Positions 1 through 46,399 of a DNA stretch of 46,399 nucleotides are shown one piece after another; the first letter of the stretch is position 1, and the number at the start of each line of letters is the position of its first letter. The DNA is from Balneolaceae bacterium. GTDB taxonomy: Bacteria > Bacteroidota > Rhodothermia > Balneolales > Balneolaceae. The translations under genes and the position numbers were made by a program. Location: assembly GCA_007693395.1 (NCBI GenBank), contig REDS01000091.1, positions 1 to 46,399 on the forward strand, written 5' to 3'. The notes under the pieces were generated by a model that saw nothing but the letters and a program-made list of their open reading frames with translations, made no database searches and was not told where the DNA came from.

Positions 1-3000
1 GGATGAGCTGCTCGTTGTCGAGGTCTTCATCGGGAGCGTAACCCCAGAGTTTGGTACGCACTTCGCGGTGCAGGTATTCAGCAAAGGCTTCGGCAAGGCG
101 GTCGGCCAGCGCTTTCACCATGATGGCGTTGTAGTCGTCGTGGTCCTGCTCAAACTTTTTCACCAGGTCCAGAACGCCGTGGCCCGTGGTTACGGCAAAG
201 CAACCCATGTAGTCGGCAATGCCGGACTCTTTGGGCGCCACAAAATCGGAGATCGCCTTGTTGGGCTGTCCGCTCCGCTTTTTGGCCTGTTGGCGGAGTG
301 CGTGGAATGTAGCAATCACCTCCGAGCGGCTCTCACCGCTGTAAATTTCCATATCATCTCCAACACTGTTGGCCGGGTAGAGCCCTGCAATGCCGTGGGC
401 GGCCAGCAGGTTTTCGCTGATGATTTTGTCGAGCAGCTTATTGGCATCATCAAACAATTTCCGAGCTTCAACTCCGGCTTTTTCATCCTCCAGGATGTCG
501 GGGAATTTGCCCTTCATCTCCCAGGCCATAAAAAACGGCCCCCAGTCGATGTAGCGCCTTAGCGTATCGAGCGGCATGTTTTTATACTCTGTAATCCCCA
601 GTTTCTCCGGCTTTTTGATGGGTGCTTTTTCCCAGTCAATCAACGTACGGTTGAGGCGTGCTTTATCAATCGGCAGATAGGTTTTCTTCTTGCCCCGGCT
701 GCTGTACTGCTCGCGCAGCCCTTCATACTCTTCACGGATCTCGTCCAAAAAGCCTTTCTTAAGCGTTTTGGAAACCAGCCGGTTCACCACGGTCACACTT
801 CGCGAAGCATCCAGCACATGTATAACCGGGTTTTTATATGATGGCGCAATTTTTACCGCCGTGTGCATGCGCGAGGTGGTGGCACCGCCAATCAGCAGCG
901 GTGTTTCAAATCCTTCGCGTGTCATCTCACCGGCCACGTGTACCATCTCATCGAGCGAGGGGGTAATCAAGCCGCTCAGCCCGATCACATCCACCTTATG
1001 CTCTTTTGCCGCGGCCAGGATTTTATCGGCGGGCGTCATCACACCGAGGTCAATCACATCGTAATTATTACAGCGCAGCACCACCGCCACTATATTTTTG
1101 CCAATGTCGTGCACATCGCCTTTCACGGTGGCCAGCAATACTTTTGCTTTCGGCTTGGTGTCTTTGTTCTTCTCTTTTTCCGCTTCGATGTAGGGAATCA
1201 GAATGGCCACACCTTTTTTCATCACACGGGCACTTTTCACCACCTGTGGCAGGAACATTTTCCCGGCCCCAAAAAGGTCGCCCACTACGTTCATGCCGTC
1301 CATCATCGGCCCTTCAATCACCTCAATCGGCTGCGGATATTTCTGGCGGGCCTCCTCCACATCCTCTTCAATATAATCTACAATTCCCTTCACCAGCGCG
1401 TATTTAATCCGCTCTTCCACCGAACCTTCGCGCCAGGCATCTTTCTTCGCAGCCACGGTTCCGGCCTGTTGATCTTTAATTTTATCGGCGTAATCCACCA
1501 GCCGTTCAGTAGCATCATCACGCCGGTTCAGAAGCACATCCTCCACCAGCTCCTTCAGCTCAGGGTCAATCTCTTCGTACACTTCGAGCTGGCTTGCGTT
1601 CACAATGGCCATATCCAGCCCCGCTTTTATGGCGTGATAGAGAAACGCCGCGTGCATCGCCTCGCGCACCACATTGTTGCCGCGAAATGAGAACGAGATG
1701 TTGCTCAGTCCGCCGCTCACTTTTGCCATCGGCAGGTTCTCTTTGATCCACTTTACCGTTTCGATAAAATCAACGGCGTAGTTGTTATGCTCCTCAATTC
1801 CCGTTGCCACGGTGAGGATGTTGGGATCCATAATGATATCCTGCGGCGGGAACCCTACATCTTCCGTGAGAATATCGTACGCGCGTTTACAGATCTCTTT
1901 CCGGCGTTCCAGTGTATCGGCCTGGCCTTTTTCATCGAAGGCCATAATCACAACGGCCGCGCCAAAATCGAGAATGCGCCGCGCCTGCTCTTTGAACGCC
2001 TCCTCACCTTCTTTAAGGCTGATGGAGTTCACCACACTTTTGCCCTGTGTAGTTTTGAGGCCTGAAAGCAGCACGCTCCACTTGGAGCTGTCCACCATAA
2101 ACGGTACCCGCGCGATATCGGGCTCGGCTGCCATCAGGTTGATGAAATCCTTCATCACTTTTTCGGAATCGAGCAGAGCTTCGTCCATGTTGATGTCCAC
2201 AATCTGCGCTCCTCCCTCCACCTGTTCGCGAGCAACGGAGAGCGCCTCTTCATACTCTTCATCTTTGATGAGTCGCTTGAATTTGGCTGAGCCGGTTACA
2301 TTGGTCCGCTCGCCGATATTTACAAAATTGGTATCGGGACGCACCACCAGCGGTTCCAGTCCGCTCAGGCGAAGGTACGGCTTCGGTTTGGCAGGCACTC
2401 TCGGTTTGTGCCGTTTCGCCTCTTCGGCTATCGCCGCGATATGTTCGGGACGCGTTCCGCAGCATCCACCCACAATATTCACATATCCATCGGTTGCGTA
2501 TTCCCGCATTTGGGCAGCCATAAAATTGGCCGATTCGTTGTATTCCCCCATCTCATCCGGCAGCCCGGCATTGGGGTACAAACTGGTAAAACAGGAAGCA
2601 TGCTTCGAGAGCTCCTGGATGTAAGGGCGCATTTGCTTGGAGCCAAGCGCACAGTTCAGCCCGATACTCAACAACGGGTTGGCATGCTGCACCGAAATCC
2701 AGAACGCTTCTGTGGTCTGCCCGGAGAGGGTCCGCCCGCTCTGGTCTACAATGGTACCGGAAATCTGAATCGGAATTTTCTTCCCGATCTTTCGGCAATA
2801 TTCATGAATGGCGTAGATCGCCGCTTTGCAATTCAGCGTATCAAAAACTGTTTCAACGAGCAGGGTATCCACGCCGCCATCTACCAGGCCGCGGATCTGC
2901 TCGGTGTAGGCATCAACCAGCTCATCAAACGTTGTGGCTCGGAAACCGGGATCTTCCACATCGGGTGAAAGTGACAATGTTTTATTGGTCGGCCCGATTG

Positions 3001-3394
3001 CGCCGGCCACAAACCGGGGTTTATCGGGATTTTGGCGGGTTGCATCATCGGCAGCCTCCCTTGCAACTTTTGCGGCGGCTACATTTAGATCATAGGTAAT
3101 ATGGCCAAGGTTGTAATCATCCTGCGAAATGGGATTGGCATTAAATGTGTTAGTTTCGATGATATCAGCCCCCGCAGAGAGGAATTTGGCATGAATTTCT
3201 CGTATTATTTGAGGCTGTGTTATACATAATAGATCATTATTACCTTTTAGGTCATCTTCTAAATCAGCAAACTGCGATCCCCTGAAATCTTCTTCGGAGA
3301 GCTTGTAGTTTTGAATCATGGTTCCCATAGCTCCGTCGAGAACAAGAATTCTGTTTCGCAGATGACTGTAGAGTGGATGTTTTGAAAGATTCAT
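1..3394 (-). CDS. metH: Cobalamin-dependent methionine synthase (3' end outside window)
   Basis: Transfers a methyl group from 5-methyltetrahydrofolate through methylcobalamin to homocysteine. The frame is open from the ATG at 3394 to base 1, giving about 1131 codons; E. coli MetH has 1227, so roughly the last 95 residues of the reactivation domain are missing. The order is homocysteine domain (about 1-330, with the zinc-site pair C311-C312 in GGCCGT), pterin domain (about 345-620, with [15 protein letters not shown]), cobalamin module with DVHDIG (axial His762) and the activation domain, whose conserved WGYAPDEDL lies close to the window edge. It is divergent from metF, which supplies its methyl donor. 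The first ~100 codons are AT-richer (about 40% GC) than the next ~120 (about 54%). No riboswitch is obvious in the 103-base leader. The identification is secure. Confidence 0.97.
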
Positions 3395-3497
3395 GTATCA
3401 ATAAACTTTGGTATCAAAAATACTCAGCTTTTACATTGGCTGATTTTATCACAAGATTACAAAATCTGCATTTTGTGCATCAATTACTGCATTTTTT
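3395..3497. promoter_or_regulatory. Divergent metH-metF control region with three TGCAT boxes
   Basis: This 103-base AT-rich spacer must hold the promoters of both metH (minus) and metF (plus). It contains TGCAT at 3467-3471, 3476-3480 and 3488-3492, the last one ending six bases before the metF start codon. The boxes could be operator half-sites, but five-base words in AT-rich DNA recur by chance. No SAM or cobalamin riboswitch fits in so short a region. Confidence 0.35.
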
Positions 3498-4451
3498 ATG
3501 AAAGTTATAGAACATTACGAGAAAGCAACGGAACCATTAATTTCGTTCGAAATTATCCCGCCAAAAAGGGGCGGGTCTGTACAAACCATCTTTGAATCCT
3601 TAGACAAAGTTGTTGATAAAGTAAAACCGCCTTTCATTGATGTAACCTATCACGCTGCTGAGGCTTATGTGGAAGAGCAGGCGGATGGCACCTTAAAACG
3701 TATGGTTCGCAGAAAACGGCCCGGCACCATAGGCTTATGCGCCGCGATTTTACACCGATACGGAATTGATCCCGTTCCCCACCTCATTTGCGAGGGGTTT
3801 ACCCGTGAGGAGAGCGAAGATGCACTTATCGAGTTAAACTATCTTGGCATTCATAATATTCTCGCAATAAGGGGAGATAATAATGGTTCTCAGGTATCTC
3901 TAAACCTGAATGGTACAGCAAATAAATATGCCATTGACCTGGTAAAACAGATCCGGCAGATGAATGAAGGCGATTACATCGAAGATATTGTGAATGCAGA
4001 GCCCACCAACTTTTGTGTAGGTGTGGCGGGTTACCCTGAAAAACACTTTGAAGCACCGAATCTCGACTGGGACATAAAACGCCTGAAAGATAAAGTTGAT
4101 GCAGGAGCCGATTACGTGGTTACACAGATGTTTTTCGATAATTCCGCTTACTTTTCATTCGTGGAAAAATGCCGTGAAAATGGAATTGATGTTCCAATTG
4201 TACCCGGCCTGAAAATCCTGACTACAAATAATCATCTGAAAAGCCTGCCAAAGTACTTTCACCTGAACATTCCTGATGTATTAACCGCTGAGGTAGATGC
4301 AAATCCCGAAAGAGCCAAAGAAATAGGCATTGAGTGGGCGCAGAAACAAACACTCGAGTTAATGGAAGCCGGAGCACCAGGAATTCATTATTATATTATG
4401 GGAGACCCTCAACCCGCTTTGGATGTAATTGATTTTGTGCAAAAGAAATAG
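3498..4451 (+). CDS. metF: 5,10-methylenetetrahydrofolate reductase
   Basis: A flavoprotein that reduces 5,10-methylene-THF to 5-methyl-THF, the methyl donor for the divergent MetH. At 317 residues it is close to the ~300 of bacterial MetF. The family hallmarks are visible: FEIIPPK near the N-terminus with the catalytic-type Glu18, DVTYHAAE in the substrate region, and NILAIRGD with Asp127 in the position that interacts with the flavin. The C-terminal part has PIVPGLKIL, as in other members of the family. The start is the ATG at 3498, about 17 residues upstream of the FEIIPPK strand. No Shine-Dalgarno is seen; the leader is a T-run. It is the only gene in its transcription unit up to a 99-base gap. 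Confidence 0.96.
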   Translation: MKVIEHYEKATEPLISFEIIPPKRGGSVQTIFESLDKVVDKVKPPFIDVTYHAAEAYVEEQADGTLKRMVRRKRPGTIGLCAAILHRYGIDPVPHLICEGFTREESEDALIELNYLGIHNILAIRGDNNGSQVSLNLNGTANKYAIDLVKQIRQMNEGDYIEDIVNAEPTNFCVGVAGYPEKHFEAPNLDWDIKRLKDKVDAGADYVVTQMFFDNSAYFSFVEKCRENGIDVPIVPGLKILTTNNHLKSLPKYFHLNIPDVLTAEVDANPERAKEIGIEWAQKQTLELMEAGAPGIHYYIMGDPQPALDVIDFVQKK

Positions 4452-4550
4452 TGTGCCTATCCGCATTTTGCCTTTATACATTTTGTGGCAGATGTTTCTT
4501 ACTTTCTACGCCAGCCGTTACATTAACTTTTACCACAAAAACTAATCGTT

Positions 4551-5396
4551 ATGCCCTACTTAATTGCTGACAGCGGAGCCACTAAAACAGACTGGCTTTA
4601 TGTGGATGGAACCGATACTACACAGTTCAAAACCCAGGGGCTGCATCCGTCTAATATTGAGCAATTGAGTGATGCCGTAGAGATTGAAAATCAAATAGGC
4701 AGACTCACACCTGAAACAATCCATTTTTTTGGTGCCGGATGTGGAAATCCGGTTTCTGATGAAGTGGTACGGCGATTTCTGCAGCCCATTTTCCCGGATG
4801 CAACCATCAGCATAAAAAGTGATCTTGACGGCTCAGGAAAAGCTTTTTTTGGGAGAGGAAATGGAGTTGTGGCCGTACTTGGTACGGGATCTATTTGTGC
4901 AAAGATTGAAAATGGACAGGTAGCAGATAAATCAGCCGCACTCGGTTTTGCTATTGGTGATGAAGGCAGTGCTGCCGATCTGGGCCGCAGAATCCTGAAA
5001 ACTTATTACCGCCAAACCGGAGATAATAAGACCATTCAATTTATCGGGGAAAAGATCGGGCATAAAGACTATGCAACCATGATGAACCAAATCTATCGTG
5101 CCGGAAAGCCCAACCGCGAACTGGCATCTATTGCGGGTGAAGCACTCCACAACCCGATGCCACCCGAACTTCTTGCTATGATTCGGGATGCCTTTACAGA
5201 CTTTGCAGATAGCCAGCTAAGCCAGCTTGAACTCTCACTGGATGAAGAAATCGTTTTTACTGGTAAAGTGGCACATGTGCATAAAGACATTTTGATTCCA
5301 CTGCTCAATCGGAAAGGATATAGTAATGTAAAAATACGCTATCCCGTTATCTCAGCTTGGAGAGAACGGGTTAAAGAGGGTAATGTTGACCTTTGA
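4551..5396 (+). CDS. BadF/BadG-family ATPase, probable N-acetylglucosamine kinase-like
   Basis: This 281-residue cytoplasmic protein has the ASKHA actin-like ATPase fold of the BadF/BadG/BcrA/BcrD family, which in Bacteroidota is usually an amino-sugar kinase. Visible motifs are phosphate-1 ADSGATKTDW (6-15), the SDLDGSG segment (90-96) with a candidate catalytic Asp, phosphate-2 VLGTGS (109-114) and FAIGDEGSAADLGR (133-146), which is typical of GlcNAc kinases. The C-terminal FTGKVA motif is the usual adenosine-side glycine segment. Substrate cannot be fixed from sequence; glucosamine or another amino sugar is possible. It stands alone, 99 bases after metF and 106 before the toxin-antitoxin pair. 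Recycling of GlcNAc released by the GH3 enzyme of this window (17802-18923) is a plausible but unproven link. Confidence 0.85.
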   Translation: MPYLIADSGATKTDWLYVDGTDTTQFKTQGLHPSNIEQLSDAVEIENQIGRLTPETIHFFGAGCGNPVSDEVVRRFLQPIFPDATISIKSDLDGSGKAFFGRGNGVVAVLGTGSICAKIENGQVADKSAALGFAIGDEGSAADLGRRILKTYYRQTGDNKTIQFIGEKIGHKDYATMMNQIYRAGKPNRELASIAGEALHNPMPPELLAMIRDAFTDFADSQLSQLELSLDEEIVFTGKVAHVHKDILIPLLNRKGYSNVKIRYPVISAWRERVKEGNVDL

Positions 5397-5409
5397 ATGA
5401 TGACTTCTG

Positions 5410-5507
5410 TTCATGATTCAATCATGAAATTAAAATCATTATATTTAGGCATGACAATTTTCTGATATTTCAAAAGTCTTCATTAAATGAATCAATACAA
5501 TCATGAA
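5410..5507 (+). promoter_or_regulatory. Palindromic operator candidates of the toxin-antitoxin operon
   Basis: A perfect 19-base palindrome, TTCATGATTCAATCATGAA (9-base arms around one C), lies at 5410-5428. A second, TTCATTAAATGAA (6-base arms), is at 5479-5491. A half-site AATCATGAA, identical to the right arm of the first palindrome, is at 5499-5507 and overlaps the antitoxin start codon. All share TTCAT/ATGAA ends. Autorepression by the antitoxin or its complex at such repeats is the usual arrangement in type II modules; binding here is inferred. Confidence 0.6.
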
Positions 5508-5742
5508 AGCAATCGAATTTACTTCAAAAACAGATGAAGATGGCCATCTTCGAATTGATCGCAAACTTCATAAAAAGAATGAGAATGTTCGTGTTTTAAT
5601 ATTGATTGATGAAACTCAAGACGACATTGATCACGATGATGTTTGGCTTGAAAATATGGTGAAAAGCCCCTCACTCAAATTTCTAAATGATCCCGAAGAA
5701 GACATTTATACTCTTGAAGACGGTGAACCTTTCCATGGTTAA
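5503..5742 (+). CDS. Putative antitoxin of a PemK/MazF-type module
   Basis: A 79-residue acidic protein with an N-terminal segment (MKAIEFTSKTDEDGHLRI) resembling the swapped-hairpin or short beta N-terminus of small antitoxins. It is followed by charged, Asp-rich sequence (DETQDDIDHDD) and a probably flexible C-terminal tail that would wrap the toxin. It overlaps the downstream toxin by eight bases (ATGGTTAA), so the two are translationally coupled. The role rests mainly on size, position and this coupling; I cannot assign a precise antitoxin family. The palindromes upstream fit autoregulation. GC is low relative to the neighbouring housekeeping genes, which is common for horizontally moving modules. 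Confidence 0.75.
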   Translation: MKAIEFTSKTDEDGHLRIDRKLHKKNENVRVLILIDETQDDIDHDDVWLENMVKSPSLKFLNDPEEDIYTLEDGEPFHG

Positions 5743-6079
5743 ATATTCAATTGTATTAGTTCCCTTTCCTTTTGATGATTTTTCTTCAGTTAAAGTCCGC
5801 CCGGCATTATGTTTGACTAATGAAGTTGGAAAGCACAATCATATAATAATAGCATTTATTTCAAGTAAAATTCCTGAAAATCAATTAGATAGCGATCTGA
5901 CCATTTATATTAACACATCTGATTGGGTAGGTACTGGACTTTTTGTGGATTCAGTAATACGGCTGCATAAATTGGTTACCATCCCAAAATCATTGATAAA
6001 AAGAAAACTTGGAAATGTTAATCAAAACCTTGCTGACAAACTCAATACAAAATTGAAAACTTTGTTTGATGTAAGTTAA
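5735..6079 (+). CDS. PemK/MazF-family toxin (endoribonuclease)
   Basis: A 114-residue protein starting at the ATG at 5735, chosen because it overlaps the antitoxin stop by eight bases and puts the family's first strand (MVKYSIVLVPFPF) at the N-terminus. A longer frame from 5687 would add 16 residues with no family resemblance. The segment VPFPFDDFSSVKVRPALCLTN matches the PemK/MazF core, where the S-x-K-x-RPA motif forms the RNA-binding and catalytic face. FISSKIP and VDSVIRLHKLVTI match the later core strands. Members are sequence-specific endoribonucleases that inhibit translation when the labile antitoxin is lost. Cleavage specificity cannot be read from the sequence. Confidence 0.9.
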   Translation: MVKYSIVLVPFPFDDFSSVKVRPALCLTNEVGKHNHIIIAFISSKIPENQLDSDLTIYINTSDWVGTGLFVDSVIRLHKLVTIPKSLIKRKLGNVNQNLADKLNTKLKTLFDVS

Positions 6080-6130
6080 TGGACTGATCTAATCTGATTC
6101 CCGCTGTTAAAACTGATCAGAAACGGCATC

Positions 6131-6237
6131 AACACCCTGAACCTTAAACCTTGAGCACCCGAACTCTTGCAGGAGGCCCGAAAAGCGCGGTCCACTCTGC
6201 CAGGTTCTCAGCCTGATCTCTGAACCTTGACCCTCAC
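6131..6237. repeat. Degenerate CCTTG-rich intergenic repeat running into the tatD start
   Basis: This region contains CCCTGAACCTT (6135-6145), AAACCTTGAGCACCC (6146-6160) and CTGAACCTTGACCCTCAC (6220-6237). The same 11-base word CCCTGAACCTT recurs in inverse orientation just upstream of the deaminase gene near 43746. The last unit supplies the TTG start codon of tatD. It looks like a worn short-unit repeat. Between the units is a GC-rich stretch with no recognised function. Confidence 0.55.
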
Positions 6238-6997
6238 AGACACCCATTGCCATCTTTACCTTAAACAGTTTAACAGCGACCTTGATGAAGTCCTCAGGCG
6301 AGCTGTAGAATCCGGATTAACTCACATTTTTCTGCCGGCTATCGATTGGAAATCCATTGATCAAATGAAGAGCCTAAAACATCCGGATATTACCTTCTAC
6401 AAAATGGCCGGTATCCATCCATGCAGCGTGGAAGAGAATCTGCCTGTTGATGCAGAAAGGCTTTATGAACTTTGTAATTCCAATGATTTTGTGGCTGTAG
6501 GAGAAACCGGCCTCGATTACTACTGGAGCACCGATTATGTGAAGGAGCAAAAAGAGAGCCTTCGCACGCATTGCGATGTTGCCCGACAAACAGCCAAGCC
6601 AATTGTACTGCATAATCGCGACAGCACCAGTGATCTGCTGGATATCATTGAAGATGAACAGGATGGCCGGCTTAACGGAGTATGGCACTGTTTTACCGGA
6701 ACGATTGATGAAGGTAAGCGTGCACTCGATCTCGGCTTAGTTCTTGGTGTTGGTGGTGTTGCCACATTCAAAAACGGCGGGGTCGATCAGGTTTTGAAAC
6801 ATCTGCCTCTCGATTCATTGATCCTTGAAACGGATGCCCCTTACTTAACTCCCTCACCATATCGTGGCAAGCGAAATGAACCGGCGTACATCAAACTTGT
6901 GGCTGAGAAACTGGCAGACATCAAAGATATTTCCCTGCAGGAGATTGCTGAAATCACCACTCAGAATGCGTTCAGGCTCTTTGGGTTACACCATTAA
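6227..6997 (+). CDS. tatD: TatD-family metal-dependent hydrolase / DNase
   Basis: A 256-residue TIM-barrel hydrolase of the TatD/YcfH family, a cytoplasmic Mg-dependent nuclease implicated in DNA repair and in removing damaged 3' ends. Metal ligands are visible in order: TDTHCHL at the N-terminus, the Glu of GETGLDYYW, His of VLHNRD, His of WHCFTG, and Asp of ETDAPYLTP. The start must be TTG at 6227, because an in-frame TGA lies at 6221-6223 and the first metal motif begins four codons later. This TTG sits inside a CCTTG-rich repeat. The gene converges with the DUF2459 gene, overlapping its end by four bases. Family assignment is secure; the physiological substrate is not. Confidence 0.93.
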   Translation: MTLTDTHCHLYLKQFNSDLDEVLRRAVESGLTHIFLPAIDWKSIDQMKSLKHPDITFYKMAGIHPCSVEENLPVDAERLYELCNSNDFVAVGETGLDYYWSTDYVKEQKESLRTHCDVARQTAKPIVLHNRDSTSDLLDIIEDEQDGRLNGVWHCFTGTIDEGKRALDLGLVLGVGGVATFKNGGVDQVLKHLPLDSLILETDAPYLTPSPYRGKRNEPAYIKLVAEKLADIKDISLQEIAEITTQNAFRLFGLHH

Positions 6998-7671
6998 TTA
7001 TCGCGAAGCACTGTACCATCTTTTCTTGCTTGTTGTATAACATTGCCGGAAGTGATAGCAAAAATCGGGGTTATAGGATAGCCGGTTCTTCGAAGCGCCC
7101 TTGACGTCCATGTGTTAGATGTTTTCGGGATGAAATATCTGCCACGCGCTTTGAAAAACGTGCTGTTTCTGTAAAGGCCGACTGCTGCGAATTGTGGGTT
7201 TCCCTCACGATCCAACAGGAACCTATCTCCAATAAATTCAGCCATCCTTTGTGCACCCTCCTCCGTTACCCGCACCTTCACAACAGTACTTGCCGTAAAG
7301 TAATGTTCAACAGGCATATCAATTCCTACTACATGGATTACACTTCTTGTTGGCAGTATCGCTGCACGCATCATCAAACCGAAACCGGCTTCAGAATCCG
7401 GATAATATCTGCCATCACCCCAGCCAAATTTGTATATCGCAGCCTGTGGCATCATTTCGTGCTGCGGGAGAAATGACTCGATATGTTCACGTTCAATGGC
7501 AATTCCCACATGCCACCCATGGCTGATGATATAAACAGGCACAGGGCGCAACTCTTCATCTTCCGGATAAAGATGCTGAACCGGCCCAAGGCACCCTGCC
7601 AGCCAAACCAGAAACAGTAAGGGTATCAAAATTCCTGTGGGTTTTCTTATATCGTTTCTATAGTCTGGCAT
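6994..7671 (-). CDS. DUF2459 (TIGR02117-like) lipoprotein
   Basis: A 225-residue predicted lipoprotein. The N-terminus has a basic segment, a hydrophobic stretch (TGILIPLLFLVWLAGC) and a lipobox cysteine at about residue 27. The mature part has HGWHVGIAI, FGWGDGRYY and SNTWTSRALRRTGYP, which correspond to conserved segments of DUF2459, a family of unknown function once noted near urease genes. The conserved His, Asp and Asn/Thr pattern suggests an enzyme fold, possibly papain-like, but this is an inference. It is divergent from tryptophan dioxygenase and converges with tatD. A centred palindrome, TTGGTAACCAA (7678-7688), sits just upstream of its start and could be an operator or chance. Confidence 0.8.
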   Translation of the reverse strand: MPDYRNDIRKPTGILIPLLFLVWLAGCLGPVQHLYPEDEELRPVPVYIISHGWHVGIAIEREHIESFLPQHEMMPQAAIYKFGWGDGRYYPDSEAGFGLMMRAAILPTRSVIHVVGIDMPVEHYFTASTVVKVRVTEEGAQRMAEFIGDRFLLDREGNPQFAAVGLYRNSTFFKARGRYFIPKTSNTWTSRALRRTGYPITPIFAITSGNVIQQARKDGTVLRDN

Positions 7672-7843
7672 CTGTAATTGGTAACCAAGTGACTTATCTC
7701 CGGCATCTTTTAAAAGACTTCAGGAATGCAATCTGAGCTGTCAATTTCAAATTACTGTATTTAAAAGTACTGTTTTTGTGATGAAGCTCGAAAGTAAATA
7801 ACCGCTTTTGTACTTTAAGAATGGTAAATCATTCACCCATATT

Positions 7844-8644
7844 ATGTTAATGGAACAATCGAAAAGTTTAACCTATACCTCCTATCTAAAAGTTAAAGAG
7901 CTGCTCGAACTTCAGCAGCCTGAATCAGATCCGGCAGAGCACGATGAAATGCTATTCATCATTATACATCAGGTGTATGAACTGTGGTTCAAACAAATTT
8001 TGCATGAACTTGATAAGCTCAGAAAGGATTTGAAAACGGGCAGCACATGGGCTGCAGCAAAAACCATGAGGCGCGTTTTAACCATTCTGAAAACCATGGT
8101 TTCTCAGGTTGATATTCTTGAAACGATGACGCCTCTTGAATTCAACAGTTTTCGTGGGTTTCTGCAAAGTGCAAGTGGATTTCAATCCGTGCAGTTTCGC
8201 GAAATGGAAATACTTTGTGGTATGCGGTCCGGGCATATTATTGATGTACACAAAGATCAGCCGGCACTGCAACAAAATCTTTTAAACCGGCAGAACGAAG
8301 ATACCATGTGGGAGAGTTTTTGTGCATTTCTGCAGAAGAGGGGCCACAACATCAAAACCCCTGAACGGTTAAATGATCACGGATTGATTCATGAGACATC
8401 AGAGCATAATCAACAAATTCTCGTTGAGATCATGAAAAATGATCCCGAAGCAGCACATCTCTGCGAGCTTTTTGTTGACTACGATGAAGGCTTGATGGAA
8501 TGGCGATACCGCCATGTAAAGATGGTAGAACGTACAATCGGAACAAAAAAAGGAACCGGCGGATCAGATGGTTCAGCATATCTGCATAAAACGTTAAATA
8601 ACCCTATATTCCCTGACTTATGGGCAATAAGAACATTGTTTTAA
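7844..8644 (+). CDS. kynA: Tryptophan 2,3-dioxygenase
   Basis: A haem enzyme that opens the indole ring of L-tryptophan to N-formylkynurenine, the first step of the kynurenine pathway. The start is taken as ATG at 7844 (or 7850, two codons on), because the family begins at TYTSYLKV; the TTG at 7808 would add 12 unrelated residues. Hallmarks are YELWFKQILHELD, EFNSFRGFLQSASGFQSVQFREME, the WRYRHVKMVERTIG segment carrying the proximal haem His, and the substrate loop GTGGSDGSAYLHKTL. At 266 residues it matches bacterial TDO. No other kynurenine genes are in the window. A decayed copy of its last 30 codons lies downstream at 9596-9685. Confidence 0.96.
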   Translation: MLMEQSKSLTYTSYLKVKELLELQQPESDPAEHDEMLFIIIHQVYELWFKQILHELDKLRKDLKTGSTWAAAKTMRRVLTILKTMVSQVDILETMTPLEFNSFRGFLQSASGFQSVQFREMEILCGMRSGHIIDVHKDQPALQQNLLNRQNEDTMWESFCAFLQKRGHNIKTPERLNDHGLIHETSEHNQQILVEIMKNDPEAAHLCELFVDYDEGLMEWRYRHVKMVERTIGTKKGTGGSDGSAYLHKTLNNPIFPDLWAIRTLF

Positions 8645-8668
8645 CTCCAACTTAATAAATAAAATGAC

Positions 8669-9481
8669 ATGCTAAAAAAAATAGCTCTTTTATACGTTTT
8701 AGGATTTTGCATATTTTTTGGATGTACTTCTACTGAAGATGAAACTCCTTGGCAGCTGGTGTGGAATGATGAGTTCGATTCCGAAGAGCTTGATCTGAAT
8801 AAGTGGACATTTCAATATGGAACAGGGGAGGAACAAGGTTTAAGCGGATGGGGCAATTATGAGCTTCAGTACTACACCGATCGTGAGGAAAATATTTTTA
8901 TAAAAGATGGCAAACTGTACATTGTTGCACTTGAAGAGGCTTACAGCGGGGAAGATTTCACTTCGGCAAGAATCAAGACAAGAAACAAGGGTGACTGGAA
9001 GTTCGGCCGGATAGAAGCAAGAGCCAAACTTCCGCAGGGACAGGGTATCTGGCCTGCAATATGGATGCTACCAACCGACGAAGTTCACGGAGGATGGCCA
9101 AAAAGCGGTGAAATAGACATTATGGAACAAGTTGGCCACGAACCTGAAACCATTCACGGTACTGTACATTATGGAGAAGATTGGCCTCAAAACCAGGAGA
9201 ACGGTGCTTCGTTTACCTTAAGCAAGGGAATCTTTTCAGATGATTTCCACATCTTTGCCATTGAATGGGAGGAGGACGAAATCCGCTGGTATGTTAACGA
9301 TATTCATTTTCATACAGTAACCCCGGCCGACCTCGAGCCATTTAATTATCCGTTTAATGAGCGGTTTCATCTGATTCTAAACCTTGCAGTGGGAGGCAAC
9401 TGGCCCGGCGATCCGGATGAAACAACTGAATTCCCTCAATCACTTATAATAGATTATGTAAGAGTATATCAGATTAAATAG
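8669..9481 (+). CDS. GH16 family lipoprotein, probable endo-beta-1,3-glucanase (laminarinase-like)
   Basis: A 270-residue secreted lipoprotein with hydrophobic signal and lipobox cysteine C19 (IFFGC), then a single GH16 beta-jellyroll. The catalytic signature EIDIME is at 148-153, with Glu148 as nucleophile and Glu153 as acid/base by family rule. Flanking sequence (QGQGIWPAIWMLP, WGNYELQYYTDREEN, LILNLAVGGNWPG) is that of the laminarinase-type subgroup, which cleaves beta-1,3 or mixed-linkage glucans. It begins 24 bases after the dioxygenase stop, so they may be co-transcribed. It is a close paralogue of the next gene and has no attached carbohydrate-binding module. Lipidation would hold it at the outer membrane. 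Confidence 0.92.
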   Translation: MLKKIALLYVLGFCIFFGCTSTEDETPWQLVWNDEFDSEELDLNKWTFQYGTGEEQGLSGWGNYELQYYTDREENIFIKDGKLYIVALEEAYSGEDFTSARIKTRNKGDWKFGRIEARAKLPQGQGIWPAIWMLPTDEVHGGWPKSGEIDIMEQVGHEPETIHGTVHYGEDWPQNQENGASFTLSKGIFSDDFHIFAIEWEEDEIRWYVNDIHFHTVTPADLEPFNYPFNERFHLILNLAVGGNWPGDPDETTEFPQSLIIDYVRVYQIK

Positions 9482-9595
9482 CAATATCGCGAGGCTTCAC
9501 ATATAGTAAAAAGCCAATGGCCCGGGTAATTGATACCAAAAATCCCGGTTATTTTAGCTGCAAAGATGATTGGGGTTGCAATATACACTACATGA

Positions 9596-9685
9596 GGAAC
9601 CGGTGGTTCGGTTAAGCCGGTATATCTGCACAAAACACTAAATAGTTATATTATCTATGATTATGGGCACAAAGAACAAAATTAA
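9596..9685 (+). pseudogene. Remnant of the 3' end of tryptophan 2,3-dioxygenase
   Basis: Between the two GH16 genes lies a stretch whose translation begins GTGGSVKPVYLHKTLN and aligns with the dioxygenase C-terminal GTGGSDGSAYLHKTLN (12 of 16 identical). DNA similarity continues (TATATT, TTATGGGCA, AAGAACA) with small indels that shift the frame, ending at TAA 9683-9685. An in-frame TGA (9593-9595) precedes it and there is no start. It matches the position of the functional copy relative to the upstream GH16 gene, so it marks a tandem duplication of TDO-3'-end plus GH16. Upstream, 9482-9594 shows nothing I can assign. Confidence 0.85.
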
Positions 9686-9697
9686 AAATTACTTTTT

Positions 9698-10567
9698 ATG
9701 ATCTATCCTAAAAGCTACCTCTCTCTTTTAATCGTACTTTTACTGTTCACTTTTTCCTGTGATGGAACTTCTTCTGTTGATGAAAACAGCATAAATGAAG
9801 GTGACGATACCATTCCAACTACGCGTGAGTGGCAGCTGGTTTGGGCTGACGAATTTGATGGTGATATTTTAGATCCGGAAAAGTGGTCGTATCAATTTGG
9901 TACCGGACGAGAACAGGGCTTAACCGGGTGGGGAAACAATGAGCTTCAATACTATACCGATCGGGAAGAGAATGTTAGGGTTGAAGATGGAAAGCTCATT
10001 ATTACTGCTAAGGAGGAGTACTACGAAGGCAGGATGCATACTTCTGCCCGGATACGCACTGTAAACAAGGGAGACTGGATGTTTGGGCGAATTGAAGTAC
10101 GCGCAAAACTTCCACAGGGACAGGGTATCTGGCCCGCTATCTGGATGCTTCCTTCAGGAGATAATAAATTATGGCCCCGCGATGGTGAGATCGATATCAT
10201 GGAATTGGTAGGGCATAAACCGGAAGAGGTACATGGCACCGTCCATTTTGGAACCAATGATCCATATAACCATCAATTCGAAGGAACTGGTTACACATTG
10301 AGTGAAGGAACATTTGCAGATGATTTTAACATCTTTTCAATTGAGTGGAAGTCGGATGAGATCAAGTTTTTTGTAAATGATAATCATTACTACACAGTTA
10401 ACCCCGCTACAACAAGCCAGCATGGAATACAATATCCGTTTAACAATCCTTTTCACCTCATTTTGAATGTGGCTGTTGGTGGAAACTGGCCCGGTTCACC
10501 CGATTACACAACCGAATTTCCACAGTCGATGGTGGTGGATTACATACGGGTCTATCAGTACCTCTGA
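9698..10567 (+). CDS. GH16 family lipoprotein, tandem paralogue
   Basis: A 289-residue lipoprotein with signal segment and lipobox cysteine C21 (FTFSC), a ~20-residue acidic/serine linker, then a GH16 domain. The catalytic motif EIDIME is at 164-169. It shares long identical blocks with the preceding gene (RAKLPQGQGIWPAIWMLP, ELQYYTDREEN, VGGNWPG), so they arose by duplication. Differences cluster in the loop after IWMLP (SGDNKLWPRDG against TDEVHGGWPKSG) and in the region before the final strands, both lining the substrate cleft in this family, so specificity may have diverged. Its stop codon directly abuts the stop of the convergent peptidase C26 gene. Confidence 0.92.
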   Translation: MIYPKSYLSLLIVLLLFTFSCDGTSSVDENSINEGDDTIPTTREWQLVWADEFDGDILDPEKWSYQFGTGREQGLTGWGNNELQYYTDREENVRVEDGKLIITAKEEYYEGRMHTSARIRTVNKGDWMFGRIEVRAKLPQGQGIWPAIWMLPSGDNKLWPRDGEIDIMELVGHKPEEVHGTVHFGTNDPYNHQFEGTGYTLSEGTFADDFNIFSIEWKSDEIKFFVNDNHYYTVNPATTSQHGIQYPFNNPFHLILNVAVGGNWPGSPDYTTEFPQSMVVDYIRVYQYL

Positions 10568-11359
10568 TTACCGCTCTCGGATAACCTTTCTGGCCGTTTT
10601 AATCAACTCTTTAAACAGATTCCGCTGCCGGGATATCTGTATCAGATATTCCGGATGCCACTGAACTCCGATCACAAAATCGTAACCGGTGTGTTCAATC
10701 CCCTGGATAATTTCTGTATGTAACTCTCTGGCCATAGGCTTAATGCCTTCACCCGGGTTGTTGATGGCTTGATTGTGCAACGCGTTTACATTGCAAATGC
10801 TTGTCTCTAAAATCCTCTCCAGACAGGAGCCCTTTTCAAGAGTAATCCTTTTCTTTGGAAATATGGTAGCTACCTGCGGTTCTTCAGTATAATAACCGCT
10901 TATGTCCTGGTGCAGATTTCCGTTGAAATGCACGTTCATCAGCTGCATGCCTCTGCATATTCCCAGAACAGGTTTACCCGATTCAATCGCTTTTTCGAGC
11001 AGAGACAACTCAAGCTTATCACGTGCCAAATCCATTGGAGCACTCTTAGTAGCCCTAAAATATCTTGCAATCCAATAAACCGGAAAAAAGAGAATCGATA
11101 ACAACCACTCAAAAACCGTTCGTTTGTCTTTTTTTAAAATAGCCTTTTTCAGCCTTTCCTGGCCATATTTTTCAGGTTCAACATCAGCTCCTCCTCCTAA
11201 AATCAGTCCATCCAGATGATCTGTTTTTGCATTGTTTCCGGGAGTTATTCGTACCGGTTTTCCACCAGCCAGGCGTACCGATAATGCTGTAAAAAACCAG
11301 GCAGCCCCACCCCCTTCGTCCGGACCCGTTACACCGATGATTGGCTTTCGTTTACCCAT
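10568..11359 (-). CDS. Class I glutamine amidotransferase-like / peptidase C26 hydrolase
   Basis: A 263-residue protein of the gamma-glutamyl hydrolase/PuuD group. The triad is visible: Cys135 in the nucleophile elbow GICRGMQ, His235 and Glu237 in VQWHPEY; GLILGGGADVEP is the oxyanion-side motif. Such enzymes hydrolyse gamma-glutamyl amides or supply ammonia to a partner ligase. It is translationally coupled to the amidoligase, overlapping by eight bases (ATGGGTAA), so the two probably act on the same compound. Residues 82-101 (FEWLLSILFFPVYWIARYF) form a hydrophobic insertion between the GGGAD strand and the RDKLE helix; PuuD-type proteins are normally soluble, so this may be a membrane or partner contact. 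Substrate unknown. Confidence 0.88.
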   Translation of the reverse strand: MGKRKPIIGVTGPDEGGGAAWFFTALSVRLAGGKPVRITPGNNAKTDHLDGLILGGGADVEPEKYGQERLKKAILKKDKRTVFEWLLSILFFPVYWIARYFRATKSAPMDLARDKLELSLLEKAIESGKPVLGICRGMQLMNVHFNGNLHQDISGYYTEEPQVATIFPKKRITLEKGSCLERILETSICNVNALHNQAINNPGEGIKPMARELHTEIIQGIEHTGYDFVIGVQWHPEYLIQISRQRNLFKELIKTARKVIRER

Positions 11360-12359
11360 GGTTTATCACCCATCTTTCCATCAGTCCCACCCATTTTGTC
11401 TCAAAGCCAAAGATAGATTGAGATTCAAGTTCTCTGTATTTGGTGCTTAATTCGTTCAGTGAGGTTTCGTCATCTGCAAGTTTCTCAACCAAAGCCCATC
11501 GATTCCACTCGCTTGCAAGCCACCAGTTTTCATCATCCAGCGAGCAATTTGGCAGCCTGTAATGCCACGTGGGGCGAGCGGATGTCAGGGTTTCATCAAG
11601 CATCTTGTCGGTGTACTCTTCATCGAGATGCATAAAGAGGGGCAACAGATCAAGAGGACGATTTCGGGAGTTGCCAAAAGCGAAATAATCCTTTATAAAT
11701 TGTCTTAAGTCAGGCTGATACTCTTCGTTGAGAATCAGCTTTACGTACTCCTTTTCATACTCATTGATGTATGGTGTAAGACGCCTGCTAATATCGATCG
11801 ATGCATCTTTTCGTATCCATGCATCGAGCAGCATATAGGCTCTCAAGTGACTCAACAGACTTTGAACCTTTTTACTACTGATTTCCGGGTTGATGTGAAG
11901 GCCAAATGCATAGAAGAACGAACTTCTTGTGCCCTGTGCTTTTTTCTCCCGAAGCTGATGAATTAGTTTTTCAAGATGGTGCATTCCGGAAAGCGGCACC
12001 GGAGGTGTAACAATTTCAAATGGCACCACCGATGATGCCATCTCCATTAATGATTTTTCGAATGACTTTTTATCATCAAATGTTTCAATATCAAGCCCGA
12101 CTTTTCTTAAAATTGTTTCATACTTTTTGTCCCTCAGAAGCTGTGCATCCAATTCAACACCGAAATCTCCAAGTTCTGTCCCTTTGATGTTGTACTCATA
12201 AGATGAAATTTGCTCAATCTCACCGCCGTACAGATCTGTAATAATTGCCGCTGAATCATCAAGAGATAGGCCGGTAAATTCAAATTCATATCCTGCTCTG
12301 CGTTCCTCACCCGAACTATTGATTGTTGCAGGGGGCACTTTGAATGGTTCTTTACTCAA
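11352..12359 (-). CDS. Amidoligase (Amidoligase_2 family)
   Basis: A 335-residue protein with the motifs of the glutamine-synthetase-fold COOH-NH2 ligases: RAGYEFEF near the N-terminus, GVELDAQLL, FEIVTPPVPL, FGLHINPE, NSRNRPLDLLPLF and TWHYRLPNC. The conserved acidic and basic residues in these segments bind Mg-ATP in the family. Members form amide or peptide bonds using ATP and often sit next to a class I amidotransferase, as here. The gene follows the acylase by 41 bases and overlaps the amidotransferase by eight. I infer synthesis of a small amide metabolite or modification of a peptide; neither substrate is identifiable from sequence. Confidence 0.85.
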   Translation of the reverse strand: MSKEPFKVPPATINSSGEERRAGYEFEFTGLSLDDSAAIITDLYGGEIEQISSYEYNIKGTELGDFGVELDAQLLRDKKYETILRKVGLDIETFDDKKSFEKSLMEMASSVVPFEIVTPPVPLSGMHHLEKLIHQLREKKAQGTRSSFFYAFGLHINPEISSKKVQSLLSHLRAYMLLDAWIRKDASIDISRRLTPYINEYEKEYVKLILNEEYQPDLRQFIKDYFAFGNSRNRPLDLLPLFMHLDEEYTDKMLDETLTSARPTWHYRLPNCSLDDENWWLASEWNRWALVEKLADDETSLNELSTKYRELESQSIFGFETKWVGLMERWVINHG

Positions 12360-12400
12360 TGAACTTTATTTTATTTGTTTCATTCTCATATGCCAATTGC

Positions 12401-14833
12401 TTATTCAAATCGAATCACTAAAGGAAACTCATCTCCAATAACAGGCTTTTCTTTTAAAAATAACAGTTCATAGAGTTCTCCGGTTCTCCAGGTTTCCACA
12501 AATTCATCGTATGTTGCGGATAATGGATTACCTGATTGTCCGCCGGGATATACACCATACCCTCTCACTCCTTCCGGGTTGAGTTCTACAATCATTTTCC
12601 ATGATGGCCCATGACTCCCGAAAATTGCATTGATCGATTCCGGCCCACCTCCTGTAAAAAGATCCATAATGCCCATTCCCGGTATCTGTCCAATGTGGTT
12701 TAAGCTGGTATTATTTACATACCCCCAAAGCCAATCATCCGTTGATTCCCCATACATATTTTCCAAATGTGTAACCGCATTCTGGAAAGAGATAAAAATA
12801 AGATCATCCAGTGTTTCGGTTTCTTCTGTTAATACATTATTGAAAATCTGTGAATCAGGATCATTCATAATCAGTTCTACCGTAAGATCCCTCCAGGGGC
12901 GGCGCATCGGGATACCTGTATCATATTTGTTTTCCCATATTTCCCTGTTCAGTTCAATCCACCATCGACTGAAGATTGAAGGCTCAATTTTATCCCCATC
13001 ATTCATGTAATCCCATTCTACAAGCTGATCGAGGAGAACCCTTTTTTGTGCCTCGAGTTTTGAGCGTTCCGGCTCTATTCTTTCCAGTAAAACTGGCAGT
13101 AAATTGTAAGCATGGTAACTGAAATTATCCATCAGCATATGTTTGAAATCATCCGTAGTGATGTTATCCATCAACGCAAGCAGATCATTAATTCGGCGAC
13201 CACGTTCAAAAGGCGCAAAATCATCTCCTAAATAGTAGGGATAATCTTCATCTGCGGGGTACTGATTTGCCGCACTCAGAAATCCCCTTTCGGGATTCAA
13301 AGAAAAAGGATTGTGTTCATAAGGGATAAATTCGTTCCAGCTATAACGGGGATCTGAACCGTCTCCCACCGTTCTGCCCTGGAATTGCCATTTTACCGGA
13401 AACAGGCCGCCGGTTTGTATAGCTATGTTGCCGTGAATATCAGCAAAGTTCATATTCTGCGCAGGAGCCCTGTACGTTCTGAATGCCTCTCTGAAATCAT
13501 CGTAATTCTCGCTCCTGTTCAGTAAATAAAAGGTTCGCAGCTCGTTCGAAGGCTCGTGTGCAATCCATCGTAATGCCAAATCTTTTTGAATTACTTCATT
13601 TATGGATGTTTCATCCGCACTTTCATAAACCGGCCCGTGATGTGTAAAAATGATCGTATCAGAAACAGCTTCTCCGCTATTTGTATTGATCGTTTCAATT
13701 CGGGTTTCTGTTGGCAGCCATTCGCCGTTGTATAGATATTCTGCTTTTGCTTCATCCCGAAAAGTAATTTCAAGCCAATCCATTACATCAGCACCGGTAT
13801 TGGTAGAGCCCCAGGCAATATGCTCGTTAAATCCTACAATTACCGTTGGTGCGCCCTGCAGCGTAACTCCATAGACGTTATGATCGGGTGTGTTTAGCTG
13901 TACTTCATACCAGATAGCCGGAGCACTCATATTCAGGTGCATATCATTCGCAAGAATTGGAAAACCACCGGCCGTTTTCGATCCGTCTACTACCCAGTTG
14001 TTGCTGCCATTAAACGGATGTGGTTTCCAGGGTTCAATCTGATGTGTAAAACCGGGCTGAAACAGAGTATCCGGTCTTTCGGCCAAAATGGGTTCAAAAT
14101 TCCATTCGGTTCCGGGCGGAATGATAGGATCCATCAAGTCCGGACGTTTACTCAGGTATTGATTTACAAACTCTTCTCCCAGATAAGCGATAACGTTGCT
14201 GGTTTCAACGGCAGAATTTCTTCCGGCAAGCATTTGAGTCATATACTTCAGCAATAAAGCTGTATGAATCGGTTTCCACTGCTGCGGTTCTACATCCAGA
14301 ACTTTGTACTCTACCGGGTATTTCTCGTAGTTCAGTGTTGCGATATAGGCATTTACCCCTGCCGCATAAGCCTCAATAATACCATAAATGGTTTCATCCT
14401 TTTTTATCTCCTCCAGTGCTTTCTCAGCTCCATAAAGCATACCGAGTCGTCTCTGGTGACGATCGTATCCAATCAGGTCATCACCCAGCCATTCAGCTAA
14501 AAATCCACCTGCTGCCCGAATCTGAAGTTCCATCTGAAAAAGGCGATCGCGCGCAGTTACATACCCTTGAGCAAAGTAGAGGTCGTTTTCGTTCTCTGCA
14601 AAAATGTGTGGTACTCCCCTCTTATCAAAAAATACATCCACAGGTTGCTGCAGCCCTTCAACCTCGAGCAGAAGCTCTCCCCTTACTGTAACCTTCTCCG
14701 CATTTGCGAGGAATCCGGTTGCCGGGTGAAAAAACTGGCCGGCTGGTGGCAGCGGACCAACCGCGTTCGAATAGGTGAACCAAATTAGTGCACCGAAAAG
14801 AATGGATGCTAAGAGAGAGATTTTTTTTGCCAT
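12401..14833 (-). CDS. Penicillin acylase-type Ntn hydrolase
   Basis: An 810-residue precursor with an N-terminal hydrophobic segment (about 5-21) that serves as signal or anchor, putting the enzyme in the envelope. The fold is that of S45 penicillin/AHL acylases: alpha-chain motifs GVPHIFAENENDLYFAQGY and DRLFQMELQIRAAGG, a spacer peptide, then the autocleavage site NGSNNW, where Ser277 would become the N-terminal nucleophile of the beta chain. Downstream ANDMHL and GAPTVIVGFNEHIAWGSTN match the beta chain. Family members hydrolyse amides such as penicillins, acyl-homoserine lactones or N-acyl amino acids. As the first gene of the acylase-amidoligase-amidotransferase operon it may process that pathway's product. 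Substrate is inferred only by family. Confidence 0.92.
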   Translation of the reverse strand: MAKKISLLASILFGALIWFTYSNAVGPLPPAGQFFHPATGFLANAEKVTVRGELLLEVEGLQQPVDVFFDKRGVPHIFAENENDLYFAQGYVTARDRLFQMELQIRAAGGFLAEWLGDDLIGYDRHQRRLGMLYGAEKALEEIKKDETIYGIIEAYAAGVNAYIATLNYEKYPVEYKVLDVEPQQWKPIHTALLLKYMTQMLAGRNSAVETSNVIAYLGEEFVNQYLSKRPDLMDPIIPPGTEWNFEPILAERPDTLFQPGFTHQIEPWKPHPFNGSNNWVVDGSKTAGGFPILANDMHLNMSAPAIWYEVQLNTPDHNVYGVTLQGAPTVIVGFNEHIAWGSTNTGADVMDWLEITFRDEAKAEYLYNGEWLPTETRIETINTNSGEAVSDTIIFTHHGPVYESADETSINEVIQKDLALRWIAHEPSNELRTFYLLNRSENYDDFREAFRTYRAPAQNMNFADIHGNIAIQTGGLFPVKWQFQGRTVGDGSDPRYSWNEFIPYEHNPFSLNPERGFLSAANQYPADEDYPYYLGDDFAPFERGRRINDLLALMDNITTDDFKHMLMDNFSYHAYNLLPVLLERIEPERSKLEAQKRVLLDQLVEWDYMNDGDKIEPSIFSRWWIELNREIWENKYDTGIPMRRPWRDLTVELIMNDPDSQIFNNVLTEETETLDDLIFISFQNAVTHLENMYGESTDDWLWGYVNNTSLNHIGQIPGMGIMDLFTGGGPESINAIFGSHGPSWKMIVELNPEGVRGYGVYPGGQSGNPLSATYDEFVETWRTGELYELLFLKEKPVIGDEFPLVIRFE

Positions 14834-15039
14834 CAGGTAGAGGTTTTTGCTGTATTACCTGAATAGTAAACGTTTTGTGCCCAGCTATGCAACCTGATTA
14901 TAGGGGAAATAAGATCAATCTTTTGCAGTTCGCAACACCAGCTTGGGAAATTGAGCCTTCTGTATTCATACAAATTCCCTAGGAACGGAGACATCAGAGC
15001 TGCGTGAATTGAAGCTTGCTCACAGCGTTATGCATCTGC

Positions 15040-15810
15040 TCAAAACGAGATAATGATGCCGTTTTTCAATTCATAGGTAAGTTTTGGAATGTCTATAACT
15101 GGATCGGCATCGTTTGTAAGCACAAAACTGACGGAAAAAAGTACCCAGCGGCTCATACGAATATTGAGCTGATTTTCGAGCGTTACCCTTGGTTCAAAAA
15201 ATCGGGATGGCCTGGCCTGATAATACCCGATAACCGAAAGTGAGGTTTGATCGGAAAGGCTGCCGCGAAGTGAGATGTTGTTAGTACTTTTAATAAAATT
15301 GTTCTCAATTGCCTCTTCTCCTGAAAGCCGCCAGTTTTCATACTCATGCATTAGTGCAGAGCTGAACCTTCCGGTAATTGCATCACGTGATAAGAACGTG
15401 TATCGAATACCGGCACCTGCAAGTGCACGTCCTCTCAACCCAAGATTGTTGTTGTATTGGTGTTGCACAAAAAGTTCGGGCGAGAGTGTTCTTTCTCTCA
15501 AAAAAACCGCCCTCAGGTGTGCATAGCCACTGCTAACCAGAGATGCCCCATCTACATTTATAATTTCAAGGTTTGTTAAAAAAACATAGTTATGCAGATT
15601 GGAATAGTAAGCTGCATTGGCCTGATTGCCCAATTTAAAAATCCGGTCTCTGTACTTATTTACGGATAGGTCAAAACCAAGATCCCCGTGCCAGCCGATG
15701 GTATCTGCTACTGTTCGTATTCGTTCAACATTTAGCAACTGTGCATTCAAAGTTGAAAAACCGGCTATAAAAATAAGACAAAATAAAAGGGTACTTCTCA
15801 GTAATGCCAT
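15040..15810 (-). CDS. DUF481-like outer-membrane beta-barrel protein
   Basis: A 256-residue exported protein: the signal peptide ends near FSTLNAQ, then alternating beta-strand sequence with aromatic girdles (NYVFLTNLEIINV, LSPELFVQHQYNNN, AGAGIRYTFL, LSVIGYYQARPSRF) and a C-terminal strand ending in phenylalanine, as barrel-assembly signals do. The pattern R-x-x-AGAGIRY followed by a repeat of strands resembles DUF481 (YdiY-like) proteins, whose function is not established. The gene is separated from the acylase operon by 206 bases in which I see no gene or clear signal. It is 34 bases downstream of the erythromycin-esterase-like gene and may be co-transcribed with it. Confidence 0.7.
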   Translation of the reverse strand: MALLRSTLLFCLIFIAGFSTLNAQLLNVERIRTVADTIGWHGDLGFDLSVNKYRDRIFKLGNQANAAYYSNLHNYVFLTNLEIINVDGASLVSSGYAHLRAVFLRERTLSPELFVQHQYNNNLGLRGRALAGAGIRYTFLSRDAITGRFSSALMHEYENWRLSGEEAIENNFIKSTNNISLRGSLSDQTSLSVIGYYQARPSRFFEPRVTLENQLNIRMSRWVLFSVSFVLTNDADPVIDIPKLTYELKNGIIISF

Positions 15811-15844
15811 CCGAATGATTTATATATAAATGTATGCAATGTTA

Positions 15845-17137
15845 TTACTCAAGCGGTGAAAGAATACCTGTTGTATGGATGAAAATAAAGGCATCATACC
15901 GTTCTGGCATCAGTGAAGGAACATAATTTCCCTGATCGGCCGCCGGATTGTATGTAACACCTATTGCCCTGTGCGGAACAGGATTTTGAAGCTCAGTAAT
16001 AAGTTCCTCATCATCAAATATTAAAAAAAGCCGCTCAAGGCCTGTCTCCATGAGTAAATGCTCCCAGCTGCCGGTTTGGGCATTCGGGGTTTCCATAGTT
16101 TGCATAGCTCCTTCCCAGTTGCTCGCAGCAAGAACCTCGCCTGTGTAGGTTCCAAATCCAATCGCAAAGGTGTTCTCGCGGCCAAGTGCTTCCCGGCTGA
16201 GCTGGCCAATATTCAGAACACCCATTCTGCCCATATCTGTAGCCCTTGCATCGCCAATATGTGTATTATGCGCCCAGATGATTCCCCTGCTGTTATCGCC
16301 GTAATAACCAAGAAGACGCTCGGCAGTAAGAAAAAAATGCGAGGCCCTGTAGTTCCACGAAGCGGCTCCACCCTCCAGATTTGCCCGATAGTGAAGCTCT
16401 GCATTGACAGCCACTTTCGCACCATGCTCGGCCCTGAAAAACTCCCATGCATCAACTCCTTCCGCTTCACGCAATGATTGTACTGTTTGGAGTACTCCGG
16501 CAATGTCTTCTCCGCAATGCTGACCGGTTCGCGCTACCATCTGAATGTAGTTCCCAATGTCGGCGTGGCGTGTCATACAGGAGTAGGCACGTTCGGCGCG
16601 TCTTCCCATATCTGAATCAACTCTGCTTAACCAGCTCACCACATCCTGAATTGCCGCTTCGTGATCGTAAACATCAATGCCGTACAAACCCACTCTGTTG
16701 TCTATATCCAGGTTGGCATTGAATTCGTGTAACCACTCTACAAGTGCTTTAAATTCGAGGTTTTTCCACATCCACAATGGCCAGCGGGTCAGGGCATTCA
16801 TCGCATCATCTATGGTAGCAGGTGCACCCGGTTTATGCTTAACAAACTCATTGATACGCGCCATCGCAGCCCAGTCTCCCTCAACAGCAATGAAGTTATA
16901 CCCGCGCTCTTCAATTAAATGCTTACTCATAGCTGCACGTTTTGTGTAAAACTCAGAGGTTCCATGAGAGGCTTCTCCCATCAAAACCAGGCGCTCTGTG
17001 GTGATCGCATCCGTTAAAGCGGATAGCTCAGACCTGTCATTAAAAGGAACTGCATGTTGCAGAATCAGGTCGGGTGATTGCGAAAATAGTGCTGAGCCAA
17101 AAAGTGAGAATAGCAGAAGTAAACATAGTTTTTTCAT
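15845..17137 (-). CDS. Erythromycin esterase-like hydrolase, secreted
   Basis: A 430-residue protein with a cleavable signal peptide (ending about ALFSQS), followed by an Ere-family domain. The family motif GEASHGTSEFY is at 54-64, with Glu55 and His58 in the catalytic positions of EreA/EreB, followed by FIAVEGDWAAM. AHNTHIGDA and a later GSWEHLL segment fit the rest of the fold. Ere enzymes hydrolyse the macrolide lactone, but most homologues in environmental Bacteroidota have unknown substrates. Export is unlike the cytoplasmic resistance enzymes, so I would not call it a resistance gene. It precedes the DUF481-like gene by 34 bases on the same strand. Confidence 0.88.
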   Translation of the reverse strand: MKKLCLLLLFSLFGSALFSQSPDLILQHAVPFNDRSELSALTDAITTERLVLMGEASHGTSEFYTKRAAMSKHLIEERGYNFIAVEGDWAAMARINEFVKHKPGAPATIDDAMNALTRWPLWMWKNLEFKALVEWLHEFNANLDIDNRVGLYGIDVYDHEAAIQDVVSWLSRVDSDMGRRAERAYSCMTRHADIGNYIQMVARTGQHCGEDIAGVLQTVQSLREAEGVDAWEFFRAEHGAKVAVNAELHYRANLEGGAASWNYRASHFFLTAERLLGYYGDNSRGIIWAHNTHIGDARATDMGRMGVLNIGQLSREALGRENTFAIGFGTYTGEVLAASNWEGAMQTMETPNAQTGSWEHLLMETGLERLFLIFDDEELITELQNPVPHRAIGVTYNPAADQGNYVPSLMPERYDAFIFIHTTGILSPLE

Positions 17138-17243
17138 GGGCAGATGATTGGTTGGATTTCATCAAAAGATAAAAAAGCTACACCGTGCATTGAAATGAAA
17201 TCAAAAAAATGGGAAAGACAGAAGATCGGTATTCCTCGAAAAA

Positions 17244-17801
17244 TCAATCTCTCATCGCAAGAGTCTGTTCCGCCTGCCAGAGATGCCTTCTTTGATGTAC
17301 GTCCCAAAAAAGAATAAACTCCGTAAGTGTCATACGAAACATAAACACACTGTTTTTACCTTTGATACCATTCAGGTTCAGCCCGGTTTGTTTGGCATCA
17401 TGAATAATTTGTATGAGCTCTCTGTTTTGGCTGATGAGTTCATCAAAATCCTCACTAAAATCTTTACTCCCTGTATTGAGAGGCTTCATCTGTGTGATGG
17501 TTTTGATCTTCAGTTTGTAGGGAGGCTCAAGAAATCGAATGAAAGGATTCATCAAAAAGCGCGGCGAAAATGAGGGCTGATCAACCTTGGGTTTGTCACT
17601 TTTTGAAAGTGCTTTTCCGATAAATCTGAGATAAAGCTGATTAAACCGAACAAGATGCTGTACAATCTCGCCCACGCACCAGCCCTTTTCCGATGGCTTA
17701 TACGAAAGTTTTTCCGGAGGAGTAGTTTTCAGTTTTTCAACCTGATTGATACTATTCTCAAAAAGAGCCCTCAAATCGTGGTAGGAATAGGATTTACCCA
17801 T
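17244..17801 (-). CDS. DinB-superfamily protein (YfiT/DinB_2-like)
   Basis: A 185-residue four-helix-bundle protein. The three metal-binding histidines of the superfamily are visible: His49 in GEIVQHL, and His169 and His173 in FWDVHQRRHLWQ. YKPSEKGWCVGEIVQHLVRFN is the usual second helix. Members are putative thiol transferases or metal hydrolases; none can be assigned specifically here. Its ATG follows the TAG of the GH3 gene with no spacer, so translation is probably coupled and the two share a transcript with the cupin gene upstream. The link between DinB proteins and a glycosidase is not obvious. Downstream, 17138-17243 is a short spacer with no recognised signal. Confidence 0.85.
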   Translation of the reverse strand: MGKSYSYHDLRALFENSINQVEKLKTTPPEKLSYKPSEKGWCVGEIVQHLVRFNQLYLRFIGKALSKSDKPKVDQPSFSPRFLMNPFIRFLEPPYKLKIKTITQMKPLNTGSKDFSEDFDELISQNRELIQIIHDAKQTGLNLNGIKGKNSVFMFRMTLTEFILFWDVHQRRHLWQAEQTLAMRD

Positions 17802-18923
17802 CTATTTCCAGGAGTTTTTAGCCGCCATTATCCGGTTGTACGACTCTTGGATTCTCTCCTCAGAAATAGCACCCTCTTCGATAAGATCTTTTATGATTCC
17901 AATTACGCGCGGAACAATATCGGGATCATAAACTGAATTGTTCGCAAATACCAGCACATCTACACCTGCCAGAATAGCATTTTCAACAGCCATCTCAAGG
18001 CCGTAGTACGATCGGATTGCATCCATCTGCATATCATCAGAAAAAAGCACCCCATTAAAACCAATCTCTTCCCTCAGCAACCCGGTTTGAACAGCTTTGG
18101 ATAATGTTGCCGGTACATCCGTATCGAGATTTTCATTGAAAACATGAGCCGTCATAACCGCAAACGGCAAGTCTGCTTTGGCGAGATCCTTATATGGAAG
18201 CAGCTCAATTTCTTCCCAGGTATCTGTAACATCTGCCATGCCCACATGAGAGTCGTTCCAGGCGCTGCCATGGCCGGGAAAATGCTTCAGCACACCCAAA
18301 ACATTCTGCCTGGTGAACTCTTCAAGGAAAATGGATGAGTGGATCGTTACAAGTTCCGGATCCGCTCCAAAACTACGGTCAAGACGGCCAATTACGGGAT
18401 TTTCAGGGTTGGTATTCAGATCTACCACAGGTGCAAAATTCACATTAAAGCCAAGTTTATTCAGCTGTTTTGCCATTGCTGCCGCATAATAACGTGTTGA
18501 ATCGGGGTTGTTCAAAGCGCCCAGAAAATCAGCTGAAACGTGGTTCGCAAAGCCTCTTTCTGTTTTTAAACGGGCAACACGGCCGCCCTCTTGGTCAACC
18601 GCCATAAAAAGTGTTACATCCGTGAGGCTCTGCAAATCAGCAATTAGCTGTTTTACCTGTTCCGGGCTGTCAATATTTCTGTTGGGAGTGCGTGTTGGCA
18701 TGTCGTAATCAAAAAGTATAATTCCCCCTGCATGGTATTCCTGAATATCCCGGATAATGTGAGAAGTATCAGCCACTTCAAAGCCTTTAAAGCCCACCAT
18801 AAGCATTTGGCCAATCTGCTCATCAAGTGTTGACCTGTGTACTTGTTCAGAGCTTTCAGAGCAAGCCAGCATTGAAAATAGTGCAACAGAAACCGTTAAA
18901 ATTATTGCCTGTATTTTTGCCAT
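17802..18923 (-). CDS. GH3 beta-N-acetylhexosaminidase, lipoprotein (NagZ-like)
   Basis: A 373-residue lipoprotein with lipobox cysteine C21 (SMLAC) and a GH3 TIM barrel. NagZ-group signatures are present: FAPVVDLN, the loop KHFPGHGSAWNDSH (213-226) whose Asp-His dyad serves as acid/base in this group, and FSDDMQM with nucleophile Asp296. The enzyme removes GlcNAc from muropeptides or chitin fragments. Enterobacterial NagZ is cytoplasmic; the lipid anchor here places it in the envelope, as in several Bacteroidota and Bacillota. It lies 34 bases after the cupin gene and abuts the DinB gene. It lacks the C-terminal serine hydrolase found in some fused relatives. Released GlcNAc could feed the kinase at 4551-5396. 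Confidence 0.92.
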   Translation of the reverse strand: MAKIQAIILTVSVALFSMLACSESSEQVHRSTLDEQIGQMLMVGFKGFEVADTSHIIRDIQEYHAGGIILFDYDMPTRTPNRNIDSPEQVKQLIADLQSLTDVTLFMAVDQEGGRVARLKTERGFANHVSADFLGALNNPDSTRYYAAAMAKQLNKLGFNVNFAPVVDLNTNPENPVIGRLDRSFGADPELVTIHSSIFLEEFTRQNVLGVLKHFPGHGSAWNDSHVGMADVTDTWEEIELLPYKDLAKADLPFAVMTAHVFNENLDTDVPATLSKAVQTGLLREEIGFNGVLFSDDMQMDAIRSYYGLEMAVENAILAGVDVLVFANNSVYDPDIVPRVIGIIKDLIEEGAISEERIQESYNRIMAAKNSWK

Positions 18924-18957
18924 AATGATTTAGTTTATGATTGATAATTGAGTGGAG

Positions 18958-19455
18958 TTATCGCCCGAAATCATCTTCAACCCGGATGATATCATTTTCG
19001 TCTGAGGGATTTTCCGGGTCGCTATGTTCCCAGATTTCAGCAATTATACACCAGTCATCAAGCCCGATTGCCCGGTGCCTGATTCCCCGCTCAAGGCGAA
19101 TAATGTCGCCCTCTTGCAGTCGTTGCGGAGTATTCTGTGAATCATTTTCGCTAATAACCACGTGCACATCGCCACGAAATACTTTCCAGTACTCCGACCT
19201 GCGATTATGATATTGCCATGATAACGGTTTACCCGGTTCTACCAATAAAATTTTAGGACTGAGGGTAAGATCATTCAAATCTTTGTTTGATAATTCACCC
19301 TGAAAGAAAAGGTTGATAAACGTTTGAAGGGATTCATCAGAAATAACAAAAAAACCACCCCATGGCCTCGATAAATCTTCTGATTGAACCCGCAGGCCCA
19401 TAGATTGCAGTTCACTTTTTGTCTCTGAAAATAGTTCAGCTTTAGTTAATGCCAT
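18958..19455 (-). CDS. Cupin, type II mannose-6-phosphate isomerase-like
   Basis: A 165-residue protein with a single cupin. The N-terminal PWGGFFVI and the KILLVEPGKPLSWQYHNRRSEYWKVFRGDVHVVI segment match the type II phosphomannose isomerase domain, with metal ligands H-x-x-R-x-E-Y and a later His in RGIRHRAIG. Long bifunctional versions fuse this domain to a GDP-mannose pyrophosphorylase; here it is stand-alone and somewhat divergent, with a ~40-residue N-terminal extension. Mannose-6-phosphate/fructose-6-phosphate interconversion is likely but not certain; sugar-binding or epimerase roles are possible. It is the first gene of the cupin-GH3-DinB run, which together suggests sugar salvage. 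An 88-base gap separates it from the signalling island. Confidence 0.75.
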   Translation of the reverse strand: MALTKAELFSETKSELQSMGLRVQSEDLSRPWGGFFVISDESLQTFINLFFQGELSNKDLNDLTLSPKILLVEPGKPLSWQYHNRRSEYWKVFRGDVHVVISENDSQNTPQRLQEGDIIRLERGIRHRAIGLDDWCIIAEIWEHSDPENPSDENDIIRVEDDFGR

Positions 19456-19543
19456 GTATAGCAGATAGGTTTACAGGTAAACAATTTCTGTCCAAAGGTA
19501 AGAGAATTGCATGTTGTGTAAAACTGAAAGTACGATTTTCAGC

Positions 19544-20755
19544 CTAACTTTCCCGCAAGGGTAGCGTAACTGTAAATTCCGAGCCTTCTCCTTCTTTGCT
19601 TTTTATTTGCAGTGTGCCACCAAAAAAATCTACAAATCGTTTAATTATTGTAACACCTATACCTGTACTCTCTGCTTTTATTGTTTTGTTAGTATTACCG
19701 GTTACTTCTCCATTCAGAACCATCTCAGTGAGCTCTTCACTCATGCCGATGCCGTTGTCTTTAACTTTCAAAATCAAACTTTTAGAACCGTTATGCCCAA
19801 CAACCTCAATTGTACTTTTAACGAATCCGCCATTTTCGGTATACTTTATAGAATTAGACAACAGGTTTCCAAAAATCTGCTCAAATTTCTCTTTGTCTAA
19901 TACTATTTTTTTGATTGATTCCCCGCCCGTAATATCAAGCTCTATATTCTTAAATCGTGCAAGTGGTTCATATAGCTCTTTAGCTTTGTTAATGCTCTCA
20001 TTAAGGTCAATCTCTTCTCGGTTTAGGTTTATCCCTTCGGTTTTGAAAAGAGCGTAATTCAAAATTCCGCTTATCATCTGTTTTAATTGTACAGCACTTC
20101 GGTTTATCCCCGAAATTATCTCTCTTGATTCATCTTTTTTAAAATTATCTTCATCAGAAAGAACCATAAGCTCTGATAAGCCGATTATTCCATTTAAAGG
20201 GGCCCTCAAATCGTGGCTCAATATTTTCATCAACTGTACCTGATGCTGATTGAGTTTTTGCAGTGCTTCGTTTTGTTTGCGAAGTTCAAGATGAGCCATA
20301 ACCTGGTTGGCCAATATTCGCAATTGGCTCTTTTTTTCTGCATCGAGTGTTTTGGGAATATAGTCTAATACGCACAACGTGCCTATGATATTCCCTTCAC
20401 TATCTTCTAATGGTGCTCCGAGATAATATCTGAATTTCGGGTCGTGTTTTATGTAGGGAATCTCTTTAAATCGTTCATCCGCAGAAAGGTCAGGTACTTC
20501 GAATAGGTCGTTTTTTTGTATGGCATATTGACAAATTGTTTGGCTTCGCGGAACCCTGCGATAGTTCTTTGCAATACCATAAACAGATTTTGACCACTGT
20601 TCATGCTCATCAATAAAGTTTATGAGAGATACAGGAGAATTACAGATTGTTGCGGCAAGCAGAGTTAACTCATCATACTCTTTTTCTGAATCGGTATAAA
20701 TAATATTATACGAATCAAGAGCTTTTACACGCTTTAATTCTATAGTTTCTGCCAT
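19544..20755 (-). CDS. GAF-domain sensor histidine kinase
   Basis: A 403-residue soluble kinase. Residues ~20-155 form a GAF domain of the group with VSLINFIDEHEQWSKSVYG and RSQTICQYAI, sensing an unknown small ligand or redox state (Cys75 lies in this segment). A coiled linker leads to HisKA with phosphoacceptor His181 in ILSHDLRAPLNGIIG, then HATPase_c with N-box FGNLLSNSIKYT, G1 KDNGIGM and G2 STGIGVTI, all intact. It has no membrane segment. It is the last gene of the signalling island, 23 bases after a receiver-only protein, and is the only conventional HisKA-type kinase there, so it is a natural phosphodonor for that receiver. Confidence 0.92.
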   Translation of the reverse strand: MAETIELKRVKALDSYNIIYTDSEKEYDELTLLAATICNSPVSLINFIDEHEQWSKSVYGIAKNYRRVPRSQTICQYAIQKNDLFEVPDLSADERFKEIPYIKHDPKFRYYLGAPLEDSEGNIIGTLCVLDYIPKTLDAEKKSQLRILANQVMAHLELRKQNEALQKLNQHQVQLMKILSHDLRAPLNGIIGLSELMVLSDEDNFKKDESREIISGINRSAVQLKQMISGILNYALFKTEGINLNREEIDLNESINKAKELYEPLARFKNIELDITGGESIKKIVLDKEKFEQIFGNLLSNSIKYTENGGFVKSTIEVVGHNGSKSLILKVKDNGIGMSEELTEMVLNGEVTGNTNKTIKAESTGIGVTIIKRFVDFFGGTLQIKSKEGEGSEFTVTLPLRES

Positions 20756-20778
20756 CTTAAGTTCATGTACCTAAATAG

Positions 20779-21165
20779 TTACTGTTGATTCAAAATATTA
20801 ACGCTTGTGAGAAGATCTCGCAGTTCGTTCAGATTAAACGGCTTTACGAGGTAACCAAGATAGTTTGTGTTTTCAATTTGTTTGGTGTAATACCTGTCTG
20901 AATTTCCCGTAACATAGATTACCTGCACATCATGATTGCCATTTAGTGTGTTAACCACATCAATACCTGTTGACTCTTCATCCAGATTTATATCTACAAA
21001 CAAAAGTTCAGGTTTAAACTCATCAATTAATCTTACGGCTTGTTTGTATGAGTGGGCTTTTTCAATCTGATTAAAACCCATTTTATTCACTACTGTCTCT
21101 AAGTACAATGCTTGTATAGCATTATCTTCTATAATTAGAATTCTCATTTGTTTTTTCTCTTTCAT
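20779..21165 (-). CDS. Single-domain response regulator
   Basis: A 128-residue receiver with no output domain. Acidic pocket residues are in IIEDN (11-15), the phosphoacceptor is Asp58 (LLFVDINLD), the switch threonine is in IYVTGNSD, and the conserved lysine is in YLVKPF. It should therefore be phosphorylatable and act by protein contact, as CheY- or Spo0F-like regulators do. The start overlaps the stop of the HisKA_2 protein upstream (ATGA), so they are co-translated. Because that partner seems unable to bind ATP, the neighbouring GAF kinase, 23 bases downstream, may be the actual donor; the HisKA_2 protein could act as phosphatase or relay. This assignment is an inference. Confidence 0.92.
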   Translation of the reverse strand: MKEKKQMRILIIEDNAIQALYLETVVNKMGFNQIEKAHSYKQAVRLIDEFKPELLFVDINLDEESTGIDVVNTLNGNHDVQVIYVTGNSDRYYTKQIENTNYLGYLVKPFNLNELRDLLTSVNILNQQ

Positions 21166-23348
21166 GTATTTAGTAGATTATCTCTTCTTGTAATTGCACT
21201 ACTCGACCCTCTAAGGTTCTCTGTGCGTTTGAAATAGATAACTACGCTGTTTTTACCATTTGTTGTGTAGTTAATCTCTCCATCCATCTGTTTGATGAAA
21301 GTATCAATTAATAGTCTATGGAATGCGTGCGATTCATCCGGCGCATCAGACTTTTCAAAATTCTTCTCTAAACCTTCAATTTCAAGTTTAACATCATTCC
21401 CGGTGTGAGTAAGATTGATATTAATCTTGTTATTTGTACCTGTATCATCTGTGGCTTTCATTTGAATAAGCTCGTTAATTACAAGCCCCAGCGGTACCGC
21501 CTGATTTAGGTTAAGCATAATTCGCCGTGAACTTTCAGTTCTTTTTATACTTAACTTCTTTTCTCCTGCTACATAAGACATAGATCCAATGATGGAATCC
21601 AGATACTCATTGAATTCAATCTGAACTACATCTTTTTGCTGATAAAGTGTTTCATGGATTTTTGCAATAGAAAAGATACGGCTGTGAGCCTCTTCAATTT
21701 TTTGTTGCACAACCTCATTTTTCTCATAAATAACCTGAAGTTCAAGCAACCCTGCAATGATGGCGAGATTGTTTTTCACTCTGTGGTGGAGTTCCTGCAA
21801 AAGAACATTTTTCTCATCTAATGATGATTGCAACTGCTGTTCAAGCTTCTTTTGCTCTGTCAGATCAACATATATTCCGTAAGCTGCTATAACCTCTCCA
21901 TGGCTCCAAATAGGTACCGTACTCACCAAAACCGGAACAGTATTTCTATGCTTCGTGAAACGTGTTGTTTCTTGCTGGTGAGCAAAACCTGAGATAGATC
22001 TATTGCTAACCTCCTCTGCTTCCTCAGCATTTTTATCTGATGTGATTAACGCATTAACATTTTGCCCGATTATTTCTTCGGACTCATAACCAAAAAGTGT
22101 TGTAAAGCCATTATTTACTTTCTGCACCCTGTTTTGCAGATCAATCATAACCATTGCGAGCGGTGAATTTTCAAAAAGCTGGGTCATGAGGGCAAAATTT
22201 CTCTCTCTTTCCAACTCAGATGTAAGAAACTCGGTAATATCAACACCTGTGCTTACAAGGTATTCTTCTTCTTCACTTTTAAACCTGTTAATGTAGAGGT
22301 GGAAAGAACGTATTCCGTTATTTTTGGAAAGAATCTGAGTAACAAACCCATTATTACCATATTCATATGCATTGTTAAACATCTCTTCAGCCCTTCCTCT
22401 CTCATCTTCTTTGAAGATTTCGAGGATACTCATTGTCTGCAGTTCATTTTCATTGTAACCCAGCTCTTTTTCGATAGAATCATTCCATCGAATCAACTTC
22501 CCATTACTATCAAGCACAAAGAAAATTCCGGGAATACTATCCAGCACAGTTTTTGTGAATCGGCGTTCTTCTTCAAGAAAATATTCAACCTGCTTTTCGA
22601 GTGTAATATCTCTGAATGTATTAATTACCTTCTGGCTATCATGTTCATCATTATATACAACAGAGATTATTTCAACAGGTACTGTATATCCGTCTTTGTG
22701 CACGTACTCTCTTTCGCCCTCGTAGATCGACTCTTCTTCCCGGATTCGCTGCATCTCACCATTGGCAGCATTGTTTTCATCTACAATCAACTTCCGGCCT
22801 CCGCGCATTAACTCCTCTTTTGTATAGCCCAGTATTTTACATGCAGCAGGATTTGCATCAAAAATATTCCCATCAGGCGAACCCAAAATGATTCCTGATA
22901 CCGAATGCTGAAATTGTTGGCTATACCTCTCTTCTGATTCCCGCAGCAGCTTTATGGTTCGCATATTTGCGGTTACATCATCAAAAATTACTAATGCAAG
23001 CGGTTCATCTGTGTCAATTGCTGAAATGGATATTTTACACCAGGTTCTAATATCACCATTCATAGCCATTGTCATTTCAAGAGACTCTCTCTCGCCGTCT
23101 AAAACTTCCCTAAGGCCAATTAATAGTTTGAGAGCGTAGTCATTGCCTTGTTCTGCAGCTTTACGGCAATGGGAAAAGTAGTTGTTAGTATCTCTCTCTA
23201 ATCCAAGCCAATTTGAGCATTTACGGTTTGCATCCCAATTACTATTAGAACAAATGATCTCACCGTTAGCATCTACTATTGCTGCTGCGCCGGGCAATGC
23301 TTTTAGAATAGCACTCTCTTCTTTCAATAAACTCTGTTGTTTAGCCAC
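21162..23348 (-). CDS. Four-PAS HisKA_2 sensor protein with degenerate ATPase domain
   Basis: A 728-residue soluble protein with four PAS domains (roughly 10-130, 140-260, 265-380, 385-500) and a HisKA_2 dimerisation domain whose phosphoacceptor His522 is intact (ELHHRVKNN). The following ATPase domain keeps the strand PLGLVINEL, but the family's T-N-A/S x K-H segment (N-box) is replaced by IQMKATDD (628-635), no DNGxG or other G1 box exists (LEIEGLEKNF instead), and the glycine-rich G2 is replaced by SHAFHRLLID. The last helix and strand (IKQMDGEINY, VVIYFK) still align, so this is decay by substitution rather than truncation. It probably cannot autophosphorylate. It overlaps the receiver gene by ATGA. 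Confidence 0.85.
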   Translation of the reverse strand: MAKQQSLLKEESAILKALPGAAAIVDANGEIICSNSNWDANRKCSNWLGLERDTNNYFSHCRKAAEQGNDYALKLLIGLREVLDGERESLEMTMAMNGDIRTWCKISISAIDTDEPLALVIFDDVTANMRTIKLLRESEERYSQQFQHSVSGIILGSPDGNIFDANPAACKILGYTKEELMRGGRKLIVDENNAANGEMQRIREEESIYEGEREYVHKDGYTVPVEIISVVYNDEHDSQKVINTFRDITLEKQVEYFLEEERRFTKTVLDSIPGIFFVLDSNGKLIRWNDSIEKELGYNENELQTMSILEIFKEDERGRAEEMFNNAYEYGNNGFVTQILSKNNGIRSFHLYINRFKSEEEEYLVSTGVDITEFLTSELERERNFALMTQLFENSPLAMVMIDLQNRVQKVNNGFTTLFGYESEEIIGQNVNALITSDKNAEEAEEVSNRSISGFAHQQETTRFTKHRNTVPVLVSTVPIWSHGEVIAAYGIYVDLTEQKKLEQQLQSSLDEKNVLLQELHHRVKNNLAIIAGLLELQVIYEKNEVVQQKIEEAHSRIFSIAKIHETLYQQKDVVQIEFNEYLDSIIGSMSYVAGEKKLSIKRTESSRRIMLNLNQAVPLGLVINELIQMKATDDTGTNNKININLTHTGNDVKLEIEGLEKNFEKSDAPDESHAFHRLLIDTFIKQMDGEINYTTNGKNSVVIYFKRTENLRGSSSAITRRDNLLNT

Positions 23349-23486
23349 GTACTTATTTTTTTCTATTGACTGAATATTTTGATACTACAATCTCTTGTTT
23401 TCGTGGCATTTATATCAGACGTAAAAAGCTTAATTTTTTTTAATATTACAAATGCCTACAGTAAATACCAAAAAACCTACGTTCTT

Positions 23487-23897
23487 TTACTTAGCCAGTA
23501 AATAAGAAGGCACATAGCGGTCACCTCTTACCACTTTCCTGATAGCTTCATTGAGCTCGTCTTTAGTTGGTTCGTAATAAACGTATCCGTTTACTCCAAA
23601 CTCAAAAAGTGGTTTAACCAGATTGGCAGAACGATACATGTGAAGTGCAATAATAGCTGCATCACTGTGAAGATTTTTTAACTCATTAATAATTTTTTTG
23701 GCGGGAGCATCAACCCCCATTAAATCCAAAATTATCAGAAATCTCTCTTTTAATTTAGTAATAGATAATACGTCATCAGGATCAATCACAAACGTATTAA
23801 CGTCAACACCGAAGCTATTTTTGATGAGCTCTTCAATTATCGATGCACGAACTTTTTGCGTAGATACAATTGCAATATTCTCTATATCCTGACCCAT
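23487..23897 (-). CDS. Lone degenerate receiver domain protein
   Basis: A 136-residue protein with the fold pattern of a NarL-type receiver but no helix-turn-helix. Asp58 is kept in LIILDLMGVD, and the C-terminal GVNGYVYYEPTKDELNEAIRKVVRGDRYVPSYL follows the GAsGYLLKd...eL pattern. However, the usual acidic pair at the end of strand 1 is missing (IAIVSTQ), the switch Thr/Ser position is occupied by His (IIALHMY) and the invariant Lys is replaced (GYVYYEP). Without the acidic pair Mg binding and phosphorylation are unlikely. It may sequester a kinase or bind another regulator. Its leader carries an 11-A run on the coding strand (23949-23959). Confidence 0.75.
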   Translation of the reverse strand: MGQDIENIAIVSTQKVRASIIEELIKNSFGVDVNTFVIDPDDVLSITKLKERFLIILDLMGVDAPAKKIINELKNLHSDAAIIALHMYRSANLVKPLFEFGVNGYVYYEPTKDELNEAIRKVVRGDRYVPSYLLAK

Positions 23898-24029
23898 GTT
23901 TCTAATCTATAGATGCCCCTAAACTATTGGAATAGGCGAAAGATTGTATTTTTTTTTTTGCATTAAGTAAAACTACTTACGCAGAAAAGTTTTAACAATC
24001 ACTCAACAAAATAATTTTTACCGTGCAGT

Positions 24030-24689
24030 TTACTTTTGGGGGGGTGCTATAATGTTATGCTGGAATGCGTATTTCACAAGGCCTGCGGTATTTCTTGCTC
24101 CTGTTTTTTGCAACAGGTTTCTGCGATGCGCATCTACTGTTCTGGGGCTTATAAAAAGCTTCTCTGCAATTTCATGGTTAGTAAATTCCTGTACGATTAG
24201 CTCCAGGATTTCAAGCTCTCTGTCGGTAATGTGTACAGAATCAGGTGAAGTTGGTTTACCTTTCCCCTTTACAAGATCCATCATAATGCTATGCGTTGCT
24301 TCATCACTGAAATAATGTTTTCCATTCATGATAGAATAGATCGCATCTTTCAGTTCATTTCGCCCTGCACTTTTCATGATGTAGCCCGATGCACCCGCTT
24401 GAATCATCTGCCTGATGTGTAGGTCATCATTACTCATGGTCAGTGCTAAGACTTTCACATCCGGGTAGGCATTTTTAATCTCTTTAGTTGCCGTAATACC
24501 ATCCATTTCAGGCATATTTATGTCCATTATCACAATATCAATCAGTGTTTCTTCAAGCTGCTTCAACGCCTCGGCACCGTTATTTGCTTCAGCTACTACA
24601 TCAATACCAACCTGCGTATCGAGCATTAACTTAATTCCATCCCGAACAATTTTATGGTCGTCTGCCAATAGAACTTTTACATTTGCCAT
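24030..24689 (-). CDS. NarL/FixJ-family response regulator
   Basis: A 219-residue regulator. The receiver has DD at 10-11, phosphoacceptor Asp56 (IVIMDINMPEMDG), switch Thr in ALTMSNDD and Lys in GYIMKSAG. The C-terminal LuxR-type HTH has ITDRELEILELIVQEFTNHEIAEKLFISPRTVDAHRRN. It lies 15 bases downstream of the nine-PAS HisKA_3 kinase, its expected cognate. Targets are unknown; the island itself is a reasonable candidate. The last codons run through a C7 tract on the coding strand, which could slip without affecting the DNA-binding domain. It is followed by a 132-base gap before the degenerate receiver, so that gene may have its own promoter. Confidence 0.95.
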   Translation of the reverse strand: MANVKVLLADDHKIVRDGIKLMLDTQVGIDVVAEANNGAEALKQLEETLIDIVIMDINMPEMDGITATKEIKNAYPDVKVLALTMSNDDLHIRQMIQAGASGYIMKSAGRNELKDAIYSIMNGKHYFSDEATHSIMMDLVKGKGKPTSPDSVHITDRELEILELIVQEFTNHEIAEKLFISPRTVDAHRRNLLQKTGARNTAGLVKYAFQHNIIAPPQK

Positions 24690-24704
24690 GATCTGGTAGT
24701 TAGA

Positions 24705-27700
24705 TTATAGCGGTACTACAACACTCACAATTGTACCGCGTCCCTTGTTACTTATAATATCGAGCTCAGCTGCCATAACCGCTACCCTTGTTCGCATACT
24801 GCGTATTCCAAGGCCAAAATGGCTTTCATCATTTAAATCGAACCCTACACCATTATCTTCTACGGTAAGAAGAAGCTCTTTATCTGAATATACCAATTGT
24901 ACATCAATTCGCTTAGCCTTCCCATGCCTGATTGCATTGTTTATTGCTTCCTGAAATATACGATATAAATTTATCTGAACTTTATCAGATATTTCTGTGT
25001 CTCCAAGGTTATTGTAATAGTAAAAATCAATTTCATTGCTGTTTTTAAGATGGCTGATGAGTGATTCTATAGCCAGCTCAAGGCCATAATCCTGAATTGC
25101 TTTGGGTAATAAATTCTGAGAAATATTTCTCGTTTCTGATATAGCGTGGCTCAAAAATTCCAGGCCCGACTGATAAGCACCGTACAACCTTTCGGGGATT
25201 TCAGGAAGGTCTTCAAAAACCGATTTTAAGTTCATATTTGCAGCCGATAAGTACTGCCCGAGGCCATCGTGCAGCTCTTTTGCTATGCGCTGCCGTTCCC
25301 GCTCCTCACCTTCAATGATGGCACTTATTGCGCGTTCTTCTGCCCGTCGTTGTTCTGTGATATCATGGGCAATCACCAGCCTCTGTATTTTTCCTTTGTA
25401 AAATATGTCTGAAGCAGATACTTCAACTATTAATTTTTCTCTATGTTTGGTAAGATGAGTCCATTCACCAAATGATGTTTTACCCCTGTTTTTTTTGACA
25501 TCCCGTTTTACATACTCAATATCACTTTCCGGCCTTATTGCAAACAGATCCAGTTCCAGTGCCTCATCTTTACTGAAGCCATACTTATCCGAGAATGAAT
25601 CATTTACTGCCGTAAAGCGATATGTTTCCGGATCAAAAATAATCATAGGTATTGGGTTCTGCTCAAAAAGCAGTCTGTATTGTTCCTCAGAAGCCTTTAA
25701 CTCCTCTTTAGATTTTACATCTGCTGTAATATCAGAAATGGTTCCTACCATGTTTAGTACATTTCCCTCATCATCTCTTAGAAAGTACCCCCGATCTATC
25801 ACCACGGAGTAATTACCAAAACCATTTTTAAACTGATAATACTCGAACCATGAACTATGCCCGGATTCCATTGATTTTTTTAGGCTTTCATATACCTTCT
25901 TAAGGTTATCAGGGTGCACATTTTTCTCCCACCAGCCAACGTTATTTTCAATCTCGTTATCCTTATAACCAAACCTCAGCTGCCAGCCCTCACTCCACCA
26001 AACGTGGCCGGTTTTATTATCCCAATCGTATAAAACATCGTTAGAAGATTTGGCAATCATCTCAAACTTATAACTCTGTTCTGCTAATGTTCTTCTGTAT
26101 TCCAATTCCTGGGTTTTATCAACCATTGCACCTATAATTCTAATAATGGCACCATCTTCATCTCTCAGGATGGTAGCACTATCTACTACAGTTTTTTTTG
26201 TGCCATCTGCTGCATAAAATTGATACTCTTCTGACCAAAACGTTGAGCCATCATTTTCAGCAGTTTCCATGCTATTTATGACACGTTGCTGGTCTTCCTC
26301 CGCAATTTTTTCATGCCAGAACCTATTATTACCCTCATATTCCTCTTTTGAGTAACCAAGCACAGATTCAATTCCAACTCCCCACCAAAGCATATTTGCC
26401 TCGGGATTCCACTCCCAAATCACATCACTTATAATATCTGCAGCTACTTCAAAACGTTTCTGTTCTTGTTGCAAATGATATTCCATCATTTTTATTTCGG
26501 TTATATCAAGCACTGTACCGGTAAAAATGTGTGCGTTGTTGTACTCGTCATAAATCCGTTTTCCCTTTACCTGCACAAAACCAATTTGCCCCCCCCTTTT
26601 GATAATTCTATGGTTCAGTTCAAAGCTTTTTTCTTCGATAAACTTCGAAATGGTTTTTTCCACTAAATCCATATCATCTGCGTGGGTCAACTCAACATAA
26701 TTTTCAATATTTGGGTTGAACTGAGCAGGGTCTTTATCGTAAATCTGATACACTATGTCTGACCACCAAAGCTCTTCGGTTTCAATATTTAGCGACCAAT
26801 ACCCTAAACGCGCAATTTCCTGAGCTTGTAAAAGCCTTTCCTGGTTACGTAACAATTCGTACTGCTGCTCTTTAATTTTGGAGATATCCTGTACTGTGCT
26901 AATCCGATACCCTCTTCCTGTGTCGGAATCTGTAACCAATGTGAGATTAATGAGCGCATCAAAAGTTGAACCATCTTTTCGCATCATTTCACTTTCAAAT
27001 ATGGTAAATCCAAATTCATCGAGCTCATTAATAATTCTGTCTACATCACCCTTCCATTTTTCAGAATAAAGCCTGTTTACAGACATTCCTTCCATTTCAT
27101 CCATCGAATATCCAAACAACTCTGCATAAGCTCCGTTAACCCTCTCAAGTTTATTGGCTTGATGGTTACTTACTGATAAACCGGTGTTTGATTGCAAGAA
27201 TACCTCTGCAAGTAACTGGTTTTCTTTTTCAAAGTTTACCCTGTCCGTAATATCCACATGAGTTCCTGCAAGCCTTACCGGTTTTCCTTCATCGCCCCAC
27301 TCAACCGTTCTGCCGCGATCTAAAATCCAAACCCAGTGGCCTTTCTTGTGTTTCATCCTCACTTCTACTTCATAGATTTCAGTTCTGCCTTCGAAGTAGT
27401 CATCTACTGCCTTTTTAAATCGCAGCAGATCATCAGGATGCACCAATTTGTTCCAGGTAGCTATTGATATTGGCTCCAGCTCCTCCTTACTATAGCCAAC
27501 AAGTATGGCCCACATTTCATCTATTTCAACCTGCCCGGTATGCGGGTACCACTCCCACGTGCCTACATTTGCGCTCGAGGTTGTAAGCTCCAGCCTTTCT
27601 TTACTCTTTTGGATGCTCTCTTCCAGGTTTTTTCTTTCGGTTATATCTACACCTATTCCAATTGATTTGTCTTCACTAATTTTGGCATTTATCCAGGTGG

Positions 27701-28922
27701 TATATAGTTTTTTTCCACTTTTGCTGATCAGTTCAAAGTCTGACCATTTACCCTCTGCCTCAGAAATTTCTGTTTTGCCCCTGTTATAATCTTCTTCCGT
27801 TGTTATCAATTGGAGAAGATTGCCTGTTTTTGCATCCTCATTGGTATATCCAATCTTCTCTTCAAAATACTTATTTACTGATGTTACAGTTGCTCTATCC
27901 CCATGCACATAGATGAAAACCGGCATACTGTCAAAAATTGCCTGCAGCTCTTCTCTTTCTGATTTTATCTGATTTTCAAGCTTTTTCCTCTCAGTTATAT
28001 CGTAACCCACTCCTACAAATGTATCGTTGCTCAGAATAATGTTGGTCCATAGCTGGTTTCTTACTTCACCACTCTTGGTATGCACTTCATACTCTTTCCA
28101 GCCCTTGTACATTTTTTTAATATCCTTTCTGATAACGTCTCTGTAGGCAGGGTCCGGATAACAAAGTTCCAAAAGTGAGCTCTGCTTCACATCCTCGTAG
28201 CTCCAGCCCAAAATATCTTGATGATATTTGTTGAACATGATCAGGTTTTGATTCTTGTCATAAATATTAATCAAAACCGGAATTCGGTCGAATAGCTTTT
28301 CGAGACGCTCTCTCTCTATTTTAAGTTGATGCTCTAACTCCCGGTTTTTGGTAACATCAATGGTAATACCACTCACTTTTTTTACGCTATCAGTTACTTC
28401 TGTTGGTTCTCCCTTTGTCCATAGCCATCGGGTTGATCCATCCGGCAATACAACCCTGTATTGCATAAAAAATTCTACTCCTTCTTTCAGAGTTTTTTCT
28501 GCAAGCCTGTTGAATTCATCAATGTCGTCTTCATGTATAACATCCAGAACCATCCCTATATTCAGATTTACACCTTCCCGAAACCCAAAAAGTGAATTAT
28601 GATTATTGGAAAGTATGTATGAATCGGTTTCAGGAAAATATTCCCAGGTTGCTATCTGCCCGGAGTTGAGTGCAAGATTCAGGCTCTTCTCTTTTTCCCG
28701 AAGTTTTCGCTCACTGCCGGCAATGTACTTTTCATAGCTCTTCATCATCAGAAAAAGAGCAACTGCAGTCATTGTAACATAGAAAAAGCCTTTTGCCGTC
28801 TGAAGTTGTGAAAGCAGAATAATATCATCGACAAGCCATTCCAGTATTTGATCCGTAGTTGCAATCCATACAGTAGCAAAGATCAGATAGATTACAGATA
28901 TGCGTAGTGGAGTAAATTTCAT
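24705..28922 (-). CDS. Membrane-anchored nine-PAS HisKA_3 sensor kinase
   Basis: A 1405-residue kinase. Two membrane segments (about 7-25 and 42-60) anchor it with almost no periplasmic part, so sensing is probably cytoplasmic or within the membrane. I count nine tandem PAS/PAC units between about 75 and 1190, most ending in a DITERK/DITD-type motif and a short coil. The kinase core is HisKA_3 with His1218 in RQRIAKELHDGLGQ, N-box EAINNAIRH (Asn about 1329) and G1 EDNGVGF, G2 FGLGIRSM, all intact. This is the NarL-partner class, and a NarL regulator follows 15 bases downstream. Ligands of the PAS units are unknown; I see no obvious haem or flavin signature. Confidence 0.94.
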   Translation of the reverse strand: MKFTPLRISVIYLIFATVWIATTDQILEWLVDDIILLSQLQTAKGFFYVTMTAVALFLMMKSYEKYIAGSERKLREKEKSLNLALNSGQIATWEYFPETDSYILSNNHNSLFGFREGVNLNIGMVLDVIHEDDIDEFNRLAEKTLKEGVEFFMQYRVVLPDGSTRWLWTKGEPTEVTDSVKKVSGITIDVTKNRELEHQLKIERERLEKLFDRIPVLINIYDKNQNLIMFNKYHQDILGWSYEDVKQSSLLELCYPDPAYRDVIRKDIKKMYKGWKEYEVHTKSGEVRNQLWTNIILSNDTFVGVGYDITERKKLENQIKSEREELQAIFDSMPVFIYVHGDRATVTSVNKYFEEKIGYTNEDAKTGNLLQLITTEEDYNRGKTEISEAEGKWSDFELISKSGKKLYTTWINAKISEDKSIGIGVDITERKNLEESIQKSKERLELTTSSANVGTWEWYPHTGQVEIDEMWAILVGYSKEELEPISIATWNKLVHPDDLLRFKKAVDDYFEGRTEIYEVEVRMKHKKGHWVWILDRGRTVEWGDEGKPVRLAGTHVDITDRVNFEKENQLLAEVFLQSNTGLSVSNHQANKLERVNGAYAELFGYSMDEMEGMSVNRLYSEKWKGDVDRIINELDEFGFTIFESEMMRKDGSTFDALINLTLVTDSDTGRGYRISTVQDISKIKEQQYELLRNQERLLQAQEIARLGYWSLNIETEELWWSDIVYQIYDKDPAQFNPNIENYVELTHADDMDLVEKTISKFIEEKSFELNHRIIKRGGQIGFVQVKGKRIYDEYNNAHIFTGTVLDITEIKMMEYHLQQEQKRFEVAADIISDVIWEWNPEANMLWWGVGIESVLGYSKEEYEGNNRFWHEKIAEEDQQRVINSMETAENDGSTFWSEEYQFYAADGTKKTVVDSATILRDEDGAIIRIIGAMVDKTQELEYRRTLAEQSYKFEMIAKSSNDVLYDWDNKTGHVWWSEGWQLRFGYKDNEIENNVGWWEKNVHPDNLKKVYESLKKSMESGHSSWFEYYQFKNGFGNYSVVIDRGYFLRDDEGNVLNMVGTISDITADVKSKEELKASEEQYRLLFEQNPIPMIIFDPETYRFTAVNDSFSDKYGFSKDEALELDLFAIRPESDIEYVKRDVKKNRGKTSFGEWTHLTKHREKLIVEVSASDIFYKGKIQRLVIAHDITEQRRAEERAISAIIEGEERERQRIAKELHDGLGQYLSAANMNLKSVFEDLPEIPERLYGAYQSGLEFLSHAISETRNISQNLLPKAIQDYGLELAIESLISHLKNSNEIDFYYYNNLGDTEISDKVQINLYRIFQEAINNAIRHGKAKRIDVQLVYSDKELLLTVEDNGVGFDLNDESHFGLGIRSMRTRVAVMAAELDIISNKGRGTIVSVVVPL

Positions 28923-29006
28923 AGCTTATATCGTTATGGCTTACCTCTACTTTACTGAATTGATCACTTCCGATCAACTTCTCCTGATATCACATAAGCT
29001 AAAAAA

Positions 29007-30155
29007 CTACCACTTGCCTTCGCGAACCGGATAACTGCCTAAAACTTTTAAATACTGCGCTTTTTTTGCCAATTTTTCGAGAGCATCTGCCACTCTTGAG
29101 TTATTGGTGTTGCCTTCAATATCCAGATAAAAAAGGGATTGCCACGGGTGCCCCATTCGCGGGCGAGACTCCAGCTTTGTCATGTTTATTCCATTGGCAT
29201 CAAGCAGGTTAAGGCACTTTAGCAGGGCTCCTTTCTCATCTATGGTAGCGAAAATGAGGGAAGTTTTACAGTTGAGCTGAGGGTCGCAGGAAATTTCATC
29301 TTTACTCACTATTACAAACCGCGTGAAATTATCCGCTTGGTTTGCCAAATCACGCTTCAGTATATTCAGGCCATAGATTTCTGCAGCATACGCACTGGCA
29401 ATTGCTGCTTGCGAAAGATCATCATCGTCCCGCACTTTACGGGCAGCCATGGCGGTATCGAAGTACGACTCAACATGGCATCTGGGCAGCGAGCTCAAAA
29501 ATCGGCTGCACTGCGCAATCGCCTGTGGGTGAGATAAAATTCTCCTGACATTACTCAATTGAACATTCTCCGGAGCCATGAGGCAGTGGTTAATTTTCAG
29601 AACCTCCTCACCTATAATGTAGAGATTCTTTTCGTTCAAAAGATCGTACGTATCGTTGATGGAGCCGGCAGTAGTATTCTCAATCGGCAGAATTGAAACG
29701 TTCACATCGCCTTTTTCTACTGCATCAGCGGCTTCTTCAAAACGGGTATACCCGATACACTCTACATGTTTATAACGCTGCTTAAAGTGGCGCATTGCCG
29801 CTTGATGGCTAAACGCCCCATCTGTACCCTGATATGAAACCCGTATTGTCTCTTCCTGGGCCTTATCGTTCTGGTGGTCTAACAACGCATGTGTTTGATA
29901 ACGAACCGAGTGTTGAATAATCTCACGGAAAAGTTGCTCCAGAAAAAAGGGATCCATGCCTGCTTCAGGTGCTTTTTCACGGATTTTCTTTAGTAATTTT
30001 TCTTCCCTTTCGGGGTCTCGAATTTCGTCTGCACGTTCAAGTTTATCATGAATAACCTGCTGTACAATTTTTTGCCTCTCACCCAGTGCTTTTACAATGG
30101 CTTCATCGAGGTGATCGATGGTTTTGCGGATCTCTTCCAGTCGTTCTTTTGACAT
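29007..30155 (-). CDS. pheA: Bifunctional chorismate mutase / prephenate dehydratase (P-protein)
   Basis: A 382-residue protein with an AroQ-type chorismate mutase helix bundle (about 1-90, beginning LEEIRKTIDHLDEAIVKAL), a prephenate dehydratase domain (about 105-285: YQGTDGAFSHQAA, LPIENTTAGSINDTYDLL, and the catalytic NFTRFVIV), and a C-terminal ACT domain with KLESRP, where phenylalanine binds for feedback inhibition. It makes phenylpyruvate from chorismate. Its ATG is two bases after the stop of the AAA+ ATPase gene, making it the last member of the pspA run; a stress operon is an unusual home for this gene, and an internal promoter is possible. The downstream gap to the signalling island is 84 bases. 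Confidence 0.95.
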   Translation of the reverse strand: MSKERLEEIRKTIDHLDEAIVKALGERQKIVQQVIHDKLERADEIRDPEREEKLLKKIREKAPEAGMDPFFLEQLFREIIQHSVRYQTHALLDHQNDKAQEETIRVSYQGTDGAFSHQAAMRHFKQRYKHVECIGYTRFEEAADAVEKGDVNVSILPIENTTAGSINDTYDLLNEKNLYIIGEEVLKINHCLMAPENVQLSNVRRILSHPQAIAQCSRFLSSLPRCHVESYFDTAMAARKVRDDDDLSQAAIASAYAAEIYGLNILKRDLANQADNFTRFVIVSKDEISCDPQLNCKTSLIFATIDEKGALLKCLNLLDANGINMTKLESRPRMGHPWQSLFYLDIEGNTNNSRVADALEKLAKKAQYLKVLGSYPVREGKW

Positions 30156-30157
30156 TC

Positions 30158-31870
30158 TTAGCGTATCTGTTTCTTCAGTTCTTGTATACGTGTTAAAATA
30201 TTGTTGCGATCTAATTTACGGAATCGATCGGGTAAAAGTGCTTTTGATGTACATTCTGCTACAGCTGTTAATGTTTGCAGCTCAACTTCGTCGGGATAGG
30301 TGGGCGGGAGGAAATCCTCAAAAACTGATTCTAAAATTTCAGGAGTGGTTTTATCAAGGCTTTCTGATGCAGTTCGGAATTTGGCCCGCGTCAGTGCGGC
30401 TTCCATATCGGCACCGGAGTAATTGGCATTGCCTTTTAAAACTGCCCCCGGTACATACGGCTCTGAAAGCTCAAGGCCTGTTTTTTTCTGCATTGCCTCA
30501 AAAAGTTCAATTCGCTCTTCCTTTGTTTCGGGCGGGAAAAGTGCAATATGCTCCTCAGCACGGCCCTGCCTTTTCAGGTCAATCGGCATCAGGTCGGGGC
30601 GGGCTGTCATCAAAAACCAGATGATTCTTCCACGGTTTTCAGTGTTACTCATAAATGTGGCAATCTGCGAAAACACCCTGCTTGAAACACCACTATCCCC
30701 CGATGCTGCCCTGTCGCCCAGATAGGCATCGGCCTCATCAATCATCACCGCCACAGGGGACATCGCCCTGAGCAAATTCAGAATTTTTTCAAGATTTCCC
30801 TCCGTAACACCCTGCCACTGACTGCGGAAATTTTTGAGTTTCACCATTGGTATGCCCACCTCCCCCGAAAACGAGGTTACCAAAAAGGTTTTACCGGTAC
30901 CAACCGGGCCGCAAACAAGGTAACCCATTGGCAACACGTCGCGTCTGCCGGCTTTTAGTGCACTCACTGCCTGCCTCAGATGTAATTTTACTTTCTTGTG
31001 GCCTGCTACTGAATCGAGATTCCCTTTGGTATTCACAAACTCCAAAAGGCCGTATGCTTCCGCCTCAATCATCTCTTTTTTGATTTTTGTAAGCGAATCA
31101 AAGGTAATTTTCTCACCATTTTGCACCGCATTGGAGAGAATACTCTTAAGCTTCAGATAGCCAAGGCCGGCCGTCATCTGTGCCATCACTTTTTCAGGCA
31201 CAGAAGATATCTCGTTGTAGCGCTTCGGGTCTGTCTCCGCTTTTATGTAACGAAGCCTTCCGTCTTCGTCTGGCAGTGTGATACGAATATCCGACGAGTA
31301 TGGATTTTGCAGAAGGGTTCGGTTCAGGTCTGCCCGGTTTTCAGTTAACAGTACGGTAGTAAAATCAGCGGCAAGAAAAAGCGGGTCATGAGCCCACTTC
31401 AACAGATAGACGAGCGAATTTCGATCTTCGGTTCCCGAACTCCCGGTGTCGCTTGCGGGCACTATGGTTTCTGCAAAATCGATGATTAGGGCAACACTTT
31501 TGTTCTGATCGAGCCGTGAGCGGAAATATTGCTCAAGAATGGAGAATACCCGCACAGGATCTTTCGGCAGCTTTTTTGCATACTCCGTACCGGCAAACGA
31601 ATCCTGGCCGGCAACTGCCCTGCTGAAATCCCGTTGTGAATCCTGATCGCGGAAATAGATACCGGAGGCACGATCGTAGAAAACCACAATATCCCGGGCA
31701 CCAAAAAACTCTTCCGCCATAAAGGTTTTCAGGCGCAGATATTTCTTGTCTGTTTCAGGGCCTACAGGTACAAGGTCGTGCACATTTCCGTGTATGATAA
31801 ACTGGTTCAGCGTTCTGCTGAGATACTTTTTAGCGAGCTGCCCGGCCCATTCGGGATATATATCTATCAT
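30158..31870 (-). CDS. AAA+ ATPase with degenerate N-terminal ATPase-like half (Ycf46-like)
   Basis: A 570-residue cytoplasmic protein. The C-terminal half is a classical AAA module: Walker A GPVGTGKT (321-328), Walker B VAVMIDEAD (373-381), sensor 1 in WFLMTARPD, arginine-finger region RQGRAEE, sensor 2 YSGADMEAAL. The N-terminal ~280 residues keep beta-alpha core traces (SVALIIDFAETI, TTVLLTENRADL) but have no Walker A, like the inactive first domain of Ycf46-type proteins. The chain ends in a helical tail. Such ATPases remodel protein assemblies. It shares a transcript with pspA, two coiled-coil proteins and a CNNM transporter, so the likely clients are membrane or PspA-type assemblies; this is inference. 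Spacing to the CNNM gene is 43 bases. Confidence 0.85.
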   Translation of the reverse strand: MIDIYPEWAGQLAKKYLSRTLNQFIIHGNVHDLVPVGPETDKKYLRLKTFMAEEFFGARDIVVFYDRASGIYFRDQDSQRDFSRAVAGQDSFAGTEYAKKLPKDPVRVFSILEQYFRSRLDQNKSVALIIDFAETIVPASDTGSSGTEDRNSLVYLLKWAHDPLFLAADFTTVLLTENRADLNRTLLQNPYSSDIRITLPDEDGRLRYIKAETDPKRYNEISSVPEKVMAQMTAGLGYLKLKSILSNAVQNGEKITFDSLTKIKKEMIEAEAYGLLEFVNTKGNLDSVAGHKKVKLHLRQAVSALKAGRRDVLPMGYLVCGPVGTGKTFLVTSFSGEVGIPMVKLKNFRSQWQGVTEGNLEKILNLLRAMSPVAVMIDEADAYLGDRAASGDSGVSSRVFSQIATFMSNTENRGRIIWFLMTARPDLMPIDLKRQGRAEEHIALFPPETKEERIELFEAMQKKTGLELSEPYVPGAVLKGNANYSGADMEAALTRAKFRTASESLDKTTPEILESVFEDFLPPTYPDEVELQTLTAVAECTSKALLPDRFRKLDRNNILTRIQELKKQIR

Positions 31871-31913
31871 AACTTTTCCTTTTTGCAGTGTTATTTACCT
31901 ACAGGCCGCCCAA

Positions 31914-33197
31914 TCAATCTCCTGTACCTGTTACAAGCTTTACAGTTTCAAGCTTGCTTTGGGTGGCTTTCGTAATAATAAACGTATTTCCGTTAATCAA
32001 AATCTCTTCATTCACTTTTGGAATCCGGCCGGTATGATGGATAATGTAACCTGCTACTGTTTCGAATTCATCTTCTTCATAATTGAAACTGATTTCAGGA
32101 TAATAATCTTCAAGATCATCCAGTTCAACTGAACCCGATAGCAGAAACGTATTCTGATTTATCTTCTTGATTATTTCACTCTCTTTATCATACTCATCCT
32201 GTATATCACCAACCACTTCTTCAATCAAATCTTCAATAGTTACCATGCCTGCTGTGCCTCCGTACTCATCAATCACCACAGCAACAGAAATGTTGCTCTG
32301 CCTGAATTCGGTTAGCAGATCTTTTGATTTTTTACTGGATGGAATCAACTTCACCGGACGTATAATCTCACTGATATCTTTTGGGTTACTGAACATGTCG
32401 TACGCAAAAACCACCCCGATAATGTCATCAATAGTATCCTGATAAACCGGAATTTTTGAGTAGCCTGATTCAATGAATGCCTTTTTGAGGTCCTGCAGGC
32501 TGGCACTTTTCTCAACAGCAATAATTTCTGTTCGTGGCACCATTGTTTCGCGAACACGCTTATTGGAAAGTTCGAGAACGTTGTGAAGTATTTCCGAGTC
32601 ATCATGATCAATATCCTTGCTGCCACCACTCTCCTTCAGTTCTCTAAAAATCATTTCAACATCCTGCCTGCGAAATACCTTATCACTTCTCTCATTATCA
32701 ATCTTAAGCAGCCGAATGAGAAAACCGGATGCACTATTGCTTAAATAGATGAGCGGCCATAACAGATATTCAGTGATTCGTAATGGAATGGCAATAACTT
32801 TAATAATATGATCGGCCATTACCCTGAATATGGCTTTGGAAAGAATTTCTCCGAATAAAAGAATCAATACCGAAGCAACCACCGTCTGGAGAAAAAGCAC
32901 CATAGCCGCACTCGGCACTTCAGCCAAAACTGAAGAGTAAAGAGCACGGATAGGTTCAGCGAGAAAAATGGCCATTAGTGTAGCATAGGCCACATTGATG
33001 ATGTTATTCCCAACAAGAGTTGTAGAAAGAAATTTTTCGGGGTTATCACTAAAATAGGCAAGCGACCTGCCCCTAAATGTATCTTTACGCGACTCTATTT
33101 CCAGCTTCAGTTTGTTAGCAGTAACAAATGCCATTTCTGAACCCGAAAAAAATGCACTTATCAAAATTACTATTACAATGTAAAGAATTTCAGGCAT
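31914..33197 (-). CDS. CNNM/CorC-family membrane protein (DUF21-CBS-CorC_HlyC)
   Basis: A 427-residue inner-membrane protein: DUF21/CNNM transmembrane region (about 1-155, four hydrophobic segments, starting with the conserved SAFFSGSEMAFVTA), a CBS pair (about 205-330; MVPRTEIIAVEKSASLQDL, IDEYGGTAGMVTIEDLIEEVVGDI) and a C-terminal CorC_HlyC domain (about 345-420). The family is associated with magnesium/cobalt efflux and is often annotated as hemolysin, a label not supported for these proteins. The CBS pair would sense adenine nucleotides with Mg. It lies between a crotonase and the AAA+ gene on the same strand, with 39- and 43-base spacers, so it is probably part of the pspA transcript. 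Confidence 0.93.
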   Translation of the reverse strand: MPEILYIVIVILISAFFSGSEMAFVTANKLKLEIESRKDTFRGRSLAYFSDNPEKFLSTTLVGNNIINVAYATLMAIFLAEPIRALYSSVLAEVPSAAMVLFLQTVVASVLILLFGEILSKAIFRVMADHIIKVIAIPLRITEYLLWPLIYLSNSASGFLIRLLKIDNERSDKVFRRQDVEMIFRELKESGGSKDIDHDDSEILHNVLELSNKRVRETMVPRTEIIAVEKSASLQDLKKAFIESGYSKIPVYQDTIDDIIGVVFAYDMFSNPKDISEIIRPVKLIPSSKKSKDLLTEFRQSNISVAVVIDEYGGTAGMVTIEDLIEEVVGDIQDEYDKESEIIKKINQNTFLLSGSVELDDLEDYYPEISFNYEEDEFETVAGYIIHHTGRIPKVNEEILINGNTFIITKATQSKLETVKLVTGTGD

Positions 33198-33236
33198 TTA
33201 GAAGGTTTCGCAAAGGTTGAAATTGAGAACTGGCCA

Positions 33237-34022
33237 TTATCTGCCCTTAAATTCTGCTTTTCTTTTTTCAAGAAATGCGCCGGTACCCTCGGAAAAATCC
33301 TCAGTTTCGCACAGACCGCCAAAAAGTACCGCTTCACAGGCAAATCCATTCGCATTGCCGGCCCGGTTAACTGCTTCAATTGCAGCAGCAACTGCAAGCG
33401 GGCCGTTTTTGCTGATTGATGCAGCCAGTTTCTTTGTATAATCAAGAGCTTCAGCGGCAGGCAGAACGTAGTTTACAAGGCCATTTCGGAGTGCTTGCTC
33501 TGCATCTATCGGTTTTCCGGTGAGAATCATCTCCATCGCCTTTGATTTGCCAACCAGTGCAGGCAGGCGCTGTGTGCCGCCATAACCGGGTATCAGCCCG
33601 AGTGAAACTTCCGGCAGACCTATCATTGCATTTTCTGTTGCGATTCTAAGATGGCATGCCATTGCGAGTTCAGCACCACCACCGAGTGCATACCCGTTTA
33701 CAAGCGCAATTACAGGTTTGCTGCTGGTCTCAATGGCTTCAAAAATCTGCTGGCCTACGGAAGCAAGTTTTTCACCGGTCTGCTTATTTAATGTGCTCAA
33801 CTCTTTGATGTCGGCGCCGGCTACAAATGCTTTCTCCCCGGCACCTGTAATGATAAGTACATTAATGGCATCATCAGCCTGTACCGCTTCAATGGCATCA
33901 GAAAGCTCGCTGAGTACCTTCGCGTTTAAAGCGTTCAGTTTATCGGGCCGGTTAATGGTAAGTGTGGCAACGCCGTTTTCATCGGTATCAAATAGAATAT
34001 TCTCAAACACAGGCAGGCTCAT
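33237..34022 (-). CDS. Enoyl-CoA hydratase (crotonase family)
   Basis: A 261-residue short-chain enoyl-CoA hydratase. The oxyanion-hole segments are AFVAGADIKEL and NGYALGGGAELAMACHLRIA; the two catalytic glutamates are in GGGAELAMAC and in LPEVSLGLIPGYGGTQRLPALVG. Both are present, so real hydration of trans-2-enoyl-CoA (for example crotonyl-CoA) is expected. No thiolase or acyl-CoA dehydrogenase is nearby. Its ATG overlaps the stop of the membrane coiled-coil gene upstream (ATGA), which ties it firmly to the pspA operon. A metabolic enzyme here may reflect lipid supply during envelope repair or simply operon accretion; the sequence does not decide. Confidence 0.93.
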   Translation of the reverse strand: MSLPVFENILFDTDENGVATLTINRPDKLNALNAKVLSELSDAIEAVQADDAINVLIITGAGEKAFVAGADIKELSTLNKQTGEKLASVGQQIFEAIETSSKPVIALVNGYALGGGAELAMACHLRIATENAMIGLPEVSLGLIPGYGGTQRLPALVGKSKAMEMILTGKPIDAEQALRNGLVNYVLPAAEALDYTKKLAASISKNGPLAVAAAIEAVNRAGNANGFACEAVLFGGLCETEDFSEGTGAFLEKRKAEFKGR

Positions 34023-34903
34023 ACAGGTTTTCTAACTTTCTTTTCAGTTTCGGTGTGCAGTTTTTCTGCATCTTTTTTCAGCTCGGCTAATTTCAGCTCT
34101 TTATCCATCTCTTCCATGCCGGGGAACATATCATATTCAAGCTCTTCAATAACGGTGGTGGTCTCTTCAACTTCACTGAGAAGATGGTCAAGCTGATGCC
34201 CAACATCATCGGCATTCGGCATGGTCATGGATTGTTCATAGATATATCTGATGGCATCTTCTATGGTATCGAGATGCGTTTCGGTAATCAAATATTTCTC
34301 TTTTGCAGTATCGAATTTTTTGAGGCGTTTGTTCAAAATACTCAGCCGCCGTTTTCCTGTGGCAAGCAGCTTTTCAGAGTCTGTTTCATTTAGTTTAGAC
34401 TCTTGAAGTTTAACATCCCGCCGTATTTCATCCTCCACTTCCGAGTTCATGTACATCTCATATCTTCTGTGCATTTCGAGAAGATTGAGGTAGGTTGAGA
34501 GCAGATCATCCATTTTATTTTGAATATGCTCCAACATTCCTTTTGATGTGTAAGGAAGTGTATCAAAATTCTTTTTTACCTCTTTTGTGATGTGTTTCAA
34601 TACCAGAAAACGCTTTTGCGATTTCGCATCGAGCCGATAAAATATCTGTTTTTCATTCGATCCTTGCTGCTGCTCTTCTTTCTCTTTCTTAAGCCGGATA
34701 TTTTTTTGATAAGATGGCAGCCTTGGTACAATTCCCAGGTAGATAAGCTCCATCCCAAAAGCGAAGGCAAGAATAGCGTTAGGTGCAAGGCCAACATCGT
34801 TCAAAACAAGTGCGGATACCATCGCTACCAGCAGGCAAACAAGATTCACCGGATGCAGAAATGCCTCTTTAGTAAAATTTATATTTTTCTCTTCTTTTTC
34901 CAT
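34019..34903 (-). CDS. Uncharacterised membrane-anchored helical protein in the pspA operon
   Basis: I do not recognise a family. The 294-residue protein has two membrane segments close together (about 16-35 and 40-60, VNLVCLLVAMVSALVL and AILAFAFGMELIYLGIV) and then about 230 highly charged, mostly helical residues facing the cytoplasm, with heptad-like stretches (SKLNETDSEKLLATGKRRLSI, HLLSEVEETTTVIEELEYD). It would tether a long coiled-coil to the inner membrane. Its ATG directly follows the stop of the 148-residue gene (TAA-ATG), and its own stop overlaps the crotonase start, so it is translationally coupled on both sides. By position it is a candidate membrane receptor or effector for PspA; this is inference. 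Confidence 0.85.
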   Translation of the reverse strand: MEKEEKNINFTKEAFLHPVNLVCLLVAMVSALVLNDVGLAPNAILAFAFGMELIYLGIVPRLPSYQKNIRLKKEKEEQQQGSNEKQIFYRLDAKSQKRFLVLKHITKEVKKNFDTLPYTSKGMLEHIQNKMDDLLSTYLNLLEMHRRYEMYMNSEVEDEIRRDVKLQESKLNETDSEKLLATGKRRLSILNKRLKKFDTAKEKYLITETHLDTIEDAIRYIYEQSMTMPNADDVGHQLDHLLSEVEETTTVIEELEYDMFPGMEEMDKELKLAELKKDAEKLHTETEKKVRKPV

Positions 34904-35350
34904 TTACTCGTTTTCAGAATCATGCTTCTTGCCTGATTCGCCCTCCGGTGCTTTTCGTCCCACAGTTTTTTCGGCCTGCAGTTCATCAGCCTGTTGCTCA
35001 ATTTCCCGGTATAAAAGTCCCATCTCCATTTTTATCTGTTTCAGCGTATTCTTGGCATTTTCTTTCCTCATCGATTCGTCGAGCTCGGCTTCGCTTTTAT
35101 CACTCTCCATAAAGTGTTCCATTGCCACATCGAGCCGGGTTTCTATATGAGCCATTTTGTGCCGAACTTTTCCCAAAAAATCATCTACAGATGAGAGCAA
35201 TTCATCAGAGTTCATCCGCCTGAGCGATTCGTTTACATTCTGAACATAGGTAGAACGCCTCAGTTTCTCTTTGGCATCACGTATCTTCCGATAGTGATCT
35301 TTGTACTCCTCTTTAAGGCGTTCCCTTTCTTGTTCGCTATTGCTGCTCAT
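34904..35350 (-). CDS. Uncharacterised soluble helical protein following pspA
   Basis: A 148-residue hydrophilic protein, almost entirely predicted helix from its composition (E, K, R, M, L rich), with no membrane segment or signal. The N-terminal half (ERERLKEEYKDHYRKI, KEKLRRSTYVQNVNESL) and the middle (VDDFLGKVRHKMAHIETRL) look like coiled-coil, and the last ~25 residues are disordered (ESGKKHDSENE). I recognise no family. It starts 30 bases after pspA and abuts the membrane coiled-coil gene with no spacer. A PspA-binding adaptor or regulator is a reasonable guess, given that PspA partners are commonly small helical proteins. Confidence 0.8.
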   Translation of the reverse strand: MSSNSEQERERLKEEYKDHYRKIRDAKEKLRRSTYVQNVNESLRRMNSDELLSSVDDFLGKVRHKMAHIETRLDVAMEHFMESDKSEAELDESMRKENAKNTLKQIKMEMGLLYREIEQQADELQAEKTVGRKAPEGESGKKHDSENE

Positions 35351-35380
35351 CTGTTTGTCAGTTTTAGCGTTAACTTGTTG

Positions 35381-36145
35381 TTAAGCTTTGGTACGATCTT
35401 TACCGATAGTTTTTTGAGATTCTTTCGCGGGCTTTTCTTCCTCATCAATCTCAATTTTCTTGCTTTTTGGAGCAGGCTCTTCCGCTTTACCCATCTCCTG
35501 CTTAAACTGGCTTACAAGTTCTTGCGCGCGCAGTTTTTCGGCGTTGGCTTCAATTTCCATGGTTTGGGTATCTACACTTTCCAGGGCAATTTCCATACGG
35601 GCTTCATTACGTGCAGTCTGCTCGTTCAGGCGGTTCACCATCTCACTATGGGTTTGGTCAAGCCCGCCCATTTCGAATGATTCGAGCGCGTCAGCCACGC
35701 GGCTCTGCCACTCCGCGCGTTCACTTGCCCGGAGTGCTTCACGTGCTTCTTTGATCTTTCGATCTTTTTCGCGCATAAATGCCTGCTTCACTTTAATTGC
35801 CTTTTCATAGGCTTCATCGGCATATTTCATCTGCTGTTTGGACTGAACAAGATTTTCTCTCGCTTTTTCGAGCTGGAGAGCATACCCTTCAGCAAGGTCA
35901 TCGCGGTCGGCATTAATAGCCGACTTTATTTTTGCTGTAATCTCGGCAATAGTTTTTTCGTAGCGCTCTACCTCTTTACGAAGCATTACGGCATTCGCTT
36001 TTACCGTCGCAATATTTTCGTTCATCTGAGGTATCTGATCGTTGAGCTCACGAATATTTTGCTCAAGAATAAGTTTGGGGTCCTCCATGGAGCTAACCAT
36101 TCCGCCAAACATAGATTTAATGGCTCTGATAAATCGTTTAAACAT
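35381..36145 (-). CDS. pspA: PspA/IM30 (Vipp1) family membrane-remodelling protein
   Basis: A 254-residue member of the PspA/IM30 family, which shares the ESCRT-III fold and polymerises on stressed inner membranes. The N-terminal MFKRFIRAIKSMFGGMV is the amphipathic membrane-binding helix, followed by SSMEDPKLILEQNIRELNDQIPQMNENIATV and long coiled-coil to about residue 215. The C-terminal ~40 residues are charged and low-complexity (EEPAPKSKKIEIDEEEKPAKES), resembling the tail extension of Vipp1 more than short PspA. No pspB, pspC or pspF is present; instead the operon carries two unknown helical proteins, a CNNM protein and an AAA+ ATPase. An 82-base AT-rich gap from the phosphorylase gene may hold its promoter. 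Confidence 0.93.
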   Translation of the reverse strand: MFKRFIRAIKSMFGGMVSSMEDPKLILEQNIRELNDQIPQMNENIATVKANAVMLRKEVERYEKTIAEITAKIKSAINADRDDLAEGYALQLEKARENLVQSKQQMKYADEAYEKAIKVKQAFMREKDRKIKEAREALRASERAEWQSRVADALESFEMGGLDQTHSEMVNRLNEQTARNEARMEIALESVDTQTMEIEANAEKLRAQELVSQFKQEMGKAEEPAPKSKKIEIDEEEKPAKESQKTIGKDRTKA

Positions 36146-36227
36146 AGTTTTTAGTTTTTTTTGTTAATAAACCTTTGTTAAAAAGTCTTAGTGTGTAATT
36201 TACAGGTTTTCGTGGCTTTCGCAATCT

Positions 36228-37574
36228 TTAAGCGCCATATTTGTGTAGTCCGGTTTTATCTACCATGTGTGTTATCTGCTGAAGCTTTTCAGGAGGTTTA
36301 TTATCTAAGGTAATTGCCCTTTGCAGTCCGTTTATTGCTGATTCCAGCATCTCCTCCTTGTTCGTGTGGATGGTAGCAAATGTTTCACCTTTATTTACCC
36401 GGTCGCCTATTTTTTTGTGGAGAATAAAACCGGCAGCGGCATCCACACTATCCTCTTTTGCACGGCGGCCGGCGCCAAGCTCAACAGAAACCATACCCAT
36501 CGCAAAAGCGTCCATTTTTGTGATGTATCCGCTTCCATGTGCTGCTACCTCTTCAATGTGTGCAGCAGCCGGATAACTTTCGGGGGTTTTTATTACGGAT
36601 GAATCCCCTCCCTGCTCTTCAACAATATCAATCCACTTTTGGAATGCACTGCCATCGCGGATTGCCTCTTTACTTTTTTCGATACCCTCTTCAATTGAGC
36701 CCGCTTTTCTGCCAAGATAAATCATGGTGCCGGCCAGCAGATGGGTAATTTCCATCACATCATCCGGGCCTCCGCCCTTCAGGCAGTCAATGCTCTCCTT
36801 CACTTCAAGCCAGTTCCCGATGGCATTACCCAGGGGCTGTTCCATGTTGGTGAGAAAGGCGATAGTCTGTTTCCCAAACTCTTCGCCAATACCAACCAAT
36901 GTCTCTGCCAGTTTTACGGCATCCTCGTGCTTTGTCATGAAGGCGCCTGACCCAAATTTCACATCCAGCACAAGTGCATCAATTCCCTCAGCCAGTTTTT
37001 TGCTCATAATGCTGCCTGCAATTAACGGTATTGATTCAACCGTTGCCGTTACGTCTCGCAGGGCGTAGAGGCGTTTATCAGCCGGGGCAATCTCTTCAGT
37101 TTGCCCAACCAGTACCAGGTTCTGTTTTTCAAGTATCTCTTTGTAGCGGTCAAGGGTAACATCTACTGTAAATCCGGGTATTGATTCCAGTTTGTCGAGT
37201 GTGCCGCCGGTATGGCCAAGCCCTCTGCCCGAAATCATCGGTACGGGTACACCGCAGGCTGCAACTACAGGAGCCAGAATGAGTGAGAGTTTATCGCCAA
37301 CTCCGCCTGTGGAGTGTTTATCCACTTTTATGCCTTCCACATGGCTCAGATCAACCACAATACCGCTGTGCAGCATAGAGTGTGTTAGTGCTGCAGCCTC
37401 CGATGTGTCAAGCCCATTCAAAAAAGATGCCATCAAAAATGCACTCATTTGGTAATCGGGGATGCGGTCGTCAGTGTAGGCTCGTATCAAATACTGAATT
37501 TCTTCCCGGCTTAGTGTTTCGCCTTCTCGTTTTTTTCTGATGAGGGATACGGTATTAAACTCTGTTTTAGACAT
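36228..37574 (-). CDS. deoA: Thymidine / pyrimidine-nucleoside phosphorylase
   Basis: Phosphorolyses thymidine or other pyrimidine nucleosides to base plus (deoxy)ribose-1-phosphate. The start is set at the ATG at 37574 (MSKTEFNTVSLI), giving 448 residues; a frame extending to 37685 would add 37 residues unlike the family. Motifs are the phosphate-binding KVDKHSTGGVGDKLSL, the signature SGRGLGHTGGTLDKLESIPGF and VLDVKFGSGAFM. The C-terminal domain with MVSVELGAGRRAKEDSVDAAAGF completes the fold. Thymidine and broad pyrimidine phosphorylases are hard to tell apart by eye, so the symbol is provisional. It lies 82 bases upstream of pspA on the same strand. Confidence 0.93.
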   Translation of the reverse strand: MSKTEFNTVSLIRKKREGETLSREEIQYLIRAYTDDRIPDYQMSAFLMASFLNGLDTSEAAALTHSMLHSGIVVDLSHVEGIKVDKHSTGGVGDKLSLILAPVVAACGVPVPMISGRGLGHTGGTLDKLESIPGFTVDVTLDRYKEILEKQNLVLVGQTEEIAPADKRLYALRDVTATVESIPLIAGSIMSKKLAEGIDALVLDVKFGSGAFMTKHEDAVKLAETLVGIGEEFGKQTIAFLTNMEQPLGNAIGNWLEVKESIDCLKGGGPDDVMEITHLLAGTMIYLGRKAGSIEEGIEKSKEAIRDGSAFQKWIDIVEEQGGDSSVIKTPESYPAAAHIEEVAAHGSGYITKMDAFAMGMVSVELGAGRRAKEDSVDAAAGFILHKKIGDRVNKGETFATIHTNKEEMLESAINGLQRAITLDNKPPEKLQQITHMVDKTGLHKYGA

Positions 37575-37603
37575 GAACAATTTTTCTTTTAGGAATCTGA
37601 TTT

Positions 37604-37746
37604 TATAAGTAAGACGTGTAGTAGTATAGAGATAAAAATAAACGTGTTTCGTCTTCATCCCGCCTAAAAAACGTCGGGATTGCACTCGATAGGGCTTTTT
37701 CGCCTACTAACTTACTATTTTTATCTAACTCACGTAAGCTTAAATA
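37604..37746. promoter_or_regulatory. Divergent deoA-pdxB region with nested inverted repeats
   Basis: The spacer between the divergent deoA and pdxB genes contains an exact 11-base inverted repeat, AGATAAAAATA (37630-37640) and TATTTTTATCT (37716-37726). Outside it ACGTG (near 37614) and its complement CACGT (near 37731) are also inverted. Inside are two smaller hairpins, ATCCCG/CGGGAT (37657-37662, 37675-37680) and GGC/GCC around a T-rich loop (37693-37704). The whole could fold as one long branched stem in either strand. It may be a structured leader, an operator or a small palindromic element. Confidence 0.5.
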
Positions 37747-37801
37747 AATGTAGCAACTATTGCCATTTAAATCATAGGCTGCAAATTGCTATTATTATGG
37801 T

Positions 37802-38902
37802 ATGAATATACTGGCAGACCAATTTCTTTACCGTATTCGGGATTTTTCTCCGGATGGTTGTAAATGTACACTATTTGATCCTGCTGATGGATTCCCGAAA
37901 TATGCCAGCTCATTCGATGCCCTTCTGATCAGAACAGTTACAAAAATAAACCACGAAACCCTGCCGTTTGGCGGAAACCTAAAGTTTATCGGCACCGCAA
38001 CCGCAGGGTTCGATCATATTGACAGAACTCACCTGAATAATCTTGGTATCGCATTTGCCCGTTCTGAGGGGTGCAATTCCAATGCTGTTGGCGAATATGT
38101 GCTTACATCTTTGTTAAAATGGGCAGAATCGAACAGGCAATCTATCAACAAACTTCGAATTGGAATTGTTGGGTGCGGGTACACAGGAACCGCAGTTAAC
38201 TACTATCTCAAAAAGATCGGTTTTGAAACTGTGCTTTATGATCCCCCAAAAGCCGGAAGAATTCCCGCATTTAAGTCTGCACCTCTTGAGCAACTTTTAG
38301 ACTGTAATGTTCTCACGTTTCATACACCTTTAACCACATCCGGTAAGAATAAAACCCTTCATCTTTGTGGAAAAGAGTGGTTGGATAATGGATTCAAACT
38401 GATCATCAACAGCGCCAGAGGCGGAGTGGTTGATGAAAATGCACTGCTCAATGCCAAAGAACATGGTACCGTGGACGATTTTATTCTTGATGTGTGGGAG
38501 AACGAGCCTGACTTTTTGGATGAAGCTGCAAAACAAGCGTTTATCGCCACACCGCACATTGCGGGTTATTCGCGAGAGGCAAAGTTCAGAGCAAGTGAAA
38601 TAGTGATTGCCAAACTCTGTAAATTTTTTGGGTTGAAACGTTCCGCTGTGAAATTTGATGCAGCCCCTCCCGATGTAAAGCAGCCAAAAGAGAAAACCTT
38701 TGCTTCATTTCTTTGGGAAAATCATCAAATTTCCCTTTACCACAGAGGGCTGAGAGAACTGATTGGTTTAAGCAGTGAACTAAAAAGCAGCCAATTTGCC
38801 ACTCTCCGTTCGCAAACTGAAACCCGCTTTGAGTTTGCATCCATTCTGAAAAAATCTTCTGAAAATATCGGTTTCCCGAAAGAGGCTGAAATTTTTCTGT
38901 AA
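37802..38902 (+). CDS. pdxB: 4-phosphoerythronate dehydrogenase
   Basis: A 366-residue D-2-hydroxyacid dehydrogenase of the PdxB group, second step of the DXP-dependent pyridoxal phosphate pathway. The Rossmann motif GIVGCGYTG (121-129) binds NAD, and the catalytic Arg206 (NSARGGVVDE), Glu235 (VWENEP) and His252 (PHIAGYS) are all present. After the catalytic domain, the C-terminal ~80 residues form the PdxB-specific dimerisation extension, which separates it from SerA and formate-dehydrogenase relatives. The length fits (E. coli 378). ATG at 37802 is used; the leader lacks a Shine-Dalgarno. It converges with rlmN over a 110-base gap containing only a small palindrome (TTCAGAGTTCTGAA). Confidence 0.92.
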   Translation: MNILADQFLYRIRDFSPDGCKCTLFDPADGFPKYASSFDALLIRTVTKINHETLPFGGNLKFIGTATAGFDHIDRTHLNNLGIAFARSEGCNSNAVGEYVLTSLLKWAESNRQSINKLRIGIVGCGYTGTAVNYYLKKIGFETVLYDPPKAGRIPAFKSAPLEQLLDCNVLTFHTPLTTSGKNKTLHLCGKEWLDNGFKLIINSARGGVVDENALLNAKEHGTVDDFILDVWENEPDFLDEAAKQAFIATPHIAGYSREAKFRASEIVIAKLCKFFGLKRSAVKFDAAPPDVKQPKEKTFASFLWENHQISLYHRGLRELIGLSSELKSSQFATLRSQTETRFEFASILKKSSENIGFPKEAEIFL

Positions 38903-39012
38903 AGCGGATTCAGAGTTCTGAAGTGATAATTACAAAGAGTTTTGTGCTGTAAAAATGTACTCAGATGCCATTTTCGTCTCAACTTTTTTGATAAAACCCT
39001 CACGGCAAAGGG

Positions 39013-40128
39013 TCAGGCTTTAACCAGAGATTTACCTCTCTCCTGACCTTCTCTTATGGCGAGCTGGCCGCATCCGGCATCAATATCATCGCCGCGGCTG
39101 CGCCGAACAGTTGCAGTAACATGATTTTTTGCAAGTATCCGCATAAATGCATTCAGCCTCTCTTCCCTGGCGCGTTGCAGCGCCACACCTGCTACATTGT
39201 TGTACATAATAATATTCACTTTCGAGGGAACCCAGCGGGCAATCTTCACCAGATTTTTTGCATCGGCGGCGGTATCGTTAAACTCATCAAAGAGAAGATA
39301 CTCGTAGGTAAGCGGCTTCTCATTTTTATCGTAGTAATAGCGAACCGCCTCTTCGAGTTTCTCCAGGTTCAGTGATTCGTTTATCGGCATAATTTTATTA
39401 CGCTTTTCATCATCGGCTGCGTGGAGTGAAATGGCAAGATTGCTGCCAAGATCTTCATCAGCCAGCTGTCTAATCTGCTTGGTTAGCCCAACCGTTGAGA
39501 TGGTTATTCGGCGGGGAGAGAGCTCAATACCCAGCGGATCAGAAATAATGCGAACCGATTCAGTGACAGCTTTATAGTTGTGCAGCGGCTCACCCATCCC
39601 CATGTAAACGATATTGGTAATTTTTTTGCCAAACGTTTCAAGGCATAGCTCATTTATGGCTTGAACCTGATCTACTATTTCGCCGTGTGTAAGATTGCGG
39701 AAATAGCCCATCTTGCCGGTAGCACAAAACGAACAGCCAAACATGCACCCAACTTGCGAAGACACACAAATAGTCAGCCTGTTTGCTTCTCCATCGTCAT
39801 AAAAATCGGGTATCATTACAGCTTCTACCTTGTGCCCGTCGGGATCATCAAGCTGAAAAAGAAACTTAATGGTACCATCTTTCGATTCCTGCCTCCTGAA
39901 CTCCTTTGCCCGTTTAATCTCTGCCTTTTCACTAAGCTTCTGCCTGAGGTCTTTGGAGAGGTTGGTCATCTCATCAAATGAAGAAACTCCCTTTTGATAG
40001 AGCCATTGAAATACCTGATCGGCACGGTAAGATGCAAGGCCCATCCCCTTCAAATAACCGGATAACTCCTGTTTCGTAAGGGACTTCAGATCCACTTTGC
40101 TGCTTTCTGTAGTTGCTGACTTTTTCAT
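39013..40128 (-). CDS. rlmN: Dual-specificity 23S rRNA A2503 / tRNA A37 C2-methyltransferase
   Basis: A 371-residue radical SAM enzyme that methylates C2 of A2503 in 23S rRNA and A37 in several tRNAs. The cluster motif CMFGCSFC is at 128-135 (Cys128, Cys132, Cys135), the glycine-rich SAM motif is in YMGMGEPLHNY, and the essential C-terminal cysteine is in DAGCGQL (about 353). A second catalytic cysteine is in IMYNNVAGV's neighbourhood only by family comparison and I do not assign it. The N-terminal accessory domain (LTKQELSGYLKGMG) is typical of RlmN. Chromosomal context, with no mobile element, argues against the resistance relative Cfr. It lies 42 bases upstream in genome order of the barrel gene on the same strand. 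Confidence 0.95.
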   Translation of the reverse strand: MKKSATTESSKVDLKSLTKQELSGYLKGMGLASYRADQVFQWLYQKGVSSFDEMTNLSKDLRQKLSEKAEIKRAKEFRRQESKDGTIKFLFQLDDPDGHKVEAVMIPDFYDDGEANRLTICVSSQVGCMFGCSFCATGKMGYFRNLTHGEIVDQVQAINELCLETFGKKITNIVYMGMGEPLHNYKAVTESVRIISDPLGIELSPRRITISTVGLTKQIRQLADEDLGSNLAISLHAADDEKRNKIMPINESLNLEKLEEAVRYYYDKNEKPLTYEYLLFDEFNDTAADAKNLVKIARWVPSKVNIIMYNNVAGVALQRAREERLNAFMRILAKNHVTATVRRSRGDDIDAGCGQLAIREGQERGKSLVKA

Positions 40129-40170
40129 GCCCTGAAGATACGCAGAATCACTTGCAATATACAGAATGGC

Positions 40171-41436
40171 TTAAAAGCGAGGGTTAACCACATTGTTAAA
40201 GATTGATCCAAATGTGTATGTAAGGCCAAACGATACACTGTAGTCGTAGGATGTTGGCCGCTGGCAGTTACCCAGAGCAAAGCAGTCATCCGATTGATTT
40301 GCGGCCGGCAGTGAAATCTGATCGTTAATAATCCGGTACCTTCCGGAAAAGCTCACTGAAAAGCCACGAACAATTCGCAAATCGAGTGAGGGGTTAAACT
40401 CAAACCGGTTCAGGGAGAGATCGTGAAAGAAGTTAGAGCCTGAAAGCGACACATTTACCCTTCCCCAGGGCCTGTCGTACCGAAGCAGTGCAAAAAGATT
40501 TTGGTGTACCAGAAATTCTGAATCCTGGCCTAAAACGGTTGTTTGATAGTAGGTTCGGTATGAGGGCGTAATGCGGTAGCGAATGATAAAACGCCGCTGC
40601 TGGTATTCACTATAGGGGTAAAAATTATATTCAAAAGCAGGCGATGCTTCCACATTCGATTTGATATTGCTGTTACGGGCAAAATTTGCTCTTGTATATA
40701 AACCTATTGATGCATGTTCGTTGAGGCTGTATGCATAGAGCCCCCAGTACTCACCCCAATCACGTATACTGCGGGCAACACCATCCCTCAACTCAACCTC
40801 TCGCCGATTAAGCTCGCCCCGTAATCGCGTTCTGATTTTCCACTCTTCGGTTATCCACTCGGCAAATATTCCGGAATAGAGCCCCAGGTTTTTTTCTGTT
40901 GACTGGCCATTCAGCCACGAGCGCATGTTTACATCAAAAACCCAGCCCCGCCAGGGATCATACAGGGGTTCATCATCCGGATCTTGTTCTGCAGGGGCAT
41001 CATAAAACACATTTAAATTCCTCATCGCTACGGTTCCCATTACAAATGGAACCAAACCTATTTTGATATGCCTGTTCAATCCAACACGGCGTTCATCGGA
41101 TGTATCCGTACCGGATGATACATATCTCAGTGTATCTCGCCGGGTGCTGAAATCCCGAAGACCCCTGTAGGTTAGTGTAAATTCACGACCGCCCCCCGCA
41201 GTTCGTAAATCTGTTATGGTGAGATAAATGTCGGCATCATCCTGATCGCGCACATAGTTAACAAATGTAATGTTTGATCGGATATAGGTAACATCGCATA
41301 CGTTACAATCCAGGTAGACGTTAGGTATGGGCTTGAAGCGGGAAGAACTTTGAGCAGATACAACATCCTGAGCGAAAAGAACTAGTAAAAAAAATGCTAT
41401 TAGGCGAATCACAACAATCAGACGGGATTTTAACAT
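40171..41436 (-). CDS. Uncharacterised outer-membrane beta-barrel protein
   Basis: A 421-residue exported protein: signal segment (about 8-29, ending VVSAQS), a short N-terminal domain with a cysteine pair (FKPIPNVYLDCNVC, then DVTYIRSNITFVNYVRDQDDADIYL), and from about residue 110 a series of amphipathic strands with aromatic girdles (LGLYSGIFAEWITEEW, SIGLYTRANFARNSN, FNPSLDLRIVRGFSVSFSGRYRII) ending FNNVVNPRF. The terminal phenylalanine and alternating pattern indicate a barrel of perhaps 12-16 strands. I recognise no family. The DCNVC pair, just before the barrel, could bind metal or form a disulfide. It is divergent from the potassium channel and could follow or precede rlmN in transcription. 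Confidence 0.75.
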   Translation of the reverse strand: MLKSRLIVVIRLIAFFLLVLFAQDVVSAQSSSRFKPIPNVYLDCNVCDVTYIRSNITFVNYVRDQDDADIYLTITDLRTAGGGREFTLTYRGLRDFSTRRDTLRYVSSGTDTSDERRVGLNRHIKIGLVPFVMGTVAMRNLNVFYDAPAEQDPDDEPLYDPWRGWVFDVNMRSWLNGQSTEKNLGLYSGIFAEWITEEWKIRTRLRGELNRREVELRDGVARSIRDWGEYWGLYAYSLNEHASIGLYTRANFARNSNIKSNVEASPAFEYNFYPYSEYQQRRFIIRYRITPSYRTYYQTTVLGQDSEFLVHQNLFALLRYDRPWGRVNVSLSGSNFFHDLSLNRFEFNPSLDLRIVRGFSVSFSGRYRIINDQISLPAANQSDDCFALGNCQRPTSYDYSVSFGLTYTFGSIFNNVVNPRF

Positions 41437-41577
41437 TATCTGCAGAACTTATAAGGTAATCAATTCACAGAAAGAATTGCCAATCAATCGGTAATGAGTT
41501 TGTAAATTGAATGCATTAAATTAACCGACAGATTACAACTCATGGATTTCGATTTAAATTTCAGCTAAGCTAATCTT

Positions 41578-43278
41578 GTGAACACAACTAACAGACAGTT
41601 AACTTATTTTTTTGCTAAAAGACGTACCAGGACAAACATAAAGAAACTGATGAAATTCATCGGATTTCTGTTCATCATATATGCGGTGTATGCAATTCTG
41701 TTTCACGTTGTAGCCCGATATGAAGAGATGGAGACTCATTCATTCATCACCGGGTTTTACTGGGCGCTCACAACTATGTCTACCCTTGGGTACGGTGACA
41801 TTGTGTTTACCACCGATCTTGGAAGGGTCTTTTCTATGATTGTTATGTTCTCCGGAATTCTCTTTCTGCTTGTTTTGCTTCCATTTACCTTCATTGAGTT
41901 CTTTTATGCCCCATGGATGGAAGCTCAGAACGAAGCAAGAGCTCCAAAAACGCTGGATCCTTCCGTGAAAAATCATGTAATTATCACAAAACTTGACCCT
42001 GTTGCAGATGCACTCATAAAAAAACTGCATACCTATAAAATTGATTACGTTATTCTTGAACCCGACCTGCAAAAAGCACTTGACTTGTCGGACGCCGGGT
42101 ATAAAATTGTAAATCTCGATCCGACCGACTTTGAAGCTTACGACAAACTCTGCATTAACAATGCACGAATGGTTGTTGCAACCGGAACTGATACTGTAAA
42201 CACAAACGTAACCTTTACAGTAAGGGAATATAACCCCGATATTAAAATTGTTGCTACGGCTGCCTCGCCCGATTCGGTTGATATCCTGCAGCTTGCCGGG
42301 GCAAATCACGTTCTGCAGATGGGCGAAATTTTAGGCCGATCACTCGCACGGCGCACTCTTGGAGGCAATGCCCGTGTTCATGTTATTGGGCATATCGACG
42401 AACTGGTAATTGGAGAAGCTACAGCCCAGGAAACACCGTTAATTGGCAAAACACTTGCTGAGAGCCGATTACGGGAAACAACCGGTGTAACTGTAGTGGG
42501 TTTCTGGGAACGCGGAGAGTTTAAACAGGCACTGCCAGAAACGGTTATCACAGAAAAAACCATGCTTGTACTGGCGGGATCCGTAAATCAACTCAGAAAT
42601 TACGATGAACTCGTAAGTATCTACCACGTATCAGATAAACCGGTAATTATTATTGGAGCCGGAAGAGTAGGCCGTGCCGCTGCAAAAAACTTTAAAGAGA
42701 GGCATATTGATTACCGTGTGATTGACAAAGATGCCACCAGAATTTACGATAAGAGTAAATACATCCAGGGTGATGCTGCCGATCATGAGGTATTGAAAGA
42801 GGCCGGGTTAGAAGACGCCCACACCGTACTCATTACAACCCACGATGATGATGTGAATATCTACCTCACCATCTACTGCCGCCAGTTAAGCCCCAATATG
42901 CAGATCATCAGCCGTACCACGTACGAAAAAAATATTGCCACAATGCACCGCGCCGGGGCCGATTTTGTGATGTCGTACGCATCCATGGGGGCAAATTCCA
43001 TTTTTAATATTATTGAGGGACAGGATGTGCTGATACTGGCTGAAGGGCTGAACATATTCAACCATAAAGTGAATAAACTACTCGCTGATAAATCCCTGAT
43101 AGAGTCTGATATTCGGAAAAATACCGGCTGTACCGTGGTTGCCATTAAGTGTAAAGAGGGGATGAAAGTAAGCCCTCAGCCTGACAGAAAACTCAGAGAG
43201 GGAGAAGAAATCGTACTGATCGGTTCATCAGAAAGCGAAACCGAATTTGTTAAACTCTACGAAATGGATTCCGCGTAA
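41578..43278 (+). CDS. Two-RCK potassium channel protein
   Basis: A 566-residue inner-membrane channel with TM1 (about 24-46), pore loop with selectivity filter TLGYGD (69-74) and TM2 (about 83-108), then tandem RCK units: TrkA_N (about 130-250), TrkA_C (about 265-345), TrkA_N (about 353-470) and TrkA_C (about 480-560). The second TrkA_N has the nucleotide motif GAGRVG (360-365); the first starts NHVIITKLDPVA and lacks GxGxxG, so only one unit probably binds NAD(H) or another nucleotide. Related channels gate K+ by Ca2+ or nucleotides. The start is GTG at 41578; an in-frame TAA (41566-41568) excludes longer forms, and the next ATG would fall at TM1. No Shine-Dalgarno is apparent. Confidence 0.92.
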   Translation: MNTTNRQLTYFFAKRRTRTNIKKLMKFIGFLFIIYAVYAILFHVVARYEEMETHSFITGFYWALTTMSTLGYGDIVFTTDLGRVFSMIVMFSGILFLLVLLPFTFIEFFYAPWMEAQNEARAPKTLDPSVKNHVIITKLDPVADALIKKLHTYKIDYVILEPDLQKALDLSDAGYKIVNLDPTDFEAYDKLCINNARMVVATGTDTVNTNVTFTVREYNPDIKIVATAASPDSVDILQLAGANHVLQMGEILGRSLARRTLGGNARVHVIGHIDELVIGEATAQETPLIGKTLAESRLRETTGVTVVGFWERGEFKQALPETVITEKTMLVLAGSVNQLRNYDELVSIYHVSDKPVIIIGAGRVGRAAAKNFKERHIDYRVIDKDATRIYDKSKYIQGDAADHEVLKEAGLEDAHTVLITTHDDDVNIYLTIYCRQLSPNMQIISRTTYEKNIATMHRAGADFVMSYASMGANSIFNIIEGQDVLILAEGLNIFNHKVNKLLADKSLIESDIRKNTGCTVVAIKCKEGMKVSPQPDRKLREGEEIVLIGSSESETEFVKLYEMDSA

Positions 43279-43295
43279 AGCAGACGTTTTTTACG
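43274..43295. terminator. Possible bidirectional hairpin between convergent genes
   Basis: The sequence CGTAAA (43274-43279) pairs with TTTACG (43290-43295) around a 10-base loop, and each arm holds the stop codon of one of the two convergent genes. A short hairpin at the junction of converging transcripts could terminate both. The stem is only 6-7 bp and the T-run lies inside it rather than after it, so this is weak. Confidence 0.3.
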
Positions 43296-43725
43296 AAAAA
43301 TCTTTCAAAAGTTTTTCGCACTCTTCAGACATGATATTGCCAATTACCTCAATTTTATGGGTAGTTAACATTGCAAGTTCGTGAGATTTTAACCGGATTT
43401 GAGGCATGTATCCGGAGATTGTATCGATGCTGCAACCAAAAACTACTCGGTCAATATTAGCCCAGATAGCCGCACTCATACACATCGGGCAGGGTTCGCA
43501 GGTAGTGTAGAGTGTAAAACCGGAGAGATCGGTTTTCTGCAAATGTTCCGCCAGTTTTCGAATTACCAGCAACTCGGCATGTGCTGTGGGATCATTCAAA
43601 GCCTTGGTTTGATTCGCTGCCTCCGCAAAAATCTCATCACCCATGGTGAGTACTGCTCCGAATGGAGTTTTTCCTTTTCTTGCCACATCAATGGCTGCCT
43701 GCATGTGTTCTACGAATGGTTTCAA
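43291..43725 (-). CDS. Nucleoside/guanine deaminase-like zinc enzyme
   Basis: A 144-residue cytidine/deoxycytidylate-deaminase-fold protein. The catalytic motif is HAE (His49, Glu51) and the second zinc motif is PCPMC (Cys79, Cys82); NDPTAHAE and TTCEPCPMCMSAAIWA are typical of the guanine deaminase/TadA-like small deaminases. It releases ammonia from a purine or pyrimidine base; guanine is likely, but cytosine-type substrates are not excluded. The start is the TTG at 43725, since the family needs the helix before PFGAV; ATG at 43704 would leave only a short helix. That TTG lies at the edge of a CCTTG-type repeat. It converges with the channel gene, leaving only 12 bases between stops. Confidence 0.85.
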   Translation of the reverse strand: MKPFVEHMQAAIDVARKGKTPFGAVLTMGDEIFAEAANQTKALNDPTAHAELLVIRKLAEHLQKTDLSGFTLYTTCEPCPMCMSAAIWANIDRVVFGCSIDTISGYMPQIRLKSHELAMLTTHKIEVIGNIMSEECEKLLKDFS

Positions 43726-43756
43726 GTTTCAGGGTGCAAGGTTCAGGGGGGAGGTT
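43721..43756. repeat. CCTTG-type repeat upstream of the deaminase
   Basis: On the minus strand this reads CCCCCCTGAACCTTG, then CACCCTGAAACTTGAAACC, and contains the same 11-base CCCTGAACCTT word found at 6135-6145. It covers the start codon of the deaminase, which is TTG. It also lies on one side of the four-helix-bundle gene, whose other side carries related sequence. Confidence 0.5.
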
Positions 43757-43826
43757 TTGAATTTATTTTGTAAGGAATCATGAATTTTGTGCTCATACAT
43801 CTAAACAGTGATTAAACACTTTTGCA

Positions 43827-44186
43827 ATGAGCTATAAAGATTTAAAAATCTGGCAAGAAGCGAAAGAGCTTTCTATTGAAATACATAAAATGACAATGCA
43901 GATTCCAAAGTTTGAATTGTATGAAACCGGTAGTCAAATCAGAAGATCTTCAAAATCTATTCGTTCGAACATAGTTGAGGGATATGGGCGCAGGAGGTAT
44001 AAATTAGATTTCATAAGATTTTTGATTTACGCTCATTCATCAGTAGATGAAACCCGAGACCACCTTGAAACTCTATTTGAAACAGAATCTTTAAAAGACA
44101 GAAACAAATTTGAAAGAATTCAAAATAAATTAGACCAAACCGGCAAAATGATCTACAGATTCATTCAAAGCATAGAAATGCGATAA
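43827..44186 (+). CDS. Four helix bundle protein (S23 ribosomal/IVS family)
   Basis: A 119-residue protein of the S23/TIGR02436 family, the small four-helix-bundle proteins first found in intervening sequences of 23S rRNA and related to the Avd proteins of diversity-generating retroelements. Family features are [22 protein letters not shown] at the N-terminus, [25 protein letters not shown] and a C-terminal helix ([16 protein letters not shown]). It may bind nucleic acid through its positive face, but no function is established for free-standing copies. No rRNA or reverse transcriptase is in the window. It is in an isolated position, and CCTTG-rich repeats lie on both sides (43721-43756 and 44204-44257), which hints at a mobile unit. 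Confidence 0.88.
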
Positions 44187-44203
44187 TTATAAAACCTCGC
44201 CTT

Positions 44204-44257
44204 TCCACTTACACCCCGCACCCAGCCCCTTGAGCCACGTCCCTTGCACTTTGTCCC
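44204..44257. repeat. C-rich CCTTG repeat-like stretch downstream of the S23-family gene
   Basis: The sequence runs as degenerate units such as CACCCCGCACCCAGCCCCTTG, AGCCACGTCCCTTG and CACTTTGTCCCCTA, similar in word content to the repeats at 43721-43756 and 6131-6237. It ends directly at the stop codon of the S9 peptidase. Its resemblance is in motif style rather than exact copies, so membership in one family is tentative. Confidence 0.4.
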
Positions 44258-46399
44258 CTACTTCAAATGCCTGTTCAAAAAATTGGTATAGACCCTGTGC
44301 AGCAGCAAGTAGCTCTGCTGGTTGTAGGCTACCCCGTGGGCGCCGGGCGGGTAAATACGTACATCCACATCTTTGCCTGCATTGGTAAATGCGGTTAGCA
44401 TCTGCATGGTATTTTGAATATGCACATTTTCGTCCATAGATGAGTGCACCACAAGCATATTATCCTGCAGGCGTTGCGCATGTGCCATCACAGAACTGCT
44501 GCGATAATTTTCATAATTCTCTTCCAGCAAACCCATGTAACGCTCGGTGTAAATAGTATCATACAGGCGCCAGTCGGTTACAGGAGCTGCCACAATTCCT
44601 GCTTTAAAAACACGAGGATGCAGCACCATGGTTAAGGCTGCCATATAGCCGCCATAACTGTGTCCCCGAATAGCCATCCGCTCCCCATCAATCCAGTCGT
44701 AACCGGCCAGATAACGGGCAGTTTCTGCAAAATCATACGCCTCTTTTTTACCGAGATTCAGGTAGACCGATTTCTCAAAATCCCGTCCATAACCGCCGTT
44801 TCCTCGATTATTTACATTGGCAATTACAAACCCGTTCTGTGCCAGATATTGGAACCACGCATTCGATTCAAACTGGTTATACACTCCCTGTGAGCTTGGC
44901 CCTCCATAGATCATTAAAATGAGCGGATACGTTTTATCCTCGTCAAAATCCGGTGGCTTAATCAGGTATCCATCCAAATCCTGCCCATCGGATGTTGTGA
45001 ATGAGAAAAGCTCCCGGGGTGCATACACGTACCAGTTTATATACTCCTGCACCGATTCATTATCCACAAGAGTTTTCAGTTTTTCTCCCCCGTTCTCCGT
45101 AGTTCGAATTTCAACCCGTGTGGGTGTGCTCACGTTCGACCACGTATCAATAAAAAAGCGCCCATCAGCGCCCATGCTGAACGAGTGCCGGCCGGGCTGT
45201 TCGGTGTACCGCACTTTTTCGGTGCCATCAAACCGGATAGAGTAGAGATGCCTTTCGAGCGGACTCTCTTCCGTTGACTCATAATAGATTTTGCCCTGAT
45301 CGGAATTTACTGCATAAACATTGGTTACCTGCCAGTTACCCGTTGTTACCTGATTAATCAGCTCGCCGCTGTAATCGTACCGGTACAGATGTTTAAAGCC
45401 ATCCCGATCTGAGATCCAGAAAAATTCCTGTCTGTCATCCGGAAAGAAAAAGTAGTGGTCAATTCCTGCAAAAAAGTCGAAAACATCAATCCAGCCATGT
45501 TCCGGTTTCTCCTCCATAATCATCTCTCCGCTGCCATCTGTAGCATCATGGAAAAACAATTTCAGGTGATTTTGTTGGCGATTCATCCAGACTACGGCAA
45601 GTTCAGCGGGGTTTGATGTCCAGTAGAGCCGGGGGATCAGTCCGTCGCCAATATCAATATCCATCCATTTGGTTTGATGTGACTCTATATCGATCACACC
45701 GATTTTCACAAAAGGATTATCCTCTCCAACTTTCGGATAGGGTATGTCGGTATATTGGGGGTAAATTCCTTCATAATCGGTGGATACAAAACGTTCTACA
45801 TGCCTTTCATCCGAATGCCAGAATGCGATGTAGCGGCTGTCGTGCGACCAGCTCCACGCCTGAACCAGCCCGAATTCCTCTTCATATACCCAGCCAAATC
45901 GACCGTTAAAGAAGTGATCTTCTGCATCGAATGTAAGCTGTATCTCTTCACCGCTGTTCAGATCAAACACGAACATCTCACCATCACGGTGGTATGCCAC
46001 TTTTTGTCCATCTGGTGAAAGTTCTGCTGTAAACGCCTGCTCAACAATTTTTTCGATCGTATTATCTTCGAGGGAGTAGTAGTAGTAATCGGCAGTGCCG
46101 GAGTAGCGGTAGATCGGCACAAAGTCTGCCTGAAAAACCAGGTATCGAAAATCGGCTGACCATTGAAAAGACTGGAAATAAAATGGGTCTTCGCTTCCGG
46201 GAAAGGTGTATTGAGATGTATCAAAAATCAGTTCATCTTCATCCGTTGCAGGGTTATATACCCGGATCTGAATATCGCCGGTTTGAAAATTCTGCTCCAT
46301 GTATGAGAAGCGTTCGCCGCCTTCGATCCACTGGACGTTTTCCGGGCCTTGTTCACCTGCAAGATTCCCCGCAGAAAAAAGGGCGTGCTGCAGGCTTTG
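44258..46399 (-). CDS. S9 family dipeptidyl peptidase IV-like protease (5' end outside window)
   Basis: A serine peptidase of the DPP IV/prolyl oligopeptidase family that removes N-terminal dipeptides, usually X-Pro. Visible are 713 residues; the frame stays open to the right edge (reading VQWIEGGERFSYMEQ across 46300), so the ATG at 46300 is internal and the true start, with any signal peptide, lies outside. The N-terminal part is a beta-propeller with WSADFRYLVF, LSPDGQKVAYHRDG and WSWSHDSRYIAFWHSDE; the C-terminal alpha/beta hydrolase has the nucleophile elbow GHSYGGYM, Asp in VHSSMDENVH and His in PPGAHGV. The triad is complete. GC-rich codons resemble those of metH rather than the signalling genes. 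Confidence 0.93.
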   Translation of the reverse strand, partial: QSLQHALFSAGNLAGEQGPENVQWIEGGERFSYMEQNFQTGDIQIRVYNPATDEDELIFDTSQYTFPGSEDPFYFQSFQWSADFRYLVFQADFVPIYRYSGTADYYYYSLEDNTIEKIVEQAFTAELSPDGQKVAYHRDGEMFVFDLNSGEEIQLTFDAEDHFFNGRFGWVYEEEFGLVQAWSWSHDSRYIAFWHSDERHVERFVSTDYEGIYPQYTDIPYPKVGEDNPFVKIGVIDIESHQTKWMDIDIGDGLIPRLYWTSNPAELAVVWMNRQQNHLKLFFHDATDGSGEMIMEEKPEHGWIDVFDFFAGIDHYFFFPDDRQEFFWISDRDGFKHLYRYDYSGELINQVTTGNWQVTNVYAVNSDQGKIYYESTEESPLERHLYSIRFDGTEKVRYTEQPGRHSFSMGADGRFFIDTWSNVSTPTRVEIRTTENGGEKLKTLVDNESVQEYINWYVYAPRELFSFTTSDGQDLDGYLIKPPDFDEDKTYPLILMIYGGPSSQGVYNQFESNAWFQYLAQNGFVIANVNNRGNGGYGRDFEKSVYLNLGKKEAYDFAETARYLAGYDWIDGERMAIRGHSYGGYMAALTMVLHPRVFKAGIVAAPVTDWRLYDTIYTERYMGLLEENYENYRSSSVMAHAQRLQDNMLVVHSSMDENVHIQNTMQMLTAFTNAGKDVDVRIYPPGAHGVAYNQQSYLLLHRVYTNFLNRHLK

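Follow-up and report, generated by a model that had tools for sequence, protein, structure and literature searches.

Genes of the locus

The stretch of DNA analysed (the window) comprises 46,399 nucleotides of contig REDS01000091.1 from a Balneolaceae bacterium (GenBank assembly GCA_007693395.1); on its reverse strand lies a cluster of signalling genes (Table 1), the core of which runs in the order PAS-HisKA_3 kinase, NarL regulator, pseudo-receiver and histidine pseudokinase, with variable content downstream. Within the cluster, the NarL/LuxR-type regulator is better conserved than any other signalling protein. Also on this strand, near the cluster, an erythromycin-esterase family protein (PF05139; 15845-17137) is encoded, which is kept in the closest relatives, and further on a penicillin amidase family protein of 810 aa (PF01804; 12401-14833).

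Table 1. Signalling genes and pseudokinase segments, with positions in the window
Feature	Position	Strand	Characteristics or basis
Multi-PAS HisKA_3 kinase	24705..28922	-	LHDGL, N-box and DxGxG intact
NarL/LuxR-type response regulator	24030..24689	-	Intact receiver and GerE domain
Pseudo-receiver, NarL/LuxR-type REC fold	23487..23897	-	Acidic pair, switch Thr, Lys and DNA-binding domain all missing
Histidine pseudokinase	21162..23348	-	728 aa, GTG start; ORF, Pfam and orthologues
Pseudokinase, PAS sensor region, residues 1-500	21849..23348	-	Three above-threshold Pfam PAS stretches
Pseudokinase, HisKA_2 DHp helices, residues 497-570	21639..21860	-	Pfam PF07568, AF2 helices, dN/dS
Pseudokinase, H-box HHRVKNN, residues 521-527	21768..21788	-	Row alignment and position
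Pseudokinase, degenerate catalytic (GHKL-fold) domain, residues 574-711	21216..21629	-	AF2, PDB matches, no HATPase_c
Pseudokinase, ruined N-box NELIQMKATDD, residues 625-635	21444..21476	-	Asn in 0/41 degenerate and 14/14 intact proteins
Single-domain response regulator	20779..21165	-	Receiver residues ED, D, T and K all intact
GAF-HisKA-HATPase_c kinase	19544..20755	-	H, N, G1 and G2 boxes intact

The pseudo-receiver goes unmentioned in what the first-pass annotation of this DNA says of the pseudokinase. Its match to the Pfam Response_reg model reaches only 18 bits (cut-off 30.2), and its predicted fold (pLDDT 87.2) is that of a NarL/LuxR-type receiver. The acidic pair is missing, the switch Thr is replaced by His and the Lys by Tyr, while the Asp position is kept in the genus of the window and lost in Fodinibius. 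A profile built on it separates about 40 loci (at least 99.8 bits) from other regulators (at most 72 bits). The single-domain receiver has as its nearest named family the PhyR receiver (NCBIfam), with a score far below the curated cut-off.

A predicted kinase fold with an intact acceptor box and a ruined ATP site

The pseudokinase consists of PAS repeats, a HisKA_2 DHp domain, a degenerate GHKL domain and a C-terminal RGSSSA tail. Residues 519-590 match the HisKA_2 profile (PF07568) with 77.8 bits (cut-off 22.3), and the phosphoacceptor His522 is intact (21783-21785 on the reverse strand); for the following domain Pfam returned no HATPase_c match even at E≤1. The position of the Asn for Mg/ATP in the N-box is occupied by Met630, with the Glu of the "NE" retained; DxGxG and the G2 glycine are absent, AFHRLL standing at the G2 position. 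Thus the initial description of a HisKA_2 protein with an intact His522 and devoid of the N-box asparagine, DNGxG and G2 is borne out, as ORF, Pfam and an alignment of 41 rows agree. Weak Pfam matches (AcaB, YxiJ and coiled coils, for example) were taken as chance. The C-terminal motif, (R/K)GSSSS in general form (window 21162-21240, reverse strand, in the pseudokinase), is short; pseudokinases throughout the window's clade share it with some intact paralogues (loci L159 and L200), and it is possibly an interaction tail.

Orthologues were gathered within Balneolaceae, and the alignment set 41 degenerate proteins (40 genomes, 10 genera) against 14 intact paralogues. With a profile made from the C-terminal region, 33 loci score at least 248 bits and the next matches at most 215; divergent members in the genera g4, g8 and g21 fall below this gap and were recovered through their locus. 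The acceptor box HHRVKNN is invariant in both sets (41/41 and 14/14), including both His, the Arg, the Lys and the Asn in every degenerate protein. The N-box Asn is found in none of the 41 (mostly Leu, Ile, Met or Val instead) versus all 14 paralogues; the same holds for the G2 Gly (0/41 versus 14/14), and the G1 Asp is left in 6 of 41 versus 14 of 14. Structural positions persist: every one of the 41 degenerate proteins has, for example, the "NE" in its N-box helix and a Gln in its last helix. For 31 orthologous C-termini no HATPase_c model was reported at E≤0.1. Since 41 orthologues, taken from independent genomes, are all degenerate in this way, the loss of the ATP site is, on the evidence of the alignment, a fixed trait of the family and not a sequencing or assembly error. 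The earlier reading would have fallen had orthologues retained a standard N-box and DNGxG; they do not.

The AlphaFold2 model (mean pLDDT 74.1, pTM 0.68) has two DHp helices and a GHKL-like alpha/beta sandwich. Among solved structures it comes closest to EL346, a HisKA_2 kinase (4r39, Z 15.5, 177 residues, 4.2 Å; 4r3a, Z 15.3) that is also the sole PDB sequence match; the catalytic (CA) domain alone superimposes on kinase CA domains with approximately 2.7 Å over about 135 residues (Z 13-14.5). At this moderate model confidence, retention of the GHKL (Bergerat) fold is supported, and with it the earlier proposal that the fold is probably kept without ATP binding.

That the protein still works as a kinase in some unusual ATP mode appears highly improbable: the retained fold and the invariant Glu of the "NE" would suit such an activity, but none of the 41 members retains the N-box Asn or the G2 Gly, DxGxG is not kept and HATPase_c is not matched.

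In a tree, a single branch supported at 99/99 separates all 41 degenerate proteins from the rest, and the CA columns themselves contribute to this support; orthology is backed, independently of the tree, by the shared locus. Repeated independent losses are therefore unsupported, the degenerate proteins being one clade. A tree of the DHp alone, with its short alignment of 79 columns, needs two changes, and its starred branches are compatible with one origin.

Selective constraint was estimated by a counting method for one pair (the pseudokinase and an orthologue 91% identical to it), other pairs being saturated; dN/dS is 0 for the H-box, 0.023 for the DHp, 0.049 for the PAS region and 0.099 for the CA domain. 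The last value indicates, as far as sequence comparison can tell, that the CA domain is still under constraint and thus selected for something other than ATP. Mean pairwise identity is 0.76 for the H-box helix and 0.28 for the CA domain of the degenerate family, compared to 0.68 and 0.35 for the active paralogues; the two sets are unequal in relatedness, so that only the contrast between segments is meaningful. Decay of a gene on its way to being lost would fit its absence or truncation in four genomes (G051, G052, G061 and G063), but is scarcely credible given dN/dS values of 0.02-0.10 across the domains and a degenerate state common to 10 genera.

Partners of the pseudokinase and natural losses

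Next to the pseudokinase, the single-domain receiver is found at 24 of 25 loci of the window's clade (it is missing in G072) and at none of 16 in other lineages. The GAF-HisKA kinase lies downstream in most of the window's genus and in genus g17; in g4 it directly adjoins the pseudokinase, without the receiver. Two genomes have lost the pseudokinase by deletion and kept receiver, GAF kinase and pseudo-receiver (loci L193 in G063 and L194 in G052); in L195 (G051) pseudokinase, receiver and GAF kinase are all gone, and in L114 (G061) the C-terminal part of the pseudokinase was lost together with the other two. A receiver of the same type resides beside an intact HisKA_2 kinase at locus L162 of G009, a genome without a cis receiver at its pseudokinase.

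Since the receiver is missing from the other lineages a cis receiver is not required, and since it is kept without the pseudokinase in G063 and G052 it has a function of its own; both observations rule it out as an obligate partner. The competent receiver, which the first-pass annotation regarded as the partner, is thus a trait of the window and its clade only. The constant partners are instead the NarL/HisKA_3 pair and the degenerate receiver (nearly always present), which as a neighbour is more constant than the competent one. The two genes are closely spaced, but the 4-bp ATGA overlap of pseudokinase and receiver requires the receiver to start with MKEKKQ-, and is probably incidental because the closest orthologues, by sequence, lack this start and begin with M(K/R)ILI(I/V)ED.

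The pseudokinase could be a PAS-controlled scaffold without phosphate chemistry, which binds and sequesters NarL and/or the pseudo-receiver; the constant neighbours include a pseudo-receiver that is itself not normally phosphorylatable, a phosphodonor receiver in cis is missing from whole lineages, and there is precedent in PhyT, which binds unphosphorylated PhyR (PMC5898713). However, a His without chemistry would not be expected to stay wholly unchanged, along with the box around it, in 41 proteins as divergent as these, and we consider this scenario rather unlikely, though worth keeping in mind.

A similar arrangement in G035 (L200, 5545-12277) begins with a HisKA_3 kinase and a pair of NarL-type regulators, after which come a KaiC-like ATPase and then a HisKA_2 kinase that is intact. 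It has the look of an ancestral locus, but orthology is not claimed because the KaiC-like gene intervenes before the HisKA_2 kinase. Its second NarL-type regulator may show the origin of the pseudo-receiver.

Possible function and relation to known systems

From conserved residues, the predicted fold and analogy to described proteins, there is an even chance, in our estimate, that the pseudokinase is a PAS-gated histidine phosphotransferase of the PhyT/PhyK type. It would be a dimer, derived from a HisKA_2 kinase by loss of ATP binding and so unable to autophosphorylate; a receiver carrying phosphate would donate its phosphoryl group to His522 on the DHp bundle, which would hand it on or back. 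In the lineage of the window the donor might be the adjacent single-domain receiver, itself phosphorylated by the GAF-HisKA kinase next to it or by other kinases, and the likely acceptor or controlled protein would be the NarL-type regulator encoded at this locus. What is left of the catalytic domain may serve as a folded docking or regulatory domain, with the PAS domains setting direction or rate. Against a relay speaks the receiver's absence beside all 16 pseudokinases of other lineages, as well as in G072; in Fodinibius and g4, without a cis receiver, any phosphodonor must act in trans. NarL receivers normally pair with HisKA_3 kinases, one of which already adjoins NarL here, so that the path from the pseudokinase to NarL would be a putative second one.

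An intact DHp would also suit a dedicated phosphatase or phosphate sink, in which the HRxxN box drains the receiver and/or NarL without onward transfer. The HRVKN box is intact in 41 of 41 members, and an extra off-switch would be sensible given that NarL is invariably accompanied by its own active HisKA_3 kinase, but PhyT, the closest precedent, was without phosphatase activity when assayed (PMC5898713) and the sequence offers nothing to tell phosphatase from phosphotransferase; such a role thus seems possible but improbable. Among the roles initially suggested (phosphatase, phosphotransfer hub or decoy), phosphotransfer is favoured over a decoy by PhyK and PhyR as best NCBIfam matches, with phosphatase and decoy left as lesser possibilities.

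A bolder idea, held only tentatively and also doubtful, takes pseudokinase and pseudo-receiver for a fossil two-component pair which has lost catalysis on both sides and regulates the HisKA_3/NarL system, His522 being the entry port for phosphate from other receivers. If true, a whole bacterial family would have conserved a regulatory module of a pseudo-two-component kind.

In a search of the literature (most subscription journals lay outside it) no description of this pseudokinase family, of a "histidine pseudokinase" or of Balneolaceae two-component systems was found. Degenerate HisKA_2 phosphotransferases have been described from the alphaproteobacterial general stress response; what is new is a separately placed pseudokinase family in Balneolaceae that goes together with a pseudo-receiver and a NarL/HisKA_3 system, and for the whole of which the annotation "sensor histidine kinase" would be wrong. 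The natural series of loci with and without receiver, and with and without pseudokinase, allows the role of a dead kinase to be compared.

EL346, the best structural match, carries the PDB title "blue-light activated histidine kinase"; it is an active kinase, unlike the pseudokinase. The receivers of RcsB and DesR share with the pseudo-receiver the NarL/LuxR-type REC fold (predicted for the latter); the pseudo-receiver differs from them in that its acidic pair, switch Thr and Lys are missing, as is a DNA-binding domain. Among the Foldseek matches of the pseudokinase model are 4qpj and 4qpk, in which the structure of a bacterial phosphotransferase was determined together with a receiver domain. 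ChpT and Spo0B, histidine phosphotransferases that act as dimers, have also been described as histidine kinases that degenerated (PMC5898713), but are small relay proteins unlike the pseudokinase; the Pfam model HPTransfase (ChpT) has no match in the family, and SPOB_a matches only 3 of 31 members, at E 0.061.

PhyK is the best non-PAS NCBIfam match of the pseudokinase, but with 80.9 bits against a cut-off of 750 the protein falls outside the PhyK equivalog (NF051872). PhyK and LovK of Caulobacter crescentus act as phosphotransferases between the single-domain MrrA and PhyR/LovR, and ATP-site mutants still relay (PMC5964349); their CA domain with G1 and G2 boxes is conserved, whereas in the pseudokinase these boxes are gone. 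The adjacent receiver does not contain the FATGUY motif PFxFATG(G/Y) of SdrG and MrrA, VIYVTGNS being found there.

Closest is PhyT (formerly PhyP) of Sphingomonas melonis Fr1, whose ATPase domain is degenerated and whose His relays phosphate from SdrG, a single-domain regulator, to PhyR (PMC5898713). Both proteins have an HRxxN (HWE/HisKA_2) DHp with intact His and a degenerated ATPase domain, and both genes lie beside a response regulator, PhyT working with a single-domain one. PhyT differs in its membrane anchor, its putative periplasmic sensor and its control of PhyR/NepR/EcfG; among the neighbours of the pseudokinase that were scanned no PhyR-type output regulator was found, and Pfam shows PAS repeats from its N-terminus onwards. 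The pseudokinase is thus set apart from PhyT by a PAS-repeat sensor, a NarL/LuxR-type output candidate, the presence of a pseudo-receiver and its Balneolaceae host.
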